Assembly: GCA_028289585.1 (NCBI GenBank)
Contig: JANQPI010000039.1
Coordinates: 1 to 34,965 of the forward strand
DNA length: 34,965 bases
Direction: 5' to 3'
Source of the DNA: Candidatus Zixiibacteriota bacterium
GTDB lineage: Bacteria; Zixibacteria; MSB-5A5; GN15; FEB-12
Positions within the stretch are counted from its first letter, which is position 1, and each line of letters starts with the position of its first letter. Below, in pieces: positions 1 through 34,965 of this stretch. Under the pieces are notes generated by a model. It was not told the DNA's origin. It was given only the letters and a program-made list of their open reading frames with translations, and did no database searches. Both the position numbers and the translations under genes were made by a program.

Positions 1-99
1 CCGGGCGCCAGTATCCCAACGCCGCCAATCGAACCGGTCCCGCCAGTTGACCCGCCGACGATTCAACCCGTGCCGGCGCCGCCCACAATCCAAAGCGGC
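1..99. repeat. Terminal direct repeat (circular-assembly overlap), left copy
   Basis: Bases 1-99 are identical to 34867-34965. The offset (34866) is a multiple of three, and the protease reading frame runs through the junction unbroken. A perfect overlap of exactly 99 nt looks like a short-read assembler k-mer overlap of a circular molecule and not a biological terminal repeat. The unique genome length would be 34,866 bp. A real short terminal redundancy is the alternative. Confidence 0.93.
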
Positions 100-270
100 C
101 AGAGTTACAGCCGGGACCAATTGAACCGGCTTCTGCGTCGGGGGTATCGTGCCGGCGGCGGCAGTCTTGGGGGCGTCCGTGTGTCGCAAGACTTGGTCAA
201 CCGTATCGTTGCTTTATGGATTCTCCAGCAATTAAGGCAATCCGAGTATGCGAACGCTGTTAGCCGCTAA
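1..270 (+). CDS. C-terminal part of the exported trypsin-like protease (continues from 33658)
   Basis: The plus-strand frame is open from base 1 and matches the frame leaving the right end. It encodes the last 90 codons including the stop: the remainder of the Pro-rich linker, then a roughly 60-aa Arg/Gln-rich tail ending SEYANAVSR. It should not be annotated as a separate gene starting at the internal ATG at 70. The stop overlaps the next gene by 23 nt. Confidence 0.88.
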   Translation, partial: PGASIPTPPIEPVPPVDPPTIQPVPAPPTIQSGQSYSRDQLNRLLRRGYRAGGGSLGGVRVSQDLVNRIVALWILQQLRQSEYANAVSR

Positions 271-667
271 AGCGTTGTTGACCGTTGCGTTGCTGCTGTG
301 GGATTGGCACAACGCATCCGGTCAAGTCCTCATCCAAAACGGCTTGATAAACGTGGGGGTTCCCCGGAGCGGTCCCCGGTCGCATACTCCCCCGGTTGGC
401 CTTCAAGGAATCGGCGGGTCAATCTCAATCGGCCGCTCGACGACGTACATTCCGGGCGGGACGGTTCCGGCCTATCTCCCCCGGGAGATGCCGCACGAAC
501 GACACAAGCGATACCGTGAATTGGAGCGGGCGGCAGAATGGCAGTTCGACCAAATGCGGCAGCTTGAACGGGCCGGCTATCGACTCGTTGCGTACCGTGG
601 GCAAATCTATCTGATTGCTCCCGGTCGTGGCTGGTATCGGCTCGGATGGATTCCATTGAGATACTGA
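248..667 (+). CDS. Small exported basic protein, unknown function
   Basis: 139 aa. The N-terminus (MRTLLAAKALLTVALLLW) is a clear signal peptide or anchor. The mature part is Arg/Gly/Pro-rich, and its last third (YRLVAYRGQIYLIAPGRGW) looks like a small beta-rich domain. It overlaps the protease gene by 23 nt, with AAGG about 10 nt before the ATG, so the two are probably cotranscribed and translationally coupled. A terminator follows 28 nt after the stop. I do not recognise the family. Its coupling to an exported protease suggests a joint envelope role such as inhibitor, cofactor or spanin-like partner, which is inference. Confidence 0.75.
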   Translation: MRTLLAAKALLTVALLLWDWHNASGQVLIQNGLINVGVPRSGPRSHTPPVGLQGIGGSISIGRSTTYIPGGTVPAYLPREMPHERHKRYRELERAAEWQFDQMRQLERAGYRLVAYRGQIYLIAPGRGWYRLGWIPLRY

Positions 668-694
668 GCACAGCCTAGCCCGCTGCTCTCCTGA

Positions 695-735
695 ACGCTC
701 GGCCGGGTGCGTTGCTCGGTCGGGCGTTTCTTTGC
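695..735 (+). terminator. Rho-independent terminator after the exported protease operon
   Basis: A 14-bp stem (695-708 with 714-727, four G-U pairs, 5-nt loop) is followed by a T-rich tail from 728. It ends the plus-strand transcript of the protease and the small exported protein. Confidence 0.8.
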
Positions 736-744
736 GCATGCAAA

Positions 745-798
745 CAGCCGCCCCCCGGACCGAAAAAAAGGAGCGGCTGCTTGCGGCATCGATGCCGC
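745..798 (-). terminator. Possible minus-strand terminator plus a 16-bp palindrome
   Basis: On the minus strand, CAGCCGC (779-773) can pair with GCGGCTG (751-745) across a 21-nt loop, followed by TTTGCATG. It lies 49 nt downstream of the last gene of the csrA operon. Just upstream in that transcript is a perfect palindrome, GCGGCATCGATGCCGC (783-798), which may extend the structure or bind a regulator. The rest of 671-827 shows no gene. Confidence 0.4.
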
Positions 799-827
799 TT
801 CTACGGGCGTTCCGTCAACCGCAAACG

Positions 828-1151
828 CTACCCAGCTTCCGTGCCGGTTGCAACCCAAACGGTCGCTTGCCTCCCCGAGTTCACCCGACGACGTTCGCCG
901 CCGTCGTGGACGAAGCCGGCTTGCACTAGCTCGATTCGTCTTGGTCGTGCCGTGCTCGGGTTCAAGTCGAACCGGTTACAGATTTCTTCATCCGTCGCCC
1001 CGTGCAACTTGCGGGCTTGCAAGAATTCGAGAATTCGTGCCCGGAGCGTCCCCGGGTTCGGTAGCGATTCCGCCGCCGCTTTTGACGTGTCGCTGTGCCG
1101 TTGATACGGCAACTCGGTTTGGTTCGGTAATGATTGGATGTGCTCGGCCAT
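828..1151 (-). CDS. Winged-helix DNA-binding protein
   Basis: 107 aa. Residues about 33-90 read as a winged helix: a helix (TLRARILEFLQ), then TDEEICNRFDLNPSTARPRRIELVQAG as helix-turn-helix, then a wing (VHDGGERRRVNSGRQATVW). This pattern is common in small phage regulators that choose among DNA half-sites. It is the last gene of the csrA-led operon, 4 nt after the nuclease stop. A role in transcription or replication control is likely. It could also be considered as a candidate for the missing small terminase, although its position far from TerL argues against that. Confidence 0.72.
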   Translation of the reverse strand: MAEHIQSLPNQTELPYQRHSDTSKAAAESLPNPGTLRARILEFLQARKLHGATDEEICNRFDLNPSTARPRRIELVQAGFVHDGGERRRVNSGRQATVWVATGTEAG

Positions 1152-1155
1152 TTGC

Positions 1156-1623
1156 TCAATCGTCCCAAAAAGAAAATCGGTTTTGCTTTCTGCCGAACTG
1201 GTGTCGGCATTCTTCCAAATACTGCAGTAAACCCGGCACGGTTTTCACCCCAATAAACCGGGGAAACCATTCCGTGCCAACTAGGTAATTCCCAATGTGT
1301 AACCACGCCCGTTTATCCCTGTCGTTTTTCCCGCCAACAACAACAATTAATCGGAACTGGCTAGCGTTTGAAGCGTGCGCCAAATAGTAAAGTTTGTCTT
1401 TCATTGTCCCGCCGCCGTTCGTCGATTTGCACTCAAGATAAATTCGAAAGTCCGGCAGAAAGAAATCCAAAGTGCAGGTATTGCCGCACGGCATCTTGAT
1501 ACAGCTTTTGTTTTTGTCCGTTTGCTTTTCCGAGTCGTGTCCAGCGTCATTCAATCTTCGCCGGACTTCCCGTTCAAAATCATCCCCGTTTTGAGCGGCC
1601 CGCCGATTTCCATCATTGCCCAA
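1156..1623 (-). CDS. PD-(D/E)XK endonuclease-like protein
   Basis: 155 aa from a TTG start that has GGAGGA exactly 7 nt upstream. The core reads TLDFFLPDFRIYLECKS: Asp, then the E-C-K catalytic motif about 14 residues later, which is the PD-(D/E)XK pattern. An N-terminal helix (GDDFEREVRRRLNDAG) is typical of restriction- or resolvase-like members. Two Cys (SCIKMPCGNTC region) precede the core. Probably a DNA nuclease for recombination, packaging or host-DNA degradation. The exact activity cannot be assigned. It lies in the same operon as the exonuclease and annealing protein. Confidence 0.65.
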   Translation of the reverse strand: MGNDGNRRAAQNGDDFEREVRRRLNDAGHDSEKQTDKNKSCIKMPCGNTCTLDFFLPDFRIYLECKSTNGGGTMKDKLYYLAHASNASQFRLIVVVGGKNDRDKRAWLHIGNYLVGTEWFPRFIGVKTVPGLLQYLEECRHQFGRKQNRFSFWDD

Positions 1624-1626
1624 TGG

Positions 1627-2025
1627 TCATTCCTCCGGAACGCTTGGCGCCGGGTGGTCACATCCCAACGCCCGGGAACGCTCCCGGGCGACTCTAAACG
1701 CTGCGTCGATTGACCGCTTGCCGGCCGGCGTCCGCTTGTACGCTCGGACTCTGGCTTCGTAAAGCATCTGTTCCCGCAACGCTTCCCGAAGCTCCGGCGT
1801 TCGAAAATGGGCTTTCGAATCATCCGACGTTCGAAAATGGGCTTTCGAATCATCCGGCAAACCAATCCCCCCCGGGCGAACGTCGCCCGCCGGTTCCCTC
1901 GTAATCCGGGCGGGGGGATTGGCTACCGTCGAACGCCGGACCGTTTCCGGCCCGGTTTCCGTTGTGGGGATTGATACGGCCAACGATGCGAGCACGACGC
2001 CGGCGGCGATTGCTGCGGTTCTCAT
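1627..2025 (-). CDS. Small exported or membrane-anchored protein with an internal 10-aa duplication
   Basis: 132 aa from the ATG at 2025, which overlaps the stop of the preceding gene (ATGA). Residues 1-20 (MRTAAIAAGVVLASLAVSIP) form a signal peptide or anchor. The middle is Pro/Gly/Arg-rich. At the centre DDSKAHFRTS/P occurs twice in tandem, encoded by a 30-bp DNA repeat. The C-terminal half is Arg-rich and helical. No family is recognised. A TTG at 2046 is an alternative start. Its place in an early recombination operon is unusual for an exported protein, so a role in host takeover or exclusion is possible. Confidence 0.6.
   Translation of the reverse strand: MRTAAIAAGVVLASLAVSIPTTETGPETVRRSTVANPPARITREPAGDVRPGGIGLPDDSKAHFRTSDDSKAHFRTPELREALREQMLYEARVRAYKRTPAGKRSIDAAFRVARERSRALGCDHPAPSVPEE
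1799..1858. repeat. Tandem 30-bp duplication (two copies)
   Basis: The unit 1799-1828 is repeated at 1829-1858 with one base difference. Each unit contains an inverted repeat (TTCGAAA ... TTTCGAA). The duplication keeps frame and doubles a 10-aa peptide in the exported protein. Confidence 0.9.
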
Positions 2026-2327
2026 TGCCAATTGCTTTCGTTGCAACTGATGATTTGCACAACTCGCAACTCATGTACGGTCGTTTCTGGCTGTTCATCC
2101 AGAATCGTTTCCGTCGTCGGGCCTCCCCGGGCGATTTCTCCTAGCCCTTTCGTTGTCCCCCATCGGCGGATTGTGGAGCAATTGCAAATCACCCAGTAAT
2201 CGTCGGACTTGTGGATTGTCCCCACGAGAACAAACCCACGTTCGCAGACAACGATTGCCCACCGTCCATCTGATGCAACTTTTTGATATTCAACGCCATC
2301 AATAATCACTTGCCTTTTTCCTTTCAC
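2022..2327 (-). CDS. DUF6948-like conserved phage protein
   Basis: 101 aa. After a short basic start, the core (GRWAIVVCERGFVLVGTIHKSDDYWVI ... STIRRWGTTKGLGEIARGG ... ILDEQPETTVHELRVVQIISCNE) resembles the small beta-rich family annotated DUF6948, common in phage early regions. Function unknown. The GTG at 2327 has only GGAAA upstream. A second GTG at 2309 has AAAGGA about 9 nt before it, and the true start may be there. Its 3' end overlaps the next gene by ATGA. Family recognition is from memory of the pattern. Confidence 0.62.
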   Translation of the reverse strand: MKGKRQVIIDGVEYQKVASDGRWAIVVCERGFVLVGTIHKSDDYWVICNCSTIRRWGTTKGLGEIARGGPTTETILDEQPETTVHELRVVQIISCNESNWQ

Positions 2328-2346
2328 TTAGGTTTCCGTAAACAAG

Positions 2347-2586
2347 TTATCCGTCGCCGTAGCCGTCGCCGGAGCCGTAGCCGTTTCCGTCGCCGTATCC
2401 GTCGCCGGAGCCGTAGCCGTTTCCGTCGCCGTATCCGTATCCGTATCCGTAGCCGTAGCCGTCGCCGCCGTGTCTTTCACCGTATCCGTCGCCGTATCCG
2501 TTGCCCCTGTATCCGTATCCGTATCCGTATCCGTCGCCGTCGCCGTAGCCGTAGCCGTAGCCGTCGCCGTTGCCGTGCCCGTTCAT
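2347..2586 (-). CDS. Gly-X repeat microprotein 3 (GDGYG-rich)
   Basis: 79 aa, almost purely alternating Gly-X with X = Asp, Tyr, Asn, Ser or His. Apart from one internal segment (YRGNGYGDGYGERHGG), it has almost no positive charge. The start overlaps the preceding stop (ATGA) and follows a run of G (GGGGGGGGAA) acting as Shine-Dalgarno. The alternation resembles silk-like low-complexity sequence but with many Asp. It is encoded by a hexanucleotide array that leaves several frames open. This frame is preferred because of the coupled starts and stops and the operon direction. Function unknown. Confidence 0.6.
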   Translation of the reverse strand: MNGHGNGDGYGYGYGDGDGYGYGYGYRGNGYGDGYGERHGGDGYGYGYGYGYGDGNGYGSGDGYGDGNGYGSGDGYGDG

Positions 2587-2920
2587 TTCATTCCCCCCCC
2601 GTAGCCGGAGCCGTAGCCGTCGCCGAATCCGTAGCCGTTGCCGCCGTCGCCGGGGCCGTAGCCGGAGCCGTCGCCGTCACCGCCGTATCCGTAGCCGGAG
2701 CCGTCGCCGTCGCCGTCGCCGAATCCGAATCCGTAGCCGCCGTAGCCGTCGCCGAATCCGTAGCCGTTGCCGTTGCCGTAGCCGTATCCGTCGCCGTCGC
2801 CGTTGCCGTCGCCGTAGCCGTCGCCGTCGCCGCTCATTTCATTCCCCCCCCGTTGCCGTCGTCGAATCCGTAGCCGTAGCCGTCACCGCCGCCGTAGCCG
2901 TCACCGTCGCCGTCGCCGCA
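2350..2920. repeat. Hexanucleotide (GCCGTN-type) low-complexity array
   Basis: On the plus strand the sequence is a near-continuous series of six-base units such as GCCGTA, GCCGTC, TCCGTA and GCCGGA, interrupted only by the two identical microprotein junctions near 2585 and 2838. Each unit encodes one Gly-X pair on the minus strand. Copy number is likely variable by slippage, and the assembly here may be collapsed. Confidence 0.9.
2583..2837 (-). CDS. Gly-X repeat microprotein 2 (GDGYG-rich)
   Basis: 84 aa of alternating Gly-X (X = Asp, Tyr, Asn, Phe, Ser), ending GYGGGMK. It begins with MSGDGDGYG at an ATG overlapping the stop of microprotein 1, behind a G-run Shine-Dalgarno. The ending GGG-M-K-stop, with the next ATG overlapping, is the same at the end of microprotein 1, so the genes look like internal duplications. 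Very acidic, no lysine until the last residue. Expected to be disordered or to self-associate. Function unknown. Confidence 0.6.
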   Translation of the reverse strand: MSGDGDGYGDGNGDGDGYGYGNGNGYGFGDGYGGYGFGFGDGDGDGSGYGYGGDGDGSGYGPGDGGNGYGFGDGYGSGYGGGMK

Positions 2921-2929
2921 CATTTTCAT
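2834..2929 (-). CDS. Gly-X repeat microprotein 1 (31 aa)
   Basis: 31 aa: MKMCGDGDG, then Gly-Asp/Gly-Tyr repeats ending DDGNGGGMK. The ATG at 2929 overlaps the stop of the exonuclease gene (ATGA). A second ATG at 2923 has GGAG 8 nt upstream and may be the real start. It is the first of three consecutive cistrons with the same composition and the same GGGMK-stop junction. The single Cys near the N-terminus is the only reactive side chain. Function unknown. Confidence 0.52.
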   Translation of the reverse strand: MKMCGDGDGDGYGGGDGYGYGFDDGNGGGMK

Positions 2930-3930
2930 TTCTCCGATTCGTAGAATCCGGCCGGCTGTTTCCGGGCCGCTCGGGGCTTGTCACGCCCGTAAGCGTTCCC
3001 AAGCGGGCTGACGATATCTTCGCCACGTTCCTCTCGAACGCCCCGGAGAATCGATTCTCGGGCGTCTAGAACGGCTTTAATTGCTACCGTCCGGTCTAGA
3101 TACGCCTCCGGGCTTGCCGCCGCTTCCCCAATCTGGTCGCCGCAATCGTCGCAAACCGCTGCCACGTCGCAGATTCGGCATTTCTCCAGAGTCGGCCAAG
3201 CTTCGCACGTTGCCGGGTCAGCGTCCCGGTAGCGTTGCCAGTAGCCGGCGGCAGATTGAATCCGGGATTGCATCGCCGGCATGCGTCGGCGGTCAAACTC
3301 GACTCGGTATGTCTCCCGGTTTCGCCGGGTATCGAGCACGACAACCCGAACGCAATTGACTGCCGGATAGTTTTGCAGAGTCAACCAAGCGTAAACGTTG
3401 AACTGGAAGCAAGTTGCAACCCGTTCAAAGTCCCAAGACTGCCGGCCGGTTTTCCAGTCGTACAAGTCCACGACTTCGGGTGACTCGGTAGCCGTCAACA
3501 AATCGGCTTCCGCCGTCAGCCGGAGCCCGTAACCGGGAATCTCGACGGCTCCGAATTGGCCAGACTGGGCGCCGGGTCCGCCGTCATATCGGAGAATGTT
3601 CGCCGGGTGAATGTCTCCCAGAATGCCGGCAAGCTTCCAAGCGAACCCGGGAGACACGGCGTCCAACGCTTGCGGTTGCAAGTCCGGACGGGTGGCGTCT
3701 AGGTGTGTCCGGAATTCTTCGGCAATCTCGCCACGGTTCAACGTGCCGTTGGAGTCAACCCACGTCCCCACGGTGTAACCGATTGCGTCGTGAATCTGTT
3801 GGCCAACTTCGGCCGGTTCCGATACGGGATTCTGATACGTATCGGAAAGCCGGGCTTGCCGTGGGCAAACTGCAAACCGCTCCAATTCGGAACGGCCGAT
3901 GATGGGGAATTCTTCGATTTCTAGAGGCAT
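2926..3930 (-). CDS. PD-(D/E)XK exonuclease, Cas4/RecB-like, probable Fe-S protein
   Basis: 334 aa from the ATG at 3930, which shares a base with the preceding stop (TGATG); a longer frame to 4062 is overlap, not gene. Landmarks: GRSELERFAVCPRQ near residue 12-25 (entry motif with Cys22), GQQIHDAIG, AEADLL (catalytic Asp), VVDLYDWKTGR (D-x-K core), FQFNVYAWL (the QxxxYxxL-type motif), then LEKCRICDVAAVCDDC. One upstream Cys plus the downstream cluster is the Cas4/AddB-type 4Fe-4S arrangement. It probably resects dsDNA for recombination with the annealing protein encoded just upstream. A close analogue is the lambda Exo/Red-beta pairing. Confidence 0.85.
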   Translation of the reverse strand: MPLEIEEFPIIGRSELERFAVCPRQARLSDTYQNPVSEPAEVGQQIHDAIGYTVGTWVDSNGTLNRGEIAEEFRTHLDATRPDLQPQALDAVSPGFAWKLAGILGDIHPANILRYDGGPGAQSGQFGAVEIPGYGLRLTAEADLLTATESPEVVDLYDWKTGRQSWDFERVATCFQFNVYAWLTLQNYPAVNCVRVVVLDTRRNRETYRVEFDRRRMPAMQSRIQSAAGYWQRYRDADPATCEAWPTLEKCRICDVAAVCDDCGDQIGEAAASPEAYLDRTVAIKAVLDARESILRGVREERGEDIVSPLGNAYGRDKPRAARKQPAGFYESEK

Positions 3931-4583
3931 CAATACGGGCTTTCGTTGTTGTTGAATAGTTGACCGGCGGGTGCATCGCTCGGAGTGGGCGGCGGCGGCG
4001 GTTCGATTCCGGCCGCTTGCCGCATTGCGTCGTATGCGTCGTCCAACGCTTGGCTTGACCATACGTGCGGTTTCAGAGCATCGGCCGGCGGAACGCTGGT
4101 ATGCTCGGCAACCCAGCTTTGAAACGCCGTCTTGTCTTCACCGTTCGCCGCTTTCCACTCACTGAGGAACAATTCGAATTCGTGGGGCGAAATCCGCTCG
4201 GAACGGGCGGCGGGCTTCGGGTGACTGTCATCCGGTTCCGGGTTGTCGTGCTGTTGCGGCGGGCCGAGCGATTCCATTTCCTCCGCACAAGCAATCCCGC
4301 CGTCAGTCAAGTAGCCGGCAAACGCCAGAGCACGACCAACGGCGATTGTCTCAAGTTTCTCGAACGCTTTTTGCCTCCCGATCTTCCCGAGCGAATGACC
4401 GGTAAACATTCCTTTTTTTGTGGTCACGGTCGCCGTAAACAAGACGTGCCCTTCTTTGAATTCGCAAGACGTTGCCACCTCGCACGTCTCGTTGTCTCGA
4501 TGAAATTCCGCCGAACGTGCCGCAACTTTTGCATAGTCGACGCCCCCCGAAATCTTGATTGTGTCTGTTTTCCGTTCGGTCAC
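3930..4583 (-). CDS. Probable single-strand DNA annealing/recombination protein
   Basis: 217 aa. The N-terminal half has the pattern FTATVTTKKGMFTGHSLGKIG ... AFEKLETIAVGRALAFAGYLTDGGIACAEEMES. This (ETxAIGRALxxAGY..GIASAEE) recurs in phage proteins next to recombination exonucleases, of the Erf/Rad52-like annealing type. The C-terminal half is Pro-rich and acidic with a short helical segment, as in proteins that recruit partners. It sits directly before the Cas4-like exonuclease with overlapping start and stop, forming a recombination pair. Assignment is by pattern and context; a general ssDNA-binding role is the alternative. Confidence 0.66.
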   Translation of the reverse strand: MTERKTDTIKISGGVDYAKVAARSAEFHRDNETCEVATSCEFKEGHVLFTATVTTKKGMFTGHSLGKIGRQKAFEKLETIAVGRALAFAGYLTDGGIACAEEMESLGPPQQHDNPEPDDSHPKPAARSERISPHEFELFLSEWKAANGEDKTAFQSWVAEHTSVPPADALKPHVWSSQALDDAYDAMRQAAGIEPPPPPTPSDAPAGQLFNNNESPY

Positions 4584-4942
4584 GTAATGTCCCCCCGGAG
4601 CAATAGCCGGCCCGTGCGTGTTGCCTTACACGGTTCGCCGGTTAGCTCCGTCATAATCGGTTCGAGTTTCTTCGCCACGTCCGCCGCACATTTCCGGCAG
4701 AGCACAACGTGCGTTTCCCAGTCGTGCCCATACGTAAAAGAGTCATCGGCAATTCCGATACGGTATCGGTTGCCGGGCCGGTCACAGACCGAGCACGCCG
4801 GCCGTTCAGTCTTGCGTTTCGAGTCCTTCACAATCCCGTCAATCCATTTGCTGAGTGATTCACTTCGCCATCCGTCGGGCTCGCAGTCCGTGCAATAGCG
4901 TTCATCATCGGCGATACGGGCGCCGCATTTGCACCAATTCAC
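4580..4942 (-). CDS. Zinc-ribbon protein
   Basis: 120 aa from a GTG overlapping the preceding stop (GTGA). It has two zinc-binding modules: CKCGARIADDERYCTDC near the N-terminus and CSVCDRPG ... CRKC in the middle. The C-terminus is basic (KATRTGRLLLRGD). It is in the csrA operon between a 47-aa protein and the annealing protein. Probably binds nucleic acid or a protein partner. No specific family is recognised. Confidence 0.68.
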   Translation of the reverse strand: MNWCKCGARIADDERYCTDCEPDGWRSESLSKWIDGIVKDSKRKTERPACSVCDRPGNRYRIGIADDSFTYGHDWETHVVLCRKCAADVAKKLEPIMTELTGEPCKATRTGRLLLRGDIT

Positions 4943-5082
4943 GCCTTGACCCGCCGCACGTTCCCAAGCGTTTCTTTGGCAATCTCCCGGGCTTTATCCT
5001 CGGACGTTGCGGCGACGTATTTGATTACCCGAAAGCCGTCCGAGCGTGTCCCCGTGAATGCGTACAATTTGTCACTTTTCAT
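4939..5082 (-). CDS. 47-aa protein of unknown function
   Basis: MKSDKLYAFTGTRSDGFRVIKYVAATSEDKAREIAKETLGNVRRVKA: a small beta-beta-alpha-like protein, resembling short phage proteins with a V..A.s.ekA.e.A pattern. It starts inside the last codons of csrA (11-nt overlap), and its stop overlaps the next start. The longer open frame upstream to 5289 is antisense-like overlap with csrA and is rejected. Confidence 0.62.
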   Translation of the reverse strand: MKSDKLYAFTGTRSDGFRVIKYVAATSEDKAREIAKETLGNVRRVKA

Positions 5083-5329
5083 TTTGTTGATTCCACAATT
5101 GCAGGGTTTTGGCTTCCGTCGTCCCGAGCAAATCGGCGACTTCAGCAAGCGTGAATAGTTGGCACGACATACGGAACGCCGTGTCTGACAGTTCTTCCCG
5201 GAGTATCGGGAGCGACTGCGGCGCTTCGACTCCCAGCCTAACGCCCCTCGGGGATATCCGAACCGCTGTGATTCGGATGTGCGGCCCAATCAAAATCGAT
5301 TCGTTGACTTTCCGGCTTAACACTAGCAT
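5072..5329 (-). CDS. csrA: CsrA/RsmA-type RNA-binding translational regulator with C-terminal extension
   Basis: 85 aa. Residues 1-50 are clear CsrA: MLVLSRKVNESILIGPHIRI ... VRLGVEAPQSLPILREEL, with Leu4, Arg6 and Arg44, the residues that contact GGA RNA in characterised CsrA. The ATG at 5329 follows AAGGAGG, the best Shine-Dalgarno in the window. After residue 50 there is a 35-aa tail (CQLFTLAEVADLLGTTEAKTLQLW) that looks like a helix-turn-helix or excisionase-like helix pair and is not part of ordinary CsrA. It is first gene of the operon, under its own promoter and divergent from the ribbon-helix-helix repressor. CsrA binds GGA in mRNA leaders and alters translation or stability; the targets may be host or phage RNAs. 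Confidence 0.93.
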   Translation of the reverse strand: MLVLSRKVNESILIGPHIRITAVRISPRGVRLGVEAPQSLPILREELSDTAFRMSCQLFTLAEVADLLGTTEAKTLQLWNQQNEK

Positions 5330-5369
5330 CCGTGACTTTCCTCCTTGATTGATTAACTGTCGCCGGGTA

Positions 5370-5398
5370 AAAATACGGGCAACCCTCGCACAAGTCAA
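5370..5398 (-). promoter_or_regulatory. Sigma70-type promoter of the csrA operon
   Basis: Minus strand: TTGACT (5398-5393), 17-nt spacer, TATTTT (5375-5370), about 35 nt before the csrA Shine-Dalgarno. Spacing is ideal. It lies in the divergent region shared with the repressor gene. Confidence 0.72.
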
Positions 5399-5403
5399 TC
5401 TTA

Positions 5404-5417
5404 ATTTGGGGACAAAT
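5404..5417. promoter_or_regulatory. Palindromic GGGGACAAA-box, candidate repressor operator
   Basis: ATTTG-GGGA-CAAAT is an inverted repeat between the divergent csrA promoter and the repressor ATG at 5424. GGGGACAAATAC recurs exactly on the minus strand upstream of the 30971 promoter, and GGGGACAAA recurs at 32623-32631 and 32647-32655. Its sequence may also serve as the repressor ribosome-binding site (GGGGA). Confidence 0.5.
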
Positions 5418-5423
5418 ACAGAA

Positions 5424-5606
5424 ATGGAATCAAAGCGGGTTGACGTTCGGTTTGGGCCGAAGCTTCAAAAGCGGGTAATGACTGCCGCCCGAAAGCGTAA
5501 GCAGCGGCCAAGCCAGTTCATCCGGTCTGTGGTGGCCGAATATCTGAATTGCCCGAAGTTGGCCGACGAGGTCCGGCCCGGGCGCCCCCCGTTGAAAGGC
5601 AAGTAA
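5424..5606 (+). CDS. Ribbon-helix-helix transcriptional regulator
   Basis: 60 aa: MESKRVDVRFGPKLQKRVMTAARKRKQRPSQFIRSVVAEYL. The short beta strand (KRVDVRF), then two helices with SQFIRSVVAEYL, is a typical RHH_1/CopG-like dimer, with a basic Pro/Gly/Lys tail. The longer frame from 5349 has no ribosome-binding site and overlaps the csrA promoter. It is one of only a few plus-strand genes, divergent from csrA and ended by its own terminator. It probably represses csrA and/or the early promoters that carry the GGGGACAAA box. Confidence 0.82.
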   Translation: MESKRVDVRFGPKLQKRVMTAARKRKQRPSQFIRSVVAEYLNCPKLADEVRPGRPPLKGK

Positions 5607-5640
5607 ATTGCCGTTCGGGTAAACCGCTTTGTTGCGGTTG

Positions 5641-5689
5641 ACCGTCAATCGGGTGTGATTGCGTCCGTGCCCGGTTGGCGGTTTTCTTA
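5641..5689 (+). terminator. Rho-independent terminator after the ribbon-helix-helix gene
   Basis: A 14-bp stem (5641-5654 with 5669-5682, three G-U pairs) with a 14-nt loop is followed by TTTCTTA. It separates the repressor transcript from the convergent end of the structural operon at 5694. Confidence 0.78.
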
Positions 5690-5693
5690 TGCG

Positions 5694-7067
5694 CTAACCC
5701 ACATCAACCATAACGGTCTCAAATCGTGGCTGCGGCGATATAGCGTGAATGTCGGCCAGCGGGACGGAAAGCCATTTCCATTCGTCCGACGTTGCTAGTT
5801 TCCGGCCAACCAGATATCGCCCTCCCAAATCTCTTGACCCGCCAATAATCAAATCGTTTCCGTCAAACCGGCAGACCTGCGAGACAACTGAACGATCCGC
5901 ATTGATATCGTGTGCGAGCGGGTTTGCCGGGACTCCCCCCGAATATGTCACCAACGGACTAACCCTCCAAAAAGTATTGTCCGCCGTTCGCTCCCAAAGA
6001 ATCGCCTTGATCATGTTTGACGTGATGCCGCCCTGGGGCGGGTATTCAATGCCGCCGTAGCTCCGGGGGGCATATTGCTGGATCGTGTCTTCGTCGTCGC
6101 CGCCGAGCAGAATTGTCCCGGTTTCTGCAACGTATTGATTGACGGTTGTTTGGTCCCGGAGTGTGAACGTCCAGTTGTCCCAATCCAAGTCGAAAACCGC
6201 ATAGATTGCGGAGCGGTTCGGGAAGTCGTTCCCCTGAAAAAACGACATATAAGCCGAATTGCCGAGCGTGTTCAATTCGTTCGTTCTGGGAAACCGGCCG
6301 TTGGCGGGATGCCCCCACAATGCCGGGTATTCAGCGCTTCCGGCGTATTCCATTTGTTGGTCAGCGTGCAAATTGTTCTCTGCGTCAATCTCAAACTTTG
6401 TCGGCGTTCCTCTGTTCAGATTGCCGGTTGTTTGTCCGAGAACGCACGTAAACGCTCCGTCTCGCCCGGGCGCCGGGTTCAAACGGCTCCAAGCTATATA
6501 CTCGGGGCGATAGCCGGCGCCAAGCGGCGGATTGCCGGCCCATTGGATATCAATTGCGGCAAGCGTCTTGAGTTCTTCGCCCGTGTCCGGGTCCAGAATA
6601 TGAATCAACGCCCGCCCGTTGTGTCCGCCGTGAACAACCCGATTGCCGGAAATCGTCGTGAATTTAGAGACGTAGTTCCAATGCGTGAAAGCGCTAATCC
6701 GGGGTTGCCCGTTGATTCCGTCGCCGTTGCCGAAGATCCCGTAAGACGTTTGCCAGATTTCTGAACCGTCGTCCCGGTCAAGTTTCGAAACGCCGTATTC
6801 GTAGTCTGAACCTAACGTGGCAGTTTTGCGCAACCAAGCGGCTAGAACGTGCCCGTCTGGAGCAAAGCCGACGGAGTCAACCCGATATAAGCCTGTCGGG
6901 GACGGCGGAATGTGTTCGGATGCTCGCCAAGTCCATTCAACGTTGCCGGTCTCGCTATCAAGCAAGTAGACAAACGCAACGTCGCCCTTGGTTGTATCAC
7001 GCCAAGAGATAGCAACCCGCCCGCCCTTGACGCAGCATCCGGAGAAACCGCCGAAACCGAAAGTCAC
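5694..7067 (-). CDS. Beta-propeller (PQQ/quinoprotein-like repeat) structural protein
   Basis: 457 aa. Repeating blades such as VYLLDSETGNVEWTW, VSKLDRDDGSEIWQTS and IHILDPDTGEELKTL have the PQQ-repeat signature (LDxxTGxxxW). It lacks a signal peptide. It is last in the tail operon, after the tape measure and two minor tail proteins, so it is probably a distal tail or baseplate/fibre protein that binds a host surface component. The 3' end abuts the convergent repressor terminator. Confidence 0.72.
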   Translation of the reverse strand: MTFGFGGFSGCCVKGGRVAISWRDTTKGDVAFVYLLDSETGNVEWTWRASEHIPPSPTGLYRVDSVGFAPDGHVLAAWLRKTATLGSDYEYGVSKLDRDDGSEIWQTSYGIFGNGDGINGQPRISAFTHWNYVSKFTTISGNRVVHGGHNGRALIHILDPDTGEELKTLAAIDIQWAGNPPLGAGYRPEYIAWSRLNPAPGRDGAFTCVLGQTTGNLNRGTPTKFEIDAENNLHADQQMEYAGSAEYPALWGHPANGRFPRTNELNTLGNSAYMSFFQGNDFPNRSAIYAVFDLDWDNWTFTLRDQTTVNQYVAETGTILLGGDDEDTIQQYAPRSYGGIEYPPQGGITSNMIKAILWERTADNTFWRVSPLVTYSGGVPANPLAHDINADRSVVSQVCRFDGNDLIIGGSRDLGGRYLVGRKLATSDEWKWLSVPLADIHAISPQPRFETVMVDVG

Positions 7068-7441
7068 GCCTGCGACTCCCCGCCGCTTTCACTATCGCAC
7101 GGCGTTTGTATGACTTCGGGCCGGCCATTCACCCAACCAATCGCCGCATCGTTTCCGCCGTGATACTTGCCCCAACGGACGAAAACTTTCCGAAGCCAAA
7201 ACCCGTCTTGAACCGTTTCGGAGCCAACGTCGCCGGCTTTCAGTTTGAAATCTCCGGACTCGCCTTTTTCGATATCGGTATCACAGACTCCAAGCAAAAA
7301 ACCGCTTGTGCTGTCGAACGAATCCGAGCCGGCCGGAGACGGGTTACGTGTCGGCCCGTCCCGCCGACGTTCAACGTCCCGGACGACTCGTCCGATCCGT
7401 ATCCAATCGTCCCGGCTTGTCCCGTGTGATTCTTCGGCCAT
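7064..7441 (-). CDS. Minor tail-region protein, unknown
   Basis: 125 aa, starting at 7441 and overlapping the following gene by ATGA. Composition is soluble and mixed, with a beta-rich centre (FLLGVCDTDIEKGESGDFKLK ... FWLRKVFVRWGKYHGG). Basic N-terminus, acidic Ser/Gly-rich C-terminus. I do not recognise a family. Its place between two tail proteins suggests a small fibre or baseplate component. Confidence 0.55.
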   Translation of the reverse strand: MAEESHGTSRDDWIRIGRVVRDVERRRDGPTRNPSPAGSDSFDSTSGFLLGVCDTDIEKGESGDFKLKAGDVGSETVQDGFWLRKVFVRWGKYHGGNDAAIGWVNGRPEVIQTPCDSESGGESQA

Positions 7442-8382
7442 TAGACAAACGGCAAGTTGAGTTCTTGGAAATCGGCCAAGCCTTTAAGACGGATGCCGTC
7501 CGGCGGATTGATGATTGTGGGCGTGCTGGTCGGAAAGCCGGCGTCGTCCAGAAATGAGCTACGGACGGGCCGGCCAAATTGGTCCGTAAGCTTTGTCACT
7601 CCATCCACAACGCCGGCATCAATATCCTCTTGACTCGTCGTCCGCTTGCCAACCGTACCGACGTTGGGGATTTTCTCAAGCCATTTCTCGGGGTTGACTT
7701 CGAATTGATACGTAACCCGGACGAAGTCGATTCCCGCTTGGCTATCCTCCTCCCCTGCGATTGACGAACAGAGAACCGTCAACGGAGTTTCATAGCTCCC
7801 AACTTTTGCAGAGTTGAGACGATTCGCAAACTTTTCGGCAATCTCCGGGTTGAATTGCCGCTCATTGCGGACGTAAGTCCAAACAATCGTAAAGTATTCC
7901 TCCGGGATTGCCGGCATGGATTCTTCGGCAGTGTTCACAATCGGGACACGTTCGGTAGCGTTGGAAGTCAAATAGCCGGTATATGCGTCCCGGGTCCGTG
8001 TCCCCGTTGCAAACGAACGCTTGACCCGTGTCTGAAACGGTTGTGACCCGGGCAACTCACCCCCGGAGACTTCGTCGGGCGCCGTTGAAAATTGCGACGT
8101 TACCCGCCAGTTTTCCGGGTCCATCCGACGGCAGTTGACGTTGACGCAAACGGCTTCCGAATCATCGTAATAAACGTCAACGTAACGCTGCGGGACACGT
8201 CGTGCCCATTGTCCCGGGTTGCTTGGGTCAACCGCTCGGGAGACTGTGAACGCTCCGTCAACCGTTCCCCGAGTTGACCGGACTTGTTGCACAATCTGGT
8301 ATTGCCGTTGCCCGTCCTCGGTCAACCCGCCGGTTTCCTCATCCCACTTTGTAATTACTTGTGCGATTGTCATTGGCTTCAA
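7441..8382 (-). CDS. Minor tail protein (after tape measure)
   Basis: 313 aa. Tape-measure-adjacent position suggests a distal-tail-like role. The sequence is beta-rich (YVDVYYDDSEAVCVNVNCRRMDPENW; FVRVTYQFEVNPEKWLEKIP), with no motif I can name. TTG at 8382 overlaps the tape-measure stop (TTGA). An ATG at 8373 (MTIAQVITKW) is an equally good start, and neither has a clear Shine-Dalgarno. Confidence 0.6.
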   Translation of the reverse strand: MKPMTIAQVITKWDEETGGLTEDGQRQYQIVQQVRSTRGTVDGAFTVSRAVDPSNPGQWARRVPQRYVDVYYDDSEAVCVNVNCRRMDPENWRVTSQFSTAPDEVSGGELPGSQPFQTRVKRSFATGTRTRDAYTGYLTSNATERVPIVNTAEESMPAIPEEYFTIVWTYVRNERQFNPEIAEKFANRLNSAKVGSYETPLTVLCSSIAGEEDSQAGIDFVRVTYQFEVNPEKWLEKIPNVGTVGKRTTSQEDIDAGVVDGVTKLTDQFGRPVRSSFLDDAGFPTSTPTIINPPDGIRLKGLADFQELNLPFV

Positions 8383-9602
8383 TGCGGAATTGGAACAATG
8401 GTTGGCTTCTGAATTTGCTCGATAGCTTCCCGGGATTGTCTCATTTCGGCAAGTTCGTCTTGATGCTGTTGGCTTTGTTGCTCCATCAATCGCCGCAACG
8501 ATTCTTGAGTCCGTTCTCCGATTCGCTCCCGGGCGGCATCCGTTGCTGCCGTCGGGTTGGCTACCGTCTGCCGGACGGATGCCGAAATCTGCTCACGCTG
8601 TCCGGCGACTTGTGCTTGTAGCGATTCGATATCGTCGGCAATGTCCAGTCCGAGCGCATCGGCAATCGCCTTCGCTCCTTTCAAAGCGATTTCTTCGAAT
8701 GCCAGATATTGCAACTGAGCGTTTTCAATCAGCGAAACGAATATGTTCCAAGCGTCGATAATGCCGGCAACGCCCAACTCGATACCGTTGAGAGTTTCTT
8801 GAATGCCGGTCAACCCGGTTTCGGCGTCGACTTGCTTGAACCCCTGTGCCATGTCGACAACCCGGCTTGTAATGTCCGCCATTGCGGGTGCCATCTCTGC
8901 TGTGAGTTGTAACGCCGCCCCTTTCCAAACTTTCGTTAGCACGTCCCACGAATCGTTGGCTTTTTCAATGGCGGCGATTTGATCACGGGTTAACGCAATC
9001 CCCAACGCTTCGGCCTCTTGCTGCATCCGCTCCATACCGTCGGCCCCGAGTTCCAACGTGTTGAGCAGCTTCACGCCCTCCGAATCGAAGAAACGCATAG
9101 CAAGCCGGACTTTATCCCCCTGGTTCGCTACGCCCTCCATTGCTTTAGCAATCGCCTTGAATTGTTCGTCCGGACTCATTTGGGCAAGTTGCTGCGCATC
9201 AAGTCCCAACTCGGCAATTGCTTTTTGGGCTTCCCCGGTCCCCTGTGCGGCTTCGGCAATGCGGCGAACCATACGCTGCAATGCCATATTCATAGTTTCG
9301 ATGGAAACGCCGGTCTGTTCTCCGGCATGATGCAAGCCGGCTAGGTTCTCGGGGAGAATGCCCAGCCGGTCGGAAACTTTGCCCAATGCGTCGGCGGATT
9401 CAAGACTGCCCTTAATGATTGTTTTGAACCCGGCAACGATTGCGCCGGCAGAGATAGCCGCCCCGAAGATTCCCAACGCTTTAGACGCACCGCCCAGCGT
9501 TTTGCCGAACCCCTTCAACGAGCGGCTAGACTTGCCAATGCCTTTGACAAAATTCTGAGTCCGGGCCGTCAAGTCTACGGCGATTCGTCCGATGACTGCC
9601 AT
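8379..9602 (-). CDS. Tail tape measure protein
   Basis: 407 aa. The N-terminus (VDLTARTQNFVKGIGKSSRSLKGFGKTLGGASKALGIFGAAISAGAI) is typical of tape measures: Ala/Gly-rich amphipathic helices, then a hydrophobic segment. The rest is long helical with Gln/Glu/Ala-rich coiled coil at the end (REQISASVRQ ... LMEQQSQQHQDELAEMRQ). It is short for the family; at roughly 1.5 angstrom per residue this implies a tail near 60 nm. It lies directly after the tail assembly chaperone, as in other siphophages. Confidence 0.88.
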   Translation of the reverse strand: MAVIGRIAVDLTARTQNFVKGIGKSSRSLKGFGKTLGGASKALGIFGAAISAGAIVAGFKTIIKGSLESADALGKVSDRLGILPENLAGLHHAGEQTGVSIETMNMALQRMVRRIAEAAQGTGEAQKAIAELGLDAQQLAQMSPDEQFKAIAKAMEGVANQGDKVRLAMRFFDSEGVKLLNTLELGADGMERMQQEAEALGIALTRDQIAAIEKANDSWDVLTKVWKGAALQLTAEMAPAMADITSRVVDMAQGFKQVDAETGLTGIQETLNGIELGVAGIIDAWNIFVSLIENAQLQYLAFEEIALKGAKAIADALGLDIADDIESLQAQVAGQREQISASVRQTVANPTAATDAARERIGERTQESLRRLMEQQSQQHQDELAEMRQSREAIEQIQKPTIVPIPH

Positions 9603-9604
9603 TC

Positions 9605-9820
9605 TCAGAAATCTCCAATCAATCCCGTCCGCTCTAGTTCGGCAATCGCTTTCCGCCGCCGCTCCAAGACTCGGTTGACTCTACGCTGTTCGGCTTGTTC
9701 TTCGGCTTGCAAAGCGTCAACCGGGTCAACTTCGCCGCCGCCGTATTTCTCAACGAAGTATCTACCCCAACGCCAAAACTCCCGCATCGGGACAACTTGC
9801 TCGGCAATGACAACGGGCAA
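9605..9820 (-). CDS. Tail assembly chaperone, downstream reading frame (probable frameshift product)
   Basis: 71 aa from a TTG at 9820, but the frame stays open upstream to about 9898, reading PYERQWHQIAETVGLP into VVIAEQVVPMREFWRWG. It is the -1 frame relative to the upstream chaperone gene, overlapping its last roughly 65 nt. This layout, between tail tube and tape measure, is that of the lambda G/G-T pair, where a frameshift makes the longer protein. I see no canonical XXXYYYZ slippery heptamer in the overlap. Independent translation from TTG is the alternative. Confidence 0.62.
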   Translation of the reverse strand: MPVVIAEQVVPMREFWRWGRYFVEKYGGGEVDPVDALQAEEQAEQRRVNRVLERRRKAIAELERTGLIGDF

Positions 9821-9834
9821 CCCGACCGTTTCGG

Positions 9835-10230
9835 CTATTTGGTGCCACTGCCGTTCGTAGGGCGTAGCGGCTTCGTTTCGCCGTCTGCGTCCGGGATTTC
9901 ATTGAACTCCAGAATCCGCCGGGACATTGCCTGCAACCGCTGAATTGGCAGTTGAGACAACCGTTGCAAATCGGCCGGCTTGCTCGGGTCAAACGGCCGG
10001 TTGCCGTTCGGGTCACAGATGCCGGTTGCGATAATCAAAGCAACCGTCATAACGTCATCGTCGGCTCCGTCCGGTCCGCTCCCTTTGTAGCTTTCCTGAG
10101 CCGTCAACAGATCGTTGAATTCACGCCCGCTGAATAACCGGACGTGCGTAGAATCGGGCCAGCCATCAACCCGGGCCGGCGCCTGAGTGGATGGCATTTG
10201 CGTTTCGATAAGTTGCCGCAACTCCGTCAT
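9835..10230 (-). CDS. Tail assembly chaperone (gpG-like)
   Basis: 131 aa, directly after the major tail protein and before the tape measure. It has an acidic, helical body (FNDLLTAQESYKG ... DDVMTVALIIATGI ... PADLQRLSQLPIQRLQAMSRRILEFNEI) like other chaperones of this position. Ends NGSGTK-stop, with the second frame overlapping. Function by analogy: binds the tape measure before tube polymerisation and is absent from the virion. Confidence 0.68.
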   Translation of the reverse strand: MTELRQLIETQMPSTQAPARVDGWPDSTHVRLFSGREFNDLLTAQESYKGSGPDGADDDVMTVALIIATGICDPNGNRPFDPSKPADLQRLSQLPIQRLQAMSRRILEFNEIPDADGETKPLRPTNGSGTK

Positions 10231-10271
10231 TTCTGCAACTCGCTTCTAGGGGGATTGTCGAACGCCAGCCG

Positions 10272-10700
10272 CTACGGAGCGCCGGGCGTTGTTACAACTT
10301 GGCTTCCAACTTTGATGCCAATCGTTGCCGTCATCCGTTCTTCTAGCGGGTACGTATCAGACTGGCTGTTGACGTATCCGTTGAATACTTTTTTCGTTGG
10401 CGTTGTGTTGCCGGTCGTGATCGGGAATTCAATCGTCATTTGATCATCGATGCCGAAGTAAACGGCTTCATCCGCTTCCGGCGGGAAGATGATTTCAAAC
10501 GAGTAATCCCCGCCCTCAATCAGCGGGCTTGACGCATACTCCTTTGTGCGGTTTGGGGATTGCGTGTGCGAACCGTCAACGTCTCCAACGGCAACGTTGT
10601 TACGGCTTCCGCTGATGATTTTGAATTCGACTAGCGGCGTTGCGCCGATAATCAGATTTGAGCCGAAGAACGGTTGCGGCTTGTCTGGAATCGCTGCCAT
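10272..10700 (-). CDS. Major tail (tube) protein
   Basis: 142 aa with GAGAGGG upstream of the ATG. The sequence is beta-rich (GATPLVEFKIISGSRNNVAVGDVDGSHTQ ... GDYSFEIIFPPEADEAVYFGIDDQMTIEFPITTG), with polymerising tube-like features and an N-terminal AIPDKPQP arm. Position before the chaperone and tape measure supports the call. Length is in the normal range for tube proteins. Confidence 0.8.
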   Translation of the reverse strand: MAAIPDKPQPFFGSNLIIGATPLVEFKIISGSRNNVAVGDVDGSHTQSPNRTKEYASSPLIEGGDYSFEIIFPPEADEAVYFGIDDQMTIEFPITTGNTTPTKKVFNGYVNSQSDTYPLEERMTATIGIKVGSQVVTTPGAP

Positions 10701-10703
10701 TGT

Positions 10704-10928
10704 CTAACCCTCTCGAAAAATTGCCTTTTCAATCGTTGTCACTCGGCCGATTGTGCTGGCGAGTTCATCCCGCAACGTTCGCAGTTCGGCCGCATTGCTC
10801 GACTCAAGTTGAGCCGAATCAATGAACGGTTTGCCGTCAATTTCTAGGATTTGACGGACGGTGAAATCGGCAATCTCCCCTCGGGGCGTAACGGCTTTGA
10901 TGCTTATCAATTCGTTGCCGCTACCCAC
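10704..10928 (-). CDS. Small tail-region protein, unknown
   Basis: About 74 aa: GSGNELISIKAVTPRGEIADFTVRQILEIDGKPF, then a C-terminal coiled-coil helix (AAELRTLRDELASTIGRVTTIEKAIF). The start is uncertain. The GTG at 10928 lies just after the preceding stop (10933), and an ATG at 10955 would overlap it. It is 4 nt from the tail tube gene start, suggesting coupling. Confidence 0.52.
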   Translation of the reverse strand: MGSGNELISIKAVTPRGEIADFTVRQILEIDGKPFIDSAQLESSNAAELRTLRDELASTIGRVTTIEKAIFREG

Positions 10929-10932
10929 AACT

Positions 10933-11268
10933 CTACGGTTCCCTGTACATTGCATTGATGCCGGCAAGCTTTGACATTTCGGCCCGGTTCTCGGGCGTGT
11001 CGTTTGCCGTCCGGTCTAGTTCCAACATATTCCAAACAGACACAAGTTCCGATCGGGTGATATCGTCCGAGCCGGCTAGCCCGGACGTGTTCGGGATAAT
11101 CTCGCCCGGGTCGATGCTGATGATGAGATTCATTGCGTTTTCGTCATCGGCAATCGCCGCTTGACGGTTCCACGCCCGAGCACGTTCGCCGGCTGCGCCC
11201 CGAATCAAGTTAACCGTATTGTCGACGATTGCTTGGTCTGTCGGGTCCAAGTCGTTGTATGTTCCCAC
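10933..11268 (-). CDS. Conserved-looking tail-region protein, unknown
   Basis: 111 aa from a GTG with GAGGGG upstream. It looks all-helical (DQAIVDNTVNLIRGAAGERARAWNRQAAIADDENAMNLI ... SELVSVWNMLELDRTA). No family recognised. Placed between the tail terminator-like paralogue and the tail tube, so a tail or neck accessory role is plausible. Confidence 0.58.
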   Translation of the reverse strand: MGTYNDLDPTDQAIVDNTVNLIRGAAGERARAWNRQAAIADDENAMNLIISIDPGEIIPNTSGLAGSDDITRSELVSVWNMLELDRTANDTPENRAEMSKLAGINAMYREP

Positions 11269-11281
11269 GTCTCAACCCCTC

Positions 11282-12112
11282 TCACGTCAAAGCGACTTCA
11301 TGCATGATTTCTAGTTCTAGCATGTAGCCGGGATTTCCGGTCTGCGTTCCGTCTTGAACGAAGTTCTGCAACTGCCGCATTGCCCGAATCATAATCGATT
11401 CGGCCCAAACGCTACCCGGCAATTCCCCTTGGTAGCCGTCCGAGAACAGCAACCGCACCGATTCAGTCAAAGCCAGAGCATCCGACCAAGTCTTGCCATA
11501 ACAACTCACGCCGATTACCGACGAATCAACGCCGTCGCCGTCTTGCGTGTTGTAACCCGGAACGCTGCCGGGAGTCGAGATACAAATAAACGGCGGCTGC
11601 CATGCTTGGTCGGCCTCCCCAACAATGACGTTGCCCGTAATGTCGAGCAGCAACCACCGAATCGAGTATTCAATCGGCCAATCAACCCGGGCAATGTCGA
11701 TTGCCGCAAACTCGATAATCGCAACTCCGGGCTTTGGCGGCGGCAGAGTTGTTGAATATCTCGGTTCGATTGCGACAAACCGAATACCGGCAACGCCCGG
11801 GTTGCCGATGACTGACGGCGGCTGAACGATATATTCGGGAGCAACGCCGGCGAAGTCGATTGCAGCAACGCCCGGGTTGCCGGTCACGTCGGTTGCCGGG
11901 GAGATGCCGGCGAAGTCGATAGCCGCAACGCCCGGGTTGCCGATTGTCTCCGTAATGTAATCGGGAGCAATTGCCCCGAATTCAATCCCGGCAACTTCTG
12001 GGTTGCCGATTGTCTCCGTCGATTCAACGGACGCTTCAACCGCCCCACGGTCAAGCCGGTTGCCGGCTTGGTCGATGTGTTGAACCGCTCCCCGGTCAAG
12101 CTTACGGGCCAA
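11282..12112 (-). CDS. Tail terminator paralogue fused to a GNPGVA-type repeat domain
   Basis: About 276 aa. The N-terminal part has RGAVQH/RGAVE, then about five copies of a roughly 20-aa unit, (T)xGNPGVAxIxFAxIxPxY. From about residue 175 it matches the neighbouring 13137-13577 protein closely: VIVGEADQ.WQPPFI.ISTP, SCYG..W, ESI.IR and QDGTQTGNPGY..EL.IMH are shared. A duplicated tail-completion domain has therefore gained a repeat domain. The start is unclear: TTG at 12112 with a G-run 6 nt upstream is preferred, and ATG at 12175 would overlap the preceding gene by 74 nt. The beta-helix gene could also be joined to this frame by a frameshift. Confidence 0.6.
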   Translation of the reverse strand: MARKLDRGAVQHIDQAGNRLDRGAVEASVESTETIGNPEVAGIEFGAIAPDYITETIGNPGVAAIDFAGISPATDVTGNPGVAAIDFAGVAPEYIVQPPSVIGNPGVAGIRFVAIEPRYSTTLPPPKPGVAIIEFAAIDIARVDWPIEYSIRWLLLDITGNVIVGEADQAWQPPFICISTPGSVPGYNTQDGDGVDSSVIGVSCYGKTWSDALALTESVRLLFSDGYQGELPGSVWAESIMIRAMRQLQNFVQDGTQTGNPGYMLELEIMHEVALT

Positions 12113-13133
12113 CGTATGCCCCCCCGTGTACTTCGCCAGTGTCGACGGCGGCGAAGTATTCGAAGCGATTTGCAAACGTGTTTGCGCCGGCTTTGGCGAA
12201 CGGCGAAGCGGCTAGCGTTTCGTTGCCAAGATTCGTCTTGGGGTCTCGGATTGTGTACGGACTTGTGCAGTTGAAAACGGAGTTCATTCCAATCAACCCG
12301 GCTTCGTCCCCGCTCACGCCGTGGATTCCGATTCCGCCGCCTCCGGACAAACCCTCAACCAGATTGGACAGAACGGAACAATCATCGTTGTCCCATTCAA
12401 TGCCCTTGCCGCCGCCCGTGACCTCGCACAGAATCGAATTGCCTTCACAGACGCAATAACTCCCGGTTAGGTCAATGCCGAGTTGTGCCGTTGCGGCGCT
12501 CATTGTGATCATGTTCCGCCCGACATAGCATCCGGCTTCCGATTTGATTCCGGCGTTCGTCGGACGGTTCGGACCAACTTGGCAATTGACCCAGTTGTGC
12601 CACGCTACCGATTGATTGGGAACCCAAATAGCATGCTGCCCGCCAATGTCGTAAACCTCGCAACCACAAACTTGAACGTTTGTTCGGCCCGAGTTTGTCG
12701 GGGAGATTGCCCGCCCGCCGCTTGACCCGTGAAGCTTGCAGTTGATTGCTCGGCAATGACTGTCGAACGATAACAGATGATCCCCGCCGGGTATGTCGTT
12801 CTTCAGTTCCAAGTCAACAATATGGATTCCGGCTTTCCCGCTGACAAACCGATAGCCGTTTAGCTCAACCGTTGCCATTCCGCCGTCATTGGCAATGGTC
12901 GTGAATCCACGGAAAATCGTTGGGTGATTGAGCGACGGGCTCCAAGAAATCGACAATTGCCCGGATAGCGATTCCTCAACTCCGGACTTGATATTGATTT
13001 GCTCGCCATCGGCCGAGTTGTGCGTTATCTGCGTCAACGCATATTCCAAGTCCCCCCACGGGTCGACCTCGGTCCCGCCGCCCGTGTTGGAATTCAGTGA
13101 TGGGTCAACCCAGTATTGACTTGGTGCGCCCAC
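12102..13133 (-). CDS. Right-handed parallel beta-helix protein (tailspike or adhesin-like)
   Basis: 343 aa from a GTG 3 nt after the previous stop. It begins YWVDPSLNSNTGGGTEVDPWGDLEYALTQI, the entry motif of pectate-lyase-like beta-helices (choice-of-anchor type). Rungs follow (GIHIVDLELKND, CRAINCKLHGS, NVQVCGCEVYDIGGQHAIWV, CSVLSNLVEGL), ending VDTGEVHGGAYVGP. No signal peptide. Inserted between two copies of a tail terminator-like gene, an unusual place for a receptor-binding or glycan-cleaving protein. Enzymatic activity is not evident from sequence. Confidence 0.76.
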   Translation of the reverse strand: MGAPSQYWVDPSLNSNTGGGTEVDPWGDLEYALTQITHNSADGEQINIKSGVEESLSGQLSISWSPSLNHPTIFRGFTTIANDGGMATVELNGYRFVSGKAGIHIVDLELKNDIPGGDHLLSFDSHCRAINCKLHGSSGGRAISPTNSGRTNVQVCGCEVYDIGGQHAIWVPNQSVAWHNWVNCQVGPNRPTNAGIKSEAGCYVGRNMITMSAATAQLGIDLTGSYCVCEGNSILCEVTGGGKGIEWDNDDCSVLSNLVEGLSGGGGIGIHGVSGDEAGLIGMNSVFNCTSPYTIRDPKTNLGNETLAASPFAKAGANTFANRFEYFAAVDTGEVHGGAYVGP

Positions 13134-13136
13134 AAT

Positions 13137-13577
13137 CTAATTCCTTGCCAACGCTTTGATTCTTGCCCGGGCGCCCGTGTCTACGGTCACGCTGTGCATA
13201 ATCTGCAACTCGATAGCGTAGCCCGGGTTTCCCGTTTGCGTCCCGTCTTGGATGTAGTTTTGGATTTGCCGTTGCTGCCGGATGAAAATTGATTCAACCC
13301 AAACGCCGGCAAAGTCCCCGTGAAATCCCCGGGCGAATAGCTTCCGGATCGAGCTACGCAACGCTAACGTGCCGTCCCAATTTTCTCCGTAGCAACTAGC
13401 AGTCACGATTGATTCGTCCGTGCCGTCGCCGCCGCCAGCATTGAACCCGGGAGTTTTCGACGGAGTCGAGATTGCGATAAACGGCGGCTGCCACGATTGG
13501 TCAGCTTCGCCAACGATGACTTTGGTTCCGGGCAACTGCTGTTCGATGTAATCCTTGACGGCAATCTCAATCGTCAT
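13137..13577 (-). CDS. Tail terminator / tail completion-like protein
   Basis: 146 aa. Position after the HK97 gp10-like protein and the beta pattern (IEIAVKDYIEQQLPGTKVIVGEADQSWQPPFIAIS ... GDGTDESIVTASCYGENWDGTLALRSSIRKLF) fit the tail terminator family that caps the tail tube below the neck. Start (ATG 13577) overlaps the previous stop. Its C-terminal two-thirds is duplicated in the 11282-12112 gene. Confidence 0.68.
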   Translation of the reverse strand: MTIEIAVKDYIEQQLPGTKVIVGEADQSWQPPFIAISTPSKTPGFNAGGGDGTDESIVTASCYGENWDGTLALRSSIRKLFARGFHGDFAGVWVESIFIRQQRQIQNYIQDGTQTGNPGYAIELQIMHSVTVDTGARARIKALARN

Positions 13578-14092
13578 TTGCCGCCCCCCGCAAGCTTCTT
13601 AGCGTGCTTGTCAATCTCACGGCCAAGCTTGTCGGCAAACCGCTGCTTAACCGCCGCTTCGTTGGAGTCCAACGCTTGCGTCAAATACGGGTTAGGCTTT
13701 GCTCCCGGATGCAACACGGTCCCCCGAATGAGCACGGGACCAATCTTTAACGCCCGCCCGTGGTCGGCTGTGATTCTGTGCGGCTTCGTCCCGTCGTGGA
13801 CTAAATGTGCGTGCGGCGTTTCTCGGTAAACGTGACCAACCGTAATCACGGAAGTCCCGGTCTGCTTGTACGTCTTGCGTTTCTTCCGAAGTGACTCCCG
13901 CAAATGCGGACGCTCATTGCCGGCCGGCGTTAAGCCCAGCCCGAGCGGTGCCGTGTTTTTGGCCGTCTTGAGAACGGGCGTCATTGCAAAGTTTCCGGCT
14001 GACGGGACCGCTTTGTTTTGGACTTCCGGCGGCAGCTTGCGTAACGCTGCCATTGCTTCCGTTAGTCCGGTAATCGTTAGTTTTGCCGTCAA
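13574..14092 (-). CDS. HK97 gp10-like neck/tail-completion protein
   Basis: 172 aa. ITGLTEAMAALRKLPPEVQNKAVPSAGNFAMTPVLKTAKNTAP at the N-terminus, basic centre, then HAHLVHDGTKPHRITADHG and HPGAKPNPYLTQALDSNEAAV: the classic HK97 gp10 pattern (helix, GT.PH.I loop, PG..p.PFL..A). It begins at TTG overlapping the stop of the head-closure gene (TTGA). It forms part of the head-tail interface. Confidence 0.86.
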   Translation of the reverse strand: MTAKLTITGLTEAMAALRKLPPEVQNKAVPSAGNFAMTPVLKTAKNTAPLGLGLTPAGNERPHLRESLRKKRKTYKQTGTSVITVGHVYRETPHAHLVHDGTKPHRITADHGRALKIGPVLIRGTVLHPGAKPNPYLTQALDSNEAAVKQRFADKLGREIDKHAKKLAGGGK

Positions 14093-14451
14093 GTCAAATG
14101 CTCTTTAAGCCAAATCAACATCTCGACTTTGCGGGCGTCGATATCCGACACGGCAACGACTTCATAACGCTGCCCGGTCGAGCTATCTAGCAAGAATGCG
14201 TCCGGCTTTACGTTGTCCCGGGCGTCGGCATAACTCCGGATTCGGGCAACGTGCGTTGCTTCTGAATGCACTTGCTGATTTGTGAAATACTCACGGCCGG
14301 CCACGCTTTCGAGATTGGCGAACGTCGGCGGCAAGACTTGTTCAAACTTCGTCGGGTCTCGCTCCCCCGAATCCAACCGGTCCGTTGTCGACTCCCGCTG
14401 AATCACAACGGGCGTCCGATATCCTCCGGACCGATTCTTGATTTTCGCCAT
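14089..14451 (-). CDS. Phage head closure protein (SPP1 gp16-type)
   Basis: 120 aa. TPVVIQRESTTDRLDSGERDPTKFEQVLPPTFANLESVAGREYFTNQQVHSEATHVARIRSYADARDNVKPDAFLL fits the head-tail joining family of small beta-barrel proteins (Phage_H_T_join): ideal gp16-like length, and W/VxG-(R)E motif at ESVAGRE. Sits between connector and gp10-like genes, as in HK97-like phages. Confidence 0.86.
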   Translation of the reverse strand: MAKIKNRSGGYRTPVVIQRESTTDRLDSGERDPTKFEQVLPPTFANLESVAGREYFTNQQVHSEATHVARIRSYADARDNVKPDAFLLDSSTGQRYEVVAVSDIDARKVEMLIWLKEHLT

Positions 14452-14455
14452 CAGT

Positions 14456-15055
14456 TCAAAGCTTCATGTAGGGCAAGATACGTTCGTCCCGAAAAATGAA
14501 CGTGTCCAAAATCCGTTCCGCAATCCCAATGTTGGCGGCAATCGTTCCGACAACTACATCCTCTCGGTTCGCCCACAAGTCGCCGCAAACCAAAAGAATA
14601 GCTTGCTTGACGTTGGCCGGAACGTCCGAAGCCAACGCACCATATCCGGCCGTGTATTCGACTTGCACGGCTTCCGGGTTGCCCGCTTGAGTCGCCGGCC
14701 ACGATTGCCCGGATTTCAGAGAAATCAACCCGGGCTCCGCATCGTAAGCGACGTGATAAACCGACGAGTCAACCGTTTCCATTGTCCCGCCGGGATCAAT
14801 GTAATTGATTACCGGCGGCGTCGGTGGTAGCAACGGCGGTCGTGGAAGCAAGAAATACAGCGGGAACGCCGGGAGCGACAGTCGCCAAGTTTGTTCCATG
14901 ATTGCCCGCCAGCTTGTTTCTTCCACAATCTGGCGTGCCGCCGTAATGATGGCATCCACTTGCGAATCTTCGTCGGTGTACGTAATTCGCAGATGGGCTT
15001 TAGCTTCGTCCCGTGTGACCGGTTCAAGCGTCGGAGCCGTTTTCAGCTTCAACAT
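14456..15055 (-). CDS. Head-tail connector protein (HK97 gp6 / phiE125 gp8-type)
   Basis: 199 aa from the ATG at 15055 (MLKLKTAPTLEPVTRDEAKAHLRI). The signature is PVTRDEAKAHLRITYTDEDSQVDAIITAARQIVEETSWRAI, followed by beta segments and a C-terminal helix (NVKQAILLVCGDLWANRE). It forms the dodecameric adaptor under the portal. It overlaps the preceding small gene by 32 nt. The long upstream extension to 15178 has the composition of the overlapped gene and is rejected. Confidence 0.85.
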   Translation of the reverse strand: MLKLKTAPTLEPVTRDEAKAHLRITYTDEDSQVDAIITAARQIVEETSWRAIMEQTWRLSLPAFPLYFLLPRPPLLPPTPPVINYIDPGGTMETVDSSVYHVAYDAEPGLISLKSGQSWPATQAGNPEAVQVEYTAGYGALASDVPANVKQAILLVCGDLWANREDVVVGTIAANIGIAERILDTFIFRDERILPYMKL

Positions 15056-15239
15056 CTTTTGTCGCTTTCGGCTTGGGCTTGGCGGCGGTCTCCGGCTTCG
15101 AACGTTTGCCCGGGCCGGGTTCTTTGGCAAAGCCTTTTGCCAACAGCCGCTTGGCTTCGTCGTCCGGAACGTCGACAACTTCGCCGGCCTGACGGGTGCA
15201 ACCGGGTCCGGCCATACTGGTCAGCATTTCGATACGCAT
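15024..15239 (-). CDS. Small head-region protein
   Basis: 71 aa from the ATG at 15239: MRIEMLTSMAGPGCTRQAGEVVDVPDDEAKRLLAKGFA, then a Lys/Pro/Ala-rich tail (GKRSKPETAAKPKPKAT). The first 40 residues match a short beta-helix domain (V.xxxG..yxxGevvdvpdeeA.rLiekG.A) often coded between capsid and connector genes in siphophages. Exact role unknown. Separated from the capsid gene by a strong terminator. Confidence 0.7.
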   Translation of the reverse strand: MRIEMLTSMAGPGCTRQAGEVVDVPDDEAKRLLAKGFAKEPGPGKRSKPETAAKPKPKATKDVEAENGSDA

Positions 15240-15260
15240 CTGTGGAAGTCTCCCCCGGGG

Positions 15261-15307
15261 ATAAGAAAACAAGCGCCGGCCAGCCCCCCTAGAAACCGGC
15301 CGGCGCT
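15261..15307 (-). terminator. Rho-independent terminator after the major capsid gene
   Basis: Perfect 10-bp GC stem (15298-15307 with 15272-15281 on the minus strand), 16-nt loop, then TGTTTTCTTAT. It lies between capsid (15329) and the small head gene, so it should lower downstream neck and tail expression relative to capsid unless read through. Confidence 0.86.
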
Positions 15308-15328
15308 GTCAAGCATCGGGGAGACGCT

Positions 15329-16690
15329 TTACGCCGGGTGAGTCAACGTCCGCAATGCTGCGGCATTGATTGCGTTGGAGTCGTGCCGGCTGAACGCCAC
15401 GAATCCGGTTTGGTCGTTCGCTCGGTACAGTTCCTCAAGCCGGTACAACCGAATCTGGTTGTGGTCCCGGATGACGAATTTCTCCCAAGCGGCGAACATT
15501 GCCGAAACCGCCGAAGCTCCAATGTCGGCCATATCGGCAAACACGGCATACGGGAAACCAGCAATCAACGCCGGCGCTCCGTCTTGGTAGGACGGCTGCC
15601 ACAAATACTGGTTTGTCGTGTCTTTGAGTTTCCGAACCGCCGCAACGGTTTGGTCGTTCATGGCATAGCCGCAACTCGGCAGCGCACGGTAGGCGCTGTC
15701 CAAGTCGTGCTGCAAATCAATCAGTTCATCGGGAGCAATTGCTGCATTGCTTGCCGCCGTGATTCCGCCGCCAGCGGCAGTAACGCAACCGGTTGGTTGA
15801 CTCGAACCCGTTCCGGTCGTGAAATGCTCGGCCGTGATTCGGCCGATGCGTTCACCCAAAAGCGAGCCAACGTGACTCGACATTTCGAACGCCGAATCTT
15901 CCATCAGTTCCGCCGAAACGAGAACCAAGTCCGAAGAATACTTGTAGGCGAGAAATTGCACGACCGCATACGCAATGTCGGTCTGCGTGACGGCGGCATT
16001 TTCGGCCAATAGCCGGCCTTTGTTGCCCGAGTCTGAAACCGTCGGCCAGTCGATTGGGTTGAAGCCGGACGTTTGCCAGACTCGGGAAACTTGCCGGGGA
16101 CCGTTGAAAGCGAGCATTGCCCTTTCGAGTTCGTAGCTGAACCCCTGCGGGACCAAAGCGCCGCCGGCTGAGTCCGGGCTTGTCGCCTGCTGACGGAGTT
16201 CCGCCGTTCGCCGTTCGCCTGTCGACCAAATCGGCGGGCCGGAGAACGAACCCTTGCGCAGATTCACGTCAAGATAAGCGGCCCGGGGATTGAAACGCAA
16301 AGCCTTACAGGCTTGGCTGTGTTCTTCACGCAACTCCATCCCGTTTGCCGAACGGAGCCACGCTTGGAAAGCGAGCGAACGGGTTTCCTCGGTGATTTCC
16401 GGGCCGTCTGTCGGCTCTAGCGTGCCGGGCGTGTTCCGTCCGATACGTGGGTCAGACTGCCGGAGTTCGCTTTGACGGGCTTCCAGCTCGGCCGCTCGGG
16501 CGTCCCGTGCTGCCACGGCTTCGGCTTCGTCGATTTCCGCCGTCAAGCGGTCGTAATCGGCGTTGGCTTCCGTCCAAGCGTTTTCGTTGTCGGCATCCCA
16601 AGTATGACTTGGGTCGTTCGACTTGTCCCGGAGTTCGAGAATTGCCGACGTTGCCGCCGCTCGGGCTTCGTAAAGCTCATTAAGTTTCAT
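15329..16690 (-). CDS. Major capsid protein, HK97 fold
   Basis: 453 aa. Residues 1-75 are a charged coiled-coil delta domain (MKLNELYEARAAATSAILELRDKS ... LTAEIDEAEAVAARDARAAELEARQSEL), normally removed by the prohead protease. The body has the HK97 landmarks ALVPQGFSYELERAML, the E-loop and P-domain, and VLVSAELMEDSAFEMSSHVGSLLGERIGRI. It starts at ATG 16690 (GGAC 8 nt upstream). Flanked by its own putative promoter and leader hairpin upstream and a strong terminator downstream, consistent with high expression. Confidence 0.94.
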   Translation of the reverse strand: MKLNELYEARAAATSAILELRDKSNDPSHTWDADNENAWTEANADYDRLTAEIDEAEAVAARDARAAELEARQSELRQSDPRIGRNTPGTLEPTDGPEITEETRSLAFQAWLRSANGMELREEHSQACKALRFNPRAAYLDVNLRKGSFSGPPIWSTGERRTAELRQQATSPDSAGGALVPQGFSYELERAMLAFNGPRQVSRVWQTSGFNPIDWPTVSDSGNKGRLLAENAAVTQTDIAYAVVQFLAYKYSSDLVLVSAELMEDSAFEMSSHVGSLLGERIGRITAEHFTTGTGSSQPTGCVTAAGGGITAASNAAIAPDELIDLQHDLDSAYRALPSCGYAMNDQTVAAVRKLKDTTNQYLWQPSYQDGAPALIAGFPYAVFADMADIGASAVSAMFAAWEKFVIRDHNQIRLYRLEELYRANDQTGFVAFSRHDSNAINAAALRTLTHPA

Positions 16691-16852
16691 CGTTTCACGT
16701 CCAATTGATTCGGTTCGCCCGGAATCAACCAAACGCAAAACGGTTTGCGGGGTGAATGGCCGGGCATATTTGCCAACACGGCCAGACATTGCACAGCCCC
16801 CGCACAATCAGCCTGTGCGGTTATTCTTCAGAAATCCCGCCCGATAAGTCAA
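16691..16852 (-). promoter_or_regulatory. Capsid leader with promoter and 5' hairpin
   Basis: In an otherwise tightly packed operon, 158 nt separate protease and capsid. On the minus strand TTGACT (16852-16847), an 18-nt spacer and AAGAAT (16828-16823) form a possible sigma70 promoter. A hairpin CCGCAC-9 nt-GTGCGG (16820-16800) would be at the 5' end of that transcript. The structure may stabilise capsid mRNA. An in-frame extension of the capsid ORF through this leader has no good ribosome-binding site. Confidence 0.45.
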
Positions 16853-17502
16853 GACAGACCGAGTTCGACCAGTCTTGCCCGGATGTTCCGCCGGACTCGG
16901 GCGGCGGACCGCTGCCGCCAATCTTCGGCCCATTTGGCGAATTCGGCCTGTACTTCGTCGATACCGAAAGCGGAACGGGTGCCGGCTGTGGTCGACTCAA
17001 ACGCCGGATATGTAACCGGCCCGGTATCGAATAGCTCGACTTCGTTGATTTCCCGGATGTAAACGGTCTGTTCTTCGTCGTTCATTTCCTCCCGCCAAGT
17101 GACGGACCGGGGGAGAAATGCGAACGAAGAACCGGACACGTCCCCACGGTTGACCGCTTCGATTACCCGGTTGGCTAAGTCCGTGTCGGGTGCGTCAATC
17201 TCATAACGTAACCCAACGTCGTCCACGCTCAGCCGCATTGTGCCGGCTGCGGTCCGGCCCAAGATGTTATCAGCGTCGTGATTGAACAACCCCCGCACAT
17301 CGTCCTCTCGGATTGCCCGGTCAAACGCTCCCGGCATGATGCGCTCGACGGTATCCGTCCAGAGTTGATATTGCGTCCCTTGGTCGTGCTCCCGAAAGTA
17401 CACGGCTCCGTAGCCGGCCAATGTTCGGGAGTCGCCGTCTTCACTGCGAACGGCAACCCGCAATTGCCCCAAATTCGGGGAAGCTAACAAACGGCGTTCC
17501 AT
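16849..17502 (-). CDS. Prohead protease (HK97 gp4-like, S78 family)
   Basis: 217 aa. TLAGYGAVYFREHDQG ... ERIMPGAFDRAI..DDVRGLFNHDADNILGRTAAGTMRL is the family pattern, with catalytic His75 in FNHD and the serine motif GDVSGSSFAF near 120-129. The C-terminus is a basic helix that probably targets it into the prohead. It cleaves the capsid delta domain. Located between portal and capsid, as usual. Confidence 0.93.
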   Translation of the reverse strand: MERRLLASPNLGQLRVAVRSEDGDSRTLAGYGAVYFREHDQGTQYQLWTDTVERIMPGAFDRAIREDDVRGLFNHDADNILGRTAAGTMRLSVDDVGLRYEIDAPDTDLANRVIEAVNRGDVSGSSFAFLPRSVTWREEMNDEEQTVYIREINEVELFDTGPVTYPAFESTTAGTRSAFGIDEVQAEFAKWAEDWRQRSAARVRRNIRARLVELGLS

Positions 17503-17505
17503 TGT

Positions 17506-19071
17506 TCAGACTCCGTTGAAACCGGCCGGCAATTCGGCCTGCAATCGTTCGATGCAATCCCGGACGGATTGCGAAAATTCTTCCCGAGTCGCCGTGCTGT
17601 AGACTTCGTCAAGCGCCGCCCGCACGGCTTCTAACACGTCATCGGCTAACGCCTCTGGCAACGCAACCCGGGCCAATGGGCGGTTACGCTTCTCGAACAA
17701 CTCAAGCCAACGAGCGAACCGCTTCGGATTCTGTTCGGCTTCGTCGATTGCATAACCGCCAATTGTTCGAACAATCTCCCCGATTGCCCGTTCTGTCTGT
17801 GTTTGATCTTCGCTTCCCTCGGGTGCCATATTCAGCGGATCGATAAACGTATCACCGCCGGGCACGGGGGCTAGTTTCCATTCGTGACGGACTTCGTTGC
17901 GGGTTTTCCAAGGTGCGCCGCCCAACGCCGTCTTGCTGTGCTCGGTCCGCATCTTGAGATTGGAGCGGACTAGTTCCTCCCGGCGGAATGAAATCGAATG
18001 CGTACCGGTTCGAATTTGCGGTTCCGTCAATAGCTTGACTTCTAATTCCGCTTCGGCCGAGCAAGCGTGAAATTCAATCGACTCATCCCGGAACGCTTGG
18101 TTCTCCTCCTCCAACGAAGCGAACGCCGTCCGGCCTTCGCCGCCAATCTTATGCACGGGTGAACCAGTCCAGTTGGCGGCAGACTTCAAGTCGAATTCCC
18201 GTGACTCGGTCAACTGCGATTCACGGGCCGAGTTCGATAGCGTCTCAACCTTGCCGTCATTCTCGACAAGCAACGGCTTATGAGCGGATAGCAAACCCTC
18301 CCGGCATTCGTTCCAAGACGCTTTCAAACGGCCGTATTGTTTGTCTGTCAGCCGGCCCGGGATTTGAACGGCCAAGCTTGGGGTTGCCGAGTTGTCAAAG
18401 TACCGGCTGGCAAATTGTTCGCCGGCCAAGCCTAGCCCGATTGAGTCACGGCCAAGCCCGACAACGTCGTAACCGGTTAGCCCGTCAAAGCCCAAATTCT
18501 TGAAATGCAAGACATTCTCGACGGGCAAGTTGATTGTTTCGTATTGCGTGTTGGCCGTGCTGGTGTCACCGATGACAACCGAATAATACAGCGTGCCGTC
18601 AGACGTTCGACGCAAGACAACGTTCGACGGCAAGAGCGGCCACAACTCGGCCGGCCGGCCGGCTTCGTCTCGACGGATGAAAGCGAACCCGTTGCCCCAC
18701 AAAATGACGTGCGCAAACAGCGTTTGAAAGAACGTCAACGCCGTCATTTCTGTATTGGGCCGATGCCGCAAGAGATACCAAGCGGGATGCGTTCGGTCTG
18801 CAATCTCTTGCCCATCTTCGATGCGATAGACAACGCACGGTAGCCGGCTGATTGTGTTGGCAATAACCGAAACGCCACGATAGATTGCCGAATACGTCAA
18901 CGCCGTTCTGTGGTTGACTTGGACGCCGCTAGATGCCGTCGAACCCCTCCCGCCGGATTGCTCGACCATAAACGCCGCATCGTTCCCAACCGCTCGCATT
19001 GTGGTCCCGGCGGGCTTTGCTTCGGACGGCTGGAGACGGGACAACGTATTGCCGTTGTGGTCTAGAATCAT
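17506..19071 (-). CDS. Portal protein (HK97 family)
   Basis: 521 aa. Landmarks: RTALTYSAIYRGVSVIANTISRLPCVVYR, HPAWYLLRHRPNTEMTALTFFQTLFAHVILWGNGFAFIRRD, RPAELWPLLPSNVV, and the C-terminal stem with FRREELVRSNLKMRTEHSKTAL..G..TRNEVR. Normal length. Dodecameric DNA channel at the capsid vertex. Overlaps TerL by ATGA. Confidence 0.94.
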   Translation of the reverse strand: MILDHNGNTLSRLQPSEAKPAGTTMRAVGNDAAFMVEQSGGRGSTASSGVQVNHRTALTYSAIYRGVSVIANTISRLPCVVYRIEDGQEIADRTHPAWYLLRHRPNTEMTALTFFQTLFAHVILWGNGFAFIRRDEAGRPAELWPLLPSNVVLRRTSDGTLYYSVVIGDTSTANTQYETINLPVENVLHFKNLGFDGLTGYDVVGLGRDSIGLGLAGEQFASRYFDNSATPSLAVQIPGRLTDKQYGRLKASWNECREGLLSAHKPLLVENDGKVETLSNSARESQLTESREFDLKSAANWTGSPVHKIGGEGRTAFASLEEENQAFRDESIEFHACSAEAELEVKLLTEPQIRTGTHSISFRREELVRSNLKMRTEHSKTALGGAPWKTRNEVRHEWKLAPVPGGDTFIDPLNMAPEGSEDQTQTERAIGEIVRTIGGYAIDEAEQNPKRFARWLELFEKRNRPLARVALPEALADDVLEAVRAALDEVYSTATREEFSQSVRDCIERLQAELPAGFNGV

Positions 19072-20672
19072 AGCGTCCGAAATCCCACTTCTTGTTCAAC
19101 CCGTTCGGCCAGCATGGCACAACCAAGCGCCATAATCAGCGAAACAACGCCGTCGATTTTGTCCGCCGACTTTTCCTTGTCGGGCCGAATGTTTCCGCTT
19201 ACGTCCACTTTTGCGGCAACGTTTCCAATCATCCACGACATTACCGGGTTCCCGTCGTGGTGGATCTTCCCCGATACAATCAGTTCCTCAAGTTTCTTTG
19301 ACGGAGCGGCGAAGTTGCCGACCGTTTGCCGAAACTGCGTCAACCGGTCCGCTTCGAACCCGTCCGCCGCCAAGTCTTGGACGAACGATACGGCCGGCCC
19401 CCACGGATCGTATGCCATCTCTTGGATTGTCTGGCGTTCGTTTTCCTCAAGAGTTCTCCGGCGAATCGTAGCATAATCCGTGACATTCCCGGGAGTCGTT
19501 TCGATGAACCCCTGGGTCGCCCAGTTCTGCAACTGCGTCCGGTCGTTCTTCCCACGTTCGTCGAACGGTTCGGCCGGAATCCAAAATCGGGGCTCTACCC
19601 AGAAGTGCCCGCCGTCCAATTCCCACAACGAAACAAGCGAGTTCACATCCCGGGTTGATGCCAAGTCGAGACCGCAGTACCGGGGGTATGTCTCCAAGTC
19701 CTCGGGGCGTTGCTCCCGGGCGCCGGCGTTCCATTCTCGGACTTTCAGCCAACGGATTGACTGCTGAACCCATTGGTTCAAGTGCAACATTCGGAAGCTG
19801 TTTTCCAATCCGGCCGAACGCTTAGCCCGCTCGCATTGTTCTTCAAGATATTCGAACGATACGGATACGCCCAAGTTTGGATTGGCCTTCGCCCATACGG
19901 CCGGGTCTGTCCAATCGTCGTCATCGTCGGCCCCGTAGAGAACGGCATAAAAGTAATCGTCCACAACGTCGCCGGCCAAGATTCGTTCCGAATACTGGTG
20001 GAGTTCCCAGCAGATTGACGAACGGTTGTGGCCGGCCGTGCTGATGCCAAGCGTCAACGGTTGCCGTCGGGCGCCCGTGCCGGTCTGCATGATATCCCAC
20101 AAGTCACGGTCGGATTGGTTGTGGATTTCATCAAACAGAATCCCGCTCGGGTTGTAGCCGTGACTAGCTTCCTTTGAAGCGGCAACCGCCCGATAGAAGC
20201 TTCCGTCTAGCGGCAACTCGATACGTTTTTTGCTGCTGAGAAACTTCGCCTGTACTGCGTATTCCTCCCGGTTCCGAATCATCAGACAAGCCGGGTCGAA
20301 CACAAGTGACGCTTGTTGAATGTCGCCGGCGATGCTGTAGACTTCGGCGCCCGGTTCATCATCCTCGAACAACAAATACAGAGCGATAGCCGCTGCCAAC
20401 GTTGACTTCCCGTTCTTCCGGGGGACTTCAACGTAAGCGATTCGGTAGCGGCGGGAGTCGTCCGCACGACGCTTCCAACCGAACAAATCTTCGACGATAC
20501 GACGCTGCCACGGTTCAAGCTTGAACGCTCGGCCGGCAACCGCTCCTTTGGCGTGCCGAAGTTTGAGAATGAACACAACCGCTTTTTTCGCCGCCGCTTC
20601 GTCGAAATAGAAACGGTCGCAATCAACCCGCTCGGGCGAGAATGGGAATTGCGTTTCGGCTTCGGCAATCAT
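19068..20672 (-). CDS. Terminase large subunit (HK97-type)
   Basis: 534 aa from the ATG at 20672, which overlaps the preceding stop (the frame extends to 20774 without need). ATPase: Walker A VPRKNGKST (about 83-91), Walker B GILFDEIHNQ (about 177-186). Nuclease: CGLDLASTRD, MAYDPWGPA, and the C-terminal SADKIDGVVSLIMALG (last acidic residue). DNA packaging motor. No recognisable small terminase lies next to it. Confidence 0.95.
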   Translation of the reverse strand: MIAEAETQFPFSPERVDCDRFYFDEAAAKKAVVFILKLRHAKGAVAGRAFKLEPWQRRIVEDLFGWKRRADDSRRYRIAYVEVPRKNGKSTLAAAIALYLLFEDDEPGAEVYSIAGDIQQASLVFDPACLMIRNREEYAVQAKFLSSKKRIELPLDGSFYRAVAASKEASHGYNPSGILFDEIHNQSDRDLWDIMQTGTGARRQPLTLGISTAGHNRSSICWELHQYSERILAGDVVDDYFYAVLYGADDDDDWTDPAVWAKANPNLGVSVSFEYLEEQCERAKRSAGLENSFRMLHLNQWVQQSIRWLKVREWNAGAREQRPEDLETYPRYCGLDLASTRDVNSLVSLWELDGGHFWVEPRFWIPAEPFDERGKNDRTQLQNWATQGFIETTPGNVTDYATIRRRTLEENERQTIQEMAYDPWGPAVSFVQDLAADGFEADRLTQFRQTVGNFAAPSKKLEELIVSGKIHHDGNPVMSWMIGNVAAKVDVSGNIRPDKEKSADKIDGVVSLIMALGCAMLAERVEQEVGFRTL

Positions 20673-20941
20673 GCTCGCTTCCACTCGTAACTCATCCCGT
20701 CCGCACGTTCGGTGAAGTAACAACGATACAGCGGCGCTATCGCAGTTTCCGGGACTTCGTCGAATTCCGGGCATTGCAGAAAGATATCAACGCAATCAAC
20801 GTCCGGGATATATTGCCAGCCGTCCAACACAAACTGCCATTCGCAACGCTTGCAGAATGAACAGATAACGGAATCGCTCAGTTCCTCGGAACGATAACCA
20901 ATCAACTCCACCGATACACGGACTCGGCCACGCTGTCGCAT
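20669..20941 (-). CDS. Small cysteine-containing protein upstream of terminase
   Basis: 90 aa, MRQRGRVRVSVELIGYRSEELSDSVICSFCKRCEWQFVLDGWQYIPDVDCVDIFLQCPEF. It has a CSFCKRC knuckle and two later Cys, suggesting metal binding. The ATG follows GGGGAGACTGAA, with the preceding stop inside. It ends by ATGA overlap with TerL. A small terminase is usually found here, but this is short and has no clear helix-turn-helix, so the role stays open. Confidence 0.6.
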   Translation of the reverse strand: MRQRGRVRVSVELIGYRSEELSDSVICSFCKRCEWQFVLDGWQYIPDVDCVDIFLQCPEFDEVPETAIAPLYRCYFTERADGMSYEWKRA

Positions 20942-20942
20942 T

Positions 20943-21161
20943 TCAGTCTCCCCGACAATCAGAGCAATAGATAAGCCCGCCCGGGTGGTCGCATTGGCAA
21001 TGCGTCCCGCACGTCAAACAACCCTTGCAACGCTCCGGACGCTCCCGAACGTGAATCATCCAATATGAGCCGGCCACAATCGCAAACGACAACGCCAGCA
21101 ACACGAGAATTGCTAGCACGTCATCCTGAGTCCACCACCAACGGCGACGGTTCCACGGCAT
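20943..21161 (-). CDS. Small membrane protein with cysteine cluster
   Basis: 72 aa from ATG 21161 (GGGTGA upstream); TTG at 21173 is an alternative. N-terminal PWNRRRWWWTQDD is positive and aromatic, then one transmembrane helix (VLAILVLLALSFAIVAGSYWMI), then a cytoplasmic or periplasmic Cys cluster CKGCLTCGTHCQC ... CSDC. It follows another membrane microprotein. Possible lysis or envelope role; no family recognised. Confidence 0.62.
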   Translation of the reverse strand: MPWNRRRWWWTQDDVLAILVLLALSFAIVAGSYWMIHVRERPERCKGCLTCGTHCQCDHPGGLIYCSDCRGD

Positions 21162-21165
21162 CGTA

Positions 21166-21339
21166 TCACCCAATCAGAATCAACAGCCAAGATACGACCG
21201 CTCCGGCGGCAAGCGACACAACCGGACTCGGCAACCGAAACGTTGCACGTCGGCCCCCACGTGCAACGGTTGGGCTTGACTTGCAACGACACAAACTTCC
21301 ATGCCAATCGGCGTTAGTTTGGTGAAACTTTGCTGCCAT
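21166..21339 (-). CDS. 57-aa single-pass membrane protein
   Basis: Open frame from ATG 21339 to TGA 21166: MAAKFHQTNADWHGSLCRCK, a basic linker, then RLPSPVVSLAAGAVVSWLLILIG as a C-terminal membrane helix. The stop is 4 nt before the next ATG (21161). No strong Shine-Dalgarno. It fills most of what would otherwise be a 325-nt gap in the operon. The C-terminal anchor and adjacency to another membrane protein make a holin/antiholin or spanin-like pair conceivable, but that is a guess. Confidence 0.48.
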   Translation of the reverse strand: MAAKFHQTNADWHGSLCRCKSSPTVARGGRRATFRLPSPVVSLAAGAVVSWLLILIG

Positions 21340-21486
21340 AACTTGGTGCGTCGACGTAAGTTGTTAACTGGTAACGGCTTGTGCGGCTATTAAAAAATAA
21401 GCGGGTGACGGGTGGTCCTTAGCAACCGGGTTCCCTACGATTCCGACTCCCCCTATCCCCTTGCACCCCAACGGCTTACGCAATCG
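21340..21486 (-). other. Intergenic gap, no gene seen
   Basis: 147 nt with T-rich stretches on the minus strand (TTATTTTTTAAT near 21391-21402) and CGGCTT/AAGCCG flanking 21496-21475. This may be a weak terminator for the 21487 gene or a promoter for the terminase group, but no consensus-quality element is evident. Confidence 0.35.
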
Positions 21487-21738
21487 CTAAAAAAGCCGCA
21501 AAATTGGCTTGTTTTCGGGTGATTTCTCCCCAATCTGGTCATTCCCGGCAGCCAGAATACCGGGTTCCCCGTTTTCCGCTTCGGATTCCGCAACATTTTT
21601 TCCGCTCCCGAACAAATCGTTGAACAACTCGGCTTCCCGATGCCATTGGGGAATAGCCGGCTCGCACGTTCCGCCGCACATCGCACAACGCCACTCATCC
21701 CCGTTGCGGGCTCGGTATCGGCATCCACATTGGCACAT
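21487..21738 (-). CDS. Zinc-ribbon-like small protein
   Basis: 83 aa: MCQCGCRYRARNGDEWRCAMCGGTCEPAIP gives a CxCxC ... CxxCxxxC zinc-binding module, followed by an acidic helix (QWHREAELFNDLFGSG) and a Gly/Glu/Asn-rich tail. Starts 5 nt after the previous stop. Could be a packaging accessory because of its position upstream of TerL. No family recognised. The overlapping 91-aa frame (21453-21728) lacks this structure and is rejected. Confidence 0.58.
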   Translation of the reverse strand: MCQCGCRYRARNGDEWRCAMCGGTCEPAIPQWHREAELFNDLFGSGKNVAESEAENGEPGILAAGNDQIGEKSPENKPILRLF

Positions 21739-21743
21739 TGCGT

Positions 21744-22742
21744 TTACCCTGTCGCTGCAATCAAATCCCAGTCCGGGCTAACAACCAACTCTTGTGTCTC
21801 GATATCAACGCCGTAAGCGTCGTCTGTGTTGGTTATCGGTCCGTCCCCGATGCGAACGACTCCCCGGGCGTTCGGGGTGTTTAGATAGCCGTCTGTGAGT
21901 TCGACGTAGTCCACGGGCAACGATGCCGGGTTGATGACTCTTAGGTCAATCTCATTATCCCGGAGTGTCTGCGAACCGCTGTCGACGTGTTCGACGGGGA
22001 CGTTATACCAATTTCCATTATCCGTCTTGGGTGCAATAACGTTGTATTCTTCCCAACGGTTTTGACTCGAACGCTCGGTCATTCGGAGCACGGAACCAAC
22101 CGTAATGTTATGGACTTCCGGCGGATCGTCTTTGTTGTAATCAACGTCCGAAATCCGCAGCACGGTCCGGCCGCCGTTGCGTGAGATCTTTCCCTCTCCC
22201 GGATCATCGTTGCCGCTCTTGCTTCCCTCGTATTGGTAATGGTAAGTCCCCTCGGTCGTGCTTTGCGTGTTGCGTGTACTAAGCACGACTTGGAACACCG
22301 CACCCGTTAAAACAATTCGGTTGAATTGCGTTGGAATAATCTGCCAGCCAATTTGGCCAAGCGTGTCGCCGGTTGCGGAATGCACAAGTTGATAATCCGT
22401 CCCAACGACCGTGTAGACCTCATAGAGAATGTTTGAGGCAAGCGACGGCGCCCAGAAGCGAACCCGGCTAATTTCTAACGCTCGGTTGGGTTCGACAATG
22501 TTTACGTCGATTCCTGCGATTACCGGGGCGTTCTCTTGCTGTGCCGTCCACGTTGGCGAGTCGGGTAGCCCCCAAGCGGGAGACCCAACCAACTCGGGCG
22601 CCGGCTTCTGGTCAGTCAATCGCCGGGAGACGGCTAGCCAACCCTCATCTAGCGTCATCATTCGGCCTTCGTAGGAATCGCCCGGGATGTAATGGCCAGC
22701 CCAGATTGTAGGCGGCAACCCGTGCCGGCTATGTAATCCCAT
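21744..22742 (-). CDS. Structural protein (beta-rich, possible fibre component)
   Basis: 332 aa, beta-rich throughout, with a probable jelly-roll-like middle (AGIDVNIVEPNRALEISRVRFWAPSLASNILYEVYTVVGTDYQLVHSATG), a central WxxIxPTQFNRIVLTGAVFQVVLST, and a C-terminal ELTDGYLNTPNARGVVRIGDG. No signal peptide. Shares FNRI...V style strands with the 24633-25178 protein. Overlaps the HNH gene end by 14 nt. Probably part of the adsorption apparatus coded before the terminase. Confidence 0.6.
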   Translation of the reverse strand: MGLHSRHGLPPTIWAGHYIPGDSYEGRMMTLDEGWLAVSRRLTDQKPAPELVGSPAWGLPDSPTWTAQQENAPVIAGIDVNIVEPNRALEISRVRFWAPSLASNILYEVYTVVGTDYQLVHSATGDTLGQIGWQIIPTQFNRIVLTGAVFQVVLSTRNTQSTTEGTYHYQYEGSKSGNDDPGEGKISRNGGRTVLRISDVDYNKDDPPEVHNITVGSVLRMTERSSQNRWEEYNVIAPKTDNGNWYNVPVEHVDSGSQTLRDNEIDLRVINPASLPVDYVELTDGYLNTPNARGVVRIGDGPITNTDDAYGVDIETQELVVSPDWDLIAATG

Positions 22743-23028
22743 CGTATTGACTGTCCGTCTTGCGTTTGTGGCAACTTTTACACAACGCCTGCAGGTTGTC
22801 CGAGTCCAACCGAAGCGGATCGTGCAACCCCCGGAACGGCGTTATGTGGTCAACGTCCACTGCGGGCGTGACTCGGCCGGCCCGCTCGCAATGCTCGCAT
22901 AGCGGGTGGCTGCGGAGAAACCAACGCCGTAGCCGGTCCCAATCGTTACCGTATCCCCGTTGATGCCGATTCCCGATGTGTTGCCCGGTCGGCTTCCCGT
23001 GTCTGAATTTCTTCGGAGCGGTTGGCAT
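22729..23028 (-). CDS. HNH endonuclease
   Basis: 99 aa from ATG 23028. Basic N-terminus, then RLRRWFLRSHPLCEHCERAGRVTPAVDVDHITPFRGLHDPLRLDSDNLQALCKSCHKRKT. This has the HNH core (DVDHI ... N ... CH) with two CxxC zinc knuckles. HK97-like phages carry such a nuclease next to the terminase, where it assists packaging. Here it is separated from TerL by five genes. Confidence 0.93.
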   Translation of the reverse strand: MPTAPKKFRHGKPTGQHIGNRHQRGYGNDWDRLRRWFLRSHPLCEHCERAGRVTPAVDVDHITPFRGLHDPLRLDSDNLQALCKSCHKRKTDSQYDGIT

Positions 23029-23030
23029 TT

Positions 23031-23807
23031 TCAGCAATTCACAACGGTTGCGATTCCGAACGGTGCCGGCGACTCCCGGCAATAACTGTAGTTCGTTAGC
23101 TCGACGGTCACGGTGTATTCTTGCCCGCCGACCAAACCGGCGGACGCCGGAACCAATGCGTAGTATCCGCCGGAGCCGGCCGAAACTAACGGCAAGTCCG
23201 TTGCACCCGTGACCGGGTTGTCGAGCGAATCATAGAACGTCGCCGTTCCCTCTGCGTCGTCGATTGGTCCGGCGCTCGGGTTGATGAAGTCCCGCAAGTT
23301 TTGCAGCCAGACAACGCCGTCGTTGTTTTCGTACATCTGAGGCACGGCGATTTCTCCCAAGATTTGCGGGCCGACGATGATTGAAGCTTGGTAACGGTCC
23401 GTTGTGAAGAATGTGCCGGTTGCGATACGAAGCGGAAGCCCGCCAATCCAAGCGGGCTCAAGAGCAACGAAGTTGATTCCCGCCGTAACCGGGTTGCCGT
23501 ATGTCTCGGGCGTATCGTATGCCGGAGCAATTGCGGCGAAGTCGATTAACGCCGTCGGCGGGATGGAGTTTGGTGGCGGGCCTTCAACCTCAACCGGGAC
23601 AATCCCGAATTCGACAACGGCAACCTCTGCCACAAGCGTCCGTGGTTGCCCGCCGATGAAGTTGGCGGGCGTGACCACCAAATCGATAGACGCCGAACCC
23701 GGCACGGCCGTTTGTTCGGCGAATTGTTCAATCTGGCTTGCATACGGACGCCAGCCATACGGAGCCATTCCGTATGCCGCCCGGTATGTCTTCGGCGCTG
23801 TTGCCAT
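23031..23807 (-). CDS. Structural protein with GNP-V repeat units and Ig-like C-terminal domain
   Basis: 258 aa. Residues about 40-130 contain repeat units similar to those in the 11282-12112 protein: AVVEFGIVPVE, ALIDFAAIAPAYDTPET, YGNPVTAGINFVALEPAW. The C-terminal part (GTATFYDSLDNPVTGATDLPLVSAGSGGYYALVPASAGLVGGQEYTVTVELTN) is an Ig/FN3-like domain common in phage surface proteins. Probably a virion decoration or fibre protein. Confidence 0.64.
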   Translation of the reverse strand: MATAPKTYRAAYGMAPYGWRPYASQIEQFAEQTAVPGSASIDLVVTPANFIGGQPRTLVAEVAVVEFGIVPVEVEGPPPNSIPPTALIDFAAIAPAYDTPETYGNPVTAGINFVALEPAWIGGLPLRIATGTFFTTDRYQASIIVGPQILGEIAVPQMYENNDGVVWLQNLRDFINPSAGPIDDAEGTATFYDSLDNPVTGATDLPLVSAGSGGYYALVPASAGLVGGQEYTVTVELTNYSYCRESPAPFGIATVVNC

Positions 23808-23815
23808 TGCCCGCC

Positions 23816-24301
23816 CTACGTAACAAGCGGTCGGGCTTGCACGTTGCCGCCAGCGGCTAACGTCGCCCAGTCAATCGTAAAGTTGCCGCCGTCCGTGTCT
23901 CGTGTTGGGTTGATTTCGAGACAAGCGGCCAAGCGGGATAGCGTGTCGTCCGTGAGTTGGTAAACGAGAATGGCGTGCGCAATCGTGTCGTTTTGGGCGC
24001 CGCCCAAGTTTAACCATTGCTGGTCGGCAATTGCGAAATTCCAGTATGTCGTAACTGGGTCGACTTGGTTTGTGATTGACGCCGCAAGCCGGCCGGCTCC
24101 GTTGAATCCGCCGGTGTAGTTCGTCGCTTGGAGTTCGTTGAACAACGGCGACGTTGCATCGTTGACGCCCGGGTCAATGACTGTATGCAATCGGTCCGGC
24201 GTGTAACCCGTTCCGACAAGCATCGTGTGATAGTTTTCGCCGATGTTTCGAACGCCGTTAAAGCAATCCGAAATCCATTGTGAATAGACCAAGCTTGCCA
24301 T
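23816..24301 (-). CDS. Structural protein, unknown
   Basis: 161 aa, MASLVYSQWISDCFNGVRNIGENYHTMLVGTGYTPDRLHTVIDPGVND, beta-rich in the middle and C-terminus (WNFAIADQQWLNLGG..NDTIAHAILVYQLTDDTLSRLAACLEI). RBS GGAGTG before the ATG. In the fibre-like block between terminase and the thioredoxin gene. The short, symmetric beta pattern resembles small phage decoration or fibre-base proteins; family not recognised. Confidence 0.58.
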   Translation of the reverse strand: MASLVYSQWISDCFNGVRNIGENYHTMLVGTGYTPDRLHTVIDPGVNDATSPLFNELQATNYTGGFNGAGRLAASITNQVDPVTTYWNFAIADQQWLNLGGAQNDTIAHAILVYQLTDDTLSRLAACLEINPTRDTDGGNFTIDWATLAAGGNVQARPLVT

Positions 24302-24430
24302 TGCATTTCACTCCGTTTTGAAAAAGTGGCGCCGACGATTGACCGCAAACAACCGCCCGGGCAACCGTGCTTTGTATGTTCGACGGACTACCAAAGCACG
24401 ACACGGCGCCCGCCCGGGTCAACCCCCTCC
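24302..24430 (-). promoter_or_regulatory. Intergenic region with strong hairpin
   Basis: 129 nt without an ORF. CGTGCTTTG (24359-24367) is matched by CAAAGCACG (24385-24393), a 9-bp stem, flanked by CCCGGG elements. On the minus strand a TTGACC lies upstream, but no good -10 follows at 17 nt. It may be a processing site or attenuator dividing the structural operon. Confidence 0.45.
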
Positions 24431-24628
24431 CTACTCTGATTCCGTCTCGCTCAAATGGTCAATCAACGCCTGTGCCGTTTGCTTGTCGCTTCGGATTGCC
24501 AATAAGACAATCACTTCGTCAGCGTTCGGCGTGAATTCGGAAGCGTTGACGTTCACTCCGTCAGCGCTTTGCACGGCGGCAACGCCCGCTTTCATGTTCT
24601 CAAGCCATTGTTTTACTGCCGGGTCCAT
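24431..24628 (-). CDS. 65-aa protein, unknown
   Basis: MDPAVKQWLENMKAGVAAVQSADGVNVNASEFTPNADEVIVLLAIRSDKQTAQALIDHLSETESE: acidic, soluble, likely alpha/beta. Starts 4 nt after the stop of the previous gene. Downstream is a hairpin-rich gap. No family recognised. Confidence 0.55.
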   Translation of the reverse strand: MDPAVKQWLENMKAGVAAVQSADGVNVNASEFTPNADEVIVLLAIRSDKQTAQALIDHLSETESE

Positions 24629-24632
24629 CTGC

Positions 24633-25178
24633 TTAGCCTCCAGATTGTTGAGAGAGTAACGGCCAACCCTGTGCCTCGAAATCGGGGAGCGGTTGCTCGG
24701 TATACGTTACAGTCACTTCGATTTCGGAAATGCGGTTGAATTGACTTGGGGAAAATTGGAAACCGGCATAACCGAGTCGAAAATTGTCCCAAGCAGCTTT
24801 GTTGTTTCGACCGCTGATGACGGGTTGCACGGTTGTCATTACCCATTGGTTCTGTGGTCCGGCGAACACGCCAATCAAGTCCGTCAAAGCTACGTCTTGC
24901 CCGCCCTCTCGTGTCCCCAAAAAACAACCTTTATTCGAGATGCCGATTGAGCCGATTCGGGTTCGGACTTCTAACGCCGTGACTTGTAGCAAGTTGGCCG
25001 GCATCTCCGGGAAGCGAAACCACTGCCCAATGTCTGATTGGGCTTGGATGTAGCCCGAATCGTCCGGAGTCGCAACGCCGTTGTTGACCAGTTCGAATTT
25101 CGGGTCAGATGCCGGCGGTTGCGTATCCCAATCGTCGGGCGTTGTATCGGCCACGGGAAGATAGATAGCTTCCGGCAC
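24633..25178 (-). CDS. Structural protein, probable jelly-roll type
   Basis: 181 aa from a GTG 3 nt after the previous stop. Beta-rich (LLQVTALEVRTRIGSIGISNKGCFLGTREGG.DVALTDLIGVFAGPQNQWVMTTVQPV ... FNRISEIEVTVTYTEQPLP). The pattern of alternating strands and a C-terminal short tail suggests a carbohydrate-binding-like beta sandwich, as in fibre or decoration proteins. Assignment by context only. Confidence 0.6.
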   Translation of the reverse strand: MPEAIYLPVADTTPDDWDTQPPASDPKFELVNNGVATPDDSGYIQAQSDIGQWFRFPEMPANLLQVTALEVRTRIGSIGISNKGCFLGTREGGQDVALTDLIGVFAGPQNQWVMTTVQPVISGRNNKAAWDNFRLGYAGFQFSPSQFNRISEIEVTVTYTEQPLPDFEAQGWPLLSQQSGG

Positions 25179-25181
25179 GGG

Positions 25182-25973
25182 TCAAAATCCTTTCATCAAT
25201 TGGAACCCGTGCCAACGTCCCGCCTCTCGATAGCTGAGCGAGTACAAATCCCGTTCGTTTGCTGCCAAGCTTGGGCTTGGGGGTTCGGCCCAAGAGATTG
25301 TGTCAAACGTTGTTCCCCACGTAACCGCCCGCCCGCCCGTTGCGTCTTGCTGAATTTCAACTTGATACGTTTGGCCGATTGACGCTTTCGATTGCTCGAT
25401 TGTGATGTTAGCCGTTAGCGGGTCGATAGCGTGATTGAGCCGGGATTCAAAGTTGAGGTTGACCGTCCCGGCGAACGCATTTGGCTTGAACGCTAGATTC
25501 GGGCCGGTCATTCTCCAGACGGCGGCGCCGGGCGTATCGTCAACTAAAACCCAAACGTTACTTTCAATCGACTCAATCCAACGGCAAGCGATTGCGAACC
25601 CCTGTGAGTTGTCATCCGTCGGGCCTGGCGGGCCGTTCGCAACGTGGAAATCGAAAGCGGCGGACGGGCCGACAAGCAACAGCTTTTCGCCGGCCGGTAG
25701 ATTCTGCGGTGTGTCGTAAACCGGTTGGAGAACCGTTTCCCGGGTCAGCAAGCTTGACGCATCGATTATCCCGATGCCTTCCTCCCAAATGACGCTTGGT
25801 GGATCTTCGTTGCTCCGGATGACATACGGGAAGTAAACGCCAGCCCCGATTGTGTCGATTACCCGTTGACTGCCGGAGATTGCCCCGAGCAGAGAAACCG
25901 GGCCAACGCCGGAATCGGTAATCCGCTCGACAACGCTTGACCCGAGTGAAACGACTTTATGCGGGCCGGTCAT
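25182..25973 (-). CDS. Tail fibre-like protein
   Basis: 263 aa from ATG 25973 with AGGGG-AAGAA upstream. The N-terminal half has the phage tail-protein domain pattern (VVERITDSGVGPVSLLGAISGSQRVIDTIGAGVYFPYVIRS ... WEEGIGIIDASSLLTRETVLQ). The C-terminus (NITIEQSKASIGQTYQVEIQQDATGGRAVTWGTTFDTISW ... LYSLSYREAGRWHGFQLMKGF) is the beta domain that ends many phage fibre proteins. Probably virion, adsorption-related. Starts inside the stop of the 28-aa membrane protein (ATGA). Confidence 0.8.
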   Translation of the reverse strand: MTGPHKVVSLGSSVVERITDSGVGPVSLLGAISGSQRVIDTIGAGVYFPYVIRSNEDPPSVIWEEGIGIIDASSLLTRETVLQPVYDTPQNLPAGEKLLLVGPSAAFDFHVANGPPGPTDDNSQGFAIACRWIESIESNVWVLVDDTPGAAVWRMTGPNLAFKPNAFAGTVNLNFESRLNHAIDPLTANITIEQSKASIGQTYQVEIQQDATGGRAVTWGTTFDTISWAEPPSPSLAANERDLYSLSYREAGRWHGFQLMKGF

Positions 25974-26056
25974 TTCTTCCCCTTGGTCAAGCACATAGAC
26001 GCACCCAACGCAAACCCCAACGCCGCAACGGGTAGCAACCAAACGGCGTCAATCAT
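25970..26056 (-). CDS. 28-aa single-pass membrane microprotein
   Basis: Open frame from ATG 26056 to TGA 25970: MIDAVWLLPVAALGFALGA, then SMCLTKGKK. It starts in the stop of the upstream microprotein (ATGA) and ends in the start of the fibre-like gene (ATGA), so it is fixed by coupling at both ends. One membrane helix with a positive C-terminus. Possible holin-like or lipoprotein-like role; too short for motif evidence. Confidence 0.6.
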   Translation of the reverse strand: MIDAVWLLPVAALGFALGASMCLTKGKK

Positions 26057-26148
26057 CGGGCGTAAAGTTTCCAAAATGCGAGAATTGCGAGCGTTGCGGC
26101 GGCAACTGCCAAGATAATCCGGGCGGTTGTCGGGTCTAGCCGGCTCAA
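26053..26148 (-). CDS. 31-aa single-pass membrane microprotein
   Basis: TTG at 26148 overlaps the thioredoxin stop (TTGA): (M)SRLDPTTARIILAVAAATLAILAFWKLYAR, a membrane helix with a short positive tail. The longer frame to 26355 lies entirely over the thioredoxin gene. A tandem pair of membrane microproteins after an exported thioredoxin is unusual and might form a lysis or envelope complex (inference). Confidence 0.55.
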   Translation of the reverse strand: MSRLDPTTARIILAVAAATLAILAFWKLYAR

Positions 26149-26534
26149 ATATACGGCATTTTGGGAGTTGCGTAGCGTTTCAGCAACCGCAACAAGTCCG
26201 GCGCTTGGCTTCGGAGATACCCGGAGCGGACTAAATGCCATTGCCGCCCGTCGTGGACGATGAACGCCGGGATTGTCCGGACTCGGCCCCGACGCTTCAG
26301 CCATTGGTAAAGCCGGGCGTCTCGACGTTCGTTGACTTTCCGGACTTGAAACCACTGATTGAGCACGGCAAGCGGGCGTCCGGGCTTCAAATCGGCGTCA
26401 ACGACTTTGCACGGTCCGCACCAATCAGCGCACATGATGTAGAGCGTCGGGCGGTTGTCCCGTGGGCGTGCTGGCGGGTCAACGAGTATCGGAGCGAGCA
26501 GAGCGGCCAACGCTTGGCGGCGGGTCAAGTCCAT
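26145..26534 (-). CDS. Exported thioredoxin-like protein with CGPC active site
   Basis: 129 aa from ATG 26534. The N-terminus (MDLTRRQALAALLAPILV) has a twin-arginine TRRQAL motif followed by a hydrophobic stretch, consistent with a Tat signal. YIMCADWCGPCK places the redox pair at Cys39 and Cys42, with an extra Cys35; TIPAFIV supplies the cis-proline. A full thioredoxin fold follows. It probably works in the periplasm, catalysing disulfide exchange, perhaps on phage or host envelope proteins such as the Cys-containing exported protease. First gene of the structural operon. Confidence 0.85.
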   Translation of the reverse strand: MDLTRRQALAALLAPILVDPPARPRDNRPTLYIMCADWCGPCKVVDADLKPGRPLAVLNQWFQVRKVNERRDARLYQWLKRRGRVRTIPAFIVHDGRQWHLVRSGYLRSQAPDLLRLLKRYATPKMPYI

Positions 26535-26546
26535 TTCGGCGACTCC

Positions 26547-26592
26547 CCAAATGAGAAACGGCGTTCGGGTGCGTGACTCCCCGAACGCCGTT
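26547..26592 (-). terminator. Rho-independent terminator between beta-helix gene and thioredoxin gene
   Basis: Perfect 13-bp stem (26592-26580 with 26569-26557 on the minus strand), loop about 10 nt, tail TTTCTCATTT. It ends the replication operon or the candidate small RNA. Confidence 0.8.
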
Positions 26593-26613
26593 CCGAGCAA
26601 CTAACCAAGCAAC
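26550..26613 (-). ncRNA. Candidate trans-acting small RNA with antisense seed
   Basis: Predicted transcript of about 60-64 nt from the promoter at 26620-26649. Its 5' end is GUUGCUUGGUUAGUUGCU, complementary to AGCAACTAACC(C)AAGCAAC in the 5' leader of the 31952-32527 gene (18 bp, one bulged C) and partly to the leader of the DUF932 gene. It is followed by a 13-bp terminator stem and a T-containing tail. It could also be an attenuated leader for the structural operon. Confidence 0.45.
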
Positions 26614-26619
26614 GCCGGC

Positions 26620-26649
26620 ATTGTGGCAGATAGCCCGCCGTGCCGTCAA
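26620..26649 (-). promoter_or_regulatory. Promoter candidate upstream of the structural operon / small RNA
   Basis: Minus strand: TTGACG (26649-26644), 18-nt spacer, CACAAT (26625-26620). The -35 starts immediately after the stop of the beta-helix gene. A terminator lies 28 nt downstream, before the thioredoxin gene. Confidence 0.52.
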
Positions 26650-27771
26650 TCAAATAATCGGGCCTTCGTTGAATCGCAACGCCGGCCCAACGTCCCGGGT
26701 CAACCCGTAATTGTTCACCTGACAATCGTCCGGGTTGACGTGCCGGCCAACGACTCCCCGATTCCAGTTGTTCGTAAACCGGCACGATTCCAACTCGGCC
26801 CGGGCGTCTCCCGGGAGCCGATACGACACGTATGTTGGGACGAAGCCGGTTCCGGACTCTTGTAGTTCGGGAATTTCATCGGATAGCGTTAGTTTGCGGG
26901 TCCAAACTTCCCCGATAATCAACCCGGGCAGTGAGTGTTGCGTCTCCCGGATTTCGGTTACATCCTCCACGATTGCCGAAGCGACAAACCGCAAGCGTCG
27001 GGGGTCCATTGAACCAACGTCGTTCGTTTCCCACAGAAACGCTTGAGCGCCGGACACGGCTTTTTTGCGGAAATGCTCGGCAACAATCAGTGTGTTGCCG
27101 GCCGATGCTAGACCGTGGGATAGCCGTTGATACCGGTTGAACGAATCGTCCCCACAGTTGTCAATCAAGCAACTGTGCAACACGGGTCCGCCAACTGCGT
27201 CGGCCGAGTGGAACCCGTCGGCATTGCCGTTGCGGATCGCCAGCCGTTCGTATCGGTTGTATCCGCCGCCGTTCTCCGCAATGGACATATTCGGCGAACC
27301 GTCAACGGTCACGTCGGTGAAAACGCAACTGTTGCAATCCTCCACAATGATTGAATTCGACTTTCGGGGGACGCATACCGTTGGGCCGTCCGCAACGAAG
27401 TCCGGAAACCATTGATGAAATCCCCGACGGATTCGGAGCGTTTCAAGACTGTCAACCGGAATGATTTTGTCGCCGCTTGTGTTGGCGAAATCATCCAACG
27501 TGCGGACCGCTCGCTCCGGGTAGTCAACCGAAATCCCGGACAGTTGAACGTTTCGGCAATCACTCATTTTGATTACCGGATGCGGCCCCCATTGGTCTCC
27601 AATCAGAGTCACGCCATAAGCGGAAACGTGCAACGGGCCGTCGATTCCCATCAAGTTGACAAACAAATCCGGCGCTTCGCCGACGTGATACGTTCCGGCC
27701 GGCCAGACGTATTCAAACCCGGAATAGTTGTTGATTTCCCGAACAATCTCCGTGACAGATTTTTGAATCAT
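26650..27771 (-). CDS. Parallel beta-helix protein (pectate-lyase-like fold)
   Basis: 373 aa. Rungs such as NLMGIDGPLHVSAYGVTLIGD, RNVQLSGISVDYP, SIIVEDCNSCVFTDVTVDG, MSIAENGGGYNRYERLAIRNGNADGFHSADAVGGPVLHSCLIDNCGDDSFN. The last rung (GFHSADAVGG, NCGDDSFN) resembles catalytic-loop regions of polygalacturonase/pectate-lyase-like enzymes. No signal peptide. It overlaps the RusA gene end by 59 nt and ends the replication operon, an unexpected place for a virion depolymerase. Probably tailspike or glycan-active. Confidence 0.75.
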   Translation of the reverse strand: MIQKSVTEIVREINNYSGFEYVWPAGTYHVGEAPDLFVNLMGIDGPLHVSAYGVTLIGDQWGPHPVIKMSDCRNVQLSGISVDYPERAVRTLDDFANTSGDKIIPVDSLETLRIRRGFHQWFPDFVADGPTVCVPRKSNSIIVEDCNSCVFTDVTVDGSPNMSIAENGGGYNRYERLAIRNGNADGFHSADAVGGPVLHSCLIDNCGDDSFNRYQRLSHGLASAGNTLIVAEHFRKKAVSGAQAFLWETNDVGSMDPRRLRFVASAIVEDVTEIRETQHSLPGLIIGEVWTRKLTLSDEIPELQESGTGFVPTYVSYRLPGDARAELESCRFTNNWNRGVVGRHVNPDDCQVNNYGLTRDVGPALRFNEGPII

Positions 27772-28219
27772 CCTCTGCGGTCTCCCCGATTGGGCCGACT
27801 CGGATAATCACCCGGGCCGGCGTTCCGTAACGTTTACAAAGTGACTCACGGACAATTTGTGAGTCGTCCCGATAGACTACGCCCGTCAACGCATCTTCGA
27901 TTCCCCGGGTTAGCTTCAGCAAATCCGGCCGCTTGACCGGCCATTTGGGCGCCGTCGCTTTCAACACGCCGGCGTTCCGGCCGGTTCCATAGTGCGACTT
28001 TGCCCGGGGAGTGTAAAAGTCTGCCTCCAGCCAGAGCGGGCCTTCAAGCAACTCGGTTGCCCCGTGCTCTGCCATTGCTTCCGCTGCCGCCGCCGCAACT
28101 TGTTGCTTCCATCCGGCAGAGTTCGGGTTAGCGTCGATGACTCGGACGCCGGCCCGAGTCGAAACCGCCCGCTTGCTGCCGGCCGGCTTCGCATCCCCGA
28201 TGACCTCAATCGTTATCAT
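27713..28219 (-). CDS. rusA: RusA-family Holliday junction resolvase
   Basis: 168 aa from ATG 28219. ITIEVIGDAKPAGSKRAVS at the N-terminus and RPDLLKLTRGIEDALTGVVYRDDSQI (the Asp-rich RusA core) are diagnostic. The long C-terminus (GETAEDDSKICHGDC) is extra. Cleaves four-way junctions, resolving replication or recombination intermediates before packaging. Part of the replication operon. Confidence 0.92.
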   Translation of the reverse strand: MITIEVIGDAKPAGSKRAVSTRAGVRVIDANPNSAGWKQQVAAAAAEAMAEHGATELLEGPLWLEADFYTPRAKSHYGTGRNAGVLKATAPKWPVKRPDLLKLTRGIEDALTGVVYRDDSQIVRESLCKRYGTPARVIIRVGPIGETAEDDSKICHGDCSGNQQLFRV

Positions 28220-28526
28220 CAAACAGCCTATCAACTAGATATTTTGTGAATTCACAGCGGGCGGCAAGAATGCCCGGGCAAAGCGTCGGCAATCCGTTGC
28301 CAAATGAACGCCGCAAGTTTTCAGATATCTCGGACAACTCGCCAGAGATAAACGCAATCTGCCGGCGACGAAAGCGGCGGTCAAGATAGACGCCCCACGG
28401 TTCAAACCGAACGACGGTTGTTTCCTGTTGCTCGCCCGGTATCTGAAACTGCAGACGATCCGGCGGGCTCCCCTCAACTTCCGCCACGCCCGTCCGATAG
28501 TCTCGGAGAATCACGACGTGTTCCAT
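28206..28526 (-). CDS. Unknown early protein
   Basis: 106 aa from an ATG with GGAGG about 10 nt upstream. Beta-rich N-terminus (EHVVILRDYRTGVAEVEGSPPDRLQFQIPGEQQETTVVRFEPWGVYLDRRFRRRQIAFISGE), helical C-terminus. Overlaps both neighbours (53 and 14 nt). No family recognised. Confidence 0.58.
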   Translation of the reverse strand: MEHVVILRDYRTGVAEVEGSPPDRLQFQIPGEQQETTVVRFEPWGVYLDRRFRRRQIAFISGELSEISENLRRSFGNGLPTLCPGILAARCEFTKYLVDRLFDDND

Positions 28527-29037
28527 TGATCCGGTTGCCTCCTATGCGTAACGGTTGCTGCTCGGTCATTCCTTCAAGCGGCAAAGCGAGTTCGGATTGT
28601 GCCGGGATACCCGTTGCCGCAAAGCGTTCGTAATGCTCCCGGAATTTCCGGGCCTCGAATTTGTGGAGTTGTTCGGCCGGCAGTCCGGTTAGCCATTCCC
28701 AGCCGCCAAGCGTCCGGATGACGGCGTTAGTAATCGGGTCGAAATCCACGGCTGAATGCCCGCCGTGCTTGCGGATAGCGTGCAACACGGCTTCCCACGC
28801 CATAAGCGAGCGTTGGGGTGCTTGGGGAACGCCGGCCAACTCCCGAAGCTTGGCCGGGCTCGGCCGAAAGTTTTCCTCCAGCACGGCACGGGATGCCGCC
28901 CGTTTCAATGCGTCGAACGGCACGTCAGCCAGAGCATTGACAATCAACTCAATGGCGGCGGCGCTCAGTTGCGTTCCTGCCGTCTCGTAAACCGCTCCGA
29001 TAATGTCTGTGCGGGCGTCGTATTCACTTGGGTCCAT
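28474..29037 (-). CDS. DUF6475-like / helicase-loader-like protein
   Basis: 187 aa. AWEAVLHAIRKHGGHSAVDFDPITNAVIRTLGGWEWLTGLPAEQLHKFEARKFREHYE matches the recurring phage pattern W..v...i...G......f.dp.i...v..mGGW..l.....e....f...F...Y, annotated DUF6475 in early operons. The N-terminal part is helical. It sits between the replisome organiser-like gene and RusA, which suggests helicase loading or DNA replication. Family by pattern recall. Confidence 0.66.
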   Translation of the reverse strand: MDPSEYDARTDIIGAVYETAGTQLSAAAIELIVNALADVPFDALKRAASRAVLEENFRPSPAKLRELAGVPQAPQRSLMAWEAVLHAIRKHGGHSAVDFDPITNAVIRTLGGWEWLTGLPAEQLHKFEARKFREHYERFAATGIPAQSELALPLEGMTEQQPLRIGGNRINGTRRDSPRLSDGRGGS

Positions 29038-29599
29038 GCTCGGCCTCGTATTGCTCTCGGTACTTCTGTTTGACTAGCTCGATGTTCCGCCGCAATTGCT
29101 GGGCTTTCAGCGGAACGTGACCGGTTTCGTCCGGCGTCTCGATGAAGTCCAAGACGTGCTTTGAATCCCGGACAATCAACTCAAGAGATTGGTATTTGCG
29201 GTTGTTCTCATTCTCCCCGCAATGGAACGGCGAACGGAAACAGCCGTCAATCGCCGCTTTCAAGTCGTCCGCCGAATACCCCTCCCGAAGTCGCTCCCGG
29301 ATCTTGTCGACCTCCTTTTTTCCCGGACGTGCTCGGGGCTTGTGGGTTTGGTAGTGGCTGATGACTTCTGAAATTCGGGGGTCCGGCGGCGCCGGCCGCT
29401 CCCGCTTCGGCGGTTTGGTCCCGTTGACTTTCCCGCCGGAGCCGGCCCGACGCTCACGGTACGCCCGCTGACGGTCCCGGGCTTTCTCCCGCTGCTCTGC
29501 CGTCTCCCGGGTGACGTGCCGAAGCCAGAAAGCCACAAGCGGATAATCTCCGGCCGATTCCATCCGTTCCAATTCTTCGCAAATTTCATCCGGCAACAT
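29024..29599 (-). CDS. Replisome organiser-like protein
   Basis: 191 aa with GGGGAGGGG before the ATG. The C-terminal half (EVISHYQTHKPRARPGKKEVDKIRERLREGYSADDLKAAIDGCFRSPFHCGENENNRKYQSLELIVRDSKHVLDFIE) is the conserved C-terminal domain of phage replication proteins (Phg_2220_C-like). The N-terminal half is Arg/Glu-rich helical with a basic linker. Likely binds the origin and loads replication proteins of the host. Confidence 0.75.
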   Translation of the reverse strand: MLPDEICEELERMESAGDYPLVAFWLRHVTRETAEQREKARDRQRAYRERRAGSGGKVNGTKPPKRERPAPPDPRISEVISHYQTHKPRARPGKKEVDKIRERLREGYSADDLKAAIDGCFRSPFHCGENENNRKYQSLELIVRDSKHVLDFIETPDETGHVPLKAQQLRRNIELVKQKYREQYEAEHGPK

Positions 29600-29634
29600 T
29601 CGAACCCCTCCCCGATGTGCCCGTTGGTAACGTT

Positions 29635-29669
29635 ACGTTACGTTCTGTAGCGGCTACGCTACGTAACGT
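29635..29669. promoter_or_regulatory. Dyad element with iterated TACGT/ACGTAAC sequence
   Basis: ACGTTACGT (29635-29643) and ACGTAACGT (29661-29669) form a 9-bp inverted repeat. GTAGC/GCTAC lies inside, and extra GTTACGTTACG repeats upstream. It is directly before the replisome organiser gene, overlapping the end of the 29659-29871 gene. Candidate replication-protein binding site or operator. Confidence 0.42.
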
Positions 29670-29871
29670 CAACCGTCCCCTGTCCAGCCCGCACCCGGGC
29701 GTTGTACTCCCGCTGCCGGCGGTTCGCCGCTTCCCGCTTCCGGGCCGCTTCGCACAGCGTGTCCACAAGCCAACGCCGCAACGCCGGGTAATCGCCGGAT
29801 TCAATCATCGTCTCGAAGTCCCGGCGGGCTTCGTATGTCATCGTCTCAACTGCGGTTTTCAACTTGCTCAT
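29659..29871 (-). CDS. Small early protein (helical, Arg-rich)
   Basis: 70 aa: MSKLKTAVETMTYEARRDFETMIESGDYPALRRWLVDTLCEAARKREAANRRQREYNARVRAGQG. ESGDYPALRRWL resembles ESAGDYPLVAFWL at the start of the replisome organiser-like protein, so the two N-termini may be related (duplication). Basic C-terminal helix suggests nucleic acid binding. ATGA overlap with the immunity gene. Confidence 0.6.
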   Translation of the reverse strand: MSKLKTAVETMTYEARRDFETMIESGDYPALRRWLVDTLCEAARKREAANRRQREYNARVRAGQGTVDVT

Positions 29872-30068
29872 TGCTCATTGCTCCTTGCTAGACTCCAAGT
29901 CAATGCGGCAACCCAACCGGCGCCCGAAAATCCGCCGACGGCATTTAGTGCGGCGATTGCCGGCAACTGTCGGTGGCGGCGGGAATACGCAATCAACGTC
30001 GGAAGCATGTAAATGCCTAACGCCGCTTCAAGCAGTAATCCGAAAAATCCGAAAATCAAAAGCATCAT
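29868..30068 (-). CDS. Superinfection immunity protein (T4 Imm-like family)
   Basis: 66 aa. Two membrane helices and the family signature YMLPTLIAYSRRHRQLPAIAALNAVGGFSGAGWVAALTWSLA: LPTxIAxxRxHxxxxAIxxLNxxxGxxGxGWxxALxWxL is the PF14373 superinfection-immunity pattern. ATG with AAGGA/GAGGA upstream. Inner-membrane protein that, in T4, blocks DNA entry of a second phage. Confidence 0.88.
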   Translation of the reverse strand: MMLLIFGFFGLLLEAALGIYMLPTLIAYSRRHRQLPAIAALNAVGGFSGAGWVAALTWSLARSNEQ

Positions 30069-30152
30069 CGGTCCTCAGTCCTTCCGTATGGGGCTTGAGA
30101 GAATGCCCGGGACTTGACCCGCCCGGGCTCGGGGAACGCCTCAGAAACGCAG

Positions 30153-30878
30153 TCAGACGGCTGTCAAGAAGCGTTGGAACGCCATTGACTCCCGGGCCGC
30201 TTTGGCCGGCTGGCTGGCCTGTCGGGGCTTCATAATCTCCGTGTAAGCGTTTTGCAGACTCCAAAGCGTCCGGGGCTCGAAGTCCTCGTGTTTCGGGTTC
30301 CGCCACTCATTCACCAACGGCATCAGTTGCCGGGATGAAATCAAGCCGGACTCGAACGCCCGCAACATGATTGAATTCGCTTCGTCCCGGTCGATGATGC
30401 GACCAGACAAGCGGGCGATTCGTTGCGTGCTGGCCATGATGAACGGTTCGAGACCAGCCACGGCGGCGTCAATCCGGGTCTCGAACATCTCACGGCCGTT
30501 CAGTGTGTGCTTGGCGGCAATGTCGACTTCCCCGCCAAAGCACAGATTGGAGCAAACCAAGACACGTTCGCCCGCACAGAATTTGGCCGAGAGCGTTTTG
30601 TCCGTGGAGTTGGCCAGCCCGACGGCTACCCGGACTTCGGCGTTGATTTTGCTCTGCAAGTCGAGCGTTGCAAACATCTGGGCGCCGTCGTCGCCCTTGA
30701 TGCCAAACGCCGAATCGATGATTTCGAACCCGTGACGGTTCAAAGTCGACTCGGCAACGTCCACAACGTCGGAATGCGGGATTGGCTGCCACGTCTCAGT
30801 GGCTTCCGGAGTCGGAATCAAAGCCAAGTCGTTGCGGCTTGTCGTGGCGGCGTCGTTTTCGAGCATCAAACTTGTCAT
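30153..30878 (-). CDS. DUF932 protein
   Basis: 241 aa from ATG 30878 (GGGAG 8 nt upstream); a frame to 31172 runs through the promoter and the GGA array and is rejected. RHGFEIIDSAFGIKGDDGAQMFATLDL ... VRVAVGLANSTDKTLSAKFCAGERVLVCSNLCFGGEVDIAAKHT is the DUF932 phage/plasmid pattern. Function not established; usually in early phage or plasmid regions. First gene of the replication operon, under a promoter paired with that of the 31952-32527 gene. Confidence 0.8.
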   Translation of the reverse strand: MTSLMLENDAATTSRNDLALIPTPEATETWQPIPHSDVVDVAESTLNRHGFEIIDSAFGIKGDDGAQMFATLDLQSKINAEVRVAVGLANSTDKTLSAKFCAGERVLVCSNLCFGGEVDIAAKHTLNGREMFETRIDAAVAGLEPFIMASTQRIARLSGRIIDRDEANSIMLRAFESGLISSRQLMPLVNEWRNPKHEDFEPRTLWSLQNAYTEIMKPRQASQPAKAARESMAFQRFLTAV

Positions 30879-30942
30879 CACAGAAACTCCCGTTGCTTGG
30901 GTTGTTGTTGCTTGGCCGGCTTTGTCGCCCGCCACTGACATA

Positions 30943-30985
30943 ATGATAGCGTCAGTCGCCCCGGGGGTCAACCGTATTTGTCCCC
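30943..30985 (-). promoter_or_regulatory. Early promoter A with GGGGACAAA box
   Basis: Minus strand: GGGGACAAA (30985-30977), 5 nt, TTGACC (30971-30966), 17-nt spacer, TATCAT (30948-30943). The leader then reads ATGTCAGTGGCGGGC, closely matching promoter B. The in-frame ATG at the -10 edge is probably within the promoter and not a start. Confidence 0.78.
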
Positions 30986-31060
30986 TTTTTTGGAAATTCC
31001 CATCCACTCCGTTCCGATCCCCTCCCCTCCGTTCCGATCCCCTCCCCTCCGTTCCGTTCC

Positions 31061-31085
31061 ACTCTGTACGCCTAGAAGGAAAGCC
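31061..31085. repeat. 25-bp direct element, copy 1
   Basis: Core TCTGTACGCCTAGAAGGAAA followed by GCC (31063-31085) is identical in all four copies. Exactly five pentamer lengths long, so it keeps the array register. Confidence 0.92.
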
Positions 31086-31170
31086 TCTCCTCTCCTTTCC
31101 GCTCCCCTCCATTCCTCTCCATTCCACTCCTTTCCACTCCCCTCCGTTCCGATCCCCTCCTTTCCATTCC

Positions 31171-31195
31171 ACTCTGTACGCCTAGAAGGAAAGCC
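31171..31195. repeat. 25-bp direct element, copy 2
   Basis: Same 25 bp as copy 1, 110 bp further on. Separated by 17 NNTCC units. Confidence 0.92.
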
Positions 31196-31256
31196 GATCC
31201 CCTCCTCTCCTTTCCCATCCAATCCAACTCCTTCCCTATCCACTGCTCTCCATTCC

Positions 31257-31281
31257 TTTCTGTACGCCTAGAAGGAAAGCC
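31257..31281. repeat. 25-bp direct element, copy 3
   Basis: Core identical; the first two bases differ from the other copies (TT for AC). It follows an irregular pentamer stretch with a one-base insertion. Confidence 0.9.
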
Positions 31282-31376
31282 TCTCCCATCCACTCCGTTC
31301 CTATCCCCTCCCCTCCAGTCCCTTCCTCTCCGTTCCCGTCCCCTCCATTCCTATCCCCTCCCCTCCGATCCGCTCC

Positions 31377-31401
31377 ACTCTGTACGCCTAGAAGGAAAGC
31401 C
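31377..31401. repeat. 25-bp direct element, copy 4
   Basis: Identical to copies 1 and 2. Closest to the gene upstream in the minus transcript. Confidence 0.92.
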
Positions 31402-31458
31402 TCTCCCCTCCTCTCCTCTCCTCTCCAGTCCGCTCCTCTCCACTCCTTTCCTCTCCAA

Positions 31459-31884
31459 TCAGACCTTACGTTCCTTCAGCATCTTAAGCCGCCGTTTCAC
31501 CCGCCGTTGTTCCCGGCTCATTGACTGGGCAACTCGGGATTGAACCATTTCGGTTTCACGCTTCCTTGCCAGTTCTTCGTTATTCAACTTCGATTCGTCG
31601 ATGTCCTGAATCCGCCTGACGGACCTCCGGATGCCCCTGGCGTGAACCTCGAAGCGCTGGGGGACGTAGTCGACCGCTTCCGAATCCCTCAGTAATCGCA
31701 AGTCGCCGCCGTCTTGCCGGCAAACAATGCCCAATTGCCGTTCAATGCGCCCCCCGAGTCCCATCGCATAAAAGCTAAACGCCTGAGTTTCCCGTCCGTG
31801 CCCGCTCCATAGTTCAAGCTTTTCGGCGGGTATCACGTCCCCTTTTTTAAGGTGCGCAATCGGGGCTTCTACAACCTTTTTCAT
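31459..31884 (-). CDS. Unknown early protein, basic C-terminus
   Basis: 141 aa from ATG 31884 with AAAGGGGATACGGAC upstream. N-terminal beta part (MKKVVEAPIAHLKKGDVIPAEKLELWSGHGRETQAFSFYAMGLG) and a highly basic helical C-terminus (RVAQSMSREQRRVKRRLKMLKERKV) suggest nucleic-acid or ribosome association. Its stop is 2 nt before the GGANN array, so the array is the 3' UTR of this gene if transcription continues. No family recognised. Confidence 0.65.
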   Translation of the reverse strand: MKKVVEAPIAHLKKGDVIPAEKLELWSGHGRETQAFSFYAMGLGGRIERQLGIVCRQDGGDLRLLRDSEAVDYVPQRFEVHARGIRRSVRRIQDIDESKLNNEELARKRETEMVQSRVAQSMSREQRRVKRRLKMLKERKV

Positions 31885-31951
31885 GTCCGTATCCCCTTTA
31901 GGAGAATTGAAGGAAACCGCCCGGTTGACTGCCGGGCGGTCGTGCGGACGA

Positions 31952-32527
31952 TCAAGCAAATTCGCAACTGAAACGCCCGTATTGCGGGCGCCAGTCTGAC
32001 AGCCCGATACGGGCGCCGGCGATTTCAAACCATTCTTCGACTTGCTCCCGGTTTACTTGCTCCGGGTCAAACATAAGCTTGACCGTCAGTTTCCAGCCGG
32101 ACGGGAACAGCGGGCGAGTTCGCATTACTCGGGAAGTGCCGACTCGCACGGACTTGACCAATCGAAAGAGCGGGTCAGCCCATAGCTTTTCAACGCTTTT
32201 CGGGCCTTTGTAGTCCAAGCGAAACTTGCCGGCGATAACCAATCCCGCTTTGGCAAGCGGCCCCTCTTTTTGCTTCTTGGCGGCGGCAATCAACATTGAA
32301 TGAATGTTTTCGGCCGGCCAGCACGGTCGGCCTTCGTCCAAGTAAAGGCCGGCCTCCCACTCTTTACGGGACATTTCCTCAAAATCGTCATCCGTCTTCT
32401 TACGCTTCGAAGAAATCAACTTGATTGACTTGGCGTAAGGATTGAGCGGGTCACACAATTGCCCGTTGTGCATCAACTGTGCTTCGGTCCCCGTCAACGT
32501 ACATTCCAATTCCTCAAAAACTGCCAT
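31952..32527 (-). CDS. Conserved phage early protein
   Basis: 191 aa from ATG 32527 (AGGGG and AAAAGG upstream). LMHNGQLCDPLNPYAKSIKLISSKRKKTDDDFEEMSRKEWEAGLYLDEGRPCWPAENIHSMLIAAAKKQKEG ... SVRVGTSRVMRTRPLFPSGWKLTVKLMFDPEQVN ... IAGARIGLSDWRPQYGRFSCEF is a pattern I associate with a widespread uncharacterised phage protein (MHN..L.DP, E.GLYxD, GLGDWRPRYGRF). Role unknown. Transcribed from promoter B. Its leader is the target of the predicted antisense RNA. Confidence 0.72.
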   Translation of the reverse strand: MAVFEELECTLTGTEAQLMHNGQLCDPLNPYAKSIKLISSKRKKTDDDFEEMSRKEWEAGLYLDEGRPCWPAENIHSMLIAAAKKQKEGPLAKAGLVIAGKFRLDYKGPKSVEKLWADPLFRLVKSVRVGTSRVMRTRPLFPSGWKLTVKLMFDPEQVNREQVEEWFEIAGARIGLSDWRPQYGRFSCEFA

Positions 32528-32588
32528 TACCTTTTCCCCTGTTGCTTGGGTTAGTTGCTTGGCCGGCTTGTTGCCCGCCACTGACATA

Positions 32589-32617
32589 ACGATATTGTGA
32601 GTGACGTTGGCGGTCAA
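32589..32617 (-). promoter_or_regulatory. Early promoter B
   Basis: Minus strand: TTGACC (32617-32612), 17-nt spacer, TATCGT (32594-32589). 5' GGGGACAAA (32631-32623) is at the same 5-nt distance as at promoter A. The downstream leader ATGTCAGTGGCGGGC...AAGCAAC is also shared. Confidence 0.78.
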
Positions 32618-32621
32618 CCCT

Positions 32622-32656
32622 TTTTGTCCCCCTTTTTTGAAAATGTGGGGACAAAA
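32622..32656. promoter_or_regulatory. Inverted TTTTGTCCCC/GGGGACAAAA dyad
   Basis: TTTTGTCCCC (32622-32631) and GGGGACAAAA (32647-32656) are perfect 10-bp inverted arms, 15 nt apart, just upstream of promoter B. Candidate two-half-site operator for the ribbon-helix-helix protein. Confidence 0.58.
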
Positions 32657-32670
32657 TCAGCCAGAGCAAT

Positions 32671-32916
32671 CTAGGCAAACCGCCCCGTTGCGTCCCGTTC
32701 TTCCAAGTCCTCAAGCTTGGACCAGCCGGAAAGCCGGACGCCGTCTTGATATTTCACGTCGTGGAATATCGCTTGCTCCGGAACCGGGCCGGCTTCCGGC
32801 CCGTTGTCGAACAACCGGGTTTGATTCGGGTCTCGCTTCCAACGGTTGGCGTCCGTCTGTCCGGGGATTGACGGGAACGACGCTTTCGATTTTCGGCGTT
32901 TTTTGTTTTTTGCCAT
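32671..32916 (-). CDS. Small basic early protein
   Basis: 81 aa from ATG 32916: MAKNKKRRKSKASFPSIPGQTDANRWKRDPNQTRLFDNGPEAG ... FHDVKYQDGVRLSGWSKLEDLEERDATGRFA. Lys/Arg-rich start, then a mixed C-terminus. First gene of the early minus-strand set. No family. The longer start at 32964 has no better ribosome site. Confidence 0.55.
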   Translation of the reverse strand: MAKNKKRRKSKASFPSIPGQTDANRWKRDPNQTRLFDNGPEAGPVPEQAIFHDVKYQDGVRLSGWSKLEDLEERDATGRFA

Positions 32917-33377
32917 TGGAACGGTCCCAATCTGTGACGGACCGACGGAGCGGAACAACCCCAAGAGACTCGGGGCGAGATGAAAGCCGGACGACGCTTG
33001 CCACTCTAAGGAGTTGGGAACTCTTTAAGCGTCTTCTGCTTTTTGGTGAGCGGGTTCAGAGCGCAGCGGTCCCATACGAATATGGAACCGCTGAAACCAA
33101 ATGACTCGGAATTCTGCTTTCCGGAGCCGCTGGGCCGTCGCTGGGCTCCCGGGCTATGTTTTCGTCTAAGGCTTGACGCCATCCCCGGGATTTCCCCGGC
33201 GTCCCCCAAGCCACGTCAACCGTGACACGCAACCCTGTAGTCCGCTAGAGCGCAGGTTGCTGTGGGGTAAAAAGCCGCTCACAAAATACCCGCTCGATTC
33301 AACGCCGTGGGCGTGTCTCTCGGCCGGCAAGTTGCGGCATTTTTAGAGCGATTCTTCGGGCGGTTGCCCGCCAAGAT
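32917..33377. other. 461-nt region without a convincing gene; contains a strong hairpin
   Basis: Open frames here are short and shadow-like. The strongest feature is an imperfect hairpin at 33065-33092 (AGCGGT-C-CCATA, loop CGAA, TATGG-A-ACCGCT; one mismatch), extendable by GGTTCAG/CTGAAACC to about 33054-33096. A second small stem, AAGGAGTT-GGG-AACTCTTT, lies at 33008-33026. These may be operators, an origin element or RNA structures. Confidence 0.5.
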
Positions 33378-33406
33378 TTGTCAAACGGCGTCCGACGCTC
33401 TACAAT
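33378..33406 (+). promoter_or_regulatory. Sigma70-type promoter, plus strand
   Basis: TTGTCA (33378-33383), 17-nt spacer, TACAAT (33401-33406). One of the best promoter matches in the window. Confidence 0.7.
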
Positions 33407-33412
33407 TGCGGG

Positions 33413-33525
33413 CGCCTATCGGTAAAGCCACGGGAAGAACCTACCCCGGGACTTCTTGTTGTATCCGGCCGGTAGACACAAAAAACGCCCGCCAGACTTT
33501 CGAGTTCGGCGGGCGTTTGCTTTGT
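33413..33525 (+). ncRNA. Candidate plus-strand small RNA (about 105-113 nt)
   Basis: Between the promoter at 33378-33406 and the terminator at 33485-33522 there is no open frame of note. An internal stem (CTACC ... GGTAG, with inner CCGG/CCGG) presents GGGAC in a loop region, which includes a GGA. The terminator hairpin closes the RNA. Alternatively the unit is simply a short leader attenuating the protease operon. Confidence 0.5.
33485..33522 (+). terminator. Bidirectional rho-independent terminator
   Basis: Perfect 9-bp GC stem ACGCCCGCC/GGCGGGCGT with 14-nt loop. Plus-strand tail TTGCTTTGTTT, minus-strand tail TTTTTT from the A-run at 33479-33484. No minus gene enters from above, so the plus-strand role is likely. 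Confidence 0.85.
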
Positions 33526-33555
33526 TTCCGGGCGGTCAACATGCGAGCCAGATTA

Positions 33556-33575
33556 ACCCGGGTCGCTTCCCGGGT
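33556..33575. promoter_or_regulatory. Inverted repeat upstream of the exported protease gene
   Basis: ACCCGGG-TCGCTT-CCCGGGT, a perfect 7-bp dyad about 85 nt before the ATG at 33658. TAGCAT (33604-33609) may be the -10 of a weak promoter. Candidate operator controlling the protease operon. Confidence 0.4.
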
Positions 33576-33657
33576 CAATCTTCCCGCTGCCGTTTTCTCG
33601 TGGTAGCATGCCGGCGGTTAACCACATTTCCCCCCTAAACTCTCGGGAGCAAACACA

Positions 33658-34965
33658 ATGCGAAAATTCTTGGTTGCTTTGGTTCCGTTGGTACTGCTGG
33701 CGATTTCCGCCAGCGTGCTCGGAGACGTTCACCGAATCGATTACCAATGTGCAAAATGCGGGGAGCATCACAACCACAGCGCCGCAAGCGCCGTCCCCAT
33801 CATTCAGCGGAACGGGCAAACGTTCTTCTTGACTGCCGGCCACGTCTCCGAGCGGCCACGCCAGACGGTTTGGATTGCCGGCCGGCCCTATCCCGTGACT
33901 TGGCTGGCATTGGAGTACACCCGCAACTCGGACGGAAGCTTGCCGGATCTCGCTTTGCTCTCGGTCAAGTATTCGGGGCCAATCAAGCTAGAGCGTATCG
34001 GCAGCGTCCGGGCCGGCGAAACCGTTCTGGTTAACGGTTGGCCGGGCGGGAAGCATACGAAGCGAACCGCACGGGTTCTCCGGGTGAACGGCTGGGGGCT
34101 GACGCTCAATCAGCCAAGCAAGTCCGGCGATTCGGGCGGCGGCATTTTCAATAGCCGGGGGGAATTGGTCGGAATCACTTCGTTCACGACGCAATGGCAA
34201 ACCGGCTGTTCGAGTCATCCGCAAATGCGGAAATTTGTTTCGGATAACCGCCCGGGCCGTGGGCCGAATTTCTACCCGGAAACTTCGCCGGCCGTGCCGT
34301 CAGACGCATTGACCGCATATGTTGTGTTTTCGAAATGGTGCCAAGAGTCCAACCGGCTACAACGTGACTTCGCATCCGGACAGATTCGGGCTCCGGGCAT
34401 GCGTGTGATTTGGGTTGACTGGGATTCCCAGCGGGACAAAGCCCGCCGCATTATTCACGCAACCGGGACAACGGGCCGCACGGAAGTCCCGTTTATTGCC
34501 GTCGGTCGTGGGCAACGGGTTGCCGTCGCCGATACGGGTTACACAACGGCGAATCGATTGAATCAAAGTCTTGCCCGGTTCGCACGTCAAACCGCTACGC
34601 ATCGGAATTTACACGGCGTTCGCCGAACGCAAGACCCGTTCGATTGTGGGGCGGTCAATCTGCCGGCTGGCGGATTCTCTGCGGGTCAGTTGCCGGCCGG
34701 GTTCCAAGACGTTGAACCGCCGACGGAACCGCCGGATTGCAGTTGCCCGCCGCCGGTTGTCCCGCCGACGGAACCGCCGGGACCGCCAAACACTAACCCG
34801 ATCCCGCCGCTCCCGCCCAATTACGTTCCGACCGATGCGATTCCCGGAATTTTCGTCCCGATTGAACCGGGCGCCAGTATCCCAACGCCGCCAATCGAAC
34901 CGGTCCCGCCAGTTGACCCGCCGACGATTCAACCCGTGCCGGCGCCGCCCACAATCCAAAGCGGC
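33658..34965 (+). CDS. Exported trypsin-like serine protease with thioredoxin-like segment (N-terminal part; continues at 1-270)
   Basis: ATG at 33658 is preceded by GGGAG at 33645-33649. Across the circular junction the protein is 492 aa. Residues 1-22 are a signal peptide. A CAKC pair lies at 31-34. A trypsin-like domain follows, with His62 in TAGHV, Asp97 in DLALL and Ser159 in GDSGGG, so the triad is complete. Around residues 218-290 a thioredoxin-like segment has WCQES (Cys228, resolving Cys replaced by Ser) and a VPF cis-proline motif. A Pro-rich stretch (about 355-430) leads to a short basic C-terminus. It probably acts in the periplasm or at the cell surface. It lies on the strand opposite almost all other genes, followed by a second exported protein. 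Substrate unknown; lysis, superinfection exclusion or host-envelope modification are possible. Confidence 0.88.
   Translation, partial: MRKFLVALVPLVLLAISASVLGDVHRIDYQCAKCGEHHNHSAASAVPIIQRNGQTFFLTAGHVSERPRQTVWIAGRPYPVTWLALEYTRNSDGSLPDLALLSVKYSGPIKLERIGSVRAGETVLVNGWPGGKHTKRTARVLRVNGWGLTLNQPSKSGDSGGGIFNSRGELVGITSFTTQWQTGCSSHPQMRKFVSDNRPGRGPNFYPETSPAVPSDALTAYVVFSKWCQESNRLQRDFASGQIRAPGMRVIWVDWDSQRDKARRIIHATGTTGRTEVPFIAVGRGQRVAVADTGYTTANRLNQSLARFARQTATHRNLHGVRRTQDPFDCGAVNLPAGGFSAGQLPAGFQDVEPPTEPPDCSCPPPVVPPTEPPGPPNTNPIPPLPPNYVPTDAIPGIFVPIEPGASIPTPPIEPVPPVDPPTIQPVPAPPTIQSG
34867..34965. repeat. Terminal direct repeat, right copy
   Basis: Exact copy of 1-99, lying inside the proline-rich region of the exported protease gene. 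It shows the window is a closed circle cut arbitrarily within that gene. Confidence 0.93.

Follow-up and report, generated by a model that had tools for sequence, protein, structure and literature searches.

Proteins of the Sm fold class often bind RNA, and some eukaryotic Sm/LSm proteins carry low-complexity tails, Gly-Arg or Asn-rich, among them the Gly-Arg repeats of SmD1 and the tail of LSm4. Bacterial viruses encode a further family of small proteins, Pfam PF22253 (DUF6948), for which no paper was found in the open-access literature. Nor was any paper found there on a phage pair of an Sm-like protein and a protein of alternating glycine, subscription papers and outside preprints lying beyond the scope of that search. 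The survey in PMC6821194 covers phage low-complexity regions in general, and the accessible part of it names no such family; PMC9305737 contains a time course of phage Barba18A, nothing on the pair was found in PMC6715854, and a search for phage Sm-like proteins listed a review of Hfq. The pair described here is a conserved two-gene module in many unrelated bacterial viruses.

The stretch of DNA analysed (the window) is a whole contig of 34,965 bases, bears an exact 99-bp direct terminal repeat at 1-99 and 34867-34965, and is probably a complete phage genome, circular or terminally redundant. It reads as a complete phage since terminase, portal, major head, tape-measure and replication-initiation genes are all aboard. 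Five genes follow one another on the minus strand from 4062 down to 2022: an exonuclease, three microproteins in which glycine alternates with another residue (Gly-X, hereafter GX), and a 101-aa protein (Table 1). The gene upstream of the exonuclease has a product that may resemble a single-strand annealing protein. Searches of viral contigs and of phages gave no useful relatives of the window exonuclease, which among the 41 genomes of relatives occurs in one, the window itself; a search of phages with the phrog_11717 protein was likewise without result.

Table 1. Features of the GX region of the window
Feature	Positions	Strand	Description
Gene upstream of exonuclease	3930-4583	-	phrog_11717 (unknown function), E 1.8e-10
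PD-(D/E)XK exonuclease	2926-4062	-	PF12705, E 5.9e-17; phrog_69 exonuclease, E 1.9e-10; first gene coupled to the GX run
GX microprotein 1	2834-2929	-	31 aa, 14 Gly, net charge -4; ATG overlaps exonuclease stop; Shine-Dalgarno-like GGAG just upstream
GX microprotein 2	2583-2837	-	84 aa, 43 Gly, net charge -12; ATGA overlap 2834-2837; G-run resembling a ribosome-binding site
GX microprotein 3	2347-2586	-	79 aa, 38 Gly, net charge -9; ATGA overlap 2583-2586; junction identical
Hexanucleotide array coding the three GX proteins	2351-2918	.	Tandem Repeats Finder periods 6, 12 and 18
Sm-like partner, DUF6948 superfamily	2022-2327	-	101 aa, GTG start; A1/A5 alignments, profile comparison, AlphaFold model, fold searches

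Glycine makes up 45, 51 and 48% of the three GX ORFs, and the residues between the glycines are Asp, Tyr, Asn, Ser and Phe. A 4-nt ATGA overlap joins each GX ORF to its predecessor, the stop of the exonuclease ORF included, and both junctions within the run consist of the same GGGGGGGGAATGAA followed by ATGA. An earlier note on this DNA had reported three coupled ORFs at 2347-2929 with two identical junctions, and the coordinates, lengths, coupling and junctions all hold. Its description of the alternation as nearly strict is apt for the 84- and 79-aa ORFs and loose for the 31-aa ORF (longest strict runs of 4, 15 and 19 units, in gene order). The partner gene was missed by that note. The window GX proteins have no PHROG match, and their sole resemblance in Pfam, to TrAA12, is one of composition and falls below the cut-off of that family; for two relatives, L161 and L095, it lies above the cut-off. 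The array is almost certainly three protein genes.

Two further repeats were observed in the window. A 30-bp tandem duplication (97% matches) at 1793-1856, within ORF 1627-2046, gives a peptide repeat of SDDSKAHFRT type. At 30998-31457, pentanucleotide TCCNN tracts occur with four exact copies of the 23-bp TCTGTACGCCTAGAAGGAAAGCC (at 31063, 31173, 31259 and 31379), near ORFs 30153-31172 (DUF932) and 31459-32028, the former as called overlapping the start of the tract. The arrangement is iteron-like and perhaps marks an origin or operator.

The hexamer pattern itself, (GGNNAC)x6, was found at at least 120 loci in IMG/VR, and at 100 of the 120 listed a short ORF encodes a Gly-X run with a mixture of X residues. 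Bacterial and archaeal genomes gave 118 loci with the same pattern and only five with such an ORF, the others being mostly homopolymeric (GD)n, (GN)n and (GY)n stretches or longer ORFs. Of 80 genomes examined in the host order, two contain the pattern: the one from which the window comes and G070. Translation of the genes upstream of GX ORFs at the viral loci revealed that a protein of one kind, of about 100 aa, is repeatedly encoded directly before them. This partner falls into four sequence subtypes, A1 to A4, and the last protein of the window run is of the A1 subtype, placed there after the GX genes. Adjacency of partner and GX was seen at 81 of 100 loci (14 lie at contig edges and five are without it), a count that is not independent, the profiles having been built partly from the same loci.

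Scans of viral contigs with the partner, made with no Gly-X criterion, gave the same association. With the A1 subtype, GX (runs of at least 7 units) is present at 76 of the best 80 loci among at least 420 relatives: at 68 within 1.5 kb downstream and at 8 upstream as in the window, two loci being cut by contig ends and two having none. Of these last two, L376 has the tail of a GX ORF at the contig edge, and in L381 the partner gene is interrupted by an in-frame stop and only a shortened remnant of GX lies next to it. When the canonical DUF6948 subtype was used instead (the A9 set; runs of at least 5 units), GX was found at 80 of the best 80 loci among at least 423 relatives, downstream in 79 and upstream in one (L468, which has only a remnant downstream). 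These counts include near-duplicates, nonredundant loci being 59 of the 76 A1-set GX loci and 67 of the 79 A9-set loci, and contigs that were also among the query rows (L348, L398 and L430, L447). The loose A9 criterion took a run in the wrong frame at L433, L434 and L461; a closer test found the true GX frame at L433 and L434. The L461 array, which lies after 3273, is internally frame-broken, passing from Gly-X to Arg-Val and back, through either assembly error or natural frameshift. As a control, GX ORFs were sought at 80 terminase-gene loci (811 kb) and found at none with a threshold of at least 10 units, one that 69 of the 80 A1-set loci pass. In the host phylum an A1-type partner occurs in 2 of 132 genomes, both with GX alongside. 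Pairing of GX with its partner is thus very probably near-obligate in viruses.

Named phages agree. Tblastn with partner proteins led to seven GenBank records (ctOK67, Rheinheimera Barba19A, ct8d5349, Iodobacter phiPLPE, Pectobacterium Ymer, Chlorobiaceae CV-1-33 and Vibrio IKEMa6-1), and in all seven GX lies directly downstream; in ctOK67 it is annotated as 'lamprin', and in Barba19A the two genes are gp022 and gp021. At locus L106 partner and GX are fused in one ORF. No direct relatives of GX itself were found in viral contigs, which low-complexity filters may explain.

Several observations on the viral loci stand apart from the pairing. The GX gene of phiPLPE (L344, about 1164-1409) is missing from the GenBank annotation, and that of CV-1-33 (gene25; L346 4292-4537) is called in the wrong frame as MAMAMALA... 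Contigs often break at GX arrays: of the 80 contigs L430-L509, 19 stop no more than 700 nt from where the partner gene matches, and 14 GX ORFs either run off the contig unterminated or terminate close to its end, so metagenomes may undercount these arrays. Gly-X stretches also lie inside larger phage proteins (L137 1821-2510, L183 9406-10167, L126 1659-2282, and L156 2-547 with DUF7666), which suggests that GX serves elsewhere as a domain. The GX ORFs of L101, L122, L128, L134, L161, L164 and L170 share an N-terminal domain of GACxDGV type, mostly with an A4 partner; a search of phages with this domain was without result.

The two genes are generally nested. Among A1-type loci where GX comes directly after the partner (54 once redundancy is removed), 49 have a GX start that falls within the partner gene, and at 40 of the 54 it is formed by the last base of the preceding codon and the TG of a conserved C-terminal Trp codon, NNA-TGG being read as ATGG and NNG-TGG as GTGG. 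Just ahead of the nested start, the codons of a C-E-x-x-K-W motif often contain a Shine-Dalgarno-like GAGG or GGAG. In the canonical subtype 73 of 79 loci have the Trp-nested start, 67 of them at exactly -13 nt, and a stricter test, in which the nested start had to open a glycine-rich ORF, gave 70 of 80 in the A9 set. GG units of period 6 lie in the frame of the nested start in 1485 of 1922 cases in the A1 set and in 2049 of 2489 in the A9 set, part of the out-of-frame units being GGG codons counted in two phases. Together the nested start and the share of units in frame point to an architecture common to distant subtypes and to arrays that are read as protein. Frame-breaking arrays in relatives, which the earlier note had named as the sign of a non-coding repeat, are represented by L461, and the balance is mostly against a non-coding repeat. 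The window departs from the common gene order in that the partner follows GX and GX is triplicated. At 1991-2046 its Sm-like gene retains the C-terminal N-W motif with no GX after it, and the next ORF (MRTAAIAAGVVLASLAV...) starts at the overlapping ATGA.

The partner subtypes are related by profile comparison (A1-A2 E 6.5e-6, probability 85; A1-A3 5.3e-16; A2-A4 1.3e-17). The canonical subtype, as represented by L106, is Pfam PF22253 (E 1.1e-22; 80.4 bits, cut-off 27). The window protein matched no Pfam family at E 0.001, neither LSM, Hfq nor DUF6948; profile similarity, the same predicted fold and the same linkage to GX place it in a wider DUF6948 superfamily. Its AlphaFold model (pLDDT 90, pTM 0.75) gave Sm/LSm chains for nearly all of the best 50 Foldseek matches in the PDB, with probability 1.00 and E about 1e-3; 7xm1 and 7eq9, also among the 50, are a designed particle. 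The best VIA-align Z, 8.4, exceeds by only a moderate margin what common barrels attain. Sm/LSm proteins were matched independently by a model of L106, and in the viral structure library (BFVD) the window model matches DUF6948 proteins and phage Sm-like proteins. The partner is named Sm-like by fold only, from the Sm/LSm matches of models from two subfamilies; this is an assignment by structure to a kind of barrel that is common. It is likely Sm-like by predicted fold, a bent five-strand barrel, rather than a proven member of the Sm family.

Beside this conserved partner the arrays vary markedly. Over 59 nonredundant arrays, Tyr takes a fraction of 0.41 of the X positions, Asp 0.30, Asn 0.16 and Ser 0.07, with His at 0.5%; Lys and Arg are absent from most GX chains. 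Different phages use different synonymous hexamers, GGC-NAC, GGC-NAT, GGG-NAC, GGA-NAC or GGT-NAC, to write one amino-acid alphabet. Mean entropy by hexamer position across 66 arrays is 0, 0, 0.22, 1.29, 0.39 and 0.26 bits, and the first base of the X codon exceeds both third positions, which are mostly synonymous, in 61 of the 66. Targeted mutagenesis of X codons was rejected, since variation falls on their first base and leaves the second mostly fixed; the pattern is unlike the adenine mutagenesis of diversity-generating retroelements. X residues follow one another almost at random (neighbours are equal in 592 cases versus 575 expected), though not wholly so, as 13 of 55 arrays have an excess of internal repeats, that is duplicated segments (p <= 0.05).

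Length changes in whole hexamers. L360 and L361 have no differences in 231 partner positions and arrays of 108 and 210 nt; L358 and L359 differ at 1 of 312 and have arrays of 174 and 204 nt. In 23 pairs of near-identical phages in 6 groups, all differences in array length are multiples of 6, some of them zero, and 60 listed of 115 Rheinheimera Barba records span 691, 697, 721 or 733 nt; lengths from metagenome contigs may suffer from assembly. The simplest reading is that whole-hexamer turnover is fast and that selection holds alternation, frame and composition, not order. The GX tail of the fused L106 model has pLDDT of about 39-57, and aromatic residues are spaced by Gly, Ser, Asn and Asp as in prion-like or condensate-forming low-complexity proteins; the chains are predicted to be disordered.

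The early-region setting suggested by the earlier note, a recombination operon of DNA-metabolism genes, is borne out in the window by the upstream exonuclease and in the annotated phages fetched by nearby Erf, exonuclease VIII, SSB, RecE and Bet genes. Neighbours of A1-type loci include helicases, DNA methylases, RecT, ERF, YqaJ, DnaB, RecA and Gp157 with no dominant family. The tallies cover a hand-picked set, 87 of the 132 genes upstream and 85 of the 131 downstream, chosen mostly by dropping the shortest. In ctOK67 a RelE-like annotation adjoins the pair. Neighbours this varied imply no single pathway, and the pair is better seen as a portable early-region unit than as a fixed part of a recombination operon.

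Array evolution fits a function set by composition and length, not sequence, better than it fits a specific binding interface. We tentatively favour, at somewhat less than even confidence, an early nucleoprotein assembly in which an Sm-like ring is joined by disordered Gly-X chains that act by composition and not by order. The module is widespread in phages and comprises a member of the DUF6948 superfamily, predicted to have the LSm fold, and a (Gly-X)n chain, predicted to be disordered, in which Tyr, Asp, Asn and Ser make up most of X; with the GX start inside the last Sm-like codons in most phages, the two are made together. Arrays grow and shrink by whole hexamers, and on this reading selection keeps the alternation and a Tyr-rich composition spaced by Asp, Asn and Ser. 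The Sm-like protein may assemble into a ring or small oligomer and so bind nucleic acid of the phage at an early stage of infection; the GX chains may surround it with many weak Tyr-Tyr contacts in a Gly-spaced, mostly acidic network. Such a condensate, or dense protein brush, would shelter or organise replicating and recombining DNA or early transcripts. A condensate-type function of the pair is possible, and is offered slightly more guardedly than the assembly itself; the condensate that the earlier note had suggested thereby takes a more specific form.

A counter-defence or toxin-antitoxin-like unit could also take the form of two small genes that overlap and move as a unit between differing gene neighbourhoods. 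The products would neutralise one another, or else a host factor, with GX varying fast under recognition by a host defence or target. A conserved partner with a hypervariable array, and the RelE-like annotation in ctOK67, would suit such a unit. Array changes, however, scramble order yet keep composition and alternation, unlike an arms race at an interface, and to our knowledge no toxin type consists of disordered dipeptide repeats; we regard this reading as improbable.

Rather less probable again is that the repeat RNA or DNA is itself active, for instance by offering serial binding sites to CsrA or the Sm-like protein, or as a recombination hot spot beside the recombination genes. Hexamers are homogeneous within an array, the predicted fold class of the partner is one that often binds RNA, and the window holds 19 ACGGA in 583 nt (32.6 per kb, versus 2.4 per kb over the rest of that strand), so the earlier note was right that the window transcript is dense in this motif. 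CsrA binding, which it had proposed, is not supported as a general function, however. GGA is 5.5% of the Gly codons in 59 arrays versus 22.9% in the other ORFs of relatives, being dense only in some arrays, that of the window included, and a CsrA sponge with a conserved GGA motif was accordingly rejected as the general function. The wobble positions of the motif also differ between phages whereas the dipeptide alphabet is constant, the arrays keep the nested frame, and His is nearly absent. A DNA-mimic surface, another proposal of that note, was rejected as general too, since net charge ranges widely in acidity (-23 to -4) and many arrays have Tyr, Asn or Ser at most X positions.

It is very unlikely that GX has a structural role or sits at a surface, for example as a fibre or as an adhesin rich in glycine. 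Gly-X alternation is silk-like and some phage adhesins are glycine-rich, yet the genes are grouped with early DNA-metabolism genes and mostly not with tail genes, as the earlier view that they are not fibres would have it. A neutral slipping repeat, open by chance, may practically be dismissed and is refuted as a general account: the arrays clearly expand and contract and one (L461) is frame-broken, but the near-obligate partner, nested start, frame keeping and deep conservation all stand against it.

The gene pair occurs in hundreds of phage contigs (to judge by the partner relatives in the two scans) and no name was found for it beyond a DUF, GX being masked by low-complexity filters, missed by annotation or misframed. 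With the partner fixed, the array reshuffled and the composition kept, it constitutes a natural experiment on selection in low-complexity proteins. Isolates exist (Rheinheimera Barba, Pectobacterium Ymer, Iodobacter phiPLPE), which makes the function directly testable.

Compared with known systems, the early nucleoprotein assembly favoured here has several partial counterparts. The canonical partner matches the model of PF22253, and the window protein is tied to DUF6948 models by profile comparison and fold; its subtype is unmatched by the Pfam model at E 0.001, and no description of a GX partner or of an Sm fold was found for DUF6948. With Sm, LSm and Hfq proteins, including phage-type Sm-like proteins (3by7 and cyanophage entries), the two subfamilies share the predicted fold, whereas the partner lacks an LSM or Hfq sequence match and has a loop-helix insertion (WGTTKGLGEL) between strands 3 and 4. 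Prion-like domains such as those of FUS and hnRNPA1, and silk, resemble GX in their Gly, Tyr, Ser, Asn and Asp composition, silk also in dipeptide alternation, but phage GX has strict Gly at every second residue, stands alone and is phage-borne. The eukaryotic Sm/LSm proteins with such tails likewise combine an Sm-fold domain with a Gly-dipeptide or low-complexity chain; phages usually encode the chain as a protein of its own, coupled to the Sm-like one, with Tyr, Asp, Asn or Ser at X in place of Arg. It is possible, though less likely than not, that the pair is their viral counterpart, with a hypervariable (Gly-X)n chain, nested in the 3' end of the partner gene, that would join an Sm-like ring in a nucleoprotein condensate early in infection and be selected for bulk composition while hexamer turnover reshuffles its sequence.

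Follow-up and report, generated by a model that had tools for sequence, protein, structure and literature searches.

Antisense RNAs encoded by phages, such as OOP, sar and c4, are an established kind of regulator (PMC12197685). Lambda OOP RNA is antisense to cII, the c4 RNA found in phages P1 and P7 binds a phage mRNA by pairing around its ribosome-binding region, the P22 sar RNA is a short phage antisense RNA that limits the antirepressor, and DicF is a trans-acting prophage RNA of 53 nt whose target is the host ftsZ mRNA (PMC12197685). In the stretch of DNA analysed here (34,965 nt, referred to as the window), a candidate unit formed by a promoter-like site, an antisense stretch and a terminator-like hairpin would be, if real, a trans-encoded member of this kind.

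Like OOP, the candidate would be a short RNA transcribed from a promoter of its own and would base-pair with a regulatory mRNA of the phage. However, OOP is encoded opposite its target, whereas the candidate unit lies 6 kb away from its putative target and would pair with it through 18 bp and a bulge. The same difference applies to sar, which is encoded opposite its target region, although both would be short phage antisense RNAs limiting a phage gene. With c4 the candidate shares the pairing around a ribosome-binding region, but c4 relies on a particular fold that presents its antisense stretches in loops, and the candidate has no Rfam match. Finally, size and trans-acting base pairing are common to DicF and the candidate; nonetheless, DicF targets a host mRNA, whereas the target of the candidate would be an mRNA of the phage, and no Hfq was detected in the host.

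The element and its gene order

Bases 1-99 of the window are identical to bases 34867-34965, which makes the contig circular or terminally redundant, and on this repeat we take it as a circular contig with an element of ~34,866 bp. The contig, C5 in a genome bin of 3.15 Mb, carries genes for a terminase, a portal, a major head protein and a head-tail adaptor, which identify the element as a tailed phage. Nearly all identified phage genes are carried by the minus strand. In order of transcription, these begin with a gene of the phrog_4652 family (function unknown; 31952-32527, ATG 32527), followed by DUF932 (ATG 30878), a replication-initiation-like gene and RusA, and continue with a beta-helix-like gene (27771-26650; weak match to the right-handed beta-helix), a thioredoxin-like gene (26534-26145; Pfam match below threshold) and the structural genes.

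Some features outside this series were also observed. A plus-strand frame at 33650-34965, in an element whose genes are otherwise mostly on the minus strand, probably runs across the circular junction and has a trypsin-like GDSGG motif (by eye). Dense CCGTAN/CCGTCG-type repeats at 2350-2930 lie within minus-strand frames and would be translated as glycine-rich repeat proteins. Also, upstream of the terminase region, an apparently noncoding gap of 280 nt (21174-21452, minus strand) could be a packaging site or an RNA, and contains a 10-bp hairpin at 21268-21241 with the tail TTTCGGTTG.

The promoter-hairpin unit and its antisense match

Directly 3' of the stop codon of the beta-helix gene, the minus strand carries the promoter-like sequence TTGACG-N18-CACAAT (26649-26620), with TTGACG at 26649-26644, CACAAT at 26625-26620 and a TGN extension at the latter; 9 of the 12 hexamer positions match. 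Taken alone, this match is at chance level, five such sites being found in 15 kb against 5.2 expected. It is followed by the stretch GTTGCTTGGTTAGTTGCT (26613-26596, 18 nt), the putative 5' end and seed of the RNA, and then by a perfect hairpin of 13 bp with a loop of 10 nt, AACGGCGTTCGGG-N10-CCCGAACGCCGTT (26592-26557). The original prediction had placed a terminator within 28 nt of the promoter and expected an RNA of about 60 nt, and the coordinates agree with both, the gap from the -10 box to the stem being 27 nt and the predicted RNA ~58-60 nt for a +1 near 26613.

No perfect hairpin in the element is stronger than this one, and no other perfect stem there reaches 11 bp, while shuffled sequence gives on average 0.43 stems of at least 10 bp per shuffle. 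Moreover, the combination of promoter and hairpin occurs once in the element and in 0 of 30 dinucleotide-preserving shuffles. The hairpin is followed by TCTCATTTGGGG, or by TTTCTCATTT (7 T in 10) when counted from the last G-C pair, and hairpins of at least 11 bp in the calibration sample, a 300-kb stretch of the host chromosome, have comparable tails (for example TTTCTTTGTG and TTTTCTATCT). Hence, it is credible as a terminator of minus-strand transcription, the orientation that produces the antisense sequence, and not of plus-strand transcription. Its terminator score is positive, and, judged from sequence alone, the 3' end has the feature of an intrinsic terminator. The hairpin ends ~12 nt before the Shine-Dalgarno (GGGGAG) of the thioredoxin-like gene, and because of this proximity the unit may be the attenuated leader of the 26534 gene or the terminator of the preceding gene. 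Another T-tailed hairpin between genes, with a 9-bp stem and the tail TTTCCTTCAA, is found at 31916-31940 (minus strand).

The seed is complementary over 18 bp, with one bulged C, to AGCAACTAACCCAAGCAAC (32559-32541) in the leader of the 32527 gene, a stretch that abuts the Shine-Dalgarno AGGGG at 32540-32536; the match and its position are thus as originally described. Both partners are on the minus strand, so the candidate is not cis-encoded in the manner of OOP. In predicted folds, seed and target are each partly self-structured.

How unusual this complementarity is depends on where it is sought. Since 3 of 50 random 60-nt segments have an equally good antisense partner somewhere on the minus strand, such a match is ordinary across the element, where seven distinct 18-nt antisense pairs with one indel exist. 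The best predicted duplex of the seed is with the 32527 leader (-31.4 kcal/mol), and a coding-region site at 8240-8217 is nearly equal (-30.7 kcal/mol); as low an energy is reached by 15% of random genome 22-mers, and 2.7% attain as high a fraction of their own maximum. When 48 gene leaders are scored, none of 9000 phage and none of 9000 host random 22-mers equals the match of the seed, a test picked after the fact that needs a look-elsewhere discount. By cofolding, the 32527 leader is the first of the 48 (ddG -20.8), and 2% of random 22-mers equal the seed against their own best leader. The pairing is therefore remarkable only in that it joins the 5' end of the sole promoter-hairpin unit to a leader, a combination noticed post hoc.

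Duplicated leaders, competing readings and possible mechanism

The homologues in L002 and G070 (49% and 38% identity, respectively) begin at nearly the same residue, each with its own Shine-Dalgarno, which makes ATG 32527 the likely start and would leave the target stretch untranslated. A longer reading, in which the leader would encode the N-terminus (the frame is open from ATG 32586), was rejected because the homologues begin at the start that bears the Shine-Dalgarno, and also because the phrog_4652 match begins at residue 5.

The leader itself has a copy. DUF932 and phrog_4652, two unrelated early genes, share a duplicated promoter and 5' leader with 80% identity over 75 nt, the duplicated regions extending over 30878-30996 and 32527-32642 (minus strand), and in both an open frame leads from an ATG just past the -10 box to the main start. 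Conservation between the copies is higher 3' of the promoter than in the promoter spacer. The 32527 promoter is TTGACC-N17-TATCGT (32617-32589), and the conservation of the hexamers TTGACC and TATCRT between leaders whose spacers differ gives both promoters better support. The shorter complementarity ascribed to the DUF932 leader (9 plus 6 bp) was recovered at 30912-30892 as AGCAACAACAACCCAAGCAAC; however, being part of the paralogous copy, it lends no independent support, and DUF932 was discarded as a second independent target on this ground and because its interaction energy falls inside the background. A 26-nt match in the host to the DUF932 promoter region lies inside a host coding gene and was taken as chance.

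On balance, the reading we favour, with a probability of roughly 0.4, is that the phage encodes a base-pairing RNA of ~60 nt, predicted from sequence features, which would lower expression of the phrog_4652 gene. It is nearly as likely that the hairpin serves, between the beta-helix and thioredoxin-like genes, as an ordinary intercistronic terminator or attenuator that tunes the downstream genes, that the promoter-like site is either fortuitous or belongs to the thioredoxin-like gene, and that the seed match is coincidental. The short distance to the Shine-Dalgarno of ATG 26534 fits such an element, as does the similar T-tailed hairpin from 31916 between the 31952 and 31459-31884 genes; moreover, promoter-like sites are no more numerous than chance allows, and an 18-bp antisense match somewhere in the element is to be expected. 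Nonetheless, this match sits exactly at the 5' end of the only promoter-hairpin unit and on a leader, unlike those of random 22-mers. The layout of a base-pairing small RNA that had been proposed for this locus is thus borne out in part: the promoter-like site, the 5' seed, the terminator-like hairpin, the target next to a Shine-Dalgarno and the first rank of the 32527 leader agree with it, whereas the intercistronic position of the hairpin, the element-wide expectation of antisense matches and the origin of the DUF932 match by duplication weaken it. The predicted self-structure of seed and target, the nearly equal binding of the coding site, the absence of the unit from the distant relatives and the lack of a detected host Hfq also speak against it.

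There are also two lesser explanations. The paired repeat AGCAAC-N6..9-AGCAAC is found at only three places on both strands of the window, the seed site and the two duplicated leaders, and all three adjoin promoter-like sites, as would be the case if they were DNA sites for a phage regulator near three promoters, one of them inverted, with no RNA pairing involved. This is improbable, given that the spacing of the repeats varies (6, 7 and 9 nt), that a single duplicated leader accounts for two of the three sites, and that the sites lie inside the leaders and not over the promoters. The restriction of the paired repeat to these three places also speaks for the base-pairing RNA. Slightly less probable still is a real small RNA that acts mainly on host mRNAs or elsewhere, the 32527 match being incidental; the almost equal binding of the coding site at 8240-8217 would agree with it, but the 32527 leader tops the phage leaders in the ranking.

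If the favoured base-pairing RNA exists, transcription would begin near 26613 and stop at the hairpin, and the 5' end of the RNA would pair over 18 bp with the phrog_4652 leader immediately 5' of its Shine-Dalgarno. These features lead us to infer the transcript and its 5' end, as well as intracellular pairing and the direction of its effect. The duplex would most likely block loading of the 30S subunit and invite duplex cleavage, leading to less early-gene expression. In the predicted fold of the leader, the CCC of the target pairs with the GGG of the Shine-Dalgarno, and because binding of the RNA would sequester this CCC, both repression by occlusion and activation by unmasking of the Shine-Dalgarno are possible; we consider repression likelier, since the duplex abuts the ribosome site. 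Partial read-through of the hairpin may express the thioredoxin-like gene, so that the RNA could double as the leader of that gene. A more specific version, which we regard as doubtful, is that a trans-acting small RNA at the boundary of the replication and structural modules is made from a late-module leader by attenuation and controls an early gene in a host without Hfq, either by shutting it down or by unmasking its ribosome site.

Hfq is a common helper of trans-encoded base-pairing small RNAs, and it is not required by them. No Hfq (PF17209) was detected by a Pfam model search of the host genome, which is 99.6% complete; this lack is compatible with an 18-bp antisense interaction and does not exclude it. 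Also, Rfam covariance models gave no match at gathering score in the window and nothing near that score in the region of the unit. Were the base-pairing reading correct, the locus would constitute an RNA-based circuit controlling an early gene in a phage of a host without detected Hfq, would extend control of the OOP, c4 and sar type to a trans arrangement inside one phage, and would illustrate how an attenuated leader RNA can act in trans.

Relatives and noncoding arrays beside phrog_4652 genes

Close relatives of the element were absent from viral contigs (queried with the beta-helix protein, phrog_4652, the terminase and DUF932), genome contigs (phrog_4652 and terminase), phage records (megablast) and 132 genomes of the phylum (phylum, order and relatives searches), the nearest terminases having 41-44% identity. 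In the distant relatives, L002 and the G070 phage, the leaders differ from those of the window, and there is no counterpart of the promoter-hairpin unit, no match to the seed and no comparable antisense partner. The exact seed pattern occurs in 17 stretches of viral contigs, of which a few are estimated to arise by chance, and nothing marks these stretches as relatives.

A further observation concerns the noncoding stretches adjoining phrog_4652 genes, which in four elements contain degenerate arrays with a period of 5 nt. Literature searches retrieved no description of such arrays beside phrog_4652 genes, and neither L125/L126 nor 300 kb of host chromosome contain any. They are located at 30996-31456 (minus strand) in the window, at 9769-11829 in L002, at 31863-33513 on the minus strand of L109+L110 (G070:C463), and upstream of the phrog_4652 match in L144. 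The unit is GGANN in the window and in L002, GGCNN/GGTNN in G070:C463 (runs of 10-37 units) and GACNN in G070:C145 (by eye). A repeated sequence, CTTTCCTTCTAGGCGTACAGA, separates the runs in the window.
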